This document shows, one piece after another, positions 1-64,000 of a DNA stretch of 64,000 nt. Numbering within the stretch: position 1 is the first letter of the stretch; the number at the start of each line of letters is the position of its first letter. Where the stretch lies: NCBI GenBank assembly GCA_001897295.1, contig MKSN01000001.1, positions 516,011 to 580,010 on the forward strand. Direction: 5' to 3'. This DNA is from Candidatus Saccharibacteria bacterium 49-20 (GTDB lineage: Bacteria > Patescibacteriota > Saccharimonadia > Saccharimonadales > Saccharimonadaceae). The notes beneath the pieces were generated by a model. That model made no database searches. It was given only the letters and a program-made list of their open reading frames with translations, and had not been told where the DNA came from. Made by a program: the position numbers and the translations under genes.

Positions 1-1490
1 AGCTCGCTTACGTCAATCGGGCGTGAATATGACTGCTGCAGGATATCCTCGAGCCTAGAAGTTGCAGTACCAATACCAAGTCGCCTAGCCGTACCGACCG
101 TTTCACTCAGTTGTTTTAGGCTATCTTTCAGCTCTTGCGTCTCGCCAACGGTCGCTTTTGCCCCGCCCACAAACGATGCTGCGGATTCAGGCACCCGGTC
201 GATTTGCGCCCCCTGCTGCGCAAGTACTGACTCAAAGTTACCATCTATAACTCCTGCGCGACTTGAGCTAGCCTCAAGACCATTCTCGGTTACATCAATC
301 GCTCGACTCATGTCGGCGACCGGCCCTTCTTCATACCTTCCAGCGGCGCCGTTCACCTGATACAGCTGGTCGATAGTCTGACGAATAAGCGTTTGTACTG
401 CTCCAGTTGGATAATCCTCATAGTGACGAAGTGCGTTGTTTAAGCCGTCGGTACTTATAGTAATTCCCTCTAGAATTGTTCGGGTACCAAGCCCAATAGC
501 ACGCCCTTCTTCATCCAGTACTTTAATTCCCTTCTGCAGTGAACTTGCGAGTTCATCGCGCACATCAAAAATATTCTGCTCATAAATTCGCTTCAAACGG
601 TCAGCTTCACCTTGCTCAACAGACTGCGCTTCACCTTCACTCGAATTTGAATCGACCTCTTGTTCAACCGCAACAGTCTCTTTTACGGGCACCTCACCAA
701 TATCTTCAAGTTCTTCGCGAGAAAGCTCGGGCCGTTCACGCTCCACCTCATTTACGAGTTCTTCGGTGCGCTGATCAATTTCCGCCTCATCTTGAAGCAT
801 AAGAGCCTCGGCGCGTCGTGCGGCATCAGAGAGCCCTTCGGTCGCAGGCTGCTCAGCCTGAGGCGCTCGATCATGAGTGATATCGTCTACCTCGGACTCA
901 TCCGGCTCTGCAGCGTTTGCACGAAGAGCCTCAATCTCCGCTTCCGTAAGACTTGCATCTCCAAATCCCATAACGGACAGCTTCCCCCCTGCATCTTGGG
1001 GGCGTGATACGTTTAAGCCTTTATCTTGATCAAGGGAGACGCTAAAATCTACATCCTTGCCGAAACGGGCTTTTATGACAGCAGGGGTGATTGTCTCACC
1101 AGCACGCAACCCCTTATATCCCTGCTTTTCGCCCATTGCAGGCTGAGATCGATCCACAAGTAGCGCAGCGACGCTGGCATCAAGCAAACTTCCCTGGTAC
1201 TCCACTACCTCCACCTGGCGACCCTTAATTGTCTCTGTTCGACGAGGCAATTTCGTCAGATCGACAACCTCAAACCCAAGAGTCGAATCATTCTGGATAA
1301 ATTCACTCTCTTCGCGAGACGTGGGTTGCGAAATATCTGGCGCGATGACGTAGCGCGCCTCTTTGTTGAAATCAAACGTAGCAGAGCCCTTAACTTCCTG
1401 CACCATATTAAGCTTCGATAGTGATATATCGCGCTCTGGCTGGACGTCTTGTTCTTGTGGGTTTGGCTGGTTTGTTTCGTCGAATGGCAT
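1..1490 (-). CDS. hypothetical protein, C-terminally truncated by window edge
   Basis: Manual minus-strand translation from ATG at 1488-1490 (MPFDETNQPNPQEQDVQPERDISLSKLN...) stays open to base 1; not in the ORF track because it runs off the window. Acidic, coiled-coil-like. Confidence 0.8.
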   Translation of the reverse strand, partial: MPFDETNQPNPQEQDVQPERDISLSKLNMVQEVKGSATFDFNKEARYVIAPDISQPTSREESEFIQNDSTLGFEVVDLTKLPRRTETIKGRQVEVVEYQGSLLDASVAALLVDRSQPAMGEKQGYKGLRAGETITPAVIKARFGKDVDFSVSLDQDKGLNVSRPQDAGGKLSVMGFGDASLTEAEIEALRANAAEPDESEVDDITHDRAPQAEQPATEGLSDAARRAEALMLQDEAEIDQRTEELVNEVERERPELSREELEDIGEVPVKETVAVEQEVDSNSSEGEAQSVEQGEADRLKRIYEQNIFDVRDELASSLQKGIKVLDEEGRAIGLGTRTILEGITISTDGLNNALRHYEDYPTGAVQTLIRQTIDQLYQVNGAAGRYEEGPVADMSRAIDVTENGLEASSSRAGVIDGNFESVLAQQGAQIDRVPESAASFVGGAKATVGETQELKDSLKQLSETVGTARRLGIGTATSRLEDILQQSYSRPIDVSE

Positions 1491-1524
1491 GGTTGTTTGT
1501 GTGTAGTTAATCGTTTATTAATTC

Positions 1525-1917
1525 TTACGAATTAGTCTGCGCTACACCTAGATGGTGTCGTACGCGTTCAATCACGTCGCCAATCACAACTTGTGACTTC
1601 ACAAGGTAGTCATCGACGCCGAGTGATTCAGCACGCTCTTTATCTTTAGGTTGGCTGAGCGCGGTCAACATAATAACGTGGATATTTGCAGTGTCCGGTG
1701 TGTTGCGAAGGATGTCGAGTACATCAAACCCGCTAATCTTTGGCATCATCGCATCCAATAGAATCAGATCAGGCTTAAAACGGGTTGCAGCTGCAAGTGC
1801 ATCCTCGCCGTTCCCTACCCATTCGGTTTCAAAGCCTTCAATATCAAGGCGAGACTTATAGACGTTCGCTAACGCTTCGTCGTCTTCTACTAACAAGATT
1901 TTCTTTTTAGTGTCCAT
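1525..1917 (-). CDS. CheY-like response regulator receiver protein
   Basis: KKILLVEDDEALANVYKSRL...PDLILLDAMMPKISGFDVL...VIMLTA...K: receiver domain motifs, no output domain. Confidence 0.93.
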   Translation of the reverse strand: MDTKKKILLVEDDEALANVYKSRLDIEGFETEWVGNGEDALAAATRFKPDLILLDAMMPKISGFDVLDILRNTPDTANIHVIMLTALSQPKDKERAESLGVDDYLVKSQVVIGDVIERVRHHLGVAQTNS

Positions 1918-1968
1918 ATACGGTGTATTGTACTACGCGCTCCAGATAAGCACAAGCTTGATTGCCCC

Positions 1969-3189
1969 TTAGATTGCCTTTAGTGCCGCTTCGAGCTGAG
2001 GGTCTCGGCTGGCGTTAATATCATCAACACTGCGCACCACGGTCGTATCTGGCACAATGCCCTTCTCAGAGATATTCACCCCTGCTGGCGTATACCAACG
2101 CGCAATGGTGACCTTAAGTGTCGCGCCATCAGACAGGTTCACAAGCTTCTGAACGCTTCCCTTGCCAAACGTCGTCTCACCGACAAGTGTTGCCACCTTG
2201 TGATCGTGCAGCGCACCTGCAACGATTTCACTGGCACTGGCGCTACTTCCATTCACCAACACGATTGTCTTTATACCATTAAGGATTGGCGTACCGGTTG
2301 ATTTAAGTTCCTCGGTCACCTTGCCGTTTGTGCGTTCGGTGGTGACAAGCTGGCGATCAAGCCAAATACCCGCCACAGCCTGTGCAGCAGTCACATACCC
2401 GCCGCCGTTACCGCGGAGGTCAACCACCACACCCTTTACGCCCTTATTCTTGAAGTCCATTGCCACGGCGCGCGCCAGGCTACCGGTTTCATCGTCAAAG
2501 CGTGTAATCGTCAGGATGCCTACGCCGTCCTTAATCTCACCGTACGCGCTTGGGTTATTCACCTGCTCGCGGGTAATGTTGAACTCTTTCTCTTCGCCAT
2601 TTCGAAGTACAGTCAGCTTTACAGTCGTCCCTACTTCACCGCGAATATCCGTGGTCACTTCGGTGAGGGTTTTGCCTTCTGTTGATTCGCCGTTCACCTT
2701 TGTAATAATGTCATTAATCATCACTCCAGATTTTTCAGCTGGGTTATCTTGCAGTACACGCACCACGGTCGGCACGTTGTTACGAATCCCCACTTCCACA
2801 CCGATACCGCCGCCGATATTACCCGAAAGCGCATCGTCGAAGCTGGTAGATTCCTTCTTGTTCATGTAGATCGTATATTGATCACCCGCAGCATCAACAA
2901 GACCCTTATTTGCGCCTTCGATCAGCTTTTGCTTATCAAGGTCACCATCGAAGTTGCTCTCGAGTGCCTGATAGGTTTCCTGGACACTTGCAAGGTCGAT
3001 GTCGCCCTTACCGAGCAGTGTATTAATATTGCCGCTCAGAAGCCCGCTGTTAATACCCCCCGCCACATAGCCAATACCCGCGACAAAGATAAAGGCAAAG
3101 ATCATCACCGTGGTAGGAATGCGCTTTTGCGGCTGAGCTCGGCGAGGTGACGGTGTGATGGGCGTGTTGGTAGTAAGTGGCTCGGCCAT
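1969..3189 (-). CDS. S41 family C-terminal processing peptidase with PDZ domain
   Basis: N-terminal TM, PDZ (GGIGVEVG...), VVDLRGNGGG, NGSSASASEIVAGAL, GKGSVQ motifs; ORF extends to 3210 with an alternative start. Confidence 0.93.
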   Translation of the reverse strand: MAEPLTTNTPITPSPRRAQPQKRIPTTVMIFAFIFVAGIGYVAGGINSGLLSGNINTLLGKGDIDLASVQETYQALESNFDGDLDKQKLIEGANKGLVDAAGDQYTIYMNKKESTSFDDALSGNIGGGIGVEVGIRNNVPTVVRVLQDNPAEKSGVMINDIITKVNGESTEGKTLTEVTTDIRGEVGTTVKLTVLRNGEEKEFNITREQVNNPSAYGEIKDGVGILTITRFDDETGSLARAVAMDFKNKGVKGVVVDLRGNGGGYVTAAQAVAGIWLDRQLVTTERTNGKVTEELKSTGTPILNGIKTIVLVNGSSASASEIVAGALHDHKVATLVGETTFGKGSVQKLVNLSDGATLKVTIARWYTPAGVNISEKGIVPDTTVVRSVDDINASRDPQLEAALKAI

Positions 3190-3267
3190 GATGAAAAGTT
3201 TACCCTCCAAAGGTGTGAATTGTACTGGTATTTATTATACCGCTTTTGCTGGATGAAAGCTGAATTA

Positions 3268-4458
3268 CTAAGTGATTTTTACGTATTGGTCGAAGAAACT
3301 CTTTGAAAGCCACATCTCACTATACATACCCCAACCAGCACCGTAATTGTAGTTGTATTGACTCACGAGTACTTGATTGCCACTCACTGCCTCAACCCAT
3401 GCCACGTGTCCTGGGTTACCAAGAATCACTGCAATTGAACCGGGTTGTGGATTTGAGCCGAGGTTCTGATAGCCTGCGTTAATAGCATTACGCGCAAAGT
3501 CACCACCATTACCCCACTTGTAGTAAATACCTACTTCTTTGGCGATCTTCCACGCCACGTAGCTTGCACACTGACGACAGCCATAGCCACGTCCGTCACC
3601 ACCATTGCCGTTTGCGCCACCTGTCGAGAGGTAACCAAGCATTGGACAGTTTGCGTTGTTCCACGGATAGTCACCGAGGGAACCAGAGTCGACAATTGTG
3701 TAGCCACCGGTTGAATTTGTACGGGCATTCAAGACTGCTTGAATACGCTTCGCTTCGGCAATTTGTGCCTGGCTATCTTTAATCATTCCTTGGTACTTCG
3801 ACTCATCATTTTGCGTTTGCGCAAGAAGTCGGGCCTGCTCGGTCTCTTTTGCTTGAAGCGAATCGCGAGCTGCGGTTTGCGTTGCAAGTACCTTCGTCAC
3901 TTCCTCTTTTTGAGTTGTAAGCTGCGTCTTGAGGTCTTTTACCTTTTTAATTGTCGTACTCAATTGATCCTTTACGGAGTTACGGTACTCTTGCTTGTCG
4001 AGGAAGTCACCAATATTTTGACTACTTGCAAGCATTTCAACTGGCGAAATATCATCATCAAGGTAAAGATCGGCAATGGTGGTACCAAGTGCATCTTGAT
4101 TTTCACTAATTTGCTTTTCCGTGTCCGCAATTTCAATGACGAGCTTATCGTGTTGAGCTTGGCTCACGGCAATTTGCGCAAGAATAGCATTCTTTTCATT
4201 CGTAATCTGAGCTAACGCATTTGCAAGTGAAGCTGCCTCGTCATTAAGTCGGTTCGCTTCAGCCTGGTAACGAGCCATATCAGCTTGAAGCGCAGCGATC
4301 TTGTCGTCGTACTGATCAGCAGAAACGGGACGAATGAATTGTGAGCCCGCAGCAGTGGCTGCAAATACGATGGCAACAGCGATCACCATCCCTCGTTTCA
4401 TCTTTGTTGAGAGTGTGTTTATTTTAGAAGCTGGTGTGGTGGTGCGCAGTTTCTTCAT
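3268..4458 (-). CDS. PcsB-like coiled-coil plus CHAP-domain peptidoglycan hydrolase
   Basis: N-terminal signal/TM, long coiled coil, CHAP motif (YGCRQCASYVAWKIA ... PGHVAWVEAV). Start at MKKLRTTTP preferred because of a -35/-10 pair directly upstream; track ORF extends to 4497. Confidence 0.88.
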   Translation of the reverse strand: MKKLRTTTPASKINTLSTKMKRGMVIAVAIVFAATAAGSQFIRPVSADQYDDKIAALQADMARYQAEANRLNDEAASLANALAQITNEKNAILAQIAVSQAQHDKLVIEIADTEKQISENQDALGTTIADLYLDDDISPVEMLASSQNIGDFLDKQEYRNSVKDQLSTTIKKVKDLKTQLTTQKEEVTKVLATQTAARDSLQAKETEQARLLAQTQNDESKYQGMIKDSQAQIAEAKRIQAVLNARTNSTGGYTIVDSGSLGDYPWNNANCPMLGYLSTGGANGNGGDGRGYGCRQCASYVAWKIAKEVGIYYKWGNGGDFARNAINAGYQNLGSNPQPGSIAVILGNPGHVAWVEAVSGNQVLVSQYNYNYGAGWGMYSEMWLSKSFFDQYVKIT

Positions 4459-4495
4459 TTCTTTTACTACATTAGCATAAGCATTTAGTAGCGTC

Positions 4496-4628
4496 AAGAA
4501 ATCTCAAAGGCAGCCCTGAAACTATAAGGACGACTCTGCAGCCCGAGTTTTTAAGGGCGCTGGGGCCCCATAAAAACCCGGAGCGAAGCCAAGTCCGTTA
4601 GTTTACAGGGGTGAATTTGAGATTTCTT
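4496..4628. repeat. long nested intergenic palindrome E0
   Basis: Arms AAGAAATCTCAAA / TTTGAGATTTCTT; nested CCCTGAAACTATAAGGAC / GTCCGTTAGTTTACAGGG (imperfect) and CCGAGTTTTTA / TAAAAACCCGG. Confidence 0.85.
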
Positions 4629-4633
4629 ACAGC

Positions 4634-5617
4634 TTAGAGCTTAAGATAACGTCGAGTCGCAAGAAGTGACGAAATAATACCAATGATCGCACCGACAATA
4701 ATCATACCCAGTAGCACAAACCCAGCGTAGATAGTAAGTAGGCTTTGGGTCTCTGCGACCGCGACGCCCGCGTCCTGCAATGCAGGCTCTGCCAGGATAA
4801 ATAGTCCAAACCCAATTGCGCTGGCGATAATAGCGGCAAAGAATCCATACACGACCGCTTCCACAATAAATGGACCACGGATGAATGAGCGCTCCGCACC
4901 AATCAGCTTCATCATTTGAATTTCTTCACGTCGGTTAAAGATTGCCATGCGAATGGTGTTAAAGATGATAAGCGTTGAGATTGCGACGAATACCACACTA
5001 ATAATGATACCGACTTGCTGTGCAAAGGCTGCGGTACCTGCAATCTTTTCGATTGCTTCACGGCGCTGACCCGCAAACGACGGATCGCGATCTGGATCAA
5101 TTGCCGCCTTTACGGTCTCGTTATCTTTTACGAGTGACGCCAGTTGACTAGTGTCATTAATGTCGACCACCTGAATCTTGAGTGTCCATGGGAACTTATT
5201 GGTAGCTTCTTTCACTGCATCGAGGGTTGAATTGTCGGCCTTGTTGTCTTGAATGAAGTTTTCCCTTGCTTGGTCTGGAGTCTGGACTGCCACGTCGGTC
5301 ACCGAGCTTAATTTCTTTACTTCTGCAACCACCTCATTGGCTTCTTCTTGTGTTGTGTCGTTCTTTAGGTAAATCGACATTGACACACTTTCACGTACCG
5401 TCTGAAGTGTGTTTGACATAACATTTTGTGATACCACGCTCGCAAATACCACGAACAGTGTGATTGTCATGACGGCGGTTGCCGCAATAGTAAGCCACGC
5501 GTTACGGGTGAAGTTGTTCACGCCGTACCGGCACATTCGCAGGAATGTAATCCACTGGCGACGGTGTCGCTTTTGTTGACTAAGTGCTTTTGCGTCTTTT
5601 TTCTTGGTCTTTGCCAT
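4634..5617 (-). CDS. ftsX: cell division protein FtsX (ABC permease)
   Basis: FtsX topology, downstream of ftsE; ATG at 5615-5617 follows ftsE stop; track ORF extends to 5686. Confidence 0.92.
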   Translation of the reverse strand: MAKTKKKDAKALSQQKRHRRQWITFLRMCRYGVNNFTRNAWLTIAATAVMTITLFVVFASVVSQNVMSNTLQTVRESVSMSIYLKNDTTQEEANEVVAEVKKLSSVTDVAVQTPDQARENFIQDNKADNSTLDAVKEATNKFPWTLKIQVVDINDTSQLASLVKDNETVKAAIDPDRDPSFAGQRREAIEKIAGTAAFAQQVGIIISVVFVAISTLIIFNTIRMAIFNRREEIQMMKLIGAERSFIRGPFIVEAVVYGFFAAIIASAIGFGLFILAEPALQDAGVAVAETQSLLTIYAGFVLLGMIIVGAIIGIISSLLATRRYLKL

Positions 5618-5618
5618 A

Positions 5619-6317
5619 TTATTTCTTCTCTTCCGTTTGGCGGTAGCTGCCCTCTGCTTGATCGGCTGTAATCTTTCCGTCTTCAATGGTAATCACGCGA
5701 CGCTTCAGCTTGTTCACGATCTCGGCATTGTGGGTTGTCAGTAGTACTGTTGTGCCGTACTTGTTAATCTTTTCAAGCAAGCGTACGATTTCCCAAGTAT
5801 TCTTAGGGTCGAGGTTTCCGGTTGGCTCATCGGCAATAAGGATTTTCGGCTGACGCACAATCGCACGCGCAATCGCCACACGCTGGCGCTCACCACCAGA
5901 AAGTTGACTCGGGAAGTTTTTCTCTTTACCCGTAAGGCCCACAAGGTCAATTACCTTTGGTACAGTATTCTTAATTTCGCGCCCTGTCATACCGGCGATT
6001 TCAAGGGCAAAGGCGATGTTTTCAAATACAGTACGCTGTGGCAACAGTTTAAAGTCCTGAAAGACAACGCCGATCTTACGGCGAAGCATTGGAATTTGGG
6101 AATCCTTCAGTGTGTCGTAATCGATACCGCCCACGACAATCTTACCGCTGGTTGGCTTTTCTTCACGAGTCAAAAGCTTCAAAAGTGTCGACTTACCTGC
6201 TCCCGAAGAACCGATAATAATCACGAATTCACGGGGTTCAACAAAAAGGCTCATGCGGTTTAAGGCCGGAGCGTTATCTTTTCCGTATGTTTTTGTTACC
6301 CTATCTAAAAGAATCAT
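5619..6317 (-). CDS. ftsE: cell division ATP-binding protein FtsE
   Basis: Walker A GSSGAGKST, LSGGERQRVAIARA, Walker B ILIADEPTGNLDP; start MILLDRVTKTYGK just downstream of -10 TATACT. Confidence 0.93.
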   Translation of the reverse strand: MILLDRVTKTYGKDNAPALNRMSLFVEPREFVIIIGSSGAGKSTLLKLLTREEKPTSGKIVVGGIDYDTLKDSQIPMLRRKIGVVFQDFKLLPQRTVFENIAFALEIAGMTGREIKNTVPKVIDLVGLTGKEKNFPSQLSGGERQRVAIARAIVRQPKILIADEPTGNLDPKNTWEIVRLLEKINKYGTTVLLTTHNAEIVNKLKRRVITIEDGKITADQAEGSYRQTEEKK

Positions 6318-6386
6318 TTCTGCATTAAGTATAGCACGAGGTGGCGAGAGAAAAAATCCGCTTGTGGTTTTTTCCGAGCACCGATG

Positions 6387-6415
6387 TGCAATGTCGTACA
6401 AAGTACGAGATTGCA
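6387..6415. repeat. short hairpin between small ORF and ftsE
   Basis: TGCAATGTCGTAC AAA GTACGAGATTGCA, one mismatch. Confidence 0.7.
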
Positions 6416-6438
6416 TAAGTCCTAAAGATGCTTGCGGG

Positions 6439-6615
6439 CTATTCCGAGATTCGCTTTGCGAGCTTATAGCCCAGGATAATCCCAACAATTCCGCCCACTG
6501 TACTCAGCAGAATACTCATCCCGCTAAATAAGTCATTGTCGCCCCATAAAGCTGGGACATATGCGCCGGCGATTCCGCCCACAAGTGCGCCAAATCCAAT
6601 AAGAAGTTTATACAT
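6439..6615 (-). CDS. small membrane protein, 58 aa
   Basis: Manual translation MYKLLIGFGALVGGIAGAYVPALWGDNDLFSGMSILLSTVGGIVGIILGYKLAKRISE*; two TM segments; absent from the ORF track. Confidence 0.65.
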   Translation of the reverse strand: MYKLLIGFGALVGGIAGAYVPALWGDNDLFSGMSILLSTVGGIVGIILGYKLAKRISE

Positions 6616-6680
6616 AACCTATTTAGTATACACCTCAAAAATGTCTATCTCACATAGTACGGAATGCGTAGGTGTTGCAG

Positions 6681-6714
6681 TGTGAGGCCCGGTCGTAGTT
6701 GACCGGGCCTCACA
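6681..6714. repeat. GC-rich hairpin downstream of the 6724-7188 gene
   Basis: Perfect 14-bp stem TGTGAGGCCCGGTC - GTAGTT - GACCGGGCCTCACA; no U-tract. Confidence 0.9.
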
Positions 6715-6723
6715 CATGGGGGT

Positions 6724-7188
6724 TCAGCAGCCCGCCAGGACGCGTTCGATGACCTGCTCGTAGTTGAACGTGAGCAGGCTCTCGAGCTTCTCGCTCCCCG
6801 ACTCGAGCGCCGCGACGACGAGGTCGCTGCTCGTGATGGACGTGTTGTCCGTCGGGTTGGCACCCACCCGCAGCTCGGCGAAGACCGCGCTCAGCCGGAG
6901 CATCCGCTTGTAGGCGGGCGTCTGGTAGCGCTTCTCCGGCATCTTGAGGAAGCCGACGTAGGCGCCCTCTGCCCGCCGACGCAGCCGCTCTGGGTCGAAG
7001 TCCATGTCGAGCAGGATCTGACGAGCCGTCGGGTAGGCCTGGGGGTCCAGGCAAAGCACGGTCGCCGGGAGGTGGATCGAGTCCACCGTGTCGTGCCCCA
7101 TGTTCTCGGCGAACATGTTGACTTCCATCAGCAGCGTGTGTGCGCTGACACTGAAAGGCCGGTTCAAGACCGGGTAGGTTCCGTACAT
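6724..7188 (-). CDS. GC-rich small protein, Clp N-domain (R-domain)-like
   Basis: MYGTYPVLNRPFSVSAHTLLMEVNMFAENMGHDTVDSIHL...TPAYKRMLRLSAVFAELRVGANPTDNTSITSSDLVVAAL; SD GGAGAG upstream of ATG at 7188; track ORF extends to 7215. Confidence 0.65.
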   Translation of the reverse strand: MYGTYPVLNRPFSVSAHTLLMEVNMFAENMGHDTVDSIHLPATVLCLDPQAYPTARQILLDMDFDPERLRRRAEGAYVGFLKMPEKRYQTPAYKRMLRLSAVFAELRVGANPTDNTSITSSDLVVAALESGSEKLESLLTFNYEQVIERVLAGC

Positions 7189-7303
7189 GATGTATCTCTC
7201 CATTTCTCGACGCACTCATACTAAGCACCCCGTAGCATGTGACATATCTGTTAACGTGCGACGAATTGTTCTATTACCACATATTGAACACCTTTCGAGA
7301 GTT

Positions 7304-7356
7304 GAGTTCAAGGGGTGGCCGGCATTTTCGCCAGCCACCCCTTTAGAGCGAACTCA
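7304..7356. repeat. GC-rich hairpin downstream of the 7354-7911 gene
   Basis: GAGTTC...AAGGGGTGGCCGGC ATTTTC GCCAGCCACCCCTT...GAACTC; inner stem with one mismatch. Confidence 0.85.
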
Positions 7357-7911
7357 GGATCGAGCGTGATACGCGAGTGCGTGCAGGTGCGCGATGGACT
7401 CGGCGCCCGACTCGGTTGCAACCTGGAACTGGGCAGTGTAGAAATCCCACTGACTGGCTTCGACCGTCTCGATGTTCGAGTAGTCGTGGTCCGTCACCTT
7501 GCCCCAGGTCACCTCCTCGTCGCCGCTCGTAGCGCTGCGTATCGTGGCGACCTTGTCGTCGACATACACCTCGAACCGCAGCGCGAGGCTGGCGTACATC
7601 TCGACCGCCGGCAACGCCATGTACTGACGCTCCCCGACCACCACGATGTTCGCACGAGCCGTGTCGATCGCCAGAAGCGCCAACACCGACTCGGCGAGCT
7701 CCACGGTGAAGCCGTAGCGCTCGATGAGCTGCTTGACTCGCATGGGCGCGTCGTCGTCGACGAGCGCCGCAAATACGATGTGAATCGGGTCGAGTACGTC
7801 GTGACCGCACTCATCCACGGCGTCATACGCCGCTTCGAATAGCCGCTTTCCACCGAAATGATCGCTCTTAATCATCTCAATGGTTGCAAGTGCACTTCCC
7901 TGAAGGGCCAT
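7354..7911 (-). CDS. GC-rich small protein, Clp N-domain-like paralog
   Basis: LFEAAYDAVDECGHDVLDPIHIVFAALVDDD...ELAESVLAL shares GHDxxDxIH with the 6724-7188 product; SD AGAGG. Confidence 0.65.
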   Translation of the reverse strand: MALQGSALATIEMIKSDHFGGKRLFEAAYDAVDECGHDVLDPIHIVFAALVDDDAPMRVKQLIERYGFTVELAESVLALLAIDTARANIVVVGERQYMALPAVEMYASLALRFEVYVDDKVATIRSATSGDEEVTWGKVTDHDYSNIETVEASQWDFYTAQFQVATESGAESIAHLHALAYHARS

Positions 7912-8020
7912 GCCACCTCTTTCTCTGAGTTTGCCTTATGAAACACCGGATGGTATTCCATATGTAGCAATAGACTTTCAATGCAACTTTCTTGGGTGCG
8001 TACACTCAAAAACTTGCTAT

Positions 8021-8049
8021 ATTATATCACATTTTGTTTATTTTTTCAA
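8021..8049 (-). promoter_or_regulatory. sigma70-type promoter for the GC-rich Clp-N-like genes
   Basis: TTGAAA - 17 nt - TATAAT, about 100 nt upstream of ATG at 7911. Confidence 0.75.
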
Positions 8050-8067
8050 TATATTACAGAGGTGATT

Positions 8068-9147
8068 TTATTCAGTCGGGGCTTCAAGAAAGGCTTCCAT
8101 GAACGGATCAAGTTCACCGTCGAGTACACCTTGCGCATTGTTGGTTTCGAACTTCGTGCGTGTATCTTTTACCAGTGTATACGGGTGAAGGACATAATTT
8201 CGAATCTGACTCCCCCAGTTTGCCGACTCACCCGCTTGAAGCTCCGCAACCGAAGCCGCATGCTGTTCAAGTTGCAGTTGCGCCAACTTCGAACGAAGAA
8301 TCTTCATCGCAGTTTCTTTGTTTTGCAGCTGCGAACGTTCGTTTTGAATTGCAACCATAATACCCGTTGGAATATGCGTAATACGCACCGCAGAATCGGT
8401 CGTGTTGACCGATTGTCCGCCATGGCCACCCGCACGGTACACATCAATCTTAAGATCTTTCTCATCAATCTGCACTTCACTTGGCGCATCAATCTGAGGA
8501 AGCACCTCAACGAGCGCAAAGCTTGTCTGGCGAAGATTATCGCTATTGAAAGGGCTCAAGCGCACGAGCCGGTGCACGCCGTGCTCAGACTTCAAGCGGC
8601 CATACGCATACGCACCAGTCACTTCAAAGACTGCGGACTTAATCCCCGCCTCTTCACCTGTCGAGCGCTCAATCAAACTTGTCGACATATCAGCGCGCTC
8701 GGCCCAGCGAAGGTACATCCGCTCGAGCATTTCCGTCCAGTCCTGTGCGTCAGTTCCACCTACTCCCGCACTAAGGCGAAGGATTGCATTGTGATCGTCA
8801 TACTCACCATCAAACAAAAGATCTTTTCGAAGCGTCTCGTACTCTTTTTCGAAGGCCACAATTTGACCTTCAAATTCACCGAGTAGCTCGTCGTCGCCAA
8901 GGTCCATCAATTCAAGCATGTCGTCGGCCTGTGCTTTTAGCGTAAGCCAAGGGTCGACCATTTTCTTAAGCGCCGCAAGTTGGCGACTCACATCTTGTGC
9001 GTGCTGAGGGTTATGCCAAATTTCTGAAGTTGAAAGCTGAGCCTCCATGTCGTCAATTTGCGCCTGGCGATCTTCAATATGAAGTCGCTCAAGGGCGGCA
9101 TCAATTTGCGTGCGAAGTTCGTTCAGGCGTTTCAGAAGTGGCTGCAT
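8068..9147 (-). CDS. prfB: peptide chain release factor 2
   Basis: [22 protein letters not shown] motif; RF2-like N-terminus; no internal frameshift needed. Confidence 0.95.
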   Translation of the reverse strand: MQPLLKRLNELRTQIDAALERLHIEDRQAQIDDMEAQLSTSEIWHNPQHAQDVSRQLAALKKMVDPWLTLKAQADDMLELMDLGDDELLGEFEGQIVAFEKEYETLRKDLLFDGEYDDHNAILRLSAGVGGTDAQDWTEMLERMYLRWAERADMSTSLIERSTGEEAGIKSAVFEVTGAYAYGRLKSEHGVHRLVRLSPFNSDNLRQTSFALVEVLPQIDAPSEVQIDEKDLKIDVYRAGGHGGQSVNTTDSAVRITHIPTGIMVAIQNERSQLQNKETAMKILRSKLAQLQLEQHAASVAELQAGESANWGSQIRNYVLHPYTLVKDTRTKFETNNAQGVLDGELDPFMEAFLEAPTE

Positions 9148-9180
9148 TATCTCTATTATACCCCGTAAAGGTCGACGGGG

Positions 9181-10485
9181 CTAAAGTGACTTGACTGCGG
9201 CAATAAACTGTTCACCGCGATCCACGTAATTCTTAAATATTCCAAAACTTGCCGCTGCAGGACTCAAAAGAACCACCCCACCCGGCTGAGTTAATTCAGC
9301 AGCTCGTCGTGTAACAGTTTCAGCGACTTGCGGCGCAGGGATACCTTCAATAATTTCATAGTTCCTGAACCCAGCCGCTTCACACGCCGCTGAAATACGC
9401 TGCGCCTCATCACCAATAAGCAGTGCGCGCACATGGTGCTGGGTCAGTTCGTGTGCGAGTTCAGAGAAATCAGAACCCTTATACGAACCGCCTAAGATGA
9501 TTGTCTTTGGCTTATTCTCGAACGCACGAAGCGCTGCAATCGCAGAGCCTGGAGTTGTCGCGATACTATCGTCGTAGTACTGCACTCCATTCACCTCCGC
9601 AACAAATGCAAGGCGGTGTGGAAGACCCTTGAAGTTATTTAGGCCCGCTTTAATCGCCTCGGCGTCCTGGGTATATTGCCAGACTGCATCAATAGCCGCC
9701 AATGCATTCACTTGGTTGTGCTCACCCGGAATACGTAACTCATGAATCGAGCAAAGTGCATTCGAACCATAGCAAAACATCTCGTCGTACATGTGCACGT
9801 ACGCCGCATCGGCCGATGGATACGCAACCTTGCGCGCCTTCGAGGTGCTTGCGATCCGTTCGGTGTATTGGTTGTTTGCGTAGTACACCAAAAGGTCATC
9901 TTCAGTCTGATGGCGCGTAATTTGTGCCTTCGCCTCAACGTACTCGTCCATACTGCGGTGCACGTCAAGGTGCTCCTGTTCGATAAAGAGTACTACTGCG
10001 GTGTGGGGCGACTTCTCAAGGTCCCAGAGTTGAAAACTCGACAGTTCATAGACGACGATATCATCAGGCTGAACCTGCGAAAGTACACTAAGCGCAGGGA
10101 CACCAATATTACCCACGAGCCACACACGCTTACCCGCCGCTTCAAGAATCGAAGTAATTAAACTCGAGGTCGTACCCTTTCCTTTTGAACCAGTCACGCC
10201 AATAATTGGCGCCGTGCACTTTGCGAAAAATTCATTTGTCGCCGACCACACCTTGCCATCGGTTTTAATTTTATGTGGCGCAAGACCTGCGGTACGAATC
10301 ACAAGATCAAAGCCGTCAAGCCGCGTAAATACACCCGGCCCAAGAATAGTATCAGCACCATGAGGGTACGACGCACCGCCATCAGCACGCTCATCAACAA
10401 TCGTCAGTTCATTCGCTGGGTCTTTCGCCCAGTATGTGTAGTTTTCTTGCCCCTCAACACCGTAACCAGCAATCGCAATCTTCAT
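9181..10485 (-). CDS. murD: UDP-N-acetylmuramoylalanine--D-glutamate ligase
   Basis: GVTGSKGKGTTSSLI, HRLAFVAEVNGVQYYDDSIATTPGS, ILGGSYKGSDF motifs. Confidence 0.94.
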   Translation of the reverse strand: MKIAIAGYGVEGQENYTYWAKDPANELTIVDERADGGASYPHGADTILGPGVFTRLDGFDLVIRTAGLAPHKIKTDGKVWSATNEFFAKCTAPIIGVTGSKGKGTTSSLITSILEAAGKRVWLVGNIGVPALSVLSQVQPDDIVVYELSSFQLWDLEKSPHTAVVLFIEQEHLDVHRSMDEYVEAKAQITRHQTEDDLLVYYANNQYTERIASTSKARKVAYPSADAAYVHMYDEMFCYGSNALCSIHELRIPGEHNQVNALAAIDAVWQYTQDAEAIKAGLNNFKGLPHRLAFVAEVNGVQYYDDSIATTPGSAIAALRAFENKPKTIILGGSYKGSDFSELAHELTQHHVRALLIGDEAQRISAACEAAGFRNYEIIEGIPAPQVAETVTRRAAELTQPGGVVLLSPAAASFGIFKNYVDRGEQFIAAVKSL

Positions 10486-10490
10486 ACTGC

Positions 10491-11783
10491 TTATTCTATC
10501 GTACTAGGGTACAGTTTGGCGATTTTGTCATTCAGCTCAACAAGCTCTTCTTTGTCGCCACTACTTACAGCGGCAAGTACCCAGCGGTTTGCATCGAAGA
10601 ATTCCTGGGCGACCTTCATAATCTTTTCGCGAGTCACCTTGCGAATCATGTCAGGGACTTTGTCGTAGTCTTTCACAACATCGTTATTAAAGTAGCCATT
10701 GGTGTAAAACCCACTAATTTGCGAGACGGTCTGCGCTCCCATTTGGTAGCGCCCCAGGCCAAACGACTTCGCAGATTCGATCTCTTCGTCCTTCAGCTTG
10801 CCATCTAGCACGGCCTTAAACTCTCGCGCAATAATATCAAACAATGCCGGTGCAGTGTCGTGGTTTACTTGGCCCGAAATATCCCAGGCACTGTCGTAGA
10901 AACTTGCACCACTATAGCTCCCCACAAAGTACGCCAGACCCTTCGAGCGCGCTTTTCCATAAATACGCGAGGTCGCCGTGCCAGTCAAAATGTGATTCAA
11001 AGCGTTCAACGCATCCAGCTCTTCATCATCGAGTACGCGCGGCAATGTCATCGTCCAGCCAAACGTAAGGTTTGATGCGTCTTTACGACGAATCAGGCTT
11101 GGGTTCGCTTTGTGAAGTTCGTCTCGTGGCACTTCAAGGCGCTCACCTTCCGGAATCTCGAAAGCTTCAAGTTGGCGAATAATATCAGACTTGCGTCCAC
11201 GGAGCTTTCCTGCAATCACAAAACGCATATTACGCGTGGTGTGGGTACGGCGGTGATGCTCACGAATGTCACTCAATGTCACGTTGTTAATTGTCGCAAG
11301 TCCCTGACGATAGGTCAGCACATCTTCGCCAAGAAGCTGCTGTACCTTTGGCCATAAAATACGGTGATGGTCGTTTAAATAACCTGTAAGTTCGCTGCGT
11401 ACGTTCCCCTTCTCAGCTTCGAGCTCTTTCTCATTAAAACGAGGTTCACAGATACTCAGGCGTTGAAGTTCAAGGATACGATCCCACTCAAAGTCCGCAC
11501 AGTCCGCCTCGTAGACCATCGCAAAGTCAGAGGTATACGCATTGTGATACGCGCCGTTCTTGGTAAACTCTGCTTCAAACGCGCTTTCGCTGCGGAACCG
11601 AGCATTTGCCCCAAACGCCATGTGTTCCATGATGTGGGCAACTTGCTCGATATCCTTGCTTTTCGCATACCTATTACCGGCTCGGAAATGAAACTGCATA
11701 CTCATGACCGTTGCGCCTGGAATATTAATCAGCAGGCCGCGCGCGCCATTTTTTAGTTTCACTTCTTCAACGGTATGGTTCAT
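10491..11783 (-). CDS. M16 family (pitrilysin-like) zinc peptidase
   Basis: HIMEHMAFGANARF (HxxEH) and downstream ELEAEKGNVRSEL. Confidence 0.9.
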   Translation of the reverse strand: MNHTVEEVKLKNGARGLLINIPGATVMSMQFHFRAGNRYAKSKDIEQVAHIMEHMAFGANARFRSESAFEAEFTKNGAYHNAYTSDFAMVYEADCADFEWDRILELQRLSICEPRFNEKELEAEKGNVRSELTGYLNDHHRILWPKVQQLLGEDVLTYRQGLATINNVTLSDIREHHRRTHTTRNMRFVIAGKLRGRKSDIIRQLEAFEIPEGERLEVPRDELHKANPSLIRRKDASNLTFGWTMTLPRVLDDEELDALNALNHILTGTATSRIYGKARSKGLAYFVGSYSGASFYDSAWDISGQVNHDTAPALFDIIAREFKAVLDGKLKDEEIESAKSFGLGRYQMGAQTVSQISGFYTNGYFNNDVVKDYDKVPDMIRKVTREKIMKVAQEFFDANRWVLAAVSSGDKEELVELNDKIAKLYPSTIE

Positions 11784-11835
11784 ACTTTTTTTACTTTCGG
11801 ACGTTCTTGAATTTTATGTATAAGGAGCGGTGCGA

Positions 11836-14460
11836 TTAACGACGACCGGTTTTGCGGTTTTGACGCTGACTCTTCTTTTTCTTACGAGCCGTATTTTTTT
11901 TGTGTGCCGCATCGTTTGCCTTCTCGGCTTTTTTCACCTTAAAGTCATCATCGCGGTTCGCTTCACCCTTGGTGATTTCGTTGACACCCTTTTCGACTGA
12001 TGTTTCAGCAAGGCGGGTAAGTTCGGTATCGTGATCTTCTTCGCTACGAGCAACTGCGTCGCGTACAGTGACGTGCATAATCGCACGAAGTACTTCATCA
12101 CGAAGTGTTGCTTGAAGTGAATCAAACAGTTTTTGTGATTCAGAACGATATTCAACGAGTGGATCGCGTTGACCAACACTGCGCCAGTGGATACCTTCGC
12201 GAAGGTGCTGCATGTTTTCGAGGTGTTGCATCCAAAGTGTGTCGAGAACTTGAAGGTAGACTTCACGCTCTACCTTACGCATCACATCAGTTTCAAGCTC
12301 TTCTTCCTTGCTTGCGTACGCTTTCTTTACTTCCTTAAGGGCAAGGTCGTAGCGGTTCTTGTCGTGCTTTTCAGCACCAATTGCCTTAAGGCGCTTGTCG
12401 CTGAGTGGGAAAATTTCCTCAAATTGTACGTCAAAGTTCGGATTATTCTTTGCAGGAACGACAACAAGCTCGCGCACCTTACCTTCGATAAGGCGTTCGA
12501 TTTCAGCCTTAATGTCTGCACCTTCAAGGATCTTGCGGCGAATCGAATATACCACGCGGCGGTGGCGGTTAATCACGTTGTCGTACTGGACGACGTTCTT
12601 ACGGTTGTCGAAGTTGTAGCCTTCCACGCGCTTTTGCGCCGCTTCGAGGGTCTTACTTACCATCTTGTGTTGCAGTGGCTGGTCGTCATCAACACCAATA
12701 CGCTCCATAAGTCCGGCGATTCGCTCACCTTGGAAGATACGCATGAGGTCGTCTTCAGTTGAGACGTAGAATTGGGTAATACCAGGGTCACCTTGGCGTC
12801 CACCACGTCCACGAAGCTGGTTGTCGATACGGCGAGATTCGTGACGCTCAGAGCCAATCACTACGAGGCCACCGAGTTCCGCAACGCCTTCACCAAGCTT
12901 AATGTCGGTACCACGACCGGCAATGTTGGTTGCAAGCGTAATCGCACCCTTCTCACCCGCTTTTTCAACAATCAACGCTTCACGCTCGTTGTTCTTTGCG
13001 TTCAAGATTTCGTATGGAATCTTTTCTTTATCGAGATGTGCAGCAATCATTTCGTTCTTGGCAATTGATGCAGAACCAACCAGTACTGGGCGCCCCGCCT
13101 TGTGATGTTCCTTAATCACATCAGCAATTGCCTTAAGCTTTGCCTTTTCAGTGCGGAAAATGAGATCTTCCTTGTCTTCACGGGCAATCGGCTTGTTTGA
13201 AGGAATCTGCACTACATCAAGTTTGTAAATTTGCTGGAATTCTTCAGCTTCAGTAAATGCAGTACCCGTCATACCAGAGAGCTTCTTGTAAAGACGGAAG
13301 TAGTTCTGGAATGAAACGGTCGCGAGTGTCATGCTTTCTTGAAGAATGTCGACATGCTCTTTTGCTTCAATTGCCTGGTGAAGACCTTCGTTGTAGCGAC
13401 GACCCTGCATAAGACGACCGGTGAATTCGTCAACGATAATCACTTCACCGTCTTTGGTGACCACGTAGTCTTTGTCGCGCTTGAACAAGGTTTGTGCGCG
13501 AAGTGCTTGGTCGAGGTGGTACACCGAACGAACGTATTCTGGGCTGTACAAGTTTTTTACTCCAAGGAGCTTTTGTACCTTATCAACACCATCGTCAGTA
13601 AGTGATACCATACGACGCTTTTCGTCGAGTACGTAGTCATTTGGCGCAAGCTTTGCAGCGATACGTGCAAATTGCTCGTAGCTTTCAGGGTTTTCGCTGG
13701 CAGGGGCGCTAATAATAAGTGGCGTACGCGCTTCGTCGATAAGAATCGAGTCAACCTCGTCGACGATCGCATAGTGAAGATCGCGCTGACGAAGAAGGTC
13801 AACTTCATTCACCATGTTGTCACGTAGGTAATCGAATCCGAATTCGTTGTTGGTACCGTAGGTAATGTCAGCGGCATATGCTTCTTTACGAGTCACTGGA
13901 CGAAGGTGCTTCATACGAGGGTCGGTGTGTTCTTCATTTTCATAACGTGGGTCGAAAATGAATGATGCATCGTTAATGATGACACCAGTAGAGAGGCCGA
14001 GGAAGTTGTAAAGCTCACCCATCCAACCCGCGTCACGTTGCACGAGGTAGTCGTTTACAGAGACGACGTGCACACCCTTACCTTCAAGTGCATTGAGGTA
14101 TACAGGAAGAGTTGCCACAAGGGTCTTACCTTCACCAGTCTTCATTTCGGCGATGTCACCTTCGTGGAGCACCATACCGCCGATAAGCTGTACATCGAAG
14201 TGACGCATACCAAGTACACGATTACTTGCTTCGCGTACAAGTGCGAATGCATCTGGCAAGATTGAATCGAGCGTGGTGCCCTTTTTCGCAAGTCGCTTCC
14301 TGAGAACTTCGGTCTGCTTCTTAAGCTCTGGTTTCGAAAGCTTTTTGTACTTCTCTTCTAGTGCATTAATGGCAACGACCTTCTTTTCAAGTCGTTTCAG
14401 TATCTTCTTTTGTGGATCGCCAAAAATTTTAGTCAGCGTACCCTGCCGTGTAATTGCCAT
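11836..14460 (-). CDS. secA: preprotein translocase subunit SecA
   Basis: MRHFDVQLIGGMVLHEGDIAEMKTGEGKTLVATLPVYLNAL, TNIAGRGTDIKLG; full-length SecA architecture. Confidence 0.98.
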   Translation of the reverse strand: MAITRQGTLTKIFGDPQKKILKRLEKKVVAINALEEKYKKLSKPELKKQTEVLRKRLAKKGTTLDSILPDAFALVREASNRVLGMRHFDVQLIGGMVLHEGDIAEMKTGEGKTLVATLPVYLNALEGKGVHVVSVNDYLVQRDAGWMGELYNFLGLSTGVIINDASFIFDPRYENEEHTDPRMKHLRPVTRKEAYAADITYGTNNEFGFDYLRDNMVNEVDLLRQRDLHYAIVDEVDSILIDEARTPLIISAPASENPESYEQFARIAAKLAPNDYVLDEKRRMVSLTDDGVDKVQKLLGVKNLYSPEYVRSVYHLDQALRAQTLFKRDKDYVVTKDGEVIIVDEFTGRLMQGRRYNEGLHQAIEAKEHVDILQESMTLATVSFQNYFRLYKKLSGMTGTAFTEAEEFQQIYKLDVVQIPSNKPIAREDKEDLIFRTEKAKLKAIADVIKEHHKAGRPVLVGSASIAKNEMIAAHLDKEKIPYEILNAKNNEREALIVEKAGEKGAITLATNIAGRGTDIKLGEGVAELGGLVVIGSERHESRRIDNQLRGRGGRQGDPGITQFYVSTEDDLMRIFQGERIAGLMERIGVDDDQPLQHKMVSKTLEAAQKRVEGYNFDNRKNVVQYDNVINRHRRVVYSIRRKILEGADIKAEIERLIEGKVRELVVVPAKNNPNFDVQFEEIFPLSDKRLKAIGAEKHDKNRYDLALKEVKKAYASKEEELETDVMRKVEREVYLQVLDTLWMQHLENMQHLREGIHWRSVGQRDPLVEYRSESQKLFDSLQATLRDEVLRAIMHVTVRDAVARSEEDHDTELTRLAETSVEKGVNEITKGEANRDDDFKVKKAEKANDAAHKKNTARKKKKSQRQNRKTGRR

Positions 14461-14603
14461 GTAGTCTCTCCCCCGTCTTTTTGGAAATATGGTCGGTAAA
14501 TTACTTTATAGTAATTATACCATAACCACTCGAGTGAAAGCAGTGGGTTTGCAAGTATTTTTTAGAGGTCTACATCACCGCAGCGCGCGTAGCCGCCAAA
14601 AGG

Positions 14604-14936
14604 TTACTGCGCTGCGAGTTTTCGCGCGGTAATCGAGTCTTTATATTTCCGAAGTTGAGCGATTAGTTTCGCTTCTACGATATCAACGGCGGCGTGCATA
14701 TTCATGGTCGTGTCTTTAGCGATAATCGTCTTTTCAGGAACCTTCAGGATAATTTCGGCTTCATACTTATTGCCGTGGTCGCGATTGACCTGGCGAAGCT
14801 TTACATCAGCGACGAGCGACTTTCGTGCGTGTGCCGGAACGTATCGATCGAGTTTCCCAACCCTATCCGTCACGTACTTTTGCATTTTCTCGCTGACGTT
14901 ATATTGAATACCGGTGATATCAATAGATGCTATCAT
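14604..14936 (-). CDS. hpf: ribosome hibernation factor HPF/RaiA family
   Basis: IDITGIQYNVSEKMQKYVTDRVGKLDRY... S30AE/HPF fold, short form. Confidence 0.85.
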   Translation of the reverse strand: MIASIDITGIQYNVSEKMQKYVTDRVGKLDRYVPAHARKSLVADVKLRQVNRDHGNKYEAEIILKVPEKTIIAKDTTMNMHAAVDIVEAKLIAQLRKYKDSITARKLAAQ

Positions 14937-14989
14937 ATCTTCCCTCCTTCTGGTTGGTTGATACTCTTATTATACCAAAAGCATCGTCA

Positions 14990-15916
14990 CTATAAAGGAA
15001 GCGCCGGGCCAAAAGAAGGTGAAGCGTGTGCAGCACCCCACCAAGACCAGCTTTCAGAATCTCCATCGCCGTACTGGTACGCTTTACTGGTCGCCGTTAC
15101 CATATAATTATCGAGGTACACCGTAGCATCACCTTGCTTCCCCCCAGGCATAAACCGCAAAAAGTTAATAGGGCTCGATGCGCTTACGGCATATATCCAA
15201 CTAATCTGATGCGTTCCTGCGGCACTCCCACCACCAGATTGTGAATCAAGCCCGCCCACATTAAACCTGAATCGCGCATTTGTTGGCACCGCCGTTGGAA
15301 TTGTTACCTAAGCGGTTATCGCATAGGTGGTATTTGCTTGCACTCCCCAGTTTGCTAAATCAGCAAAGGTGTCTGTACTTGATGCATAAATCGGCGTCAC
15401 AGCCACTGAACGCGCTCCTGAAAGTACACCCGTTGATGATGTCGCAACCGTTACTCGACTTGAGGCAGTAATGCCAACCGGGTTGCCGTCCGATAGTGTC
15501 TCGAAGCTTGGATTGGTAATAAGGTTTTTTACACAGCGACCCTTTACGGCACCCTTGCTCGAAGATGTATACGCATAGGCAACTTCTGGTTGCACTGTAG
15601 TATCCGTGATGGAAATACAAAATGCGGTTTGATTGGAATTTGTGAAATAGTCATACGTAGCCTTATCTGTCGAGCCAGGCAGTCCCAACTCGGCTAAAAA
15701 CGTCGCCTCAGTCGGTACCGTCTCGCTATGAGTCACTGCGTACGTCTGTACTTTCTTACCCGCTTGAGATACTGAGGATTGTACGGCCGAATTAATTGAC
15801 CTGTCTCGAATGCCTGTATACGCAACAATGGTAATAGCGGCAAGGATTGCAATCACTACGACGACGATAAGAAGTTCAACAATTGTAAACCCTGTTTGTG
15901 TTTGCCCACGCTTCAT
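14990..15916 (-). pseudogene. type IV pilin-like protein with C-terminal CBM-like domain, interrupted by in-frame TAG at 15308-15310
   Basis: N-part MKRGQTQTGFTIVELLIVVVVIAILAAITIVAY...NLITNPSFETLSDG...NTTYAITA*; same frame continues VTIPTAVPTNARFRFNVGG...ATVYLDNYMVTAT to 14990. Confidence 0.75.
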
Positions 15917-15948
15917 TACAGTTATTCTAATCAATTAATAAGTATCGT

Positions 15949-16620
15949 TCAAGCTATGACCGCCATCATCGCATGACACCCGTCACTCGGCTTATTCCCC
16001 TTTAGAAATTCACTGTGTGAAAAATACTCAGGGTTAGTGCCCGTATCGGCGGCGTCTTCGATAATATGCTCGGGTACAATACCGGCCTTCGCAAGCTGCT
16101 CATGAATTACTTCTTTCATGCCCTTACCGTCGAGCTTTGTAATTGGGTACGCGTCTTTACTAATGCTCGCCGAAAGCCACACCTGAATATCTTCAGGTTT
16201 TGAATCATAGTGAGTCTGCAAGTAGCGCACCGACTCAACCGCCCCATTCACCTCAAGGCTATGGCGACCTAGGTGCGACAACATCAATACACCGCGCGCT
16301 TCATCATAGAATGTCGTTGCAATGCAATCAGCAACTGGCAAGAACAACACTTGCCCAGGTATGGTCGTGACAAGCGCATCAGCCCATTCGATATCATTGG
16401 CGCGCATACCCTTCCCCATGTCAGTCGCATTAACTTCAAGATACTTCTTATAGGTCTTATCGTCACCATAGGTAATGTAAATTCGCGTCGCATCATCAAG
16501 TGAAAAACCGTGCGAGTGAAGCCACGTCGCACGATTTTCAATAACTTTTTGATCTTCAGGTTGAGTGCGGTCGTACATTGAACCGTCAGCGACTTTAGAA
16601 AGCGCGACCACAACACCCAT
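15949..16620 (-). CDS. PgeF/YfiH (laccase-domain) family protein
   Basis: VADCIATTFYDEARGVLMLSHLGRHSLEVNGAVESV ... DGCHAMMAVI pattern. Confidence 0.75.
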   Translation of the reverse strand: MGVVVALSKVADGSMYDRTQPEDQKVIENRATWLHSHGFSLDDATRIYITYGDDKTYKKYLEVNATDMGKGMRANDIEWADALVTTIPGQVLFLPVADCIATTFYDEARGVLMLSHLGRHSLEVNGAVESVRYLQTHYDSKPEDIQVWLSASISKDAYPITKLDGKGMKEVIHEQLAKAGIVPEHIIEDAADTGTNPEYFSHSEFLKGNKPSDGCHAMMAVIA

Positions 16621-16623
16621 AGA

Positions 16624-17931
16624 CTAAAGAATCTCTTTACCACCTAGGTATGGGCGCAGTACAGCCGGAATCACGACAGAACCGTCTTCCTGCTGGCCGT
16701 TTTCAATAATCGCAATCATCGCACGACCCAATGCAAACGCAGTCGCGTCATTCGTGTGAATCAATTCAAGTGAACCATCTTCGCGGCGCACGCGAGTTTG
16801 CAGGCGACGTGCCTGGTAATCGGTCATGTAGTCGGCGGTGTGCGTTTCACGGTACTGGTCTTGTCCAGGAAGCCAAGCTTCCATGTCAATTCCACGCGCA
16901 TTTGGCTTACCGATGTCGGCAGTGCACTTTTGAATTACTTGGTATGGGAGTTCGAGTTGGCTCAAAAGGTATTCTTGAATCGCAACCATCAAAAGGTGCT
17001 CCTTCATACCATCAGCGCCCGTCGTAAAGCTTTCCATTTCGAGCTTGTCGAATTGGTGCATGCGAAGAATCCCCTCCATGTCCTTACCGTACGTACCCGC
17101 TTCACGGCGGAAGCTCGTGGCGTAGCCAAGGTAACGAAGTGGCAACTGAGCCTCAGAAAGAATCTCATTGGCGTGCATACTTCCCATGACGTGCTCAGCA
17201 CTTCCCTGAAGCCAAAGGTCATCTTCTTCAAGCTTGTAGCGGTCGTCGCGCGGCTCAAGTCGATCCATCGCGTCGTAGAGTTCGGTACGAATCATAAGCG
17301 GAGGCAAGATTGGTGTAAATGGCTTCGCGGAAATACCCTCAATACCCGCCTCTTTTGCAATCTTTTCAATCGTTTCAGAATCACTCAGTGAATTAATCAC
17401 GAACTGAATAATCGCAAACTGGAGCTTTACAAGATCACCCTTAATGTAGGCAAAGCGGCTCCCCGCAACTTTTGCGGCACGCTCTTTATCAATCCAGTCG
17501 CGCTGTTCGGCAATTTCCCAGTGGTTGCGTGGTGCAAAGTGAAACTTTGTTGGCTCGCCTACTACCTTCGCAATCACATTCTCGTCTTCAGAAGCACCAA
17601 CCGGCACATCAGCAGCGGCCATGTTTGGCACTTTCTTTTGCAAAGTCAGCACGTCTTGTTCAACAAGGCCAAGGCTTTCTTCGAGCTCGGCAAGTTCGAT
17701 TTTAATAGCCTTACCTTCATCAATAATCGATTGGTCAGGCTTGCCTGATGTACCCTTCATCTTTGCGGCGTTTGCATTGCGGCGCTCGCGGAGTTCATCG
17801 GCACGCGACGATAACTCACGTCGCTGGTCATCAAGCTTCAGAAGCTTGGCAATATCAACTGAGTAATTTTTGCGTGAAGCATTTTCTTGTACAGCTTCGG
17901 CGTTGTCGCGGATGAATCGAATATCTAACAT
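16624..17931 (-). CDS. serS: seryl-tRNA synthetase
   Basis: MLDIRFIRDNAEAVQENASRK..., class II motifs (FRREAGTYGKDMEGILRMHQFDKLEMESF); -10 TACAAT 10 nt upstream of ATG at 17931. Confidence 0.96.
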   Translation of the reverse strand: MLDIRFIRDNAEAVQENASRKNYSVDIAKLLKLDDQRRELSSRADELRERRNANAAKMKGTSGKPDQSIIDEGKAIKIELAELEESLGLVEQDVLTLQKKVPNMAAADVPVGASEDENVIAKVVGEPTKFHFAPRNHWEIAEQRDWIDKERAAKVAGSRFAYIKGDLVKLQFAIIQFVINSLSDSETIEKIAKEAGIEGISAKPFTPILPPLMIRTELYDAMDRLEPRDDRYKLEEDDLWLQGSAEHVMGSMHANEILSEAQLPLRYLGYATSFRREAGTYGKDMEGILRMHQFDKLEMESFTTGADGMKEHLLMVAIQEYLLSQLELPYQVIQKCTADIGKPNARGIDMEAWLPGQDQYRETHTADYMTDYQARRLQTRVRREDGSLELIHTNDATAFALGRAMIAIIENGQQEDGSVVIPAVLRPYLGGKEIL

Positions 17932-17983
17932 AACTAGGGTTATTGTAGCACAATGCACAGAGGTTGCGTACGAGAAACTGGGC

Positions 17984-19357
17984 CTACTCCGTCCTTAGTG
18001 CTTCAATAGGATCAAGCTTTGCAGCCTTACGCGCCGGGAACCAACCCGCCAGCATCGCAATGATGATGAGTGCAATAATCATAATCGCAATTGGAATCGG
18101 CTGGAAGATGAGCAGGCTCGTGCCCTTTGAAAGTCCTAGCATCTCTGTAATCCACGGGTTTGCAAGCAAGCCTACGACAATCGCGATGCCCGCACCAATG
18201 ATGCCACCGAGGAATCCAATCCACGCCGCTTCAAACTGGAACAAACGACTCACCGATTTACCGCGCATACCAAGCGCCTTCATCAGGCCAATCTCGCGGG
18301 TTCGCTCGAGCACGCTAATGTACTGGGTGTTAATGATGCCAAAGACACTGGCAATAAGCGCAATCACACCAAACCCGAGCACGATACCCTGAAGCGTGTT
18401 CACGACTGTAAATACCACACCTTGAAGGTCTTGCGCGGTCTGGGCGTAGAGGTTATCTTTCGCAAGACTTTCCTTCACGGTGACTGGGTCAATGCCATCT
18501 TTTACGATTGCGGTTGCACCGAAGTACTTTTGGTACTGCGGGGTGCCCTGAGTAGTAAATTCGCTAATTGCACGGGCTGCGTCAGGCGCAATTTGTACGC
18601 TCATGGTTGATGTAAGCGCCTCAGCAGACTTTGCCGATACTGCGCGGACCTTAAAGCTAAAGGTCTGCGTCTTTGGCTGAAGCAAGCTCTGGACCGCAGT
18701 TTCGCCACCAGTGGCAAAGGCCGCCTGGATTTGCTCAGGAGTTGGGCTCGCGGTCGCCTGTACAGCGGTCATCACAACCTTCTTGCCTACAAGCTCTGAA
18801 CCGTTTTTAATTACTTTGTTATCGATCAATGTTTGTACATACGATTCCGGAATCACTACTTCATCGGCGGCAATTGCTTCGCCTTGTGGAGGGACATTTC
18901 CATACGCAACACCGCTAATAATTGAAGCGTTGTAGGTCGACACGTCAGCCACAAACCTAGTGGTGCTGTCACCAAATGTCATAAACTGCACCGACGGTTG
19001 GTAGATTGGCATTACATTCGTGAGGTCGTCGCGATCCGCAAGCATATCAATATCCTCTTGGGTCATTTGCTTCACAGTAATACCCTGTGTGGTCGTGGTG
19101 TCAGGATCATAGACGCGAATAGACGACTGAAGCCCACCGCCCCCCACGATAGACTCATCGGCCACAACAAAGAGCGACTGAGGGTTTACGTTTGAGTTAA
19201 TGAGGTTGTTGGCGTATTCGCGCGCCCCTTGCCCTGCGGCAAGTGACACGGTAATCGTAAATGCACCCACACCAATTGCAAGGCTCGTCAAAATTGTGCG
19301 CGCCTTCGCATTTGCAAGGCTACGAGCAGCGCGTCGGATGATATCGGTCGTTTTCAT
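17984..19357 (-). CDS. MacB/FtsX-type ABC transporter permease
   Basis: RSLANAKARTILTSLAIGVGAFTITVSLA; C-terminal LERTREIGLMKALGMRGKSVSRLFQFEA. Confidence 0.92.
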   Translation of the reverse strand: MKTTDIIRRAARSLANAKARTILTSLAIGVGAFTITVSLAAGQGAREYANNLINSNVNPQSLFVVADESIVGGGGLQSSIRVYDPDTTTTQGITVKQMTQEDIDMLADRDDLTNVMPIYQPSVQFMTFGDSTTRFVADVSTYNASIISGVAYGNVPPQGEAIAADEVVIPESYVQTLIDNKVIKNGSELVGKKVVMTAVQATASPTPEQIQAAFATGGETAVQSLLQPKTQTFSFKVRAVSAKSAEALTSTMSVQIAPDAARAISEFTTQGTPQYQKYFGATAIVKDGIDPVTVKESLAKDNLYAQTAQDLQGVVFTVVNTLQGIVLGFGVIALIASVFGIINTQYISVLERTREIGLMKALGMRGKSVSRLFQFEAAWIGFLGGIIGAGIAIVVGLLANPWITEMLGLSKGTSLLIFQPIPIAIMIIALIIIAMLAGWFPARKAAKLDPIEALRTE

Positions 19358-20163
19358 TACTCTTCCTCCTCGCTTTCTTTGTCGCCACCAATACGCGAAA
19401 CACCCTTAAGATGCCTCGAATCTTCGCGACTGTCTTGTGGGCCTTTTTCTACCACAACTTCTTCAGGCTCTTCAACAGGTGCAGCTTGCTCGCCTTCAAT
19501 ACGGTCAATCTTGCCATCTTTTACATAAATTTGCATGTCACACTTACTCGCAAGGTCTGCATCGTGCGTCACGATAATAAGGGTGCTGCCGTTCTGCTTG
19601 TTAAGTCCAAATAATAAGTCTTCAACCTTTTCCCCAGTCGTTGAGTCGAGGTTTCCAGTTGGTTCGTCGGCAAAGATAATACTCGGCTTGTTAACAATCG
19701 CGCGTGCAATCGCGAGGCGCTGCTTTTGGCCACCAGAAAGGTTGCGGGCTTTTTGGCGAACCTTATCACCAAGCTCAACAATATTTAATGCATCTACAAT
19801 CTGAGCTTTACGTGCAGTGCCGCTGACGCGGGCAATCTCAAGTGGCAGCGCCACGTTGTCGTAACACGTTTCATTCGCCTGCACGAAAAAGGCCTGGAAG
19901 ATAAATCCGATTTTTTCAGAACGGAAACGGTCAACAGCTTTACTTTTCAGCTTCAAAATATTCGTGCCGTCAATAATCACCTCGCCAGATTCGGGGCGAT
20001 CAAGCCCACTCATGGCGTGCATAAGCGTCGACTTACCACTCCCCGATTTTCCGACAATGGCAACGCTTGCACCTTCAGGAATGCTAAAGCTTACATCATC
20101 AAGCGCTTTAAAAGTGCTATGTTTTTTGCCATACGTCTTCGTCACGTTTTTGACTTCAATCAC
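19357..20163 (-). CDS. ABC transporter ATP-binding protein
   Basis: GKSGSGKSTLMHAMSGLDRP, LSGGQKQRLAIARAIV, IIFADEPTGNLDS. Confidence 0.95.
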   Translation of the reverse strand: MIEVKNVTKTYGKKHSTFKALDDVSFSIPEGASVAIVGKSGSGKSTLMHAMSGLDRPESGEVIIDGTNILKLKSKAVDRFRSEKIGFIFQAFFVQANETCYDNVALPLEIARVSGTARKAQIVDALNIVELGDKVRQKARNLSGGQKQRLAIARAIVNKPSIIFADEPTGNLDSTTGEKVEDLLFGLNKQNGSTLIIVTHDADLASKCDMQIYVKDGKIDRIEGEQAAPVEEPEEVVVEKGPQDSREDSRHLKGVSRIGGDKESEEEE

Positions 20164-20192
20164 GCGTCATCCCCTCCGTCTTTTTACTGTTC

Positions 20193-21866
20193 TTATTGTA
20201 GCATGGACTCATCTTCGCTAGGCTCGATAACCACCGATGCGCAGCCCGTGCGATGCGTTTCAGCTGGAAGCGACTGACCGTTATAGGTCATCGCCCCTGA
20301 AGTAATTCCATATAGGCGAACACTCGTATTTTCAGATGTCACTCCGCCTGCGCATACATCCGGCTGCGTCACGTTCAACTCGCGCACCGTCCCGGCTGAT
20401 ACCTGGAGACCACTCTTCGCTTGAACCTCAAGGCTTTGGATCGTGCTTTCATCAAGCGCAACCGAACCAAGTCCCTTGACGCTCACCTTTTGGTAAGATC
20501 CCGCTACTGAAATTTGAGAGTTTTCATGGAGCGAATCGACCGTCAGTGTGTCCTGAGTGGTTCCGTTGTACGAGAGCTGCGAGCCACCGTTGCCTGAATC
20601 GACCACTACAGTTGCGATCGCCGGACCATATACTGTAAGAATTGGCTGCACGAATGAGTTACGGAAGCTACTTGGAACCTCTAGCGTGATCGACACCGCC
20701 TGGCCTTCAACCTTCACTACAGGCTTCGCCGATGGCAAAGCGGTAAGTTCGTAGCGCGCAGGGCCCTCGTCAACAACGTAGCGAATCGTTGCATACTGTG
20801 CGAAGAAATCAGTGTCACTTCCATCGGTCGCTTTCGCCTTCACTGAAAGTTTTACAGAATTCACGGTGCTAAATTCTTTTGGAAGATTCGCCGATGTCTC
20901 GCGCATCATACTGCGCGTCTCATTCGCTACGCGCCATGATTGTGTCGTTGAAATTGAAAGTGTCGCCGCCACCGAAGCAATTCCAAGTACCGTAATGATG
21001 ATTCCCGATACGACCATGCGCTTGGTAAGTTTTCGTGCAAAAAATGCGTAGGCAATCAGCCCGAACAGTGCCGTCAGGAGCATCAGGCCAAATACTACAA
21101 TGCCAAACACAAGCCATACGATCCAAGCGTTTCCGTCGCCAAGTCCTGTAAACCCATTGGTAAGATCCATAAACTGCCCATTCATAGTTGCCGCAGCAAT
21201 CACGAGCCACGCAACAAGTAGAAATGTCAGAACTGCACCCGCCGCGCTTCCCGCGCCAAGCACGACCGAAAGGACGCGCTGCAGCACAGGGGCTACTCGA
21301 TTCTCGGGAGCTTTTTCTTCATCGGCATTCAGTTCCTTAATTGATTCAAGTGTCACGTCTTTACCTGCAAGCTGGAGCTTTTCAGTTGCGGTTCGAGCAG
21401 GTGGCAAAATAACCCAAAGTACAATATAGAGTAGCGCCGCAAACCCAAACGAAATGAACATGAGCACAATAAACCCAAGGCGCGCCCATACTGCATTAAA
21501 GTTAAAGTACGTCGCCACACCACTAAGCACCCCGCCAAGTACCGCATCGTCAACCGAACGATAGATACGTCGACTGCCCGCTTCTTGCACGGGTCCAACC
21601 GCAATATCACCCTCACCATCAGCAAACTCGTACGGTTCGCCAAGCTGCTTGCGAAGTGCGGCAACATCGTCACTGCTGATCACTCCGCCCGCCTTCACGC
21701 CGCGCTCATTAAGAAGTTCAGTCATGCGAATTTCAATGTCGGTCAGTACATCACTATCCTGTGTGTATGTCTCAAGGCTTTTAATATATTTTTCAAGTTG
21801 TTTTTTCGCCGCAATCTCAATGTCGTACGCGGTTTTTGCAATGTGAATTCGTGTAATTTCGTTCAT
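20193..21866 (-). CDS. PspC-domain membrane protein
   Basis: RRIYRSVDDAVLGGVLSGVATYFNFNAVWARLGFIVLMF...LLYIVLWVILP PspC domain. Confidence 0.88.
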   Translation of the reverse strand: MNEITRIHIAKTAYDIEIAAKKQLEKYIKSLETYTQDSDVLTDIEIRMTELLNERGVKAGGVISSDDVAALRKQLGEPYEFADGEGDIAVGPVQEAGSRRIYRSVDDAVLGGVLSGVATYFNFNAVWARLGFIVLMFISFGFAALLYIVLWVILPPARTATEKLQLAGKDVTLESIKELNADEEKAPENRVAPVLQRVLSVVLGAGSAAGAVLTFLLVAWLVIAAATMNGQFMDLTNGFTGLGDGNAWIVWLVFGIVVFGLMLLTALFGLIAYAFFARKLTKRMVVSGIIITVLGIASVAATLSISTTQSWRVANETRSMMRETSANLPKEFSTVNSVKLSVKAKATDGSDTDFFAQYATIRYVVDEGPARYELTALPSAKPVVKVEGQAVSITLEVPSSFRNSFVQPILTVYGPAIATVVVDSGNGGSQLSYNGTTQDTLTVDSLHENSQISVAGSYQKVSVKGLGSVALDESTIQSLEVQAKSGLQVSAGTVRELNVTQPDVCAGGVTSENTSVRLYGITSGAMTYNGQSLPAETHRTGCASVVIEPSEDESMLQ

Positions 21867-21876
21867 CGTACTCTCC

Positions 21877-22221
21877 TTATAGTTTCTTCATTGTTGCGGT
21901 CAATGCTGCGATCTTCTTACCTACTTGCGTGACCACTTCGTCTCCAAAATCGGTCGTCTTGTAGTATTTGCGCGGCGGCCCATGCTCGCTCTCTTGCCAT
22001 TCGTGTGACAATAAGCCGTCTTTTTGCAGGCGACTTAGAAGCGGATAGATCGTACCCTCCACCACCACCAACTCGGCGTCGCGAAGTTGCGTAATAATAT
22101 CACTCGTATATTTTGGTTCGTGCGAACAGGTTTTCAGTACGCAGTACGCCAAGAAGCCTTTTCGCAGCTGAGTCGCAAGCTGCTCGGCATATTCACTACT
22201 CGATGTGTGTTCACGTGTCAT
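21877..22221 (-). CDS. PadR family transcriptional regulator
   Basis: LRKGFLAYCVLKTC...VEGTIYPLLSRLQKDGLLSHEWQESEHGPPRKYYKTTDFG. Confidence 0.93.
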   Translation of the reverse strand: MTREHTSSSEYAEQLATQLRKGFLAYCVLKTCSHEPKYTSDIITQLRDAELVVVEGTIYPLLSRLQKDGLLSHEWQESEHGPPRKYYKTTDFGDEVVTQVGKKIAALTATMKKL

Positions 22222-22269
22222 GGTTCTATGTTATACAAGGTACTATAAAAAGTCAAACTACTTCTACGC

Positions 22270-22301
22270 AAAATAAAAAGCGGCTGGTTTCTACCAGCCG
22301 C
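22270..22301 (-). terminator. intrinsic terminator overlapping the 3' end of the DUF2207-like gene
   Basis: GCGGCTGGT AGAA ACCAGCCGC then TTTTTATTTT on minus; the TAG stop codon lies in the loop/stem. Confidence 0.88.
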
Positions 22302-24066
22302 CGCCACCACCGCCGCCGCCACCGCCGCCAGAGAATCCTCCCCCGCTCGACCCACCACTTGAGCTCGATGAAGAAATGCCGCCGTACGAAACTGCCGCCG
22401 TAGAAAAACTATGAAGCGATGCGGCGAAAATTGCCCCATTAAACGCTGCGCTACCCCCGTACCAATCCGGTGAGGTATTTGCTCGTGAGTAGAACTCGCC
22501 GAGTTGTTTTGCCCACTGCTGTTCTCGACCAAATAGAATTGCGTATGGTAACGTACGTTCGTATAGCTTCACAAGCTCGCCCGGTTCGTTCGTATTGAGC
22601 GTGTAGCCAATCTTTTCGGCAGTATCGGGTGCCTGCAGGAACTTCAAGCGCTCTACTTCTGAGGCCTTAATGTAACGATCAAGTCCAAGTACATAGCGAC
22701 GCACCACAAGGCCCTTGTCGGTAAGTGGGCGGATAGTCAGTCCAAACATCCAGATAATAAACGCCGCGATGCCCATGACAAACGAAAGTGTCAGTACACC
22801 CAAGACTAGGCAGATAATTGCCCAGCGATAAAAGAACTTCGAAACCCTTGGATCTTTGGCGCGAATCCCGTAAATACCCTCAAGCAACTTTTTGAGCTTA
22901 CTGTCGTTATCGAGCGTACGGCTGTGGTACGACATGTTATTGCGAAGCGTTTTAAGTGGAAGCTGCGAACCGACTTCTACCGAGCCATCAAACATGTCTG
23001 TAAGGATTTCGCGCTCCTCTTCACGAAGTGTCGAAAGGTCAGCCTTAATTTCAATTGTGTATTCCGCCGTTTTCCATGTTGATGCAGGCGCTGTCTCGAT
23101 AATCGCAATATAGCGGCGCACCGCGAGATCAATCAGCTGCGCAGTAAACGTCTGTCCGGACACGGCAACAGTCTGCGCCGACACCACCACGCTCGCGTCC
23201 TTAGGCGGGATATATTCAGCCACAATCGGATCTTGTTCTTTGGTGCGATACATACGGCGGTAAAACAATACACCCATAGTAATAATGAGGATCACCCCAA
23301 ACGGCACCATGAGTATTTGCAGCAGTAGCCAATACCCAAGCAGCCTTTCAAACAAACTCGCTTGGTATGCAGTGAACGTTTGACTCTTAAAACCGAGCGA
23401 AAAGGTCACGTTCTCACCAGCGCTCAAGTCATTCGCCCATGCTTTGTAGACCCCTGGTTCTTCTTCGGTGATTGCGCACGAGTTGGTTGCGTTTTGTGCA
23501 CCCGTGTAACAGTAAGGCTCACCCTCACGCGCAGTAATCAGCGCGTCGTCGATACGAGCCGTAATAGAGAGCTCCTCGATTGGGACTTGCCACTCCGTAC
23601 CATTAGTATCCCAGTACCATTCGTCGCGATTCGTATTCTGGAAGAATCGTGTCACGTCACGCTGCGTATATTCAATCACATAGGTAGTCAGGCCGTGCGC
23701 GTACGTCGCCGCATCGCCAATTCGTACAATCATTGCATCGCCTTCGCTACGAGTCGTGTAATTCCACGCCTGCCCTTCTAGGTCGGTCACGGAGTCAATT
23801 GAAACGTGGGTCGAGTGTCCATCATACGAAGTCGGAATAGCTCGCTCAATCCCGTGATTCTGATCACTCAGCGGAAAATCGGCGGTAATTGTTTCTTTTG
23901 TCTTTAAAACAGAATGGCCCTCGCTATCACGCGAGAGCTCATACTGAATATCATAGGTTGTAATGCGAAAACTATCCACGCTACCCTGCGCACTGGCAGT
24001 TCCAGGCAAAAGCACGCCCGTTACCACGAGCAAGGCTGCAAGTACTACCCCATAAAAGCGCTTCAT
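22291..24066 (-). CDS. DUF2207-like membrane protein with poly-Gly C-terminus
   Basis: Signal peptide, DUF2207-like ectodomain (YDIQYELSRDSEGHSVLKTKETITADFPL...NHGIERAIP), TM, C-terminal GGGFSGGGGGGGGGGGW. Confidence 0.85.
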   Translation of the reverse strand: MKRFYGVVLAALLVVTGVLLPGTASAQGSVDSFRITTYDIQYELSRDSEGHSVLKTKETITADFPLSDQNHGIERAIPTSYDGHSTHVSIDSVTDLEGQAWNYTTRSEGDAMIVRIGDAATYAHGLTTYVIEYTQRDVTRFFQNTNRDEWYWDTNGTEWQVPIEELSITARIDDALITAREGEPYCYTGAQNATNSCAITEEEPGVYKAWANDLSAGENVTFSLGFKSQTFTAYQASLFERLLGYWLLLQILMVPFGVILIITMGVLFYRRMYRTKEQDPIVAEYIPPKDASVVVSAQTVAVSGQTFTAQLIDLAVRRYIAIIETAPASTWKTAEYTIEIKADLSTLREEEREILTDMFDGSVEVGSQLPLKTLRNNMSYHSRTLDNDSKLKKLLEGIYGIRAKDPRVSKFFYRWAIICLVLGVLTLSFVMGIAAFIIWMFGLTIRPLTDKGLVVRRYVLGLDRYIKASEVERLKFLQAPDTAEKIGYTLNTNEPGELVKLYERTLPYAILFGREQQWAKQLGEFYSRANTSPDWYGGSAAFNGAIFAASLHSFSTAAVSYGGISSSSSSGGSSGGGFSGGGGGGGGGGGW

Positions 24067-24085
24067 ACGCTCTTATGATAGCATC

Positions 24086-24631
24086 TTAGGCAATAGTTTC
24101 GAGGAGTTCGCTGAGTGTTGCATCAATTTTTTGTGCAACTTCTTCTTGTTCAAGAATTGCGCCGTCAGGTGCGATATGCTTCATGAAGAAAAGGTTCGTC
24201 TGGTTATCCCCCACCTTCGCCTTCAAGTTCACGGCGAGTGACTCACGGGCAGTGGCGTGCGCCTGTCCTGCACCACTTGTCCATCCGTAGCCCACGAGTG
24301 CAACAGGCTTACCGTCCCACTCCTTGCCAATCCAGTCGATTGCGTTGAGCTGTACCGGCGCAAGCGTGTGGTTATACTCAGGTGTCACAAATACGACACC
24401 GTCAGCTTCGGCGACCTGCTTTGTCCACGCAATCACAGATTCATGCGTAGGTGCAAAGTCTGGTGACGTTGGTGAATTTGGGTCATCGAAGAACGGAAGG
24501 TTCATGTCCTTAAGGTTCGCAACGCTCACCTCGGCGCCCTTCGCATCAGCCGCATCAACAACGAGCGGTACAATTTTTTCATTTACACTATTTGGTCGGA
24601 CACTGCCGGTCACAACTAAAATACGAGCCAT
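24086..24631 (-). CDS. NADPH-dependent FMN reductase family protein
   Basis: ILVVTGSVRPNSVNEKI...VFVTPEYNHTLAPVQLNAIDWIGKEWDGKPVALVGYGW. Confidence 0.9.
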   Translation of the reverse strand: MARILVVTGSVRPNSVNEKIVPLVVDAADAKGAEVSVANLKDMNLPFFDDPNSPTSPDFAPTHESVIAWTKQVAEADGVVFVTPEYNHTLAPVQLNAIDWIGKEWDGKPVALVGYGWTSGAGQAHATARESLAVNLKAKVGDNQTNLFFMKHIAPDGAILEQEEVAQKIDATLSELLETIA

Positions 24632-24692
24632 CAATAAGATCCCCTTTTTATATTTACTATATTTAGTATAGCAATAATTTCAAAGGATGCAA

Positions 24693-25112
24693 CTACAAGC
24701 CGTGCTTTTTGATATGCTTAAGGGTTTTATGCTTTACCGTGCGGCGAACTTTAGGAGTGTCCTCGACGCCGTACTTCGCAAGGATTGAAGCAACAGCCCT
24801 ATTCACCTGCTGGTCTTCCTTAATACCCTCTTCAATCTTTTCAGTAAGATTCGTAACCTGGCGCAGTTCTTCATGGACATCGCGGACAATACGCTTCATC
24901 GCGCGGCTCTGTCGCAGACCATTTACCACCGAAAGAATCGCCAATACAAGCGCGACAATACTTAGAATATACGTAAATGCCTCGTACGCAACGCCACCAT
25001 AGTTATAGACGTAGCGCGATACCAAAAGCACCAGCCCTACCGTCACAACGATAATAAGCGCGATGATTAAAAGCTGGAACTTACGCGTCGGGTTCATCAA
25101 CCTGAGTTTCAA
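24693..25112 (-). CDS. hypothetical two-TM membrane protein
   Basis: Two TM segments and basic C-terminus; overlaps lysS end. Confidence 0.7.
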   Translation of the reverse strand: MKLRLMNPTRKFQLLIIALIIVVTVGLVLLVSRYVYNYGGVAYEAFTYILSIVALVLAILSVVNGLRQSRAMKRIVRDVHEELRQVTNLTEKIEEGIKEDQQVNRAVASILAKYGVEDTPKVRRTVKHKTLKHIKKHGL

Positions 25113-26616
25113 AAGTTACTTCTGGATACAGTGATTTTGTCACCTCGTCGTACTCGTGACGAAGCTGAGGGAATGGCACACCTTCACGTGCGGTCACGCC
25201 TTCGAAAATCCAAAATACACGCTCGCTGTAGCCCCAGCCACACGCTGGTGGCATGCCATATTCGAGCATTTCAACGTAATCGATATCCAACATCATGGCC
25301 TCTTCGTCACCCGCGTCACGCATACCTTGTTGTTCAAGGAAGCGATCAAGCTGATCAACCGGGTCATTAAGTTCAGAAAATCCATTACCTAGTTCAGAAC
25401 CCGCAATCACAGGCTGGAAGCGCTCAACCACACGATCGTCCTCGGGGTTAGCCTTTGCGAGAGGCGAAATAAACTTAGGAGTGTTAATAAGCCACACCGG
25501 ACCTACGACATCTTTACGAATATTCTTCCAAAGCTTGTCGATGCCACGCGCACGGTTTTCGGTTTGCTCAACTTCGAGCTTATTGTCGACGAGCGCTTTC
25601 TTCACATCGTCAAGCGAGCTTTCATATACATCAATGTTGTAGCGGTCTTTAATAATCGTCGCGTAATCCCAAACTTCCCACTCGCCCGCCATATTTACTT
25701 CTTGCCCATTCAGGGTAAATTGAAGCGTGCCAAAAGTCTTTTGAAGTACATCTTTGTAAAGCTCTTCCATGAACTTCATGCCGTCTTGCCAGTTAGCGTA
25801 GGCCCAGTACCATTCCATCGCCACGTGCTCAGGAAGGTGTTCGTCTGAATAGTTTTCGTTGCGGAAACGAGGCCCAATGTCATAGACCTTTTCAAAGCCC
25901 GCACCAATAAGGCGCTTCAATGGTAACTCGTGACTAATGCGAAGGTAGAAGTCTTGGTCGAGTGCATCCATGTGTGTCACAAATGGATTTGCGTCAGCAC
26001 CACCGGTCGTGTGCTCGAGCACTGGCACATTCACTTCAATAAAGCCGTTGTGATTCAAGAAGTCGCGAGTCGCCTGCCAAAACTTTGAACGGCGCACGAA
26101 GCGTTCACGCACATCAAGGTTGACGTTCATGTCGATGTAACGACGACGCATGCGCTCTTCCTTGTTGGTGAAGCCGTCTTGTGCGCTCGGCATTGGACGA
26201 AGAGCCTTAGTAAGAAGACGAAGAGTCTGCACTTCCACAGAAACTTCTCCAGTCTTGGTTTTAATCACGGGGCCAGTCGCCTCGAGAAAGTCGCCCGTAT
26301 CAAGCAGTGGCAAGTCTGCCAAAGAAAGTACGCCCGCTGCAGTGTCACGATCCGCCACTTTTCCCTCTTGCAGGAAAAGTTGAATTTCGTCAGTTTGATC
26401 ACGTACCACAATAAAGGCGAGCTTACCGAACTTACGAATACCCATAACTCGACCGGCAACAGTTACCTGTTTACCTTCGAGGGTCTCAAAGTCAGTTTTC
26501 ACGTCGCCCGCGTTGTGTGTGCGATGACTCTCGGCCGGATACGGGTTAAAGCCGAGTGCTTTTAGGTCTGCAAGCTTGCGCAGACGCTCATCACGAAAAT
26601 CTTTTAGTGTCGCCAT
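25081..26616 (-). CDS. lysS: lysyl-tRNA synthetase (class II)
   Basis: OB-fold VTVAGRVMGIRKFGKLAFIVVRD; class II motifs FRNENYSDEHLPEHVAMEWYWAY. Confidence 0.96.
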   Translation of the reverse strand: MATLKDFRDERLRKLADLKALGFNPYPAESHRTHNAGDVKTDFETLEGKQVTVAGRVMGIRKFGKLAFIVVRDQTDEIQLFLQEGKVADRDTAAGVLSLADLPLLDTGDFLEATGPVIKTKTGEVSVEVQTLRLLTKALRPMPSAQDGFTNKEERMRRRYIDMNVNLDVRERFVRRSKFWQATRDFLNHNGFIEVNVPVLEHTTGGADANPFVTHMDALDQDFYLRISHELPLKRLIGAGFEKVYDIGPRFRNENYSDEHLPEHVAMEWYWAYANWQDGMKFMEELYKDVLQKTFGTLQFTLNGQEVNMAGEWEVWDYATIIKDRYNIDVYESSLDDVKKALVDNKLEVEQTENRARGIDKLWKNIRKDVVGPVWLINTPKFISPLAKANPEDDRVVERFQPVIAGSELGNGFSELNDPVDQLDRFLEQQGMRDAGDEEAMMLDIDYVEMLEYGMPPACGWGYSERVFWIFEGVTAREGVPFPQLRHEYDEVTKSLYPEVTFETQVDEPDA

Positions 26617-26676
26617 ATCACCAAGTAGTATAGCACACCTCTGTTGCTAAGCATCTATACCCCACCCGCCAATCAC

Positions 26677-26778
26677 CGCTCATATACTTCCGAAACTTGC
26701 TTCACGCAAAGAGCCCTAAGGGTCTCTACGCCTTAGAGCTCTTTGGTTACGCGAAAGTGTTCTTGAAGTATATGAGCG
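26677..26778 (+). repeat. intergenic long-hairpin element E1 (core on + strand)
   Basis: Outer arms CGCTCATATACTTC / GAAGTATATGAGCG; core CGAAACTTGCTTCACGCA...TAAGGGTCTCTACGCCTTA...TTGGTTACGCGAAAGTGTTCTT. Confidence 0.9.
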
Positions 26779-26795
26779 CCACTCGGCTTGGCAAA

Positions 26796-27251
26796 CTAGC
26801 CTACTGAAACAACAGTGTAGTTAATATCACCCTTAGGTGTCGTGATGGTGACCTTATCGTCAACCTTCTTGCCGTAAAGTGCCATACCGATTGGAGATTC
26901 GTTGCTTACCTTACCCTCGAGTGGGTTCGCCTCAACTGGACCAACGATTGTATAAACAACGGTCTTTGCACCAGTCTTAAGTTCAACGCGGCTTCCGAGG
27001 CCAATGGCGCTCTTCTTTGACGTCTTAATAATCTCGGCGTTTGTCACGATATCTTCGATTTCAGCGATACGAGTTTCAAGCAGACCCTGCTCTTCACGAG
27101 CGGCGTCATATTCAGCGTTTTCACTCAGGTCACCAAAGTCACGGGCTTCAGCGATCTTGTCGGCAACCGCGCCGCGACGAGACTTCAGCTCTTCGAGCTC
27201 AAGTTCGAGTTCTTTTTTACCTTCAGCGGTAATTTGATAGTGCTTCTTCAT
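26796..27251 (-). CDS. greA: transcription elongation factor GreA
   Basis: ITAEGKKELELELEELKSRRGAVADKIAEARDFGDLSENAEYDAAREEQ. Confidence 0.96.
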   Translation of the reverse strand: MKKHYQITAEGKKELELELEELKSRRGAVADKIAEARDFGDLSENAEYDAAREEQGLLETRIAEIEDIVTNAEIIKTSKKSAIGLGSRVELKTGAKTVVYTIVGPVEANPLEGKVSNESPIGMALYGKKVDDKVTITTPKGDINYTVVSVG

Positions 27252-27297
27252 TTGTTATTAATCCTTTTCAAAAACTAATTCCGCTTCCTTCGCGGAA

Positions 27298-27325
27298 CCC
27301 CCCACGCTATATGTAGCGTGGGGGG
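27298..27325. terminator. strong hairpin between proS and greA
   Basis: 12-bp stem CCCCCCACGCTA TATG TAGCGTGGGGGG. Confidence 0.6.
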
Positions 27326-27343
27326 CATGTATAAAACCTCTAT

Positions 27344-28582
27344 TTATGCTATTTTAGCAAGCAGCTCGTCGAGTGTCAATAACTCTGTTTCACCCCCGTT
27401 ACGTGGTGTAAATTCAAGCTTTCCGTCCCCTATTAGGCGTTCGCTAATGGTAACACGGTACGGCAAACCAATCAACTCAGCGTCAGCGAACTTCGCGCCC
27501 GGACGCTCGTCGCGGTCATCAAACAGTACCGTCACCCCTGCTGCTTGAAGCTTTTCGTAAAGCTCATTGGCCTGCTCGGCAACATTTCCAATACTCACAA
27601 GGTAAGCCTTATACGGTGCGACGTTTTCTGGCCATACAAGCCCCTTATCATCCGCAAAGTGCTCTGCGATAAGTCCCATGAGGCGGCTTGGGCCAATGCC
27701 GTAGCTTCCCATAATGACCGGCTTTGATTCACCATTTTCATCTGTAAATTTAAGATCGAGTGGATCCGAGAAGCGTGTGCCGAGGGTAAAGATATTGCCC
27801 ACTTCAACCGCCTTCACTTCTTCGAGCTCGTCTTTTGACACACCAAGCTCAGCGAGCACTTCATCGGTATAGACTTCTTCGTTGATTGCAATGTTCTTTT
27901 CGCGGTGCAGATAAATAATATCCTCACCTACTTCGCTAATCGTTTGGAATTCGTGGCTAAACTTTGCGAAGCTTCCGCCGCTCGCAAATGTCTTAAAGGT
28001 GCTGTCGCCAAGCCCAAGACGCTCAAAGACACGGTCATAGGCCAAAGAAATCTTTTCATAAAAGGCATCGTGCTCTTCTTGAGTGCGGCTAAAGCTGTAG
28101 AGGTCTTTCATCCAGAACTCACGTCCACGCATCAGGCCACTCTTCGAGCGAAGTTCGTTACGGAACTTAATCTGGAATTGGTATGGGTAAAGTGGAAGGT
28201 CCTTATAGCTATGAATGTAGCTCTTCATGAGCTTCGTAAGTGGCTCTTCGTGGGTTGGCGCAAGACCGAGCTCGCTTCCATTCGCAAGCTTTGTCTTAAA
28301 CCAGACGTCGAGCACGCTGTCGTCCCAGCGCCCTGAAGCTTCCCAGACTGCACTTGGCTGAAGCGCCGTCAGGCTAATTTCATTACCGCCCACTGCGTCC
28401 ATCTCTTCGCGGATGATTTGAATAATATTCTCTAGCACCTTCTTACCCAGCGGCAAGTACGCGTACACCCCCGCCATCTCTTTGTAGACAAAGCCGGCGC
28501 GAATTAACAGCTGGGCGTTCTTAGCGACTTCATCAGCTGGGGCGTTTTTGAGTGTTTTTGTGAATAAATGAGTAACTCGCAT
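27344..28582 (-). CDS. proS: prolyl-tRNA synthetase, bacterial type without the INS editing domain
   Basis: YAYLPLGKKVLENIIQIIREEMDAVGG, FRNELRSKSGLMRGREFWMKDLYSF; 412 aa, INS domain region absent. Confidence 0.95.
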   Translation of the reverse strand: MRVTHLFTKTLKNAPADEVAKNAQLLIRAGFVYKEMAGVYAYLPLGKKVLENIIQIIREEMDAVGGNEISLTALQPSAVWEASGRWDDSVLDVWFKTKLANGSELGLAPTHEEPLTKLMKSYIHSYKDLPLYPYQFQIKFRNELRSKSGLMRGREFWMKDLYSFSRTQEEHDAFYEKISLAYDRVFERLGLGDSTFKTFASGGSFAKFSHEFQTISEVGEDIIYLHREKNIAINEEVYTDEVLAELGVSKDELEEVKAVEVGNIFTLGTRFSDPLDLKFTDENGESKPVIMGSYGIGPSRLMGLIAEHFADDKGLVWPENVAPYKAYLVSIGNVAEQANELYEKLQAAGVTVLFDDRDERPGAKFADAELIGLPYRVTISERLIGDGKLEFTPRNGGETELLTLDELLAKIA

Positions 28583-28597
28583 AGTATTTATATTGTA

Positions 28598-29398
28598 CTA
28601 GAGAAGTGACGGATTGATAAACAGTAAATAAAAGGCCACGCCATTTTTAATCATATGAAGTAAAATCGGCGCCCAGAGGCTGCCCGTGTAGACGCGCAGT
28701 AGACACAGTACGATACTGAGCACGAACACATCGATACCCACGTTCCACTGGAAATGCACTACCGCAAATAACACGCTCGTAAGTAGGATCGACAGCCAAA
28801 GTGGCGCATATTTACGCAATTTCCCTAGCAAATAGCCACGAAACAGCACCTCTTCAGCGATTGGCGCCACAACCACCAGGCTCAAGAACGCCAAGATATA
28901 TTCGGGTCGCGTTGCAATTTCTGCAAAGCCCGTTTCTTGCGTTTGTGAATAGTCCACGAAGGTCAGCGCCTGCGTTGCGATCGCCGTCACAATAGTCGTG
29001 AGCACTAAGTAGACAAACATTCCCAGCGGTGACCATACAAAATCCATCCACTGCGGAAGTCGCTGCAAGCCAAGTTCTTCCCTTGTGGTCGGTCGCTTTT
29101 TCACGAACCACGGCACTCCTACTACTAGGAAAATAGCGAGCGCGTAAATAACCACACCACCGACGGTATTAAAAATTATTGCGTTAATCGATGAGAAATC
29201 CACCCCCATCGCCTGCAGTCCCGATATGGCCGCGAGGATAATCGCCTGTGCCAACATAAAGCCCAAAAATACCCACGCAGGGAGTCCAATCACAAACAGC
29301 AATCGCTTGGTCGGCGAATATTTATGCGGTTGCGGCACAGGCGGCTCGGGTTGAGTCGCCTGTAACGAACTTGGGGCGCTAGAAGAGTTTAGCGACAT
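28598..29398 (-). CDS. CPBP family intramembrane metalloprotease
   Basis: APIAEEVLFRGYLLGKLRK and VVHFQWN motifs. Confidence 0.9.
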   Translation of the reverse strand: MSLNSSSAPSSLQATQPEPPVPQPHKYSPTKRLLFVIGLPAWVFLGFMLAQAIILAAISGLQAMGVDFSSINAIIFNTVGGVVIYALAIFLVVGVPWFVKKRPTTREELGLQRLPQWMDFVWSPLGMFVYLVLTTIVTAIATQALTFVDYSQTQETGFAEIATRPEYILAFLSLVVVAPIAEEVLFRGYLLGKLRKYAPLWLSILLTSVLFAVVHFQWNVGIDVFVLSIVLCLLRVYTGSLWAPILLHMIKNGVAFYLLFINPSLL

Positions 29399-30515
29399 CC
29401 GCGACCGTGATTACAACAATCAGGACCATTAGTACCATGAAGCCAGTGCCATGAATCTTCTCTTCCTTTTCTTTGGTAAGGGGCTTTTTCATAACCCTGT
29501 AGAGTGCGGTGACAAACCAGCGACCACCGTCGAGGGCTGGGATTGGCAGTGCATTCATGACAGCCAAAGTAAGCGAGATGATTGCCGCGAGAAATACTAC
29601 TTGTTCAGGCCCCGCTTCGCTGGCCGCTGGGAAGATTACCCCAAGGATTCCGACTGGACCCGCCACGCTCGCGCCCGCTTCACCGAGCTGCTCTGAAGCG
29701 TGCTCACGCGACGCTGAATCAAAGCTCAACTGCCCTACAAGGCCACCCACAAAGTTGTACAAAAGGTTACCAAGCCCTTGGAGCGTCACCCATGTAAACT
29801 GCAGCGTATCAACGGTTGCGGTAATTGGCGCAGACCAGGTCGCTTTAATACTCTCCTGTTGGCCGAGACTCGCACCAAACACGGCACTGTCGGCGTCACG
29901 AAGTGCAACATCAACGGATTTTTGTGCACCATCACGCTCAATGACGACCGCGACGGTCTCACCGCGATGCGCCTTACTGACATCAATCAGCTCTTGAGTA
30001 TTCTCGATTGGCTCACCTGCAAAGCTAATAATCTTGTCGCGTGATTCAAGACCCGCCTTCTCTGCTGGATACCCTTCAACAAGCGTGCCAATTTGCACAG
30101 GAGTCGTGACAACAGTCGTATCGCTCGCGACACTAAACTGGTCAGGAATAATTTTAGGAATACCCGTCGTCCACGCGAGAGCCATCAGGAGCACTACCGC
30201 AGCGAGCCAGTTAATCACCACACCGGCAAATAGGATTTTCGTCTTTTGCCAGAAGGTAGCCGCGCCGTAATCACCCTTTTTAGAGGCGGAGTCATTTTCA
30301 CCCTGAAGCTTTACGAAGCCACCAAGCGGTAGCCAGTTAAGCGTGAAAAGAACACCGTTCTTCAGCTTCTTGCCCCAGGCTTTCGGAGGGAAGCCTACAC
30401 CAAACTCTTCTACTACTACCCCGTTGCGCTTCGCAACAACCGCGTGCCCTAATTCGTGGATGACCACCAAAAAGACTAACACAAATAGCCCAATAATAAT
30501 TCCTAGGATCAACAT
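29379..30515 (-). CDS. rseP: M50/RseP family site-2 protease
   Basis: VVIHELGHAVVAKRNGV HExxH, PDZ, NALPIPALDGGRWF. Confidence 0.94.
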   Translation of the reverse strand: MLILGIIIGLFVLVFLVVIHELGHAVVAKRNGVVVEEFGVGFPPKAWGKKLKNGVLFTLNWLPLGGFVKLQGENDSASKKGDYGAATFWQKTKILFAGVVINWLAAVVLLMALAWTTGIPKIIPDQFSVASDTTVVTTPVQIGTLVEGYPAEKAGLESRDKIISFAGEPIENTQELIDVSKAHRGETVAVVIERDGAQKSVDVALRDADSAVFGASLGQQESIKATWSAPITATVDTLQFTWVTLQGLGNLLYNFVGGLVGQLSFDSASREHASEQLGEAGASVAGPVGILGVIFPAASEAGPEQVVFLAAIISLTLAVMNALPIPALDGGRWFVTALYRVMKKPLTKEKEEKIHGTGFMVLMVLIVVITVADVAKLF

Positions 30516-30560
30516 ATTCCCTCCACGTTACCCTCTTTTACTTAGACAATTCTGAAATGA

Positions 30561-31262
30561 CTAGCTGCCAAAACGACGCTGTCGGTTTGTATACTCGTTC
30601 ATTATAAATGTGACGTCGTCTTTTGTCATATCTGGCCAGTTTTTATCTATAAACATAAGCTCGCTATAGGCCGCGCGCCACAGCATAAAGTTCGAGATAC
30701 GCTGTTCGCCACTGGTGCGCACAATCAAATCGATTGGCGGAACTTCTGGTGCATACAAATTTTGTGCAATCAGTTCTTCCGTGACGTCTTCGGCTTTCGT
30801 ACCTGCCGCAATGATCTTCTTTACCGCATCGGCAATCTCGAGCTGACCACCGTAATTAAAGCAAAGTGCCAGCTCACCACCGTCATTTTGTGCGGTCGCC
30901 GCCTCAGCTGAGTCAATCGCCTTCAGCACCTTTGCGCTCAACCCTTCACGAGTACCAATGACTTTCAAGCGTACATTGTACTCGTTAAAGATTGGCACGT
31001 CAGAGGTCAAAATGCGAAGAATCAACGCCATAAGGCGCTTCACTTCATCGGCGCTCCGCTTCCAGTTTTCCGTTGAAAACACATAGGCCGACACATATGG
31101 CACACCCTGCTGCACGGTTTCAATCAACACATCCTTAAGGCAGTTGTATCCCGCAAGGTGTCCCTCGTAAGGCGGCAGTCCATGCGACTTCGCCCAACGG
31201 CGATTTCCATCGACGATGTACCCCACGTGCTTTGGAATAGTGAGGGCTTGCTCGTCAGTCAT
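30561..31262 (-). CDS. uppS: isoprenyl transferase (undecaprenyl diphosphate synthase)
   Basis: HVGYIVDGNRRWAKSHGLPPYEGHLAGYNCLKD; RTSGEQRISNFMLWRAAYSELMF. Confidence 0.96.
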   Translation of the reverse strand: MTDEQALTIPKHVGYIVDGNRRWAKSHGLPPYEGHLAGYNCLKDVLIETVQQGVPYVSAYVFSTENWKRSADEVKRLMALILRILTSDVPIFNEYNVRLKVIGTREGLSAKVLKAIDSAEAATAQNDGGELALCFNYGGQLEIADAVKKIIAAGTKAEDVTEELIAQNLYAPEVPPIDLIVRTSGEQRISNFMLWRAAYSELMFIDKNWPDMTKDDVTFIMNEYTNRQRRFGS

Positions 31263-31816
31263 TAAATTGTAAGAATTTCTTTCTCTTTATCCTTGAATGC
31301 TGAGTCGATTTGGCCATTGTAGGCAGCCATCGAGTCATCGATAGACTTTTCTACACGCTTCAGGTCGTCTTCTGAAAGCTCTTTAGCATCCTTAAGGCGC
31401 TTGGCTTCTTTTAGTGCATCCTGGCGCACGTTACGAAGTGCGATACGAGCTTCTTCAACCTTTTCAGAGGTCTGCTTCACAATTTGCTTACGACGCTCTT
31501 CGGTGAGCGGTGGAATTGGCACGCGGATAATACGACCGTCGTCGCTTGGGTTAAGCCCAAGACCCTGATCAGCACGAATAGCCGCAGTAATGACCTGGAT
31601 GTTACTTGGGTCAAACGGTGTAATCGTCAGCATTTGCGCTTCAGCAGCAACTACGTTTGCTACTTGGTTAAGTGGCATTGGTTGACCATAAGCTTCAACG
31701 GTAAGTCCGTCGAGCATCGACGGGTGTGCGCGGCCAGTGCGGACTTTCTTGAGTTCGTCCTCGAAGTGGCTTACTGCACCACTGAATTTATCTTCGTATT
31801 GTTTTGTATCAAACAT
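31262..31816 (-). CDS. frr: ribosome recycling factor
   Basis: VRTGRAHPSMLDGLTVEAYG; IRVPIPPLTEERRKQIVKQ. Confidence 0.96.
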   Translation of the reverse strand: MFDTKQYEDKFSGAVSHFEDELKKVRTGRAHPSMLDGLTVEAYGQPMPLNQVANVVAAEAQMLTITPFDPSNIQVITAAIRADQGLGLNPSDDGRIIRVPIPPLTEERRKQIVKQTSEKVEEARIALRNVRQDALKEAKRLKDAKELSEDDLKRVEKSIDDSMAAYNGQIDSAFKDKEKEILTI

Positions 31817-31931
31817 AGTTCTCACTTTCTTAGCTGCCTCTATTATACAGCAATCGAAGCTATTTCACAGGCGACTTGACCCCTGTCTACATTGCGTAAT
31901 TATTAATAAAGTGATATAATATATTCGATAT

Positions 31932-32957
31932 ATGCCCACCCCTTCTCATCAACGCGAGTGGAGCGGCGAGGCGCAACGGCTCAACAAAGAAGCTTCGGAA
32001 GCGCTCCAACCTCTTCATGACGACCTCGCGGAACTCACACCAACTTTCGACGGAATCGTCTATTTTGCGGTAGATAAATGGCACCGCGACAATGCCAGTG
32101 CTGTCGCAACCGTACAGCCAGACTCGGACGACATTGACCGCTTTTTGTTTTACCAAGAAAAAATCAAAAACCATCGCGTTGACCTTGGTGCGGCCGCACT
32201 CGGCACCGCCCTTCGAATGCCCGAGCCGGCGCTCCTTAAAAGCCGAATGAACCCCGATGCCCACATGACATGGGCCCACCGCCTCATCATCGACGACTCT
32301 ATTACGGGCGGACTCCAAGCAGCATACAATAAGGGCTACGGCAAAGTTCCAACCAACACGCGTGCAATAGATGCAGCATGGGCGAAACACGAAGATACAG
32401 TCTACGATGTTGCCGCCGCATTTCGCGACTTTTCGCTCAAAACCGACTCTATCGGCGACACGCTCGAACTCCTTGCGCCTGCCACGCCAAATGCGTTTAT
32501 TCTCAGTTGGGATCTTGATCACTCGACCGAGCTCGCCGCCGAACAGTACGGCACACTGCGCAATTTTCTCATCGACACAAAAAGTCTTTTCCGTCATGAA
32601 ACAGGCGCACTAAGCACCCACATCCATGACACAGGTGATGGCCAAGATATAACCCTATGGCTTCCAGATGGCGTCGATCGCGCCAGCCTTGCTAGCGTGC
32701 AACGTTTTGGAAAAAGTGCCGTCCTCCCGCTTCTCGACCGACTCCAGCAAGTGCACCGCCCACTTAAGGAAGTAACCTATGCCGATATTGAGCCGTCCAT
32801 TCACTATGCAATAGGCCTTGGCTATGTTGAGCACGACCGCCACGACGAACGCACAAGTCAAGAATATTGGCCCATCTCAAAGCTCCATAAAAATTCCGAA
32901 CCTAGCGTCGCATCATTCACGAAAAATGCGCTCCGCGTCCTCGGAAACCTTGAATAA
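31932..32957 (+). CDS. hypothetical protein with possible class III nucleotide cyclase-like C-terminal domain
   Basis: FILSWDLDHSTELA ... IHDTGDGQDITLWLP ... IHYAIGLGYVE; -10 TATAAT 11 nt before ATG. Confidence 0.75.
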   Translation: MPTPSHQREWSGEAQRLNKEASEALQPLHDDLAELTPTFDGIVYFAVDKWHRDNASAVATVQPDSDDIDRFLFYQEKIKNHRVDLGAAALGTALRMPEPALLKSRMNPDAHMTWAHRLIIDDSITGGLQAAYNKGYGKVPTNTRAIDAAWAKHEDTVYDVAAAFRDFSLKTDSIGDTLELLAPATPNAFILSWDLDHSTELAAEQYGTLRNFLIDTKSLFRHETGALSTHIHDTGDGQDITLWLPDGVDRASLASVQRFGKSAVLPLLDRLQQVHRPLKEVTYADIEPSIHYAIGLGYVEHDRHDERTSQEYWPISKLHKNSEPSVASFTKNALRVLGNLE

Positions 32958-32986
32958 AAATATCCCCGCATGCCGCGGGGATATTT
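32958..32986. terminator. bidirectional terminator between converging genes
   Basis: AAATATCCCCGC ATGCC GCGGGGATATTT. Confidence 0.8.
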
Positions 32987-33004
32987 CGTAATAGACCGTA
33001 TAAA

Positions 33005-33601
33005 TTAGTCGTTTACGCCAAGCTCAATGCGCTTGAAACGGCGAATCACCACGTTCTCACCTGTAAGAGCGATAGTTTCCTTGAGGAATTGCTCAACAGT
33101 CTTAGAGTCGTCCATGATGTAGTTCTGGCTAAGAAGTACCTTTTCAGCAAAGTGCTTCTTTACCTGGCCGTCGATGATCTTGTCAATCATTTCAGCAGGC
33201 TTGCCAGCGAGTGAGTCGCTGTTCTTTGCTTCTTCGCGCACACGCTCAACTTCTTCAGCTGGAATGTCTGCTTCTGAAACATAGACAGGGCTCATTGATG
33301 CAACTTGAAGTGCAATCATGTGTGCAAATTCTTTGAAGCCGTCAGTGCGAGCAACAAAGTCAGTTTCACAGTTTACTTCTACGAGGACACCGATGCGTCC
33401 ACCGTGTACGTAGCTGTCGATTACACCCTCAAGTGCTTCACGGTCAGCCTTCTTTTCAGCCTTCGTGAGGCCCTTCTTGCGCATTTCTTCGAGTGCCTTA
33501 TCAAAGTCACCGTCAGCTTCTACAAGTGCATTCTTTGCGTCGGTAAGACCAACACCAGTAAGTTCCTTGAGCTTTTTAATGTCGTCGATTGATACTGCCA
33601 T
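33005..33601 (-). CDS. tsf: elongation factor Ts
   Basis: IKKLKELTGVGLTDAKNALVEADGDFDKALEEMRKKG; VLVEVNCETDFVARTD. Confidence 0.97.
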   Translation of the reverse strand: MAVSIDDIKKLKELTGVGLTDAKNALVEADGDFDKALEEMRKKGLTKAEKKADREALEGVIDSYVHGGRIGVLVEVNCETDFVARTDGFKEFAHMIALQVASMSPVYVSEADIPAEEVERVREEAKNSDSLAGKPAEMIDKIIDGQVKKHFAEKVLLSQNYIMDDSKTVEQFLKETIALTGENVVIRRFKRIELGVND

Positions 33602-33606
33602 GAGTA

Positions 33607-34323
33607 TTACGCCTCCCCTTCTTTGTCTTTCTTGCTTACGCCCTTACCTGCTTCGATAGCCTTCGCTACGTAGTCGAGGATAAGTTGTACACCCTTGATC
33701 GCGTCGTCGTTACCAGGAATCACGTAGTCGATGCGAGTTGGGTCAACGTTGGTGTCTGCAAGTGCAATAACTGGAACACCAAGAGTCTTCGCTTCGTTAA
33801 TTGCGTTTACATCACCAAGTACGTCGATAAGGAATACTGCACCTGGCTTGCCAGAGAGGTCCTTTACACCAGAGTACTTCTTGTTGAGTTCGTCGATTTC
33901 CTCTTGGAAACGTTGGATTTCAAGCTTGTTGTACTTCTTTTCAAATGCACCTGACGCCATGTTGCGTTCGAGGTCTTTGAGCTTCTTGATTTGTGCAGTG
34001 ACAGTGTTCACGTTTGTGAGCATACCGCCAAGCCAACGCTCGGTCACGTAAGGTTGGTTAAGGCTTTCAGCGGTTGCCCTCACGATGTCCTTAGTTTGCT
34101 TCTTGGTTGCCACGAAAAGAATTGGCTTACCAGCAGCTGCAGTTGCAGTGATGAATGGAAGCGCCTTTTCAAGACCTTCTACAGTTTTAGTAAGGTCAAT
34201 GATGTGTGAATCTTGACGCTTGCTGTGAATGTATGGCGCCATCTTTGGGTGCCAACGGCTCGTTTTGTGTCCAAAGTGCACACCAGCTTCGAGCAGCTGC
34301 TTAATATCAACCTCAACGGCCAT
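33607..34323 (-). CDS. rpsB: 30S ribosomal protein S2
   Basis: LLEAGVHFGHKTSRWHPKMAPYIHSKR; RWLGGMLTN; DTNVDPTRIDYVIPGNDDA. Confidence 0.98.
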   Translation of the reverse strand: MAVEVDIKQLLEAGVHFGHKTSRWHPKMAPYIHSKRQDSHIIDLTKTVEGLEKALPFITATAAAGKPILFVATKKQTKDIVRATAESLNQPYVTERWLGGMLTNVNTVTAQIKKLKDLERNMASGAFEKKYNKLEIQRFQEEIDELNKKYSGVKDLSGKPGAVFLIDVLGDVNAINEAKTLGVPVIALADTNVDPTRIDYVIPGNDDAIKGVQLILDYVAKAIEAGKGVSKKDKEGEA

Positions 34324-34327
34324 GATA

Positions 34328-34381
34328 TTACTCCTTTTACTTCCCCGTTCGCGCCTTCTAGCTATTGAGCCAAAGGAGTAA
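34328..34381 (-). promoter_or_regulatory. rpsB leader SD-sequestering hairpin
   Basis: Minus strand TTACTCCTTT (34372-34381) is perfectly complementary to AAAGGAGTAA (34328-34337), which contains the rpsB SD. Confidence 0.65.
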
Positions 34382-34421
34382 CTTGCGATTCGGGTGTTTC
34401 ATTAAATCTCGTTACCCTGTT

Positions 34422-34450
34422 ATTATAGCGCATTTTACAGGGGTTGTCTA
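34422..34450 (-). promoter_or_regulatory. rpsB-tsf promoter
   Basis: TAGACA - 17 nt - TATAAT upstream of rpsB. Confidence 0.75.
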
Positions 34451-34457
34451 GATGCCC

Positions 34458-34883
34458 CTACGCTTCGGCTTCGCGTGCAATCAAATCCGCCTGCAACACA
34501 CTAAAAACTCGATACCCCGCCGCAACACCCTCAGCATCTGGCTCATAGACAACTTCTGCATCGCCATGACGGAACTTCAACTCAGAATGTTCAAAGACTA
34601 ACGCAGAATCTGGCTCGTCAGAAGAATCAGATGGTAGCTCGATCGCCAGGCTCCCCTCATGCTCGGAAACGACCGTCACGGTATCGGTCTGGCCAAACGG
34701 CAAAGAAACCTCTCGAGACACTACGTCGTCGGGTGCGTCGGCCTCGGCACGGAAGGTAAAAATATCCTGTGGAATGCGCGCAATAATACCATTAAAATCG
34801 CGTTCATAATCAGTGTCGTGTTCAATCGCACTGACGGTAACACTTGGTTCTTTTGGCGGCTCGGGGAATTCAAAATTTACCAT
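34458..34883 (-). CDS. hypothetical acidic protein
   Basis: ORF immediately downstream of 34889-36805 on same strand; no recognised family. Confidence 0.7.
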   Translation of the reverse strand: MVNFEFPEPPKEPSVTVSAIEHDTDYERDFNGIIARIPQDIFTFRAEADAPDDVVSREVSLPFGQTDTVTVVSEHEGSLAIELPSDSSDEPDSALVFEHSELKFRHGDAEVVYEPDAEGVAAGYRVFSVLQADLIAREAEA

Positions 34884-34888
34884 ACTAC

Positions 34889-36805
34889 TTACACCTTTTC
34901 CTCTAGTCTACTCGCCTTTCGCACGGGTTCAAAGCTGTCGATTGCGCGCTTACTGATAGTAACTGTCGGTTTTTCAACTTCTCGCAGCCCAAGTCGCGTC
35001 ATCACGCGTTCTTTTCGCGTCAGTGACCTTGGCGGCACCGTTTCAAGCGATAATTCGACACCTGCACTTATCGCATCAAGCACCGAGAGCCCTCGTTGCT
35101 GTGTGTCATCATAGTTCGCAAACCTCACGACGCCCTGTTCATCGTGTCGCCCAGCTGCCATCACGTCCGAGGCACCGATGACCTTAAGGTTCATGCGCTG
35201 CGCACGCTTCAGGAATGTCTGCGCAACCGATACACCATCATCGCGCTCAGCGGCACTGCTACAGTTATGAAGAATAATACGGCGCTCGCCATGCTCGTCG
35301 TCCGTCATAAACTCATCGCTTACCACGCGCGAAAGGTTCATTTGATCAATATGCACATCAACGCTCTTTGGGAGCTTCAACCCGCGATCGGTATTCTCGG
35401 AAAGCAAATAGAAAATATCGACGCCGTCGCTAAACTCGGTCGCTCCGGGTAGTCCATGCGCGGCAATTACAATTGAAGTCGCCTTAATGCCATGTTTCTT
35501 TAGTAGCAATAGGCGGCGATAAAAATCACTCGGCCGAGACACTTCAAATAGCAGCGTCTGCGCATCTTCGCGCGAGTACATGCGCCCCACATCGCCCATG
35601 GCATTGTTATGATCAGAGTACGCCGTTGAAAACACTACTGTTACGCCGTTTCCCTGCATCTTTTCACGCAATTCAATTGATCGGTCATCACTACCAATCA
35701 AGGCTTTCATATTATCAATCGTTGTCTCGTCGTACCGATCAATATTCACTAGTCCAAATTCTTCAGACAATACATTTATAAGTTCGGGCGCAACCCTACG
35801 TGTCAGCTTTTTCGCGCGCTGCACCTGCTCGCGAATAGTTTGGCCGGAAATATACTGCGGCTCGCCCTCCTCGGCATTTACGCGCTGCGCAAGCGAACGA
35901 TGCAGAAGCGCCTGAAGATACTTAGTACTCGTTGCCTCGCTGAGTCCCATCCACTCCAGCATATATTTAAGGCGTTGGCGCATCTGGCTTTCGTGAAGCG
36001 CTATGCCTTCTGGGGTAAATTCTTTTGGCTCACTATGTGCAAATTCATACTCCGCCATAGGGTACATGCCGGACTCACGGCGAAGTAAGTCGACCGCAGG
36101 ATCTTCACCCTTTGGAATAAGATCAAGGGGCTGCTTTTTGTAGTAGGCCGAGGCGAGCACATTCGCCCGACTCTGGGTACTCATATGATCCGATGCCGCC
36201 AGGTTTGCAAGGAAACTACGCCCCGAATGATGCCGCGAGGTTGATTCAGGCGTCAGCCAGTACGTCTCTTGAAAAAGCTCCCGAGGCATCACACCACTTT
36301 CGAGCACACTATCAATATTCGGTGCGCCTGGGATACGCAGCTCGTCTTTTCCATAGGTAAAATCGTCCGCTTCACCCTGCAGCATAAAGACCGCCTTGAG
36401 TAGGCTATCCGCCTCTTCGGCTTTCATGGCACCCCAGGGAAGCTCAGTCAGCTCTTTATGAAATGCGTCGGTCGCACCTTCAAGCTGCTTCCATTCTGGT
36501 GACGCATGCACCGCCGCAACGTTGCCGCCATAGCGCACGGTGACATCCTGGTATTGATAAAGTAGCGCCTCACTCGCACCCATAAAGCCTGCGAATTCTT
36601 TGCGACCCACAAACGGCTCAAAGCCAGGTAACACCGAGTGCTTTGTATCGAGCACCTCGAGTGCTGCGGGCAGATGCGCGTGGGCCTCATGCGTCGCAGG
36701 CCCAGCGCCATATTGTGCATGAAGGTCACTCTCAAGCGCACGAAGTTCAGCGCCCGACTCGTGGTCGGACGAAGATGAACCCTCACCCTCTTGATCAACT
36801 GACAT
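34889..36805 (-). CDS. large protein with predicted clan CD (CHAT/caspase-like) cysteine peptidase motifs
   Basis: ATSIVIAAHGLPG ... RRIILHNCSSAAERDDGVSVAQTFLKRA: hydrophobic-HG and hydrophobic-xCS pair 65 residues apart; SD GAAGGAG upstream. Confidence 0.8.
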   Translation of the reverse strand: MSVDQEGEGSSSSDHESGAELRALESDLHAQYGAGPATHEAHAHLPAALEVLDTKHSVLPGFEPFVGRKEFAGFMGASEALLYQYQDVTVRYGGNVAAVHASPEWKQLEGATDAFHKELTELPWGAMKAEEADSLLKAVFMLQGEADDFTYGKDELRIPGAPNIDSVLESGVMPRELFQETYWLTPESTSRHHSGRSFLANLAASDHMSTQSRANVLASAYYKKQPLDLIPKGEDPAVDLLRRESGMYPMAEYEFAHSEPKEFTPEGIALHESQMRQRLKYMLEWMGLSEATSTKYLQALLHRSLAQRVNAEEGEPQYISGQTIREQVQRAKKLTRRVAPELINVLSEEFGLVNIDRYDETTIDNMKALIGSDDRSIELREKMQGNGVTVVFSTAYSDHNNAMGDVGRMYSREDAQTLLFEVSRPSDFYRRLLLLKKHGIKATSIVIAAHGLPGATEFSDGVDIFYLLSENTDRGLKLPKSVDVHIDQMNLSRVVSDEFMTDDEHGERRIILHNCSSAAERDDGVSVAQTFLKRAQRMNLKVIGASDVMAAGRHDEQGVVRFANYDDTQQRGLSVLDAISAGVELSLETVPPRSLTRKERVMTRLGLREVEKPTVTISKRAIDSFEPVRKASRLEEKV

Positions 36806-36883
36806 CCCTGCTTTTCTCCTTCTATCTAGTATATTACAATAAGAATAACCGTTTCCACTAAACCAACACAGTAAGAGGTATTC

Positions 36884-37933
36884 ATGTTCTGGAAAACATT
36901 CCGATGGTCATTTGTTATCACCGCGATTTCGCTGGTGCTCGCGTTTTTATATGGGGGCTGGCCTGCGCTGGTGCTTTGTATTATCTTGGGTATCCTCGAA
37001 GTCTCGCTTTCATTCGATAATGCCGTATTAAATGCAACAATTCTTCGAAAGATGAGCCCTTTCTGGCAGAAGATATTCCTGACCATCGGTATCTTTATCG
37101 CCGTCTTTGGCATGCGCCTCGTCTTCCCGCTCCTCATTGTCAGTATTGCGGCGGGCATTAGTATTCCAGACACCCTCAAGCTCGCGCTTGAAAAGGGCGA
37201 CCCGCACGAACCTGGCACCTACGGCTATATCTTCGCCTCAATCCACCCTATCGTGGCCTCATTTGGTGGCATGTTCCTCTTACTCCTATTCCTCAACTTC
37301 GTCTTCGAAACCCGCAAGATTACCTGGATCACTTGGCTTGAAAAACCACTCGCAAAAATCGGAAAGATTCCCCTTATTTCTATCGGCGTTGCGGTGCTTG
37401 CGCTACTCTTCGCGACTCTGCCGCTCGAAGGTGAAATTCGCGTTGAATCACTTGTCGCAGGGCTTATTGGTATCTTCGTCTTCTTCGTCGTGCACGGCCT
37501 CGGCGAAGCCTTCCGTAAGTACGGCGAAAAGAAGGCCAAAACCTCAACCACCCTTGCAGTCGGAAAAGCTGGCTTCTTCCTGTTCCTTTACCTTGAAGTG
37601 CTCGACGCCACCCTTTCATTCGACGGTGCGATTGGCGCATTCGCGATTACTTCAGACCCAATCATCATCGCCCTCGGCCTCGGCCTCATTGGTGCCATTT
37701 TCGTGCGCTCGCTTACCGTGTTCATGGTACGTCGCCGTACGCTTGATAGCTTCGTTCACCTCGAGCATGGCGCGCACTGGGCCATTGGTGCACTCGCCGT
37801 TATCTTGCTTATCAGCATGTCATATCACTTAAATGAGTTCGTGACCGGCCTCGTTGGCGTCGTCTTTATTGGGGCGGCTGTTTGGACAAGTCTGATTTAC
37901 CGCAAGAAGCATCTCACAACAAAGAAAGCTTAG
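36884..37933 (+). CDS. DUF475/TerC-like integral membrane protein
   Basis: EVSLSFDNAVLNATILRKMSPFWQK; second repeat EVLDATLSFDGAIGAFAITSDPI. Confidence 0.88.
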   Translation: MFWKTFRWSFVITAISLVLAFLYGGWPALVLCIILGILEVSLSFDNAVLNATILRKMSPFWQKIFLTIGIFIAVFGMRLVFPLLIVSIAAGISIPDTLKLALEKGDPHEPGTYGYIFASIHPIVASFGGMFLLLLFLNFVFETRKITWITWLEKPLAKIGKIPLISIGVAVLALLFATLPLEGEIRVESLVAGLIGIFVFFVVHGLGEAFRKYGEKKAKTSTTLAVGKAGFFLFLYLEVLDATLSFDGAIGAFAITSDPIIIALGLGLIGAIFVRSLTVFMVRRRTLDSFVHLEHGAHWAIGALAVILLISMSYHLNEFVTGLVGVVFIGAAVWTSLIYRKKHLTTKKA

Positions 37934-38778
37934 TCGGCAAGCGATGCGTACTTGGCACTTTCGCCAATGACTTCATGTGCATTTGAAATCACCACAAAGG
38001 CACTTGGATCAACCGAGTAAATCGCCGCTTTAATTTTCTGCTCTTCAAACCGCGTAATCACCGCCAGTAGAATGCCGTGCGGCTCGGGGTCTTTAGGATT
38101 ACTTTCTTTTAAGTAGGTGACGGGCTCCTCAATCACCTCGTTAATCACCGCACCAATGTCGCGCACATGGTGACTCACAATCCAGACACCTCGCGACTCA
38201 TTGAGCCCTTCAACAGTTACGTCGATTGCTTTATGAGCCACAAAATATGCGATAAGCGAATACAGTGCATTCTCCCAGCCAAATACAAACCCAGCGGCAG
38301 CAATAATAATTCCGTTGATCACCATAATCGCCTCACCCACTGAGAATACGGTCACGCGATCGATCAGTACGGCAACCGTGTCAGCACCGTCAATAACTCC
38401 ACCGTAGCGAATAACAAGCCCCGCCCCTACGCCTACAAAAATACCCCCGAATACCGCGGCAAGAATTGGCACATCAGTGAAACCGTGCGGAAGATGTACG
38501 AAGGTTAACCCCGCGAGAGTCACGATACCAATACTCGAGTATATTGCGAAATCTCGACCGAATTTTTTCCAGCCCAAATATACAAACGGGATATTGAGTA
38601 CCAAAAGAAACGCGCCGAACGGAATACCGGATAAGTGAGCACTCAAGATGGATATGCCAGTCACACCACCGTCCAACAGGTGGTTTGGTAGCAAAAAGAG
38701 CTGCAGCCCAACAGCAGCCAATATACTACCGATCACAATCATGCCGATGCGCGCTATTTTTTGTAGTACGATATGCAC
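37930..38778 (-). CDS. YitT family membrane protein with DUF2179 domain
   Basis: GLQLFLLPNHLLDGGVTGISILSAHLSGIPFG; C-terminal KAAIYSVDPSAFVVISNAHEVIGESAKY. Confidence 0.9.
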   Translation of the reverse strand: MHIVLQKIARIGMIVIGSILAAVGLQLFLLPNHLLDGGVTGISILSAHLSGIPFGAFLLVLNIPFVYLGWKKFGRDFAIYSSIGIVTLAGLTFVHLPHGFTDVPILAAVFGGIFVGVGAGLVIRYGGVIDGADTVAVLIDRVTVFSVGEAIMVINGIIIAAAGFVFGWENALYSLIAYFVAHKAIDVTVEGLNESRGVWIVSHHVRDIGAVINEVIEEPVTYLKESNPKDPEPHGILLAVITRFEEQKIKAAIYSVDPSAFVVISNAHEVIGESAKYASLAD

Positions 38779-38896
38779 CCCCTGTCTGTTTAACCCGCTA
38801 GAGTTACGCGTCTATTACGTCCTATTGTACCGCACAGAGCGTGCCCCATCCCACCCCTTTACAAACTGACGATTTTCAGATACAATAGTTCAGATT

Positions 38897-39217
38897 ATGA
38901 AAAGCAATTTACACCCAACCGACTATAGGCCCGTCGTATTTAGCGATGACGTCGCCGGTTTTGCGTTCTTGACTCAGTCAACTGCACAAACCACCGAAAC
39001 AATTAAATGGGAAGACGGAAACGAATACCCACTCGTGAAGGTACACATTTCTAGTGCCTCTCACCCATTCTTCACCGGTGAAGAAAAAATCATCGACACC
39101 GAAGGTCGTGTCGACCGCTTCAAGAACCGCTTCGCGGCTGCAGAAGCTCGCAAGGAAGCTCTTGCAAACAAGGCTAAGAAGGCTGCGGCTAACAAAGCTC
39201 GTAAGGCTGACGCCTAA
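38897..39217 (+). CDS. rpmE2: 50S ribosomal protein L31 type B
   Basis: [29 protein letters not shown]...[37 protein letters not shown]; Lys/Ala-rich tail, no Cys. Confidence 0.94.
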
Positions 39218-39234
39218 CCCTCTCGCATAGCGAC

Positions 39235-39262
39235 AAAACGACTCCTCCTGGAGTCGTTTTTT
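39235..39262 (+). terminator. intrinsic terminator after rpmE2
   Basis: CGACTCC TCCT GGAGTCG TTTTTT. Confidence 0.9.
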
Positions 39263-39294
39263 GTTACAATAAAAATATAGTTAAGGAGAATTTC

Positions 39295-39603
39295 ATGGAT
39301 ACACCCCAACCAGTAACTCCCTACCGCAAGCGCGTCAGTGGACGCACACAGCTCACATTATGGCTCATGCTCGCGCCAACCTGCATGATTGCGCTTTCGC
39401 TCATGCTTTTCGCAGTCTTAAACCTTATCTTCAACCCTACGTTTTGGCCAACCCCAGACACCGCGGACTTCAACGCAACACCGTTTGCAATTACCCTCCT
39501 TAACATCGTCCTATTTGTCATAGGGGCGTTTGGTGTACTCGCCTGGCTTCCAGGGCTTGTCATTGGCATTATTCTTCTGATTACGCGTAAAGAAACGCGC
39601 TAA
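39295..39603 (+). CDS. hypothetical two-TM membrane protein
   Basis: SD AAGGAG before ATG; two TM helices. Confidence 0.75.
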   Translation: MDTPQPVTPYRKRVSGRTQLTLWLMLAPTCMIALSLMLFAVLNLIFNPTFWPTPDTADFNATPFAITLLNIVLFVIGAFGVLAWLPGLVIGIILLITRKETR

Positions 39604-40031
39604 TCTTCTGCGCCCACTGGTGGCGCCACGTACACAGGCTTCGTCTTTCGACGATGCCCCACGATCTGCTCAAACACAATCGAGCCATATGGCGGCATAC
39701 CAGCAACGACGGCTACTGCAATCATTTTGATACCCCAGCCCATACTACGTGCTGTTAAGAATGCGAACAGGAAGTACAGCACAAATCCTAGTCCGTGCAG
39801 ATGCCCCATAAACGACACGACTGAGTCCGCTTCGGGTAAACCCAGGCCTCGATACGCGATTGCGCCGATAAGCAGTGTCCACCCCACCGCCTCGAGGATT
39901 GCAAAAAAGCGAAAAATCCCCCAAGCCTCTTTATCGGTAAACCAATGAGTCTTGTCGTACAGCCACAGAATTTTCTGCCAAATGCTACGCGCTATCGTTT
40001 TCACTGTTTCTAGTATACCAACTACAGACAA
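39600..40031 (-). CDS. DUF3817-like membrane protein
   Basis: FRFFAILEAVGWTLLIGAIAYRG...VSFMGHLHGLGFVLYFLFAFLTARSMGW; true start may be GTG near 40004, after -10 TATACT. Confidence 0.8.
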   Translation of the reverse strand: MSVVGILETVKTIARSIWQKILWLYDKTHWFTDKEAWGIFRFFAILEAVGWTLLIGAIAYRGLGLPEADSVVSFMGHLHGLGFVLYFLFAFLTARSMGWGIKMIAVAVVAGMPPYGSIVFEQIVGHRRKTKPVYVAPPVGAED

Positions 40032-40064
40032 AACAGGGGTAATCTGCTATAATTACCCCTAGTT

Positions 40065-41132
40065 ATGCCACGAATTGAACTCAACATCGGAGAACTCACT
40101 GCCGAAAAAAATGACCTCGACGCATTTTTAGCGCAGCCAACCGCCTATAGCGACCCTGACTTCTCGAAGAAAAACAAACGACTCATTGAACTCCAAAACC
40201 TTCTTGAAAAAGGCACCCTTCGCGACACCCTCGAAGCGCAACTCGTAGAAGCTAAAGCACTAGCGAGCGGTAACGACGAACTCGCAGAGCTTGCGAAAAT
40301 GGAAGTTTCCGAAATCGAAGACCAACTCCCTAAGCTCGAAGAAGAACTCTTCCTCATGCTGGCTCCAAAAGACCCTAACGATGACAAAAACGTTATCGTT
40401 GAAATCCGCGCCGGCGCGGGTGGCGATGAAGCCAGCCTTTTTGCAGCCGAGCTGTACCGTATGTACCTACGTTACTGTGAAGCGCATAATCTCAAGACAG
40501 AACTCATCAGCGAAAGCGCCAACGACACCGGTGGCTACAAAGAAGTTGTTTTCCAAGTAAAGGGCGACTCGCCTTACTCACAACTTAAGTTTGAATCTGG
40601 TGTGCACCGTGTGCAGCGCGTGCCTGCAACCGAAAGCCAAGGCCGCATCCACACCAGCACCATTACCGTTGCGGTGCTTCCCGAAGCCGAAGAAACCGAC
40701 ATCGAAATCAACCCGGCCGACCTTCGTATCGACATCTACCGCGCTTCTGGCCATGGTGGTCAATCAGTCAACACCACCGACTCTGCCGTGCGTATTACCC
40801 ACATCCCATCAGGTCTCGTCGTAACAAACCAAGATGAAAAGTCACAACTGAAGAACAAAGAAAAGGCCATGAGTGTGCTTCGCTCTCGCCTACTTCAGCA
40901 AAAAATTGACGAAGAAAACGCCAAGCTTACCGCCGAGCGCCGCAGCCTGATTGGATCTGGTGACCGCTCTGAAAAGATTCGTACCTACAACTTCCCACAA
41001 GACCGTATTACCGATCACCGCATTGGCTACAGTCGTTCTGGTATTCCGCAGGCTATGAATGGTCAAATTGATGACCTTGTTGAGCATTTGCAGGCCTACG
41101 AACGCGAGCTTGCCGTCCAAAGCGCAAACTAA
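40065..41132 (+). CDS. prfA: peptide chain release factor 1
   Basis: [55 protein letters not shown]-like motif. Confidence 0.97.
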
Positions 41133-41716
41133 TCTTCGATAATAATTTCATAAGAACGCGGCGCATAGATATGGGTCGCTTCTTCGAGTGGCTTCGCATA
41201 CGCACGTATCTCGTCCAGGTAGTGCCCCGGCGAAAGGATAAATTGGACGAAGTTTTCGTGTGGCATATCCGGGATTGTATCGGGCACTTCGACCATCGGC
41301 GATTCTTCACCCGGCGCAGCCGCAAAGCGGACGATGAAATGCTCAATTGCAGATTCTGGATAGCCTAAGGCCTTACCGATACGCGTCTCGGCAGCGCGGT
41401 CAAGCTGTTTCTTACCCCAAGTAGTTTGAATATCCATGGCAAGCTGGGTAGCGAGCTGCGCATCATAAGATACCGCAATACCTTCGTGTTGCGTTGAAAC
41501 GCAGATAAGTCCCAATTGCTCTAGTAGCGGCGCATACCCGTCCCGCACTTCAATATACGCAGCGGGCTTAATACCCGCCATCACTCCAACAATATTCATC
41601 ACGCACGAAGCGTTTACAACGTCCGACGAAGTTTCGTCGAGCCGTGCAAGCGCCGCTTTTTCTTCATCGCTGAGCTGCGCAAATGATTGCACGTATCTGT
41701 TTTTATTAGGGGTCAT
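41129..41716 (-). CDS. hypothetical protein
   Basis: 195 aa ORF with no recognised family; divergent from prmC. Confidence 0.65.
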
Positions 41717-41738
41717 ATGTGCTAAACTATGTCATGTA

Positions 41739-42587
41739 ATGATAGATAAGTCAATTACTACTATCCAGGACTGGCTATCGCGTGCAACCAGCCAACTTAC
41801 CCGTGCCGATATTCCAAGCGCTCGCCTAGACGCTGAGCTCATTCTTTCTCACACCCTGCGCGAGCCACGCACCTGGCTTCATAGTCACCACGACGAGCCG
41901 CTTGAATCGCGCCAACTTGAAATCGCCAACGCACGCCTTGACCTGCGCCTCGACCGCGTTCCAGTCGCCTATATCATTGGCCATAAAGAATTCTACGGAC
42001 ACCCCTTTAAGGTCACAACCGCGACCCTCATTCCCCGCCCCGAATCAGAAACGCTTATCGAACTACTCGATGAAGCGCTCCCTAAAAACGAGCGACTTAT
42101 CGTTGATCGTCCACTACGCCTTGTTGATGTTGGTACGGGCAGTGGAAATCTTGGTATTACCGCAAAGCTTGCACACCCCGAGCTTGAAGTGACACTTGTA
42201 GACATTAGTCGTCACGCACTGAACGTGGCCGAAGAAAATGCCGAAGCACTTCACGCTGAAGTCGACACCGTCCAAAGCGATCTCCTTACTTCATACCCAT
42301 TCGTCGCCGATGTCATCATCGCCAACCTCCCCTACGTTGATATCGAATGGGAGCGCTCACCTGAGACAAATCACGAACCAGACTCTGCCCTCTTCGCCCC
42401 CAACAACGGCCTTGCTCTTATTTTTGAGCTACTTATTCAAACCAAAGAGAAGCTCACCCTAGGTGGCAAATTAATTCTCGAAGCCGACCCCGAGCAGCAC
42501 AAGGCGATTATAAAAGAAGCCGCTATCTACGGCTTCGTGCTTCACGAACAGCGTGACTACGGGCTGCTTTTGGATAAACTCGCGTAG
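41739..42587 (+). CDS. prmC: release factor glutamine methyltransferase PrmC/HemK
   Basis: LVDVGTGSGNLGITAK; VIIANLPYVD (NPPY-like, NLPY here). Confidence 0.94.
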   Translation: MIDKSITTIQDWLSRATSQLTRADIPSARLDAELILSHTLREPRTWLHSHHDEPLESRQLEIANARLDLRLDRVPVAYIIGHKEFYGHPFKVTTATLIPRPESETLIELLDEALPKNERLIVDRPLRLVDVGTGSGNLGITAKLAHPELEVTLVDISRHALNVAEENAEALHAEVDTVQSDLLTSYPFVADVIIANLPYVDIEWERSPETNHEPDSALFAPNNGLALIFELLIQTKEKLTLGGKLILEADPEQHKAIIKEAAIYGFVLHEQRDYGLLLDKLA

Positions 42588-42603
42588 CACGGAATATGCC
42601 ATT

Positions 42604-42731
42604 CCAGCAAAGTCTTTTCCATACATACTCACGAAACTTACTTCACGCAATAAACCTTAAGGGTCTCTACGCCTTAAGGTTTTTGGTTACGTGAAAGTGT
42701 TCTTTGAATAGTATGGAAAAGACTTTGCTGG
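42604..42731 (+). repeat. intergenic long-hairpin element E2 (core on + strand)
   Basis: 21-bp perfect arms CCAGCAAAGTCTTTTCCATAC / GTATGGAAAAGACTTTGCTGG; core CGAAACTTACTTCACGCA...TAAGGGTCTCTACGCCTTA...TTGGTTACGTGAAAGTGTTCTT. Confidence 0.92.
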
Positions 42732-42733
42732 GC

Positions 42734-43534
42734 CTAGATTGCTGTTCCGACTCGGTTAAAGACAATGAGTAGCACCACAAGGACGCTAATGGTGAAAAGA
42801 AGCGGCAACAATACGTCTGTCATACGCACCTTTGAGTGATGATAGAACGAGTCATAGACCTTGTATGCAAGGAAACTTACGAGTGTAATCGCGAGTGCAG
42901 CTTGAGGCAGCATAAGTGCAGGCACGACAGGCAGCGGGTACGCAATCGCCCAGTGGTACGAGACCCAGGTAATTTCAGCGATAATGAATCCCCATACGAG
43001 ACCCAGGAACAACCCGTGGGTTTCGTCGTCGTAGGTACTGAGGATGTGCCGTGCGGCCGAGTAGCCGATCAACCACGCGAAGAGCACTACAATTGAAACC
43101 GGCCAGTTGTACGAAATCGTGAACAAAGCAGAAATACCAAGGAAGACCGCAAGTCCCGCCTGAGTTGCCATAAAGGCCCTCTTCGAGCGCGGCTTAATAA
43201 ACAGCAGCCAGAAAATATAGCCGAGCGTCAAACCAATCATAAGGAATAGCTTCGTCGTCTCACCTATCGCCGACACGTTGATGGTGTACATGTGTAGCAC
43301 AATACTAATGCTGACAATAAAGTCGACCATGTTCGAGCGTAAGTTCGCCCACCAGAAGCGTGGACGCACCGCGAAGACGCGCCACTTACTGAGGATCACA
43401 AGAAGAATTGCAAACCACACGGCCTCGGTGTAACGGACAATCAGAAGTACCGCAACGGCGAGTGCAATATTCAATACAGTGTAAATCAATTCACTGAGGA
43501 AAGACCGTTTGCGGACGAGTTTAAGAAGCTCCAT
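42734..43534 (-). CDS. hypothetical polytopic membrane protein
   Basis: 266 aa, multiple TM helices. Confidence 0.75.
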   Translation of the reverse strand: MELLKLVRKRSFLSELIYTVLNIALAVAVLLIVRYTEAVWFAILLVILSKWRVFAVRPRFWWANLRSNMVDFIVSISIVLHMYTINVSAIGETTKLFLMIGLTLGYIFWLLFIKPRSKRAFMATQAGLAVFLGISALFTISYNWPVSIVVLFAWLIGYSAARHILSTYDDETHGLFLGLVWGFIIAEITWVSYHWAIAYPLPVVPALMLPQAALAITLVSFLAYKVYDSFYHHSKVRMTDVLLPLLFTISVLVVLLIVFNRVGTAI

Positions 43535-43561
43535 ACGTGCCTTTATTGTACCACAGAAGCG

Positions 43562-45244
43562 TTACTGCTTGCCTGAAACAACGCTCGCGTCACCGATAAT
43601 CACGACGAAGTCGGTCTCACCCGTAATGCTCACAGGTGGAGTTCCCTTGGTCGGTGCAACGCCGTAAATTTCCTTCAACTTAGCAGCAGAGGCAGTTTTT
43701 TCGGTGTTAATCTGGTAAATCGTCACCTTACCGTATGAACCCTCTGGAGCGTTGCTAATATCACCAATCGTAAAGCCCTTTTCTTCAAGTGCGTCAGCGG
43801 CTAGCTGCGCAATACCCGCAACACCGCTACCGTTAAGGACGGTTACTACCGGCTCTTCTTTGACGAATGGATCAGAAGTGAGTTCTTTCTTGATGTAGGC
43901 TTGTAGCGCTGAATAGTTGCCTACTCCAGCTGCTGGATAGACTGAGCTTCCCGCACCAGGTAGTGTACCTGTGGTAAAGATTTTATTGTCATCACTGTAA
44001 AAATCGAGTGAGTGGATGTTCGCATTGTCGATATGCTGCGCCACATCCATAAGCGTACGAACTTCCTTGGTCTCAATATTAGTACGAAGGTTGTTGCCAA
44101 GCGCATCAATCAGTCCAGTTACCGCACCGAGGTTCGTAAGAGTACCCGCACTTAATGCCTTGTCCTTAATGGCAACAGCGATCATCTGCTGGTTGCGCTC
44201 ACGGTCGAAGTTAGACTGTTCAAATCCGTAGGTTGGCGCACGGTCACCGCGAGCCTGCGCAAGGTACAGCGCGTGCTCGGCATCAAGTGTTACTGGCCCA
44301 TTTGGATATTGAATATAGTGGCCAAGTGGACAGTTTTGCTTGCGAACTGCAGGCTTTCCACACTTCCAGTCGAAGTTGCTATCCATCACACCAAGTGGGT
44401 TGCGACTGTCGATTGTGACGTCGATTGAACCACCAATAGCATTAATCACGTCGCGCATTACTGTGTAGTTCACATGAACACCGTATTGAATATCAAGACC
44501 AACGATACCGCCAATAAATTCTTGTGTCTTAGAGAGACGCTCTTGCTCGGCTTCGTCTGTTTCGGCGTCATTCACACAGTTAAAGTAGACGTTAATCTTT
44601 CCCTTGTAGCCCGACATACACGCCTGACCGTAGTTAACGTAAAGGTCGCGCGGAATACTAAACATGTACGCGTTCTTTTTATCCTGGTCGACACTCATGA
44701 CCATAATAGAGTCAGTAAGATACCCAGCCTCGTGCCCCGGGTCATCCTCGGATGTACCCAAGATAAGGAAGTTACTGCGTCCATTTTCATCTTCCTTAAG
44801 TGGCACATTTTGAATCAAGTCAACAAAACTACCCTTTAGCACCGAGCTTGTGGCGTTAAAGGCCTTAAATGCCAAGAATCCACCAACGGCAAGAATTGCC
44901 GCAACAATCACAAGGATGGCGATAACGATAATTCGCTTACGAATCTTCTGTCCACGAGTGCGGTGCTCTTTCTTAAGCCGCTTGCGTTCTTTACGCGACA
45001 ACTTGCGTTCGTGATGTTTTTCGGTCGGATCATCGATTTGATTCAATGAATCGTCAATATCAGAACGCCCCATGAGACGCCCCGCTCGCGGGGTGCCAAT
45101 TGCACTCTTTTGAAGGTCGTCTTCGCTGCGAAGTTCTTTACGCTTAGGCGCACTCGAAGAAGCGTTCACAACATGACGCTCTCCTACCTGACTACCAGGC
45201 CTACGGGGAACAAACCCGTCGATAGATGAATTTTTCTTTGTCAT
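43562..45244 (-). CDS. LytR-CpsA-Psr family protein with C-terminal LytR_C domain
   Basis: TDSIMVMSVDQDKKNAYMFSIPRDLYVNYG; YLAQARGDRAPTYGFEQSNFDRERNQQMIAVAI; VTVLNGSGVAGIAQLAADALEEKGF. Confidence 0.93.
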   Translation of the reverse strand: MTKKNSSIDGFVPRRPGSQVGERHVVNASSSAPKRKELRSEDDLQKSAIGTPRAGRLMGRSDIDDSLNQIDDPTEKHHERKLSRKERKRLKKEHRTRGQKIRKRIIVIAILVIVAAILAVGGFLAFKAFNATSSVLKGSFVDLIQNVPLKEDENGRSNFLILGTSEDDPGHEAGYLTDSIMVMSVDQDKKNAYMFSIPRDLYVNYGQACMSGYKGKINVYFNCVNDAETDEAEQERLSKTQEFIGGIVGLDIQYGVHVNYTVMRDVINAIGGSIDVTIDSRNPLGVMDSNFDWKCGKPAVRKQNCPLGHYIQYPNGPVTLDAEHALYLAQARGDRAPTYGFEQSNFDRERNQQMIAVAIKDKALSAGTLTNLGAVTGLIDALGNNLRTNIETKEVRTLMDVAQHIDNANIHSLDFYSDDNKIFTTGTLPGAGSSVYPAAGVGNYSALQAYIKKELTSDPFVKEEPVVTVLNGSGVAGIAQLAADALEEKGFTIGDISNAPEGSYGKVTIYQINTEKTASAAKLKEIYGVAPTKGTPPVSITGETDFVVIIGDASVVSGKQ

Positions 45245-45398
45245 AAAACTTGTACTTATTATACGGCAAAATGCACCATTTTAAAGCCTACAAGGTGTTG
45301 TTGAAAATAACCTTATTATCATAAGCATTTTGCCCACAAGGGTCGGTGAACCGCTAGTGGCTTTTACTGCACCTCTCCCGTATAATGGGTAAAGTTCT

Positions 45399-46007
45399 AT
45401 GGAAGCTTCGTTTTTCACACGTCACCCCTTACTCAAAGACATTTTTAGTCTGATTATCTTCGTAATTTGTGTCGTCATCGGCACACTTCTTATTAATACC
45501 TTCGTATTCCGAAGCTATAATGTGGTCGGGCCAAGCATGGAAACAACACTTTACACGGGCGATCGCCTTATCGTGAACCGTCTCCCTGTTACCTGGTCTT
45601 CTATTCAAGGTAAGTCATACATTCCTGCGCGCGGTGATGTCATTGTATTCAAGAACCCTCGCTTCACACTTGGTGCTGACGATGAATACATCGTAAAACG
45701 CGTGATTGGCCTCCCGGGCGAACGAGTTGTGATCCAAGATGGCCACTACGTCGTGTATAATGATGCTCACCCAGAAGGCTTCGACCCCGACCAGTTCAAT
45801 CACGGCGAACCGGGCAGCCCTACAAGTGGCGAAGCCGACACAGTTGTGCCCGAAGGCGAACTATTCGTGTCGGGTGACCACCGCGTGGGAAACTTCTCTT
45901 TTGACTCTCGTAATGGGTCTGAGGGCATGGGGACGATTCCACTTTATGATGTTGTCGGCCCTGTTTCTATGCGAATTTTCCCTTTCAATAAGATTCGAAC
46001 TTTCTAG
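45399..46007 (+). CDS. lepB: signal peptidase I
   Basis: YNVVGPSMETTLYTGDRLIVNRL; YIVKRVIGLPGERV; GDHRVGNFSFDSR. Confidence 0.95.
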   Translation: MEASFFTRHPLLKDIFSLIIFVICVVIGTLLINTFVFRSYNVVGPSMETTLYTGDRLIVNRLPVTWSSIQGKSYIPARGDVIVFKNPRFTLGADDEYIVKRVIGLPGERVVIQDGHYVVYNDAHPEGFDPDQFNHGEPGSPTSGEADTVVPEGELFVSGDHRVGNFSFDSRNGSEGMGTIPLYDVVGPVSMRIFPFNKIRTF

Positions 46008-46018
46008 CATCTCGCGGG

Positions 46019-46139
46019 AGCAAAAGATTCCGCAAGGTCTCAAAGAACACTTTCGCGTAACCAATAAAAATAAGGCGCAGAGGCCCTTATTTTTATATGC
46101 GTGAAGCAAGTTTCGTGAGACCTTGCGGACTCTTTTGCT
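46019..46139 (-). repeat. intergenic long-hairpin element E3 (core on - strand)
   Basis: Arms AGCAAAAGATTCCGCAAGGTCTCA / TGAGACCTTGCGGACTCTTTTGCT (23/24); minus-strand core CGAAACTTGCTTCACGCA...TAAGGGCCTCTGCGCCTTA...TTGGTTACGCGAAAGTGTTCTT. Confidence 0.92.
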
Positions 46140-47032
46140 TAACCAAGTAATGCCTTGATGCGGTCGAATTCTTCTTGATTCTTAAAATCGATAGTCAGCT
46201 TGCCGGCACCTTTGGAATTCACTCGAATATTCACACCCGTGCCAAGACGGCTACGGAGGTGCTCAAGAGTCGGTTCGTACTCACTCACCACTTCGGTATT
46301 TTTGGTGACTTCTTTATTGCCGTTTTTAAGATCAACGAGGTATTGCTCGACTTTACGTACGCTCCACTCTTCAGTCACGATGCGCGGGACAAGACTCACA
46401 ATGAAGTCTTTGTCCTGGCCAATAAGCGGGCGCGCCTGGCCTTCAGAGAGCTGGCCTTCGGCAATCAGGGCAATCACCTCTGCAGGAAGCTTCAGCAGGC
46501 GCATAGTGTTAATAACAGCCGATGATGACTTTTGGACGCGCTTAGCGATTTCGTCGTTCGTCAGGTTAAACTGGTCACGCAGCTTCGCATACGCGGTCGC
46601 GGTTTCAATGCTATTAAGGTCACGGCGCTGGATGTTCTCAATTAACGAGATTTCAAGCTGCGTCTGGTCGGACATTGAACGCACAATAACAGGCACTTCA
46701 GTGAGTCCTGCGAGCTTCGACGCGCGGTAGCGACGCTCACCGGCGACAATTTCGTAGCCCTCGCCCTTAGGTGTCACGACAATTGGCTGAATAATACCGT
46801 GTTCGTTAATAGACGCAGCGAGTTCTTCGAGTGCGTCTTTATCAAAGGTTTGGCGTGGCTGATCTGGATTAGCTTGAAGCTTATCAAGCGGTAACGTCGC
46901 CTCCTTGCTGACGCGCTCATCTTGCTGGGCGGTTGGGTCGTAGGCACTATTTGGGTTAAAGCTATCGTCAATAAGATCGGTTGGAATCAGAGACTCAAAC
47001 CCGCGTCCTAGGCCTTTTTTTGCTGCACTCAT
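46139..47032 (-). CDS. parB: ParB family partition protein
   Basis: LGRGFESLIPTD; YEIVAGERRYRASKLAGLTEVPVIVR; HTH LTNDEIAKRVQKSSSAVINTMRLL. Confidence 0.96.
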   Translation of the reverse strand: MSAAKKGLGRGFESLIPTDLIDDSFNPNSAYDPTAQQDERVSKEATLPLDKLQANPDQPRQTFDKDALEELAASINEHGIIQPIVVTPKGEGYEIVAGERRYRASKLAGLTEVPVIVRSMSDQTQLEISLIENIQRRDLNSIETATAYAKLRDQFNLTNDEIAKRVQKSSSAVINTMRLLKLPAEVIALIAEGQLSEGQARPLIGQDKDFIVSLVPRIVTEEWSVRKVEQYLVDLKNGNKEVTKNTEVVSEYEPTLEHLRSRLGTGVNIRVNSKGAGKLTIDFKNQEEFDRIKALLG

Positions 47033-47817
47033 GAAGCCACCCCTGTCTGCCCACCTTCGCTGCGTTCAATCACTTCTTTTGCAAGTGATTTATATGCGCG
47101 TGAACCCTTTGAAAACTTATCATACACACCAATCGGAATACCGTGGCTTGGCGCTTCGGCCAAACGAATATTACGAGGAATGGTCGTTTCAAACACCTTG
47201 CCCGGGAAGTGGCGCTTAATTTCAGCATGTACTTGGTTACTGAGCGTGGTGCGTGAATCAAGCATAGTTGGAAGCACGCCAAGAAGTTCAAGGCTCGGGT
47301 TCATACCCTTACGCACCAGCTTCATCGTCTCGAGGAGTTGCCCAAGGCCTTCGAGCGCATAGAACTCAGCCTGTACCGGAAGAAGCACGTACTTCGCCGC
47401 AATGAGTCCATTCACCGTCAAAAGGCTCAAACTCGGAGGGCTATCAATAATGACAAAATCATACGCGTCTTGCAGTGGATCGATCGCAAGCTTTAGGCGC
47501 GAGAAGCGGCGTTCAAGCTGCGCAAGCTCAGCCTCTGTATTCGCAAGAATCGAGGTGGTTGGTGCCACCCAAAGGTTCTTGTATTCACTTGGAAGAATCA
47601 CTTGCTCAAGAGTCTGATCACCCTTAATGACATCGGTCATCGTGCCAGTAAGGTCGGCCTTCTCAATACCAAGTCCGCTCGTTGCGTTACCCTGTGGGTC
47701 GAAGTCGATGAGCAACGTGCGCTTGCCCGCCTTTGAAAGGAAGTATGCCAAGTTAATAGAGGTAGTTGTCTTACCCACTCCACCCTTCTGATTGGTGACA
47801 GCAATTACAGTCGCCAT
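47029..47817 (-). CDS. parA: ParA family ATPase
   Basis: VIAVTNQKGGVGKTTTSINLAYFLSKAGKRTLLIDFDPQGNATSGLG. Confidence 0.97.
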   Translation of the reverse strand: MATVIAVTNQKGGVGKTTTSINLAYFLSKAGKRTLLIDFDPQGNATSGLGIEKADLTGTMTDVIKGDQTLEQVILPSEYKNLWVAPTTSILANTEAELAQLERRFSRLKLAIDPLQDAYDFVIIDSPPSLSLLTVNGLIAAKYVLLPVQAEFYALEGLGQLLETMKLVRKGMNPSLELLGVLPTMLDSRTTLSNQVHAEIKRHFPGKVFETTIPRNIRLAEAPSHGIPIGVYDKFSKGSRAYKSLAKEVIERSEGGQTGVAS

Positions 47818-47862
47818 TAGAAATTCAGACCCTCTTTCATTGAGACAATTATAGCACGAGGG

Positions 47863-48408
47863 TTAGGTGTGTTGCACGAGGAATTCATCAAGCTTTTGGT
47901 AAAGTTGCTCGATTGTTCCATCGTTTTCCACCGTCGCATCGGCCATGTCCTTCACAACGGTAAGATTCTCAGCCATCGCAGCCCTGCTGGCGAACTCCTG
48001 CTGATCAAGCTTCTTGAGGTCGTCTTGTGTGAAGGTGTCATGTTCGCGACCACGTGTATTCACACGGGTATGGCGCAGCGTATCGGGTGCACTGATATAC
48101 AAAATAATCGCCCCGCGCTCTTTCCACGACTCCGCCTCTACTGGCGAGCGGAAGCCACTGGCGACGAGATGCTCGCTCGACTCGCCTTTACGTTGAATCT
48201 GTTTCGTGACCGCGTCTTGCCCATAATGGGTGCGCAGGAATGTCCCAAAGTCACCCAGCGCCGCCTTCTTGGGCTCAAGACCCAGTGACACTATCATTTC
48301 ACGAAGCACATCTCCACCCGAGACATGCACACCGTTCATCTTTTCTGCTAAGTATTCTGCGGCAGTATCCTTACCCGCACCCAATGGACCCGTAATTGCG
48401 ATAATCAT
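47863..48408 (-). CDS. P-loop nucleotide kinase, dephospho-CoA/adenylate kinase-like
   Basis: IIAITGPLGAGKDTAAEYLAEKM; GAIILYISAPDTLRHTRVNTRGREHDTFT. Confidence 0.75.
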   Translation of the reverse strand: MIIAITGPLGAGKDTAAEYLAEKMNGVHVSGGDVLREMIVSLGLEPKKAALGDFGTFLRTHYGQDAVTKQIQRKGESSEHLVASGFRSPVEAESWKERGAIILYISAPDTLRHTRVNTRGREHDTFTQDDLKKLDQQEFASRAAMAENLTVVKDMADATVENDGTIEQLYQKLDEFLVQHT

Positions 48409-48434
48409 ATTTCCCTATTCCCTATTTTTTGCAT

Positions 48435-48458
48435 AAAAAAGAAGCCCCGGAGGGCTTC
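48435..48458 (-). terminator. intrinsic terminator after rplU
   Basis: Minus strand GAAGCCC TCCG GGGCTTC TTTTTT. Confidence 0.9.
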
Positions 48459-48460
48459 AA

Positions 48461-48769
48461 TTACTTGATTGATGAAATTTCAATCTTTGAGTATTTTTGG
48501 CGGTGACCGTTCACCTTGTGAACACGCTTCTTAGCCTTGTAACGAATGTATTGGACCTTGTCGCCCTTAATTTCGTCTTCGATAACCTTTGCGGTTACCT
48601 TCACGTCTTTGACCGTTGGAGCGCCAACAGTGGTTTTATCACCGTCAATCACCAACAGTGCGTCAAGCGTGAGCTCTTTAGTTCCTTCAGGGAGGAGGTC
48701 CACCATGAGGGTCTCTTTCTCGGCAACAACAAATTGTTTGCCACCGATCTTAACGACTGCTTTTGTCAT
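48461..48769 (-). CDS. rplU: 50S ribosomal protein L21
   Basis: VVKIGGKQFVVAEKETLMVDLL...YIRYKAKKRVHKVNGHRQKYSKIEI. Confidence 0.96.
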   Translation of the reverse strand: MTKAVVKIGGKQFVVAEKETLMVDLLPEGTKELTLDALLVIDGDKTTVGAPTVKDVKVTAKVIEDEIKGDKVQYIRYKAKKRVHKVNGHRQKYSKIEISSIK

Positions 48770-48884
48770 TCTTAAATCCTTTATTGTTTTAACAATCAGT
48801 TAGTAATTGTAACAGAGATAGAGTGAAATGTAAAGACGCTCAGCCGCCCGCTCGAGCCAAACCTATAGTATACTAAGCATAATT

Positions 48885-49136
48885 ATGATTGAACCAACCT
48901 ACAAACCAGACCAGTGGATTATTTATAAACAAGACGGAGGCGGTGGCTTTGGCCAAATCGTAGGCGGCTCACACGACGGAGAAAGCTGGACATATTCAGT
49001 ACGTGGCCCTATTATCGATACGACCTTTGCAACTGCCCGCCAAGATGAAATTACTCATTACTACGAAAATGGCTCATGGCTTGAACCACACAGTGGCGGC
49101 ATGAACGGCGGTTCGGCTTACACCGAACAGAATTAG
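48885..49136 (+). CDS. hypothetical small protein
   Basis: 83 aa ORF with -10 TATACT 10 nt before ATG. Confidence 0.65.
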   Translation: MIEPTYKPDQWIIYKQDGGGGFGQIVGGSHDGESWTYSVRGPIIDTTFATARQDEITHYYENGSWLEPHSGGMNGGSAYTEQN

Positions 49137-50077
49137 ATTGACCCGCCGCCAGTTGCAATAATAATAAGCACGCCAAGGCTAATCATACCGAGGAACGTAT
49201 ACATACCGTGGTGTAAACGCCAGCTCTTTTTGAGTGCTTTAGGTAGCTTTTCACGGTGGTGATGTGCAACAACACCCACAATCGCGACAATCGCAAGCAG
49301 TCCTAATACGCCGATTGTCACAGGGCTTAATGATTCAAGAATGGTACCGAAATACGCCAGAGGGTTTTGCGTTTCACTCGCGACCTTTGAAGCCGAGAAA
49401 GTAGGCTGAAGTGAGCGCGTTTCACTTGCCGCCACTGCCGCAACTGGCGCACCGTACAGGGCCACTACTAGCGTGGTCTTTTGGCCGTTTAGTTCGCCGT
49501 CAACCACTGCAAATCCTACATCCACATAGTCATTTTTAAGAAGATTTTCACGGTGAGTCGCCGAATTCATCCACGCAGTGACTGTCGCTTGTGAAGTGGG
49601 ATAATTTTTCGCTAAGTTTTCACCCGCAACACTATAGTTATACCCGACATCACCAAACCATTTCCACGGTTCAGTGCCACTAGGTGAGACGTGCGCCCAG
49701 TACTGTTCAGTAAACATATTTTGCGCCTTCAAGAATGCCGCATCGCTCAGTTGCGCATTAATTTGCAAATCCCCTGCCCCAACTTTTTCACGCTCGAGGT
49801 TCGTATCAGCCAATAACTCTTCGGTTTGAATATTCGATTGCTTCGCCAAGACACTTAAATGGCCTGTTGTCGCGAACCCATATACTACCTGCGCCAATAA
49901 CGCGATGATGAGCACCGCAATAATGCCATGCGCCCGAATCAAATGTGGACGATATTCGTTTGCCTTGTGCGGAACCAGTACGTGCTTCGCGTGGCTCTGT
50001 ACGCGCTTCTTAAGAGGTACCTTTTTTGAGGTACTGCGCTTCTGAATCGGTTTTCGTTGTGTGTGTTTCGTGTTCAC
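49133..50077 (-). CDS. CAP/SCP-domain membrane protein
   Basis: NLEREKVGAGDLQINAQLSDAAFLKAQNMFTEQYWAHVSPSGTEPWKWFGDVGYNYSVAGENLAKNY...VTAWMNSATHRENLL. Confidence 0.92.
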   Translation of the reverse strand: MNTKHTQRKPIQKRSTSKKVPLKKRVQSHAKHVLVPHKANEYRPHLIRAHGIIAVLIIALLAQVVYGFATTGHLSVLAKQSNIQTEELLADTNLEREKVGAGDLQINAQLSDAAFLKAQNMFTEQYWAHVSPSGTEPWKWFGDVGYNYSVAGENLAKNYPTSQATVTAWMNSATHRENLLKNDYVDVGFAVVDGELNGQKTTLVVALYGAPVAAVAASETRSLQPTFSASKVASETQNPLAYFGTILESLSPVTIGVLGLLAIVAIVGVVAHHHREKLPKALKKSWRLHHGMYTFLGMISLGVLIIIATGGGSI

Positions 50078-50095
50078 GATCAGCCTCAGTATAGC

Positions 50096-50124
50096 AAAAA
50101 GCCCCTACGAGCGTAAGGGCTTTT
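50096..50124 (-). terminator. intrinsic terminator after the surface protein gene
   Basis: Minus strand AAAAGCCCTTACG..CGTAGGGGCTTTTT. Confidence 0.85.
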
Positions 50125-50147
50125 ATGGTATAGCTATTTTTTATTCA

Positions 50148-52640
50148 CTATTCAGCTTGGCGATTGCGCGCTGCGCCGACAATCCACCAGATAAGCGTTG
50201 CGAGTGCTGCAACGATTAGGAGCCACCAGTACCATGCCATTCCAAGCACAGTGCCATCGCTGCTGTCGGTGTCGACTGCTGCAGCGAGGTTCTTTTCGGT
50301 TGAAGTACCTTCGACGGCTTTGGTGCCTTCAGTGGTGTCGTCACCAGTGTTAGCTCCGAGAACTTGGGCTGCGCCAAAGGTTGTAAGTGGCAACCCGCCA
50401 TTTGGTTGATTGCTCAATGAGTTAGAATCTTGAGTAGGTTGAATAGGAGGCGTCACAACTTGGCTAATTATCACATTAGTAGTAAAGGCCTCAGTATCAA
50501 ATGCGTCGTCTACTTCTGGATCAGCGCCTGCTTGGAACACCGCAACCCTGTGAGTCGTGTTGTTTGCAAGGTTCACACCACTGATAGTCCAAATTCCTTG
50601 TTCATCTGTAGTGCGGCTGTACTTTACATCGTCAACATAGATATCAAGTGCAATACCTTCAACACCCACACCATCTACGTTGTAAGAAATCACACCGGAA
50701 ATGTTTGGAGTTGTGGTAGTGCGAGAGATTGGGGCGATTGCACCAATCACTGAACGGTCAATATTCTCTACGCTGTAGCTAAATGAGCCGGTGTTACCTG
50801 CAAAGTCGGTAAAGTTCACAGTTGAAGCTTCGTTATCTGTAACTTCTTTAGTAAAGACCGTACCACCGTTGGTGCTCACCCATCCCTGAGGAGCGTTTGA
50901 GGCTTCGTCAACAGTCACAGTAACAAGTACATTGTTTCGTGTTTGTGCAGTTGTTGAGTAATCAACACTAAGCACTTCTGGTGCAACGCCATCAACGGTG
51001 AAGTTAACGGTTTCATTGAAGGTGTTGCCGCTGTTGTCGCGACCATAGACTTCAAGAGTATAGTCTGAACCATCGACAAAGTTGGTTGTATCAAGGTTAA
51101 AGGTTGGGTTGAGGCTACTACCGCCAGAACCTTGTGCCTTAAACACGCCACCCTTACGTACAGTGAAGTTCGTAAAGTTAACTGCAGTCTTCGTACCATC
51201 GCTCAAGCTTACGTTCACTGTATGCAATTGCTTGTTGGTACGGCTGCCATCTACTTCAGTGCCGTCTGCGTAGTTAATTGAGTTCACTACTGGTGTTGAA
51301 GTGTCGAGGTTGAACGTATTTTCGCGACCAGAAACTTCTTTATTGTACTTACCAAATTGGTCAATCACATACGCACCAGTCCATGTGTCATCGACAAAGA
51401 TGTGCTTTGCTTCGGTGTGCGTGTTGGTGCCGCGTACAGTCAGGATTGCACCCGCCTTGTCCACGTCAATACCGTACCAAAGGTTGCCAGCGGTGTGAAC
51501 GCCGTCGATAGTCACCTTGGAGCCGTTCACAATGAGACCTGCGAGGTTGTCCTTAAGGGTCACATTGGTAATAAGGGCGCCAGTTACGTTATAGGTCACT
51601 ACTGCGTGTGGCTTAGTTGGGAAGCCTGAAGTCGCGGTAAGTGTACTTGTAGTAGTAACAGTAAGGTTTTTAAGAGTCGCGTTATTTGCAGTTACAACAA
51701 ATGCAGCATTATTCAGGTTGCTTGTACGATCAAACGCGCTCGTCACTGTCTTGCCAGCACCATCAATAGTGACTGGCTTGTTTACTTGTACAGGTTGTGT
51801 AAGTGTTACATCTTTATTGAGTTGAAGGGTGTCTCCAGTTGAAGCGGCTGCAATCGCGCTTTCAATACTGTCGTACGCCTGTTGCTTGTTGAGATTAGTT
51901 GCAACAGGGTTTGCGACAGACACGTTGCGGTAAAGATAGGTTTTACCAGGAGCAACATATGAAACTGCAGTAAGTTTTTGGTAGAGTGCAGTGCTATCGA
52001 CTGAACCCTGCCCATCTACTACCCATACAGACGGCTTGTTGACTGCCTCAAAAGGCGCTGATTCACTCCAAAGCGCACCTTGAAGCGTTAATTGTGAGTT
52101 TGAAAGTGAAGGACTACTTCCACGTGACACTTCGATGCCGCCAAATTCGTGGCCATCTACGTGAGTATTACCTTTCAAGGTAACTTGTGAGCCGTTGATT
52201 AAGAAACCGGCGTCACCACCCTTTACACGAAGGCTATTAATCTCAACGTTTGAGACATTGTAAGCCTGGAATACGTAGTCGCTCTTCCAACCCTCAAGCG
52301 AAGAAGTGGCGGTGTTCAATACAATAGTACTGTCGTTACCATTGATGCGTACATCACTTCGGCTCAATACGAGCTTTTCAGGTGCAGTAATAGTCACCTT
52401 TGAAGCAAGGTTAATGTACCCTACATTTGGATCGTTCAACGCATCTTTAAATGCGTCAAATGTGGTAATACCGCTCACGGTAGTCCCCGCAACTGCGCTT
52501 GCGTTTTGAGATAAAATAAACGGCACGCTCGCCGTCAAAGTACTCACCGCTAATATAAATGCAGTTGTTAATAATGTTATTTTCTTTCCTAGCGCTGTCG
52601 CTCGCATACGTAGCTTCATAAAACACTCCCTGGTCGACAT
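50148..52640 (-). CDS. large surface protein (beta-helix plus Ig-like domains), C-terminal TM anchor with AWYWW motif
   Basis: Signal/TM N-terminus; beta-helix-like repeats (VEINSLRVKGGDAGFLINGSQVTLKGNTHVDGHEFGGIEV); C-terminus LGMAWYWWLLIVAALATLIWWIVGAARNRQAE. Confidence 0.88.
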   Translation of the reverse strand: MSTRECFMKLRMRATALGKKITLLTTAFILAVSTLTASVPFILSQNASAVAGTTVSGITTFDAFKDALNDPNVGYINLASKVTITAPEKLVLSRSDVRINGNDSTIVLNTATSSLEGWKSDYVFQAYNVSNVEINSLRVKGGDAGFLINGSQVTLKGNTHVDGHEFGGIEVSRGSSPSLSNSQLTLQGALWSESAPFEAVNKPSVWVVDGQGSVDSTALYQKLTAVSYVAPGKTYLYRNVSVANPVATNLNKQQAYDSIESAIAAASTGDTLQLNKDVTLTQPVQVNKPVTIDGAGKTVTSAFDRTSNLNNAAFVVTANNATLKNLTVTTTSTLTATSGFPTKPHAVVTYNVTGALITNVTLKDNLAGLIVNGSKVTIDGVHTAGNLWYGIDVDKAGAILTVRGTNTHTEAKHIFVDDTWTGAYVIDQFGKYNKEVSGRENTFNLDTSTPVVNSINYADGTEVDGSRTNKQLHTVNVSLSDGTKTAVNFTNFTVRKGGVFKAQGSGGSSLNPTFNLDTTNFVDGSDYTLEVYGRDNSGNTFNETVNFTVDGVAPEVLSVDYSTTAQTRNNVLVTVTVDEASNAPQGWVSTNGGTVFTKEVTDNEASTVNFTDFAGNTGSFSYSVENIDRSVIGAIAPISRTTTTPNISGVISYNVDGVGVEGIALDIYVDDVKYSRTTDEQGIWTISGVNLANNTTHRVAVFQAGADPEVDDAFDTEAFTTNVIISQVVTPPIQPTQDSNSLSNQPNGGLPLTTFGAAQVLGANTGDDTTEGTKAVEGTSTEKNLAAAVDTDSSDGTVLGMAWYWWLLIVAALATLIWWIVGAARNRQAE

Positions 52641-52735
52641 TCAGCACGGCCTGTATCCCGGCTATTGATATCTCACCATTAAATTCTTAACACAAATCTC
52701 AACTTTTGTATTTTATTTTTCTTAACTCTATCACT

Positions 52736-53359
52736 TTATTCTGCTTTTGGCAATACTGAACGTTTCCTTAAAACCTTATGTTTAAAAGCAAAGAATAAAG
52801 CAAAACCAATAGCGGCGAGAATTCCCCACCAATACCACGCCGTCCCAAACAATCGCCAGCCTTCAGAAGTGCGTTCCACGGGAGCAGGTTTCATTGTCTG
52901 GGCGGCCGCAACCGCATACGGGCTATACCGGTTAAAATACGCCACGTACTCCGACTCACTCATGCGGCTGGTCGTTGAAGCGGTAACAGGGACTTGCTCA
53001 AGCGGTTCATATTGTGCGAGCGTCTGGTTAGGCGCGCTCACCTCTTGTACCTGTACTTTAGACGAAGTGTTAACTGGTATACTTGCGGTATTAGAGGGAG
53101 TCGCCGCAGGTGGTGGCGTAGGGTTCGCAGGTTGTGGTGCTTGTGTGAGCGCAGGTTGTTGAGTAGAAGATGTCACATTTTTAGGACATTCTACCCACAA
53201 CACCGTCCGAACCACGCACCTTACCGTCCGTAATAAAGAAGGACTCTCGGCAAAAGAAGGCCGAGAGTTGATAATAACGAGACTGGAAGCTAGGAGCGCA
53301 GGCACTACTATATACACGATAAGTATTTTACCCTGTAGGAACCCTCGCAGTGTGCGCAT
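52736..53359 (-). CDS. secreted Pro/Thr-rich protein with C-terminal AWYWW-type TM anchor
   Basis: N-terminal signal; low-complexity PTPPPAATPS region; C-terminus LFGTAWYWWGILAAIGFALFFAFKHKVLRKRSVLPKAE. Confidence 0.8.
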   Translation of the reverse strand: MRTLRGFLQGKILIVYIVVPALLASSLVIINSRPSFAESPSLLRTVRCVVRTVLWVECPKNVTSSTQQPALTQAPQPANPTPPPAATPSNTASIPVNTSSKVQVQEVSAPNQTLAQYEPLEQVPVTASTTSRMSESEYVAYFNRYSPYAVAAAQTMKPAPVERTSEGWRLFGTAWYWWGILAAIGFALFFAFKHKVLRKRSVLPKAE

Positions 53360-53431
53360 GTATACGTGCCCTCCCCACTCGACAACTATATGTAGCGTAC
53401 TTCTAGTATAGCATAACCGCTATATGGTGGG

Positions 53432-53821
53432 TTAATTGTTGAGCTGCTCCATACGGGTATCCATGTCGCGGTGACTCAGGCCGTAATAATGGGCCATTTC
53501 GTGCCATAATGTGCGTTTCACCTCTTGGAAAAGTTTTTCCACGTCATCTTCGGCAACGCGCAGCAGTGAATTCTTAAATAACGTAATCTTATCTGGCAAC
53601 ATACCACTAAAGCCCGAGCCACGTTGGGTCAATGGAATCCCCTCGTATAGGCCAAGGAGCATATGGTGTTCATCAAGGTGTGATTTCTGTACCTGGTATT
53701 CATCAGGGTCATCGGCATAAATAATCGCGACATTGTTGAGTCCCTCAATATATTCTTGAGGTAGTTCATCCATAGCGCGCGTAATCAGCGCATCAAACTC
53801 TTCGTCGGTAAGGGTAAGCAT
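53432..53821 (-). CDS. metallopeptidase family (DUF1025-like zincin) protein
   Basis: TLWHEMAHYYGLSHRDMDTRM HExxH motif. Confidence 0.88.
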   Translation of the reverse strand: MLTLTDEEFDALITRAMDELPQEYIEGLNNVAIIYADDPDEYQVQKSHLDEHHMLLGLYEGIPLTQRGSGFSGMLPDKITLFKNSLLRVAEDDVEKLFQEVKRTLWHEMAHYYGLSHRDMDTRMEQLNN

Positions 53822-53851
53822 TTTTACAGTATATCAGGTAGCGCGTTTAGT

Positions 53852-54031
53852 TTATTGCACGTTTCCGTGAAGGTCTTTGGTGATCTCTTCCCACTCTTGA
53901 AGGAGCGCCGCGCCGTCTTCATCTTGAGTGAGGTCGATCACTTCGTCCTGTTCATAGGTATCAAGCTCGCTCACGCTGCCGTCATCCTGGGGATCGATTG
54001 GTTGAAGTTGTAAATATTGGAATAATGACAT
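53852..54031 (-). CDS. small acidic protein, 59 aa
   Basis: Manual translation MSLFQYLQLQPIDPQDDGSVSELDTYEQDEVIDLTQDEDGAALLQEWEEITKDLHGNVQ*; canonical-spaced promoter upstream. Confidence 0.65.
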   Translation of the reverse strand: MSLFQYLQLQPIDPQDDGSVSELDTYEQDEVIDLTQDEDGAALLQEWEEITKDLHGNVQ

Positions 54032-54070
54032 CTTGTTAAACTGCTGTTTGTGTTAATTGGTTATGTGCAT

Positions 54071-54154
54071 ATTTAAGCATAAACATATTAAAAAGTCAAT
54101 CCCCTACGTTCACCCCCCCTTAATATTGACTTTTTATCAAGCTTATGCTAATGT
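54071..54154. promoter_or_regulatory. pair of near-identical divergent promoters
   Basis: +: TTGACT-17-TAATGT (54126-54154); -: TTGACT-17-TTAAAT (54099-54071); share TTGACTTTTTA..A.G.TTATGCT.AA. Confidence 0.75.
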
Positions 54155-54162
54155 AACTTCAA

Positions 54163-55161
54163 ATGACCGAACACCAAAATCGCGAAGTCCTTCACAATTC
54201 AGCCTCTCAAGAAACACAGCCAAAACTCTCGGCTCAAGAAAGGCTCGCTCAATCAGAACACTACGTACGCGCCATGTCGAGCGCACGCGTACTGCGTTCA
54301 AAAGAATTCGCACTCGCCCGTAACTCCAACCTATCTGGAGCACAAGCCTTTGGTGAAGCAGCCGCAGCGCTCGCTCAATCACCTGAAGAAATTGATGACT
54401 TTGACCGCTCCCTTCTTACGACGGTTAGTCGCCTCGGTACTTATATGGACGCACAGCGAGAAATCGACGACATCAATAATGTACGCGATTTCGAGAAGCA
54501 ACGCGGTAGTGATATCTCACAGGATGATATCGAGCGCCTCGCCGAGCTTAAACAAGAGTATATGCTCCCCTTCAACCACGCGGTTAAAGAATTGATTCTC
54601 GATAACCCTACCCTCAACGCCGGTGACCTTCGTGACAACCTCGCCGTCGCCTACACCGCCATTTACGGCCGCCACAACACTCTTCGCCCAGAACAGCCTA
54701 CCCAAGAAATCTCTCGACGCCCCGCCGAAGATGTCCTGTATAACATCGAAGCAGTTATTAATGGTATGCGTCATGAGGTTGCGACAGAAACGCTCTTTGC
54801 TGCGGCAGGCCTAAACTACGACTACAACGTAACCGACGAACAAGATAAGCACGGTCGCGATATCTACGCCGAAGTTGATGGAAAATGGGGTGGTATCGAT
54901 ATTAAAGCGAGCTTTGGTAAGGAGCGAAAGACCCACCAGCGCCAACGATTTTCAAAAGCCGTATGGACCGGCCTTACCGACGCCGACTTCCGTGGCCCCA
55001 AGGATGACATGTCAGATTCAGTCTCTATCTCATTTGCCACTGCAAAGAAATATGCACCTGCATTTATTGATCGTATCCGCAAGATGCGCTCGGGTGAACT
55101 TGGCCGTCAGCACCGTGCCGCACGAAACACTGGTTCACGCGCCCTTCAGTACCATTCATAA
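54163..55161 (+). CDS. hypothetical protein with PD-(D/E)XK-nuclease-like motif
   Basis: EVATETLFAAAGLNYDYNVTDEQDKHGRDIYAEVDGKWGGIDIKASFGKE; promoter with -10 8 nt before ATG. Confidence 0.8.
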   Translation: MTEHQNREVLHNSASQETQPKLSAQERLAQSEHYVRAMSSARVLRSKEFALARNSNLSGAQAFGEAAAALAQSPEEIDDFDRSLLTTVSRLGTYMDAQREIDDINNVRDFEKQRGSDISQDDIERLAELKQEYMLPFNHAVKELILDNPTLNAGDLRDNLAVAYTAIYGRHNTLRPEQPTQEISRRPAEDVLYNIEAVINGMRHEVATETLFAAAGLNYDYNVTDEQDKHGRDIYAEVDGKWGGIDIKASFGKERKTHQRQRFSKAVWTGLTDADFRGPKDDMSDSVSISFATAKKYAPAFIDRIRKMRSGELGRQHRAARNTGSRALQYHS

Positions 55162-55170
55162 GCGCAATAC

Positions 55171-55199
55171 TTTACAAATCATACAGTTTATGCTATAAT
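55171..55199 (+). promoter_or_regulatory. promoter of GC-rich 106-aa gene
   Basis: TTTACA - 17 nt - TATAAT (TGcTATAAT). Confidence 0.75.
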
Positions 55200-55238
55200 G
55201 TTTATCGTACGTCCTCCTACAACCAGAAGGGAGAGAGG

Positions 55239-55559
55239 ATGAACGGGAGATCGACGACTTTTCAAGTCGTTGCCCTCGGACCTGTCCCCCGTAAGGATGG
55301 ACCCGCCCCGAGTGCGCACGAAATCAACGAGTTCCTCGCAGAAGCTGGCCGCCGCAAGACGACCGCAACCTTCTTCGCGAAGAACCTCGATGACCCGAAC
55401 CCCACTGCGCTGCAGTACGAGTTCGTCGTCCGAGTGAAAAATGTTGATTACGAAGATGATTCGTTCGAGCTGATTGACCAATACGGTCGCTGGTTCATGC
55501 TCGACGCATCATCCACCTCCACCAAGATGTCGACCGAGTTCGACATCATCAACCCCTAG
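55239..55559 (+). CDS. GC-rich small hypothetical protein
   Basis: 106 aa ORF; SD GGGAGAGAGG, perfectly spaced promoter, GC-rich third positions. Confidence 0.7.
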   Translation: MNGRSTTFQVVALGPVPRKDGPAPSAHEINEFLAEAGRRKTTATFFAKNLDDPNPTALQYEFVVRVKNVDYEDDSFELIDQYGRWFMLDASSTSTKMSTEFDIINP

Positions 55560-55606
55560 ACCCCTTGGGTTTTCCGAGTCCCCAGCTTTACGGCTGCGGT
55601 TGAAAC

Positions 55607-55627
55607 GGAAAGCTCGAGGGGCTTTCC
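55607..55627 (+). terminator. hairpin downstream of 106-aa gene
   Basis: GGAAAGC TCGAGGG GCTTTCC followed by ATTTCTT. Confidence 0.5.
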
Positions 55628-55645
55628 ATTTCTTGCGATACTTCG

Positions 55646-58597
55646 CTACGCCTTTTGAAGAGAGACCGTGAGCACTGCGCCCTCGATCTTTGCCTCTACG
55701 CTAAACGAATAGCCGCCAGTAGACACAGCTTCAGCGAGCGTCTCGGTCGCAATAGTCTCGGCGTACTCTTGAATCGCCTGCTGCAACTCGCCGTCTTCAG
55801 CCTGAAGGCTAAGAGAGATGCGATCATCAACATTAAGCCCCGCATTCTTACGCGCCGCCTGAACGTGACGAATGACTTCACGAGCCATACCTTCGCGGCG
55901 AAGCTCTGGGGTGACATTCTTATCAAGTTGCGTGAACTCAAAGTCGCCATGCGCAACTTCTTTTACGTTCACCTCTTCAGCAATAATCGATTCATAGAAT
56001 GCATCGAGTCGCTCACCGCCATAAGTAAGCTTCGAAAGTGGCTGACGCACCTTAATCTGCGGTTCATGTTCGTCCTTGAACATACGCAGTGCAAGACCCT
56101 GCTCAATCACTTCGCGGGTTTGTGCCATACGCTCAAGTACGAAGTCGTTTGCGTGGCCCACTTCTGGCCAATCGGTCAAGTGAACGCTTTCGCCTCCAGT
56201 AAGCTTCTGGTACAGTTCTTCCGCCATAAATGGCACAAACGGCGCCAAGCCCTGACTAAGCCTTACAAGTACATAGTGCAGCGTCTTGTAGGCATTGTTC
56301 TTGTCAGTGTCATCTTCAGATTTCCAGAAACGACGGCGAGAACGACGCACATACCAGTTCGATGCATCATCGAGGAATGGCAGAATTGGACTTGTTGCGT
56401 TTGGAATATCGTAGGCGTCCATGTTGGTTTCAATTTCTTGAAGCAATTGATGCACACGGCTGATAATCCATTGGTCGAGTGGGTTTGTCACTTCATCGGA
56501 CGGGTCAACCAGCTCGCCGTTAAATTCCCAACCATCGACTTCGGCGTACATAGTAAAGAAGTCGTACATATTCCAGACCATACTGAGCTTACGAGCGACA
56601 TCCCCTACATCTTTATCTTGCAGTGCAAAGTCTTCACCCTTCAGGAGTGGGCTTGAAAGCAGCAAGAAGCGAAGCGAGTCGGCACTAAACTTATCCATGA
56701 GCTCGTTAGGGTCAGTAAAGTTACCGAGACTCTTACTCATCTTACGACCATCGTTTCCCGCTACGACGCCAGTAGTAATAACGTTGTTAAAGGCGTGGTC
56801 GCCAAAGAGTGCCGTGTTCACAGTGTGCACGTAATAGAACCATGCGCGAACCTGGCCGATATATTCGACGATGAAATCGGCTGGATAGTTTTGCTCAAAC
56901 TTTTCTTTATTTTCAAACGGATAGTGAAGCTGCGCGAATGGCATACTGCCACTCTCAAACCAACAGTCGAGCACCTTATCGATGCGCGTAAAGTGCTCAC
57001 CATCGATATCAAACGTGATGTCATCGACCCATGGACGGTGATAATCTTCGAGCTCGACACCGCTCAGATCTTTGAGCTCTTGGTACGAGCCGATAACCTT
57101 TACCGTTCCCCTGTCGCCCTTCCAAACCGGCATCGCTGTCGCCCAGAAACGATCACGACTTAGGTTCCAGTCTGGCGCTTGTTCGATATTCTTTTGGAAG
57201 CGACCATTCTTTAAGTGTGCTGGGAACCAGTTGATATTCTCGTTTTGTTCGAGCATCAGCGGTTTAGAATCTTGCACATCAAAGAACCAGCTTGGAATCG
57301 CCCGATACATAATGCGCTGCTTTGAACGAGGGTTGAAAGGGTATTCGTGCTGGATGTAGTCAATTTTCCATACAACACCCGCCTTTTCGAGCGCCTTCGC
57401 AATATTCTTGTTGTTGTCCCACACCTCAAGAGGCTTCGTACTATCGAGCCACGGCATAAGTGCGTAAAGCTTTTCAGCAACTTCGGGGTAATAGAACCCG
57501 TTGTCGTCAAGCACATGCACACGCGGAATGTCATTCGCCTGCGCGAGTACAAAGTCCTCTTCACCATAGATTGGTGCGAGGTGCACAATACCAGTACCGC
57601 TTTCAGCGCTGACGTAGTCCGCCGCCCATACCTTATGTGCGTTTTCGCCGTGGTTTACAAAGAGCGGTTCGTAGCTAAGGCCGACAAGCTCAGCACCCTT
57701 CAGTTCACGGAGAGTTTCGTAGGCAAGCGGCTGCTTCTTTTCGTCAATCAAGACTTTCGCAGCAAGTTCTTTCGCCAAGATAAATTGATCGTCGCCCACC
57801 TTCACTTCTACGTATTCAAGTTCAGAGTTCACTGCGAGCGCAGTATTGCCCGGAAGCGTCCATGGAGTGGTTGTCCAGGCAAGAAGCGTCGAACCATTAT
57901 CGAGTTTAAACTTCACGTAGACACTTGGGTCGGTGACGGTTTGGTAGGCGTCGTTGTCCATCGTGACTTCGTTCTTACTCACAGGCGTCGCGAAGCGGGT
58001 GTCGTACATAAGCACCTTCTCGCCTTCATAGATCTTGCCCTTTTCATAAAGCGTCTTAAACGCCCACCAGACACTTTCCATAAAGTCTTTATCCATGGTT
58101 TTGTAGGCACCCTTAAAGTCGACCCAACGACCCACGCGGTCAATCACATCCTCCCAAGTTGCGGCGTTCGCCACCATGCTTTCACGGGCTTTGGTGATGT
58201 AGTGCTCAAGCGTGACGGTTGGAAGTTCGTTGCCATCTTTATCAAGCGGTGCCGGTGCGTCAGCAGTGGTCACGATTTGACGACGGTCGACAATACCGAG
58301 TTGTTTTTCGACAAAGTTCTCAGCTGGCAGGCCGTGAGTATCCCAACCCCAGACACGCTCGACGCGCTTGCCTTTCATTGTCCAGTAGCGAGGCACCGCG
58401 TCCTTCACAATGCTACTCAGCAGCGTTCCGTGGTGCGGCACGCCGGTAATAAATGGAGGCCCGTCATAAAATACATAAGCGTTCTCTTTCGAGCGCAGCT
58501 CAATCGATTTCTCGAACGTTTTATTTTCTTTCCAGTAGTTTACGAGTTCTTTTTCGTATTCGAGTGCGCGTCGCCGACTCCCTGATTGAAACTTCAT
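55646..58597 (-). CDS. ileS: isoleucyl-tRNA synthetase
   Basis: YDGPPFITGVPHHGTLLSSIVKDAVPRYWTMKGKRVERVWGWDTHGLPAE; DGRKMSKSLGNF. Confidence 0.98.
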   Translation of the reverse strand: MKFQSGSRRRALEYEKELVNYWKENKTFEKSIELRSKENAYVFYDGPPFITGVPHHGTLLSSIVKDAVPRYWTMKGKRVERVWGWDTHGLPAENFVEKQLGIVDRRQIVTTADAPAPLDKDGNELPTVTLEHYITKARESMVANAATWEDVIDRVGRWVDFKGAYKTMDKDFMESVWWAFKTLYEKGKIYEGEKVLMYDTRFATPVSKNEVTMDNDAYQTVTDPSVYVKFKLDNGSTLLAWTTTPWTLPGNTALAVNSELEYVEVKVGDDQFILAKELAAKVLIDEKKQPLAYETLRELKGAELVGLSYEPLFVNHGENAHKVWAADYVSAESGTGIVHLAPIYGEEDFVLAQANDIPRVHVLDDNGFYYPEVAEKLYALMPWLDSTKPLEVWDNNKNIAKALEKAGVVWKIDYIQHEYPFNPRSKQRIMYRAIPSWFFDVQDSKPLMLEQNENINWFPAHLKNGRFQKNIEQAPDWNLSRDRFWATAMPVWKGDRGTVKVIGSYQELKDLSGVELEDYHRPWVDDITFDIDGEHFTRIDKVLDCWFESGSMPFAQLHYPFENKEKFEQNYPADFIVEYIGQVRAWFYYVHTVNTALFGDHAFNNVITTGVVAGNDGRKMSKSLGNFTDPNELMDKFSADSLRFLLLSSPLLKGEDFALQDKDVGDVARKLSMVWNMYDFFTMYAEVDGWEFNGELVDPSDEVTNPLDQWIISRVHQLLQEIETNMDAYDIPNATSPILPFLDDASNWYVRRSRRRFWKSEDDTDKNNAYKTLHYVLVRLSQGLAPFVPFMAEELYQKLTGGESVHLTDWPEVGHANDFVLERMAQTREVIEQGLALRMFKDEHEPQIKVRQPLSKLTYGGERLDAFYESIIAEEVNVKEVAHGDFEFTQLDKNVTPELRREGMAREVIRHVQAARKNAGLNVDDRISLSLQAEDGELQQAIQEYAETIATETLAEAVSTGGYSFSVEAKIEGAVLTVSLQKA

Positions 58598-59043
58598 GAC
58601 TTGCTCCTTTCCAATTCTTCTTTTAGATGTTCCATAAATTCACTTTTGAGTAGTTCTTGCCAGGGTGTAAACAGCGGCGAGGGCAACGAGTCGAAGTCTA
58701 CCCAACGTAACTCTTCACACTTTTCGGGCTCGAGGTTTTGCGGCTCCCCGCTCACCCAATCAGCAATGCTAAATATCGAGATAGAGTGCACGCCTTCATC
58801 GGGGAAATAGTTATTAGTAACCGCCCCGAAGCGCAGATTCCCAATTTCGCAGCCCACTTCCTCGAGGACTTCACGCGTCACTGCCTGTTCGAAAGTTTCA
58901 CCAACCTCTTGCCACCCACCAGGGACCGACCACGTACCCGCACCATGCTTACCGGCGCGTTTCATCATCAAGAATTTGCCATCACGCATAATAATCGCAG
59001 CCTGCCCTACCCACACGTGTCCTTGATCGTACATTGAGCCCAT
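58594..59043 (-). CDS. NUDIX hydrolase
   Basis: VPGGWQEVGETFEQAVTREVLEEVG Nudix box; overlaps ileS start by ATGA. Confidence 0.94.
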   Translation of the reverse strand: MGSMYDQGHVWVGQAAIIMRDGKFLMMKRAGKHGAGTWSVPGGWQEVGETFEQAVTREVLEEVGCEIGNLRFGAVTNNYFPDEGVHSISIFSIADWVSGEPQNLEPEKCEELRWVDFDSLPSPLFTPWQELLKSEFMEHLKEELERSKS

Positions 59044-59060
59044 AGTGATACTTCCTGTTT

Positions 59061-59130
59061 AAAAAAATAAAAGACCTTCGTCCATCGGAGCCCGCGTTGC
59101 GGGTGGTACCATCCGATTTCCGAAAGTCTT
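59061..59130 (-). terminator. intrinsic terminator of the T-box leader
   Basis: AAGACTTTCGGAAATCGGATGGTACCACCCGCAACGCGGGCTCCGATGGACGAAGGTCTTTTATTTTTTT: nested stems then T-rich tract. Confidence 0.85.
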
Positions 59131-59236
59131 GCTTTCAGCACTTCGTTAGTTCACTGTGTCGCCGGAATCGCGTTGGGGTCTAGTTTCTTTCGATTTCTTC
59201 CCAAAACTCGTGGGTGATAGCCACTCAAACGTTTAT
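59061..59236 (-). promoter_or_regulatory. T-box-type leader (transcriptional attenuator) upstream of NUDIX-ileS
   Basis: Minus strand: GAGTGGCTATCACCCACGAG (apparent specifier ATC 59216-59218), TGGTACC T-box core (59105-59111), terminator with U-tract, aaRS operon downstream. Confidence 0.85.
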
Positions 59237-59242
59237 GCCCTT

Positions 59243-59271
59243 ATTTTACCTCAAACTACAGTGGCGTACAA
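59243..59271 (-). promoter_or_regulatory. sigma70-type promoter for the T-box/NUDIX-ileS operon
   Basis: TTGTAC - 17 nt - TAAAAT. Confidence 0.75.
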
Positions 59272-59280
59272 GCTATTGAA

Positions 59281-60264
59281 CTACTCCGCACCCTGGTCGT
59301 ACAAACTCTTAATCTCCGCACCAGTCAGTGCACGACCATAGAAACGTGCATCATCCAGCGAACCAACAAAACCCTCAGTCCCGCCCGTGTTATAAGCTCC
59401 AACAACAACATCGTTTGTGCCATACCCAGTAATGACAGGTCCGGCTACGTCACAGATTTGAGAGCCGTTCACATATAACTTCATGCGCCCTGTACTCGAA
59501 CTAATTGTGTAAACGACGTGATACCAGGTATTTACCGCGACGCTTACCGGACAGTTATAGGTGTCGGTCCAACCCGTAGTGCTCGATGCGAGCATACCAA
59601 CCGCAGTACCTCCAGCATTAAAGCGATACTTCTGCTTTCCCTCTTTGGCAATCAATGTCCCCACCGAAGCAAGGTTAGTTGAACGCGCCCACACACTTAG
59701 GGTGAGATCTGGTTTATTGAATAGTGTCGAGTTTCCCATCGTAATAGACGCTGCAGCACCCGAAAAGAGGTACGCACCATTTGCGCTGCCGTCCTGCCCA
59801 GTTGTGAGTGTTGCACCACTCACGGTGCCGTTTAGCCCATTTCCACTCGTGTCGTTTGCTCCACCGTCAAAGTTCCAATGTCCAACCATGCCATCAGCTC
59901 CACAACGCCCAACTGCTGGACTCGTCGTGCTTGAACTCGCGTACCAACGCAACGAGCCATTTGAGCTCTCAAGGCAATAGCTGTTATCAAGACTGTTGTA
60001 TTGGTAGTAGTAAGTATTACCAGAGCTTGCAACTATATTAGCCGCGCTTAGTGACGCAGGATACATCTCGGTACCACTCTGCAATTTAACTACCTCAAGT
60101 CGCTTCACGCCATTTTCAATATCAGCTTTTACCGCCGTATCTTTAGTGCGATTCGTAATGCCATTATATGCAACAATTGTAATAGCTGCCAAAATAGCTA
60201 TCACCACGACGACAATGAGAAGCTCAACGATAGTAAACCCTGTTTGTTTTTGCCCACGAATCAT
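59281..60264 (-). CDS. type IV pilin-like protein fused to LamG/concanavalin-like domain
   Basis: QTGFTIVELLIVVVVIAILAAITIVAYNGI prepilin N-terminus; MVGHWNFDGGANDTSGNGLNGTVSGATLT...WYHVVYTISSSTGRMKLYVNGSQI...GSLDDARFYGRALTGAEI. Confidence 0.9.
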   Translation of the reverse strand: MIRGQKQTGFTIVELLIVVVVIAILAAITIVAYNGITNRTKDTAVKADIENGVKRLEVVKLQSGTEMYPASLSAANIVASSGNTYYYQYNSLDNSYCLESSNGSLRWYASSSTTSPAVGRCGADGMVGHWNFDGGANDTSGNGLNGTVSGATLTTGQDGSANGAYLFSGAAASITMGNSTLFNKPDLTLSVWARSTNLASVGTLIAKEGKQKYRFNAGGTAVGMLASSTTGWTDTYNCPVSVAVNTWYHVVYTISSSTGRMKLYVNGSQICDVAGPVITGYGTNDVVVGAYNTGGTEGFVGSLDDARFYGRALTGAEIKSLYDQGAE

Positions 60265-60277
60265 ATGCTATATAGTA

Positions 60278-61303
60278 TCAAACCACAAAGCGCTCGGCTA
60301 GCGCCTGCTTGATAATCGCAACCTGCAAAAAGACGTCGTTCGCAAACGCATGTGTATCGTCCTTGAGTCGTAGCGCTTTGACCCGCCCCTTCGCCGCATC
60401 GCGATTCAACATATCAAGGCTTGTAGCCATGTGCGCATCGTTTCCAAGCTCACTCTTCCCCGCCCAAGCTACAGACGCAGTCATGTCAGTATGCTTTTGA
60501 AGCGTACGCGTCAAAAGTGGAACAAAATCAACCCGGGCTAGCATAAACCCAATCGCAATATTCACCGGACGCATAATCCCCTGCGAATAATGCACAAACT
60601 TCACCGCATCCTGACGTGCATCCAAAAAAGTCTGCAGCTTCGTGCGATTCACGTACTCACCGAGTGGTTTAAATGTAGCAGTGAAATCTTTTAACAATTG
60701 CTGCGGATAGCGCGGGTGCGCCACCGGGTCTAGTAAAATGAGTCCTTTGGTTTGTGCTGGATTAGCGTAGTATGCAGCGAGTAGCGCCTTTAGCGCACCG
60801 TAAGAGTATCCTACTTGATACGCACCTTCGATGCGCTGCGAGGTGAGGTATTCAAGCTCGACGCCAACCGCGGCTCGAAGTTTTTTCGTAAAAGCCACTC
60901 GCCACCAATCCGCCAACGAAAAGTTCTCTTGCTTGTAGGCAAATGGCTTTCCGCTTGGATTGCCGAACGCAATAATTCGATAGGCCGGGAACGCAAGCGC
61001 CAGCGTCGCCACTTGATACAACTGATTTGGATCAAGCGAATTACCCATTGGCAGATGCACTACCAGCACGCCTTCCTGCGTTTCGCGTGCGTCAACGTCG
61101 ACCAAAGGTACACCCTTCCTTTTTTTGGTAATAAACAAGGTTGGCTCAAGCGGCACGCCAACTTTTTTAAAGAGCGCCTCGTACGTTTCAAACCCCTGCT
61201 GCACCGTCGCCTGCGATGAAACCGCGTCGATCACCTTAGAATCAAATAACCCATACGCCTCAAGCCGCGTACGGGTTATTTTTGAAATAGAATCATTCGG
61301 CAC
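60278..61303 (-). CDS. alpha/beta hydrolase fold protein
   Basis: VLVVHLPMGNS; nucleophile elbow GYSYGA; LILLDPVA; C-terminal DDTHAFAND. Confidence 0.7.
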   Translation of the reverse strand: MPNDSISKITRTRLEAYGLFDSKVIDAVSSQATVQQGFETYEALFKKVGVPLEPTLFITKKRKGVPLVDVDARETQEGVLVVHLPMGNSLDPNQLYQVATLALAFPAYRIIAFGNPSGKPFAYKQENFSLADWWRVAFTKKLRAAVGVELEYLTSQRIEGAYQVGYSYGALKALLAAYYANPAQTKGLILLDPVAHPRYPQQLLKDFTATFKPLGEYVNRTKLQTFLDARQDAVKFVHYSQGIMRPVNIAIGFMLARVDFVPLLTRTLQKHTDMTASVAWAGKSELGNDAHMATSLDMLNRDAAKGRVKALRLKDDTHAFANDVFLQVAIIKQALAERFVV

Positions 61304-61312
61304 GGACGGCTC

Positions 61313-61951
61313 CTATAGGAAGAGGCTGTCACCGTACTTGATAAAGATAGCTGCGATTAGCACCGCAATAGTCACGCCCAGTACGAGCTTGTCGTAGTCT
61401 TTTGCGACGAACTTTTCAGCTGCCTTTTGAGCTTTTTTCGGAAGATACAGGTTATTCTCTCGAATGTTATAGCGGGTAATCGAGAACCAGACAAAGATAG
61501 TCGACGCGGTCACAAGCAGACACCAAGGACAAAGCGCGCCAATGACGAACATGCTCGTAAAGAACAGGTAGATTGCGAACGCGAGCCCAGCTGTATAGCC
61601 AATTTGCGCCCAGAACATAAAGCGGCGCGGAAATGCGATGCCCGCAAGGCCTGCAATCGCCACGGTAATCACGACCGGCTCAGCCATTAGACCAAAGAAG
61701 CTATTTGGAAAACCGAGAAGCTCGGCGCTTGGGTGCTTGGCGACTGTTGCACAGTTTAGCACCACATTCACACTACAGCTTAATTCTGCATTCGGGTTTT
61801 TAGCAAGCTCTACTGCCTCGACCGACAATACAAATGCCGCCAACAGGCTTAATAGCGCACCCACCAACATACTTGCGAAAATCCAGCGATTGTCGCGAAT
61901 CTTTTTGTCATCGTGCTTAAAATAGCCGATAAAATCTTTTACTTTAGACAT
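61313..61951 (-). CDS. vitamin K epoxide reductase family protein
   Basis: LSCSVNVVLNCATVAKHPSAELLGFPNSFFGL; ALCPWCLLVTASTIFVW. Confidence 0.94.
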   Translation of the reverse strand: MSKVKDFIGYFKHDDKKIRDNRWIFASMLVGALLSLLAAFVLSVEAVELAKNPNAELSCSVNVVLNCATVAKHPSAELLGFPNSFFGLMAEPVVITVAIAGLAGIAFPRRFMFWAQIGYTAGLAFAIYLFFTSMFVIGALCPWCLLVTASTIFVWFSITRYNIRENNLYLPKKAQKAAEKFVAKDYDKLVLGVTIAVLIAAIFIKYGDSLFL

Positions 61952-62201
61952 AGTAGCTCACTTCACTTAGGGTTGGTAGTGGAAGGCCCTTCCACTGGTT
62001 TTGGATTTGACCATCGTCAGAGATGGCAATAATCGTTGGGTACTCCACGACGTCATAGGTTTGAGCAAACCCACTCCCCTCCCGAGTGTCCGGGTCGAGG
62101 GTTTCGAGCTCACGCCCGGTTTGACGCTTAAAGTCTTCCAGAAATTCGTCAACGCGACGTGCGTAATCAGTTGCTTGCTTGTAGACCACCACTACGCGCA
62201 T
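61944..62201 (-). CDS. thioredoxin-like protein lacking a CxxC motif
   Basis: MRVVVVYKQATDYARRVDEFLEDF...YDVVEYPTIIAISDDGQIQNQWKG: cis-Pro region present, no cysteines. Confidence 0.65.
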   Translation of the reverse strand: MRVVVVYKQATDYARRVDEFLEDFKRQTGRELETLDPDTREGSGFAQTYDVVEYPTIIAISDDGQIQNQWKGLPLPTLSEVSYYV

Positions 62202-62204
62202 AGC

Positions 62205-62669
62205 TTAGGCGACCTTCTTGGCTTGATTTTGCTCGCGGCGCTCTTCGAGGATTTTCACGAAGTCATCGAGCGTCTTGAACTCTTGGTACACACTGGCGAA
62301 TCGCACATAGGCAACCTCGTTACGCGCAGCAAGTTCGTCGAGCACCTTGTCTCCGATTTGCTGGCTGGTGATTTCACTTTCACCAAGGTCGTACAAGCCG
62401 TCCTCGATCACATCGATCATCTCTTCAACTTCAACTTCTGAGGTAAAGAACTTGCCAACCGAACGCTTAATAGCCGTTGCAAGCTTATCGCGGTCATATA
62501 GCTCGCGCGCACCATTCTTTTTTACAATCGCAAGATTTGGCTTTTCAATGCGCTCGTAAGTAGTAAATCGAGTTCCATCAGGTGCTTCGCGGCGGCGGCG
62601 AATCGTTACGCCGTCACTCACTTCGCGTGATTCAATAACACGACTATCGCCGATTACTACTTTTGCCAT
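62205..62669 (-). CDS. nrdR: NrdR-like ATP-cone protein with degenerate zinc ribbon
   Basis: DSRVIESREVSDGVTIRRRREAPDGTRFTTYERIEKPNLAIVKKNGARELYDRDKLATAIKRSVGK: NrdR architecture but no Cys. Confidence 0.88.
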   Translation of the reverse strand: MAKVVIGDSRVIESREVSDGVTIRRRREAPDGTRFTTYERIEKPNLAIVKKNGARELYDRDKLATAIKRSVGKFFTSEVEVEEMIDVIEDGLYDLGESEITSQQIGDKVLDELAARNEVAYVRFASVYQEFKTLDDFVKILEERREQNQAKKVA

Positions 62670-62675
62670 ATATGA

Positions 62676-63887
62676 CTACTCCTCGTCCTTCTTGTTCTTT
62701 TTGTTCTTTTTGCGGCGACGTAGGAATGCCGGTGTGTCAGACTCATCGTCTTCTTCTACCGCTTGGTTCCACATGCTTTCAGTTGGCTCTTCGTTGAAGA
62801 TTTGAGCGGCCTCTGTGTGGTCGAGGTTCATGTCGATGTCTTTTACTTCGGTTTCATCGATTGCTGCGCTCATCTTTTCTGCAATCTCAGGGTCAGCAAC
62901 TTCAGTTGCAGGCTCTTCATCTTGGAAGTAGGCAGAATCAAAGCCAGTTGCGATGACGGTAATAATCAGCTCGTCTTCGATGTCCGGCTTAAGCGTTGCA
63001 CCAAAGATGATGTTTGCGTCAGGAGACACGGCGCTGGTGATGATTTCGGCAGCTTCTTGGATTTCGCTCATAGACATGTCGTAGCCACCGGTTACGTTGA
63101 AGAGTACGCCCCGTGCGCCGTCGATTGATACTTCGATAAGTGGTGACTCAATCGCCTGTTGTGCAGCAAGTGCAGCACGGTTGTCGCCTGAAGCGCGCCC
63201 AATACCCATAAGCGCTGAGCCAGCGTTGCTCATGATTGCCTTTACGTCGGCGAAGTCGAGGTTAATGAGTCCATGCTCGGTAATGAGCTCGGAAATACCT
63301 TGGACACCCTGACGAAGCACATCATCGGCGATCTTAAAGGTTTCAAGAAGTGGGGTGCGGCGATCGATGGTTTGGAGAAGACGATCGTTAGGAATAGTAA
63401 TCAATGTGTCGACGTGACGGCGGAGCTGAGTAATTGCCCAGTCAGCGTTTTGGCGACGTTTCTCGCCTTCGAAGCTAAATGGCTTGGTTGCAACACCAAC
63501 CACAAGGATGCCCATTTCGCGGGCCACTTCGGCCACGACGTAGCCGGCACCAGAACCAGTACCACCACCCGCACCGATAGTGACAAACACCATGTCAGCA
63601 CCTTCAAGTGATTGACGAATATCATCACGAGATTCATTTGCTGCAGCCTCACCCTTTGAAGGATCAGCACCCGCACCAAGGCCACCTGTTGTGGTGTGGC
63701 CAAGGTGAATCTTAATATCAGCTTTACTGTTGTGAAGTGCCTGTGCATCGGTGTTCATGGCAATAAATTGCACACCGGCAAGGCCAGCTTCTTTCATACG
63801 ATTTACTGCGGAACCACCCGCGCCACCTACACCAACAACCTTAATACTCGCGAAGGTCTGGATGTCACTTGGTTTTACTTCAGGCAT
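62676..63887 (-). CDS. ftsZ: cell division protein FtsZ
   Basis: IKVVGVGGAGGSAVNRM; GAGGGTGSGAGYVVAEVAREMG tubulin signature. Confidence 0.98.
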   Translation of the reverse strand: MPEVKPSDIQTFASIKVVGVGGAGGSAVNRMKEAGLAGVQFIAMNTDAQALHNSKADIKIHLGHTTTGGLGAGADPSKGEAAANESRDDIRQSLEGADMVFVTIGAGGGTGSGAGYVVAEVAREMGILVVGVATKPFSFEGEKRRQNADWAITQLRRHVDTLITIPNDRLLQTIDRRTPLLETFKIADDVLRQGVQGISELITEHGLINLDFADVKAIMSNAGSALMGIGRASGDNRAALAAQQAIESPLIEVSIDGARGVLFNVTGGYDMSMSEIQEAAEIITSAVSPDANIIFGATLKPDIEDELIITVIATGFDSAYFQDEEPATEVADPEIAEKMSAAIDETEVKDIDMNLDHTEAAQIFNEEPTESMWNQAVEEDDESDTPAFLRRRKKNKKNKKDEE

Positions 63888-64000
63888 GCCTGTCTCTCCT
63901 AGATTTGTTTCCTATAATTAACCCTTTGCTCTAGTATACCACGCACCCGCAAACGGCAACACCTATGTGTTCGAACAAGTAGTGTGTGCAGCTAAAGCTG

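Follow-up and report, generated by a model that had tools for sequence, protein, structure and literature searches.

Long hairpins with a conserved core and locus-specific arms, found in the genome of Candidatus Saccharibacteria bacterium 49-20 (G000) and in its relatives, are best explained overall as non-autonomous selfish palindromic elements, in which a short unit is inserted and the arms around it would be formed by fold-back and template switching. We consider this account likely. The window analysed here, a stretch of 64,000 nucleotides, comes from a G000 contig of 904,897 bases. It contains three copies, E1, E2 and E3, whose sequences and coordinates match those in a preliminary description of this DNA. 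The conserved unit, consisting of core and inner stem, lies at 26691..26764 (+) in E1 (93.4 bits with a covariance model), at 42632..42704 (+) in E2 (84.1 bits) and at 46043..46115 (−) in E3 (81.6 bits); each unit is 73–74 nt long, with an inner stem that varies in sequence by copy and keeps its pairing. The outer arms were recovered independently and, as had been described, are self-complementary at each locus with no sequence in common between loci: 14/14 positions pair in E1 (26677..26690 with 26765..26778, +), 21/21 in E2 (42604..42624 with 42711..42731, +) and 23/24 in E3 (46019..46042 with 46116..46139, −).

All three folds are well beyond chance (z of −7.8, −10.3 and −7.7 for E1, E2 and E3), and the apical motif occurs 3 times in the window versus 0.03 times expected from shuffles. 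NCBIfam confirmed greA and lysS as the neighbours of E1. E2 is flanked by prmC and a convergent gene that has no name, and E3 lies between the convergent lepB (signal peptidase I) and a parB-type gene, whose stop codon is abutted by the arm at 46116..46139. Although the three copies listed previously are all present, a fourth had been overlooked. Detected with a model built from 43 copies, it belongs to a divergent subfamily and lies at 4514..4609 (−; 66 bits, E 8e-18), coordinates that include the innermost arm bases; its longer arms reach beyond those limits, with about 26/29 positions paired, and its site is also occupied in the relative G013 (Candidatus Saccharibacteria bacterium 47-87, MKSO01000001). 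Further long hairpins at 54076–54149 and 61244–61281 of the window are unlike the E1–E3 family.

Distribution and pairing of the family

The preliminary description had called for a covariance-model search of related genomes and for a covariation test. The covariance-model search gave more copies: of 397 genomes belonging to this Saccharibacteria family, 66 had matches, spread over 20 of its 61 genera; outside the family, a class-wide sample gave just three weak matches. G000 itself carries 12 copies, and G013, G004 and G010 carry 18, eight and six, respectively. In a 43-copy alignment, 27 of 32 pairs vary on both sides, with far lower values in slid controls, although these counts are biased towards the structure as the alignment was fitted to it. 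In the covariation test, none of 500 shuffles reached the observed values. Covariation demonstrates pairing; it does not separate RNA from DNA. Rfam 15 covariance models, at gathering and relaxed thresholds, matched no family and gave only sub-threshold microRNA matches at the elements, in line with the earlier failure to recognise a known RNA class. Viral contigs searched with the core pattern gave no match, and the open-access literature searched contained nothing on elements of this kind, either for Saccharibacteria or for other bacteria of candidate phyla, which is not proof of their absence.

The copies are unevenly placed along the chromosome. All 12 in G000 lie at 444–775 kb, in one replichore (origin near 795 kb and terminus near 390 kb, from sampled GC skew), and all except one or two of those in G013 lie in the corresponding arm. 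At three loci, L058 (G004), L037 (G270) and L029 (G370), two inverted copies stand no more than about 150 nt apart, in the latter two cases within a single gene. The RNase P RNA gene of G013 has a copy (L052, 149.8 kb) about 45 nt upstream of it, and the imperfect outer arm of this copy extends into promoter-like sequence.

Insertion between and within genes

Comparison with element-free relatives showed the element to be an insertion. In many of them, the prmC and lepB–parB junctions that hold E2 and E3 in G000 nearly abut, with gaps of 0–25 nt, and the same two junctions measure about 130–155 nt in G000 and G013. The element-free junctions of these relatives lack the unit and also any ready-made palindrome. 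A pre-existing terminator as the target was ruled out, because the empty sites are free of palindromes and in many cases have no gap between the genes.

Near-identical units at different sites indicate that the element is apparently mobile. The cores of two pairs of copies (L017/L018 and L117/L121) are 100% identical, and the core of E2 is 97% identical to that of the copy at 453 kb, whose arms are unrelated. Such pairs share only a unit of ~75–90 nt, and outside it stand unrelated palindromes of roughly 22–38 bp at each site; in L017/L018, the identity takes in about 16 nt of inner arm. The mobile unit comprises two conserved internal-loop strands, the inner stem and the conserved apical hairpin, and the arms lie outside it. 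No transposase was linked to the element. A Y1 transposase was rejected as the mover, since most carriers are without one: it is absent from 6 of 8 carrier genomes (G000, G013, G004, G010, G146 and G193).

Seven of the 12 G000 sites are also occupied in G013, which reflects either shared descent or strong hot spots. At five of these seven sites, the core has opposite orientation in the two genomes (strands as read), and partners at shared sites are mostly not mutual closest cores. Several other species carry different long-armed hairpins at lepB–parB, identifying this junction as a hot spot; among hairpins with other cores, we noted L171 at lepB–parB of G008, as well as L147 and L148 at greA–lysS of G001 and G015.

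The family had been described as intergenic, but 22 of the 91 copies examined lie in frame within conserved genes, in open frames of recognisable proteins of nine gene types: mnmA (n=8), topA (n=5, two sites), dnaX (n=2), a methyltransferase gene (n=2, both in one gene), cysS, leuS, dusB and an ABC-F ATPase gene, and a frame in G270 where the copy (L045) lies between RNase HII and YraN parts. This last arrangement, with both parts in one frame around the element, is possibly a gene fusion made by it. Gene names follow NCBIfam where it is cited, and the remaining mnmA, topA and dnaX copies were named by direct sequence similarity. For MnmA, TopA, CysS and ABC-F, NCBIfam matches split or stop at the insert. 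MnmA has 346 residues without the insert (G000) versus 386 with it (G013), and the extra residues come right after ATGHYA; an AlphaFold prediction of insert-bearing MnmA, made from 8 sequences, had a pLDDT of 50 and was uninformative. Coding copies occur in either orientation and use four of the six frames. Selection for one conserved peptide is therefore not at work, and the inserts seem to be simply tolerated. Extra inserts of some 40–70 residues in MnmA, TopA, CysS and others are element-derived, which affects gene models and alignments.

Strand polarity and origin of the arms

Mismatches within the arms are unevenly distributed between the strands. Read on the element strand, A·C mismatches outnumber G·T both outside genes (83 versus 40; by locus 33:10, p 6e-4) and inside genes (40 versus 12; by locus 13:2). 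On the complementary strand, the A·C mismatches become G·T wobbles, and the complement folds more stably in 65 of the 91 copies. An A·C mismatch reported earlier in the core is indeed present, yet it is not an isolated feature, being part of this systematic pattern, which points to the complement as the strand that folds. Because the bias occurs in genes of either orientation, it does not follow the mRNA, and since A·C exceeds G·T on the element strand whichever the gene direction, the complement seems to be the relevant strand. We infer that the complement of the motif-read strand is single-stranded DNA when it folds, or else is the strand on which errors of copying arose; a strand-biased mutation process independent of folding could conceivably still be the source of the A·C excess. 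An explanation by pure Watson–Crick DNA pairing, suggested by the scarcity of G·T, proved wrong, as the wobbles sit on the other strand.

The two flanks of one copy pair better with each other than do flanks taken from different copies, with 40 of 91 copies above the mismatched 99th percentile; L035 and some other copies have almost no arms. The origin of the arms can be read at three sites, cysS, L116 and miaA, the others being too diverged, and at the E1, topA and mnmA sites the ancestral sequence was untraceable. In cysS, one arm has an outer part that encodes DLLD, residues also conserved in G000, where cysS has no insert; the opposite arm is a new inverted copy. At 82 kb in G013 (L116), one arm contains AAAAGTAAAG, which the empty G000 site has at the same place, and the second arm contains the inverted copy of that sequence. 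At miaA, where both G000 and G013 carry the element, the right flank holds a −35-like sequence common to the two genomes; this flank recurs in inverted form as the arm in G013, where the arm has replaced the last miaA codons. The differences around the core had initially been read as compensatory change. Strong covariation bears out the pairing, but for the arms themselves inverted copying of host DNA appears a better explanation than slow, point-by-point compensation.

Polymerase template switching probably both created the locus-specific arms and maintains them. The unit would insert where the host tolerates it, either between genes in any orientation or in frame at permissive spots of essential proteins. 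In the simplest mechanism, the 3′ end of the hairpin would then fold back and be elongated with the neighbouring host strand as template, so that host sequence would be copied in inverted form to the opposite side of the core. Polymerase template switching between the arms could subsequently keep them alike and flip the core. Template switching at inverted repeats is described to homogenise arms and invert the spacer (PMC8604942), which fits the opposite core orientation at five of the seven shared sites.

A second palindromic family has an unrelated core, with two inner hairpins joined by GCGTTSGGCTG, and locus-specific arms of the same kind. It has 11 copies in the genus (L218, L220–L223, L226–L230 and L234) and occupies the lepB–parB junction in G001, G014 and G016. 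Arms of the same kind around a second, unrelated core suggest that arm-building is general in these bacteria and not core-specific. A possible 5′ motif common to families A and B was considered, then dropped because its polarity was inconsistent. It is possible, though we do not lean towards it, that these hairpins represent a new mode of DNA mobility, used by at least two unrelated Saccharibacteria families, in which a single-stranded DNA hairpin inserts and copies the flanking host strand into its arms (inverted target duplication).

Alternative explanations and comparison with known systems

The preliminary description implied a structured RNA. A cis-regulatory or small RNA whose loops are conserved and whose stems covary would account for the strong covariation, the very stable folds and the conservation of the unpaired core. 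We nonetheless consider it quite unlikely, as the element is an insertion that enters coding genes in either orientation and in four frames, is found between convergent, co-directional and divergent genes alike, has no gene context in common and no Rfam match, and shows a wobble pattern that tracks its own orientation and not gene sense. The position of E2 and E3 between convergent genes, together with the length and stability of the hairpins, would also suit a bidirectional terminator, an insulator or a stabiliser of mRNA 3′ ends. Unlike an intrinsic terminator, however, the hairpin is followed by no T-tract in the element sequences, and the copy at 774 kb sits between two ordinary T-tailed hairpins. 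Copies also lie between divergent gene starts (L005 and L018), and most relatives lack the element at the same gene pairs. As the copies within genes, in several frames and orientations, argue against any general terminator or gene-specific regulator, such a role is very unlikely.

Mobility could instead be minor, with ancient arms inherited vertically and their pairing maintained by ordinary compensatory selection. The seven G000 sites also occupied in G013 are consistent with this, and flanks there have diverged enough for arms to drift beyond recognition. This scenario is unlikely when set against cores of 97–100% identity in one genome with unrelated arms, the flipped orientation at five of the seven shared sites, partners there that are mostly not closest cores, and host sequence found inverted into arms. 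Long perfect inverted repeats are also typical products of chimera formation, and an assembly or amplification artefact might therefore be suspected; given a core conserved in 66 genomes, in-frame coding in essential genes and scattered substitutions in the arms, its probability is negligible. Selfish palindromic elements thus remain the reading that we favour.

Several known systems share part of these features. REP/BIME, Correia, RUP and other MITEs are likewise short dispersed palindromes, and they have conserved terminal repeats; in the Saccharibacteria element, by contrast, the outer arms are unrelated between near-identical copies. Activity as folded single strands of defined polarity would be a likeness to IS200/IS605-type elements and to integron attC sites. 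However, Y1 transposases are missing from most carriers, leaving an IS200/IS605 origin without support, and attC sites have conserved boxes whereas the outer ends here are variable. The coding palindromes of nematomorph mitochondria are long, perfect, locus-specific inverted repeats for which template switching or repeat conversion has been proposed (PMC6649704). They resemble the present arms in being near-perfect and locus-specific within coding sequence, but neither a conserved core nor a dispersed element is described for them (PMC6649704). A template-switch process (PMC8604942) would explain why arms are nearly identical, how cores come to be flipped and how host sequence is rewritten; it is a general mutational process described on short repeats, and would here be tied to a dispersed core.

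In its manner of working, the element most likely parallels the Rickettsia palindromic elements (RPE; Ogata et al. 2000, 2002), which are ~100–150 bp long, form several families and occur both between genes and in frame in unrelated genes (PMC10969869). With its arms, the Saccharibacteria unit is likewise palindromic, about 100–150 bp long, present in 12 and 18 copies in G000 and G013, and inserted in frame in unrelated protein-coding genes. We liken it to RPE from these descriptions and do not class it as one, since it shows no single conserved peptide or preferred frame, lies in a different phylum and has outer arms particular to each locus and of probable host origin, whereas the repeats of RPE are described as becoming less alike over time (PMC6649704). 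The locus-specific arms provide a natural experiment on the formation and upkeep of long palindromes, and their sites allow direct testing of inverted target copying. Protein-coding palindromes have so far been described as a Rickettsia peculiarity, and an independent system in Saccharibacteria, which are tiny and depend on a host, would show that even the essential genes of reduced genomes are invaded by selfish hairpins time and again.

Follow-up and report, generated by a model that had tools for sequence, protein, structure and literature searches.

We judge, with a probability of about 0.65, that the hairpin E2 is one copy of a palindromic DNA repeat that is dispersed in Saccharibacteria and apparently selfish, its arms being homogenised and its core flipped by template switching. 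E2 was found in a window of 64,000 nucleotides, the whole stretch of DNA analysed, which spans positions 516011-580010 of a single-contig genome of 904,897 bp (G000). The two arms of E2 are 21 nt each, 100% complementary and 86 nt apart (Table 1); by our own arithmetic, chance would place a perfect 21-bp pair within ~200 nt only ~3e-6 times per 64 kb. The outer edge of the element lies 2 nt from the stop codon of a minus-strand gene (42734-43534) and on the other side the prmC stop (42587) is 16 nt away. The hairpin is therefore real and sits beside a stop codon, as the initial annotation first claimed. The same annotation called it the largest and most perfect copy, which holds in part: its perfect arms are the longest among the elements of the window, but exact arms of up to 33 bp occur in relatives.

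Table 1. Palindromic elements of the family in the window (positions are those of the window).
Feature	Position	Strand	Remarks
E2, whole palindromic element	42604..42731	-	better-folding (R) strand is minus; model match 42621-42715 minus, 97.5 bits
E2, left locus-specific arm CCAGCAAAGTCTTTTCCATAC	42604..42624		21/21 complementary to right arm
E2, right locus-specific arm GTATGGAAAAGACTTTGCTGG	42711..42731		pairs with left arm
E2, conserved core with apical hairpin AAGGCGTAGAGACCCTT	42625..42710	-	common to 4 further close copies in the genome; covariation
E0, divergent family member, between ftsX and PcsB-like gene	4496..4628	+	core 4515-4608; 47 bits; 13-bp exact outer arms
E1, between greA and lysS	26677..26778	-	14-bp perfect arms
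E3, between lepB (signal peptidase I) and parB	46019..46139	+	24-nt arms, 96% paired

Close copies of the repeat were retrieved by BLAST from the window's genome (5) and from two further genomes of its genus, G002 (6) and G008 (2). Covariance models, the first built from 13 copies and the second from 64 matches, identified 12 copies in the window's genome and 18 in G002, with matches in 15 of the 17 genomes of the genus and copy numbers ranging from 0 to 18. Elements measure 95-185 bp. At the level of the family, 64 of the 295 genomes are carriers, and these belong to 19 of the 61 genera. In a sample of the phylum 10 of 380 genomes were matched, all from this same family, and none from other families. 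Moreover, a scan of 85,462 species with the core pattern returned carriers named Candidatus Saccharibacteria or bacterial bins; pattern matches in Alcanivorax, Luteimonas, Piscinibacter, Rhizobiales, Knoellia and Caulobacter had no model match and are attributed to chance. In these searches the repeat is confined to one family of Saccharibacteria. Viral carriage was checked in IMG/VR, which contained no match to the core pattern, and in Rfam no family reached its gathering score in the window, where only sub-threshold matches to long-hairpin miRNAs appeared. These data support the core family with locus-specific arms that had been proposed from the window. E0, which had been placed outside it, is a divergent member, being recovered by the first model with E=3e-11 and again by the second.

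The conserved part of the element is an imperfect hairpin of ~95 nt. Read along the better-folding strand (the R strand), a private arm is followed by a ACATCTGCAGCCCGAGT-like 5′ half (CACTTTCGCGTAACC in the E1-E3 subfamily), a variable stem, AAGGCGYMGRGRCCCTT, a second variable stem, a CCCGGCGCGAAGCCGT-like 3′ half and the other private arm. Compensatory change was seen in 22 of 33 pairs among 13 copies. Among 64 copies, 29 of the 33 pairs covary, with 573 doubly changed cells where shuffling gave 168 +/- 16, and although this alignment was fitted to the model and so leans towards structure, the effect is very large; when the registers are slid the covariation collapses. The bases of the internal loops are conserved across 19 genera. 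One column pair (26/97) is a conserved U-G (40 U-G, 14 C-G, 4 U-A), and another is a conserved A-C, its mirror image.

Strong covariation and the conserved U-G pair would be expected if the R strand were read as a structured noncoding RNA or a cis-regulator, as would the excess of G-T over A-C on that strand in arms outside the model columns (52:29, p=0.014). Inside the model, with the conserved G-T column pair left out, the totals are 76:63, and as a pointer to the strand of function the comparison is weak and partly contradictory. Furthermore, a folded single strand of DNA is equally expected to covary, the conserved A-C pair is the mirror case, the R strand is equally sense and antisense to genes, and the element belongs to no Rfam family. 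We therefore regard an RNA of this kind as very unlikely. The 52:29 excess does hint at selection on, or a bias for, one folded strand; purely strand-symmetric homogenisation does not predict it, and it counts against the template-switching reading.

We then turn to placement. As originally described, the remaining window copies lie close to minus-strand stop codons, at 17 nt for E1 (greA), 0 nt for E3 (parB) and 5 nt for E0 (ftsX). On their other sides, 12 nt separate E3 from the preceding stop codon of signal peptidase I, a plus-strand gene, 61 nt separate the end of E1 from the start of lysS, and the start of E0 coincides with the start codon of the next gene. These elements therefore fill compact intergenic gaps, and their proximity to stop codons partly reflects that filling. 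Intrinsic terminators, which combine a G+C-rich hairpin with a U-tract at transcript ends, can be rejected, as the initial annotation had suspected: the minus strand has no U-tract after the hairpin and copies occur within coding sequences. Hairpins of this element beside stop codons should accordingly not be annotated as terminators.

A broader possibility is that the element forms a 3′-end mRNA structure that stabilises the message of the upstream gene or terminates it in a factor-dependent way. Most window copies do lie 0-17 nt from a stop codon, and of 43 intergenic copies 13 are in convergent, 21 in co-directional and 9 in divergent gaps, where ~7-8, 23-25 and 10-12 respectively were expected from sampled gene gaps with genes called by a simple ORF rule. 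The convergent gaps are thus somewhat over-represented, but not significantly so (p = 0.06-0.18). Copies also sit between divergent promoters, orientation is random, and 15 elements in sister genera lie in frame within intact reading frames, several of them in housekeeping genes. The test named beforehand for refuting a 3′-end role was thus run, and yielded elements inside coding sequences together with no significant 3′-end bias. A terminator or 3′ stabiliser was accordingly rejected because of coding placement and orientation; as a general role the 3′-end structure is largely refuted, and we give it very little weight.

In the window's own genus all copies seen are intergenic, with no coding insertion. 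Host genes in the sister genera encode MnmA (four elements), LeuS (two), TopA (two), CysS, a dihydrouridine synthase (Dus), an ABC-F ATPase (a subclass we assigned from Pfam ABC matches), proteins of methyltransferase type (two genes with three elements between them) and a fusion of RNase HII with UPF0102. In the last of these (L034:1143-2174, minus strand) RNase HII and UPF0102 (YraN) share one frame with the element as linker, and insertion of the element may have fused the two genes. The MnmA site, which lies after GHYxRV and before a conserved KDQ[ST]YFL segment, was inspected more closely in 28 genomes of one genus. Here, the site is empty in 12 genomes, being 11 residues long in 11 of them and 15 in one. 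Six genomes bearing the core have 53-100 residues, always in frame, and one of these contains two elements in opposite orientation; different hairpins occupy the site in other genomes. Solved MnmA chains have ~6 residues where the query has 43. The contrast between empty and core-bearing sites indicates that the insert comprises the entire hairpin with its arms. Insertion of a palindrome thereby lengthens housekeeping proteins, MnmA among them, by tens of residues.

The orientation of the core is not fixed, in agreement with the initial annotation. Relative to the host gene, the R strand is sense in 8 coding insertions and antisense in 7. Moreover, the core is flipped between orthologous sites: between E3 and G002:231466 relative to parB, between G000:444582 and G002:341668, which lie between the same divergent genes of 388 and 354 aa, and at the MnmA site between L155 and L152/L153. 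E2 and its orthologue G002:234833 have the same orientation. These two share 167 of 248 positions over the region with a nearly identical core, yet their arms differ in sequence while pairing at 21/21 and 29/29 positions; the arms of E3 and its orthologous site are unrelated. Across the family the outer arms have a median of 21 and a maximum of 44 paired positions in the arm scan, comprising 1120 Watson-Crick, 97 G-T, 45 A-C and 78 other cells, and short arms (3-7 nt) are found in a few weaker matches.

One recent copying event is recorded in G002, where two copies, one at 332 and one at 341 kb, are alike over ~100 bp, including ~9 bp of inner arm and with one inserted base, and then switch abruptly to unrelated outer arms that are well paired at each site. 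The outer arms therefore belong to the site and not to the copied unit, and were either acquired at or soon after insertion or already present. A gradual build-up of arms following insertion is not readily reconciled with this pair, in which the arms are new and the core has hardly changed. Its arms could instead derive from insertion into a pre-existing palindrome or from an inverted duplication at insertion.

We propose that the ~95-nt core would be copied to new sites, probably by a non-autonomous route, and tolerated where DNA is permissive, namely intergenic gaps in this genus and, in sister genera, stretches of genes that encode the surface or a linker of a protein and accept the insert in frame. 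Folding of a single strand during replication would then allow the polymerase to switch template between the arms. By this route the arms would change in sequence and yet stay perfectly paired, and now and then the core would be inverted. According to PMC8604942, template switching at inverted repeats in yeast predicts both arm homogenisation and inversion of the spacer, and so matches both signatures of the element; it is a mutational mechanism and not an element, and in Saccharibacteria we put it forward as a proposal. From these patterns, mobility is probably a general property of the element and the element probably lacks a host function. Neither a transposase nor an autonomous copy came to light, nor a target-site duplication, for which the empty sites in MnmA have diverged too far in DNA sequence.

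It is also possible, if unlikely, that the core is a mobile hairpin tip which replaces or caps other hairpins and gains private paired arms at or soon after insertion, spreading by a transposase-free, hairpin-templated route. The unrelated hairpins 3′ of parB, 3′ of greA and in the MnmA loop would then be different tips on shared palindromic sites, largely on one replichore.

The distribution of copies along the chromosome is uneven. GC skew, computed from sampled stretches, places the G000 origin at 765-810 kb, a range that includes dnaA (794 kb), and the terminus at about 320-360 kb. All 12 G000 copies lie at 444-775 kb, on the replichore carrying parB, and are thus confined to a replichore rather than clustered at oriC. 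For G002, switches in skew occur near 0 and ~450 kb; all but one of its 18 copies fall within 82-416 kb, again on the replichore holding parB. Together 29 of 30 copies occupy one replichore, though the two genomes share some sites and are not fully independent. The template-switching reading offers no explanation for this confinement, which counts against it.

Confinement to one replichore speaks for a functional DNA site, the hairpin being bound in extruded or single-stranded form by a protein that helps to organise the chromosome arm or to replicate it, and a DNA-level role of this sort was allowed for in the initial annotation. The conservation of internal-loop bases across 19 genera also speaks for it, and such a role is supported as a possibility. 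Against this, the G000 and G002 copies show no orientation bias relative to replication, two genomes of the genus manage without any copy while others have up to 18, and elements are inserted within tRNA-modification and synthetase genes. Overall, we consider it improbable. A parS-like site, suggested by a TTACGTGAAA-like string in the core and the proximity of parB, was rejected, as the window contains no parS match with <=3 mismatches.

Lastly, we compared the element with known systems. REP/BIME sequences mobilised by a Y1 (RAYT) transposase are 20-40 bp with a tagged end (PMC3733652). They resemble the element in being dispersed imperfect palindromes, sometimes in adjacent inverted pairs, but the short size, tagged end and Y1 transposase are all missing here, the elements being 95-185 bp with private arms. 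A search of 18 genomes for PF01797 (Y1_Tnp) was positive only in G135 and G191; the domain was absent from 13/13 genus genomes, including G000, G002 and G008. A RAYT is thereby effectively refuted for the window's genus unless the enzyme is highly diverged, and the chance that E2 is such an element is close to nil. In MITEs the terminal inverted repeats are conserved, whereas here they are locus-specific, and in contrast to integron attC sites (paired R and L boxes with an integrase) the conserved bases are, by eye, internal and not terminal.

The closest parallel is with the palindromic elements best known from Rickettsia (RPE), which are palindromes of ~100-150 bp present in many copies and several families (Ogata 2000, reviewed in PMC10969869) and frequently inserted in frame into conserved genes that are otherwise unrelated, in a host-dependent bacterium with a reduced genome (PMC10969869). 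Similarly, the element is a dispersed palindrome in unrelated loci, with 12 copies of a 95-nt core plus arms in the window's genome, and is inserted in frame into conserved protein genes (MnmA, LeuS, CysS, TopA, Dus), here only in sister genera. RPE share the whole repeat, including the arms, which according to work cited in PMC6649704 lose identity with time, whereas the Saccharibacteria arms are private to each copy or orthologue and almost perfect. RPE also come from a different phylum, and the comparison drawn here is with their described features. The element is best called one that works like RPE yet is not a member of them, as the shared arms are missing. Coding palindromes of Nematomorpha mitochondria likewise have perfect, locus-specific arms evolving in concert, for which template switching was proposed (PMC6649704), but they have no conserved dispersed core, whereas the Saccharibacteria elements are insertions sharing one. 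A keyword search of open-access papers gave no earlier report of coding palindromic elements in Patescibacteria, to which such elements are now extended. Their private perfect arms and flipped cores provide a natural test system for template switching that maintains, and perhaps spreads, palindromes.

Several other palindromes and arrangements were observed. Adjacent pairs of elements ~25-45 bp apart occur at G004:C3:32463/32573, G008:C2:15835/15954, G156:C5:13925/14060, G178:C34:6856/6985 and G183:C8:60829/60956, all five with the minus copy first and the plus copy second, which recalls BIMEs. At the site 3′ of parB, which E3 occupies in the window, G005, G014 and G001 have Y-shaped palindromes (L078, L080, L082) with two apical hairpins and GCCCAACGC or GCCGAACGC between them, and G009 has yet another single-hairpin core. 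Other large hairpins are found 3′ of greA, the site of E1, in relatives (L096, L101, L102, L103), and L102 and L103, from related species, show arm changes with compensating substitutions. The window's genome also contains a much larger palindrome (L220, G000:C1:590834-591017; 33-bp exact arms, 184 bp span, ~-121 kcal/mol) whose core looks unrelated by eye. Within the window, an AT-rich 25-nt inverted repeat (54076-54149, 84% paired) directly precedes the gene at 54163-55161, and a quasi-palindrome at 45253-45391 occupies the divergent promoter region before lepB, with a TATAAT-like box in both arms.

Follow-up and report, generated by a model that had tools for sequence, protein, structure and literature searches.

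The window analysed here, a 64,000-nucleotide stretch of the genome of Candidatus Saccharibacteria bacterium 49-20, carries on its minus strand at 59234-59061 a complete T-box leader, located 5' of a NUDIX hydrolase gene that is followed by ileS. Read 5' to 3' from 59271 to 59041, the sequence runs through a putative promoter, a short hairpin, Stem II, Stem IIA/B, Stem III, an antiterminator, a U-tract and the NUDIX start (Table 1). The NUDIX-ileS operon, proposed earlier in a sequence-only reading that gave no strand, is supported: the families of its two genes are confirmed by matches to PF00293 and TIGR00392, and their open reading frames share 4 nt. The putative promoter matches 8 of 12 consensus bases and is weak by this measure, and a simple promoter scan of the leader made no call at TTGTAC-17-TAAAAT. 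The gene that ends just upstream of this promoter (59281-60264, minus strand) encodes a concanavalin-like domain and, at the N-terminus, a methylation motif like that of type IV pilins.

Table 1. Features of the T-box leader and of the genes that follow it.
Feature	Position	Strand	Details and basis
Putative promoter TTGTAC-17-TAAAAT	59243..59271	-	TTGTAC 59271-59266, TAAAAT 59248-59243; direct reading
Ultrashort Stem I	59204..59234	-	Outer AAAC/GUUU, inner GUGG/CCAC, 7-nt apical loop CUAUCAC
Inner Stem I hairpin GUGG-CUAUCAC-CCAC	59224-59210	-	Direct reading
Specifier AUC (Ile), apical loop	59216..59218	-	ATC invariant in aligned ileS leaders
Stem II with S-turn-like GAAGAA/UAGA motifs	59173..59204	-	Alignment of relatives
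Stem IIA/B pseudoknot	59150..59172	-	Relatives: IIA 98%, IIB 85% of cells paired
RRRxG purine motif AAGUG, 5' of Stem III	59139..59143	-	Sequence and alignments
Stem III	59120..59138	-	CUGAAAG 59138-59132, loop CAAGA, CUUUCGG 59126-59120; covaries in 47 nested leaders
Terminator 5' arm AAGACUUUCG	59121..59130	-	Common to Stem III loop and 3' arm
AAA partner motif, 3' of Stem III	59119-59117	-	Sequence and alignments
Antiterminator	59084..59117	-	A1 AUCGGA/UCCGAU, A2 CCCGC/GCGGG
T-box bulge UGGUACC	59111-59105	-	UGGU complementary to ACCA of tRNA-Ile
Terminator 3' arm CGAAGGUCUU	59071..59080	-	90.6% pairing and covariation with 5' arm, 47 leaders
Terminator U-tract UUAUUUUUUU	59061..59070	-	Sequence
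NUDIX hydrolase, first operon gene	58594..59043	-	PF00293, E 4.5e-21
ileS, isoleucine--tRNA ligase	55646..58597	-	TIGR00392, 765.7 bits, over cut-off

The Rfam T-box model (RF00230) matches the leader at 36.4 bits (E 1.4e-6 in 501 nt, 6e-7 genome-wide), which is its single match in the whole 905-kb genome. The gathering score of this model is 93 bits; at that threshold, and likewise in Rfam strict mode, the leader is not reported, so that standard annotation would miss it. The covariance-model check proposed in the sequence-only reading hence returned a match, albeit one under the cut-off, and the absence of a hit, named there as a refutation, would have misfired at the default threshold of Rfam. 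Relatives were therefore gathered. The minimum free energy of the 189-nt leader is unremarkable relative to shuffles (z -0.7), and since folding is uninformative in this respect, comparative evidence was needed. Using the IleS protein as scan query yielded 80 loci, all Saccharibacteria-like, and 36 leaders were aligned by sequence only, with the structure taken from established T-box anatomy. In this alignment 92.9% of the pairs are standard, compared with 73.5% after shuffling and at most 41.9% in slid registers, a control that somewhat favours the structure because this was picked with the alignment in view. Double-sided changes number 268 versus 79 in shuffles, which retain column make-up but not relatedness, and all nine helices covary. 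The inner four base pairs of Stem I are paired in all 36 relatives with compensatory changes, and its outer helix is 77% paired; the lower helix of Stem II is 98% paired with double-sided changes at all 5 pairs, and its AAGA and UA-A columns are invariant or nearly so, the likeness to an S-turn being one of sequence. The antiterminator helices (A1 97%, A2 91% paired) also show compensatory changes. The size of these effects in the aligned sequences leaves little doubt that the leader is a genuine T-box.

This assignment agrees with the anatomy of the element, which combines the general T-box features (a specifier matching the regulated ileS, a UGGN bulge, Stem III with RRRxG/AA purine flanks and an A1/A2 antiterminator) with those of class III, i.e. 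a short Stem I, an apical specifier, no IDTM, and Stem II together with Stem IIA/B. We considered whether the element might be degenerate, with a terminator that has become constitutive and a lost response to tRNA, as the low Rfam score, the non-canonical closing pair of A2 and the 20 of 80 sampled Saccharibacteria ileS genes with no T-box detected 5' of them could suggest. However, a dead element would not keep its specifier, bulge, purine motifs and pseudoknot with compensatory change, and these are kept among leaders whose ileS proteins go down to about 60% identity; we thus regard loss of function as very unlikely.

The genome provides a fitting candidate ligand. Among the 30 of 39 tRNA places that could be typed there is one tRNA-Ile(GAU), with anticodon loop CUGAUAA, discriminator A73 and 3' end ACCA; its anticodon is complementary to the specifier AUC and its ACCA end to UGGU. 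ATC is present in the apical loop of each aligned leader. On paper, UAUCA could pair with five bases of the anticodon loop, yet we claim only the three codon bases. The T-box with an AUC specifier for Ile, as originally read from the letters, is in this way backed by sequence, Rfam E-value (6e-7), covariation and the match to tRNA-Ile(GAU) with A73.

With the class III ileS T-boxes of Nocardia farcinica and Mycobacterium tuberculosis the leader shares a short Stem I without elbow-binding module (PMC10482949, PMC7583486), the apical Ile specifier, Stem II, Stem IIA/B, Stem III, the UGGN bulge and the ileS target. It differs in its host group, Saccharibacteria instead of Actinobacteria, and in its apical loop, which by simple pairing has 7 nt as opposed to 5-6 nt. 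Furthermore, the Nocardia and Mycobacterium leaders are translational and contain an SD sequestrator, whereas the Saccharibacteria leader has a terminator and an SD outside the hairpin. Class III, defined by the ultrashort Stem I (PMC10482949), has mostly translational members among those studied (PMC10482949, PMC7583486), and according to reviews transcriptional T-boxes generally require a long Stem I (PMC7583486). The class III anatomy of Stem I would thus also fit a translational T-box of the actinobacterial ileS kind, whose terminator-like hairpin acts via the ribosome-binding site. In the window, however, the SD-like CAGGAAG (59057-59051) lies 3' of hairpin and U-tract, is part of neither arm and is as unsequestered as the start codon, and the relatives consistently have a U-tract directly after the 3' arm; we give translational control hardly any credence. 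The combination of a compact, actinobacterial-like Stem I with a transcription terminator, pointed out in the sequence-only reading, is borne out by both anatomy and relatives. Altogether, the sequence evidence argues that this is very probably a class III-like T-box through which uncharged tRNA-Ile controls the attenuation of NUDIX-ileS transcription.

The terminator itself has an unusual arrangement. In the canonical transcriptional T-box of Firmicutes (RF00230), with which the leader shares bulge, antiterminator, Stem III and control of an aminoacyl-tRNA synthetase (aaRS) by transcription termination, Stem I is long and the 5' strand of the terminator is the 3' strand of A1/A2 (PMC7583486); neither applies to the window. 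Here, the antiterminator lies inside a 10-bp helix, AAGACUUUCG/CGAAGGUCUU, which ends at the U-tract and takes its 5' arm from the loop and 3' arm of Stem III, not from the A1/A2 3' strand. The 'mutually overlapping terminator' that had been noticed does overlap with Stem III and encloses the antiterminator, but the canonical overlap with the antiterminator is missing. A simple terminator scan of the leader made no call; it missed the nested helix because only loops of 3-8 nt were permitted.

We classified 119 distinct Saccharimonadia leaders, 78 as nested, 32 as canonical, 2 as adjacent and 7 as unclassified. In nested leaders the enclosing helix scores 24.9 versus 12.8 with the upstream region shuffled, and 62 of the 78 exceed all 20 shuffles, while the canonical leaders score 13.5 versus 12.9, which is background and indicates no enclosing complementarity. 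When 47 nested leaders are aligned, double-sided changes in the terminator helix number 134, compared with 41 after shuffling and 23-35 in slid registers, and the covariation of this helix is 0.69 versus at most 0.26 in slid registers. The same strand pairs to 96.9% as Stem III in these 47 leaders, with 21 double-sided changes versus 3.5 after shuffling. Stem III overlaps the terminator arm by at least 3 nt in 61 of 78 nested leaders and in 0 of 32 canonical ones. Of 444 shared positions, 421 have a base that pairs with each of its two alternative partners (331 +/- 4 when dealt anew), a count that is inflated because the helices were chosen for maximal pairing in each sequence and because it covers just the 61 leaders in which the overlap is 3 nt or more; the fixed-register counts of double-sided changes are the safer test. 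Since the two helices are mutually exclusive and both covary, the switching strand is Stem III and not the 3' strand of the antiterminator. The parts of the leader, its specifier and both exclusive helices are thus visible in the compared sequences, and as the deviation is confined to the output module, we claim a T-box with a variant platform.

These data also bear on the simplest alternative, namely that the T-box is ordinary, its terminator being in competition with the 3' strand of the antiterminator, and that the outer helix is a coincidence. Such a platform is the textbook one (PMC7583486), it occurs in the sister ileS clade, with 32 canonical leaders, and in the window GGAC-GAAG-GUCU can form a hairpin 5' of the U-tract. 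This hairpin comprises just 4 bp, however, and leaves the A1/A2 strand unused; the best downstream alternative scores 8.1 versus 22.7 for the nested helix, and the nested helix covaries and is absent where a canonical terminator exists. An ordinary platform therefore has, in our estimation, only a slim chance of being correct.

We propose instead that the decision is taken at Stem III. The AUC of Stem I would read the anticodon of tRNA-Ile, with Stem II and the IIA/B pseudoknot supporting the pairing. Stem III and the antiterminator are transcribed ahead of the terminator 3' arm, so that the ON fold is available first and would form as RNA polymerase proceeds. Uncharged tRNA-Ile, once bound, would pair its ACCA with UGGU, the purine flanks of Stem III would dock on the complex, and with Stem III held in this way transcription would go on. 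With tRNA-Ile charged or absent, CGAAGGUCUU would on emerging displace the 5' arm of Stem III and pair with AAGACUUUCG, and the resulting terminator would have the antiterminator inside it and the U-tract at its end. This OFF fold is by calculation the more stable one without tRNA: predicted energies are -27.7 kcal/mol for the OFF fold and -21.7 kcal/mol for the ON fold with Stem III forced, in which the window has a weak 4-bp hairpin 5' of the U-tract. We infer tRNA binding, the direction of the response and the order of strand displacement; the holding of Stem III by tRNA and the sign of the response are modelled on studied T-boxes. Because the OFF state leaves the antiterminator helices free to form, the choice between the folds by the tRNA state goes beyond what the sequence alone can tell. 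We consider it fairly probable that Stem III is locked onto the discriminator by uncharged tRNA-Ile and invaded by the terminator strand when this tRNA is absent, so that the antiterminator need never be disrupted, that aminoacylation sensing may have left the A2 wobble, and that the Saccharibacteria leaders thus have an expression platform of their own, in a T-box reservoir of the Candidate Phyla Radiation (CPR) that is for the most part undescribed.

The sister Saccharibacteria ileS clade has the same sensor domain, specifier, target and model match, and differs in its platform. It keeps the canonical form, e.g. a terminator UUCCAAU-GAAA-GUUGGAA on the A1 3' strand, with a Stem III independent of the terminator. 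In a tree of 81 IleS proteins (FastTree; midpoint root only for drawing), a set of 39 includes 33 nested leaders, among them the window, and a set of 42 includes 20 canonical leaders and 20 proteins without detected T-box; the tree requires a minimum of 4 changes between nested and canonical. One 'canonical' call within the nested set, L078, could be nested after all, its helix having a bulge and so escaping the ungapped search. The closing pair of A2, where a G.U wobble is the main steric sensor of aminoacylation in studied T-boxes (PMC7583486), is G.U in 29 of 32 canonical versus 32 of 78 nested leaders and A.C in the window. This contrast is essentially one of clade against clade and hence not independent evidence, yet it would agree with sensing having moved toward Stem III, the stem whose RRRxG motif has been defined before (PMC7583486). 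Nested and canonical platforms in sister clades of one gene family offer a natural comparison, which bears on the role of Stem III and on the way in which one output module gives way to another among T-boxes.

Terminators that enclose the antiterminator also occur outside the candidate phyla. In a Bacillota control of 21 Rfam-level leaders from two records, several of them read by eye because automatic classing had misplaced their U-tracts, all readable leaders are canonical except L404 (Acetoanaerobium noterae), whose terminator encloses the antiterminator with no evident Stem III. The enclosing form that shares Stem III was seen, among the leaders compared, in Saccharimonadia only. The 2.63-Mb A. 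noterae record NZ_CP154629.1, which has 17 T-boxes, is labelled a plasmid but resembles a chromosome deposited under that label.

With a model built from the 36 relatives, the element turns up in 265 of 393 Saccharimonadia genomes, or in 230 of 342 when only good genomes are counted. In a phylum-wide Patescibacteria sample, which includes some Saccharimonadia, 139 of 380 genomes have it. Its weakest phylum matches score near those of Firmicutes T-boxes (up to 35 bits), and are therefore T-boxes of some kind, not necessarily close relatives. The Rfam cut-off is passed in just 4 of 145 Patescibacteria genomes. In a control with viral contigs, matches were mostly chance hits to a 14-mer, and Rfam confirmed 3 of the 8 tested. 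The first gene after the T-box is ileS in 87 of 118 Saccharimonadia loci; in the other 31 (e.g. L022, L048, L078 and the window) it encodes a NUDIX protein in 3 and has no family assigned in 28, with ileS further downstream in several. Downstream proteins at Patescibacteria loci outside the window were aaRS in 14 of 15 tested cases, the remaining one being an NAD(P)H-hydrate dehydratase. A recent horizontal origin from an actinobacterial host, also considered in the sequence-only reading, finds no support in this distribution: many other Patescibacteria families also have leaders that this model matches, and such leaders precede other aaRS genes too, which makes an old presence in the phylum more economical on a comparison that covers leaders of Patescibacteria and Bacillota.

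Most bacteria of the candidate phyla are symbionts that have yet to be cultured, and few of their regulators are known. The leader provides a testable candidate sensor of amino-acid starvation in most of the sampled Saccharimonadia genomes, and its coupling of an ultrashort Stem I to transcription termination parts the short Stem I from translational control, with which reviews link it. A search of full-text literature for T-box or riboswitch together with Saccharibacteria, Patescibacteria or Candidate Phyla Radiation, a scope that leaves out most subscription papers including a main comparative T-box survey, returned no joint report, and T-boxes of these groups are likely absent from print.

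We also looked at T-boxes of other CPR lineages. A nested platform was called in 36 of 77 leaders, but the shuffle test supports 6 of these 36, and the idea that it is common was dropped outside Saccharimonadia. Seven leaders (L159, L161, L164, L179, L182, L197 and L209) have little or no Stem III and a terminator that encloses the antiterminator, its arm starting straight after the AAG purine motif. Another 18 of the 77 are adjacent; in L185, L187, L192, L213, L221 and L229, for instance, the terminator lies wholly 3' of the antiterminator and hardly overlaps it. One Patescibacteria genome of 1.1 Mb (G416) has nine Rfam T-box matches. The sampled leaders outside Saccharimonadia precede ileS, valS, thrS, lysS and nondiscriminating aspS, the last four seen among L156-L235, and specifiers read by eye mostly match the aaRS (AUC with ileS, GUC with valS, ACC with thrS, GAC or AAC with aspS), with UGGC bulges in those GAC leaders that were checked. 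AAC (Asn) specifiers precede nondiscriminating aspS in L191 and L220, which by sequence suggests sensing of tRNA-Asn upstream of an enzyme that would charge tRNA-Asn with Asp.
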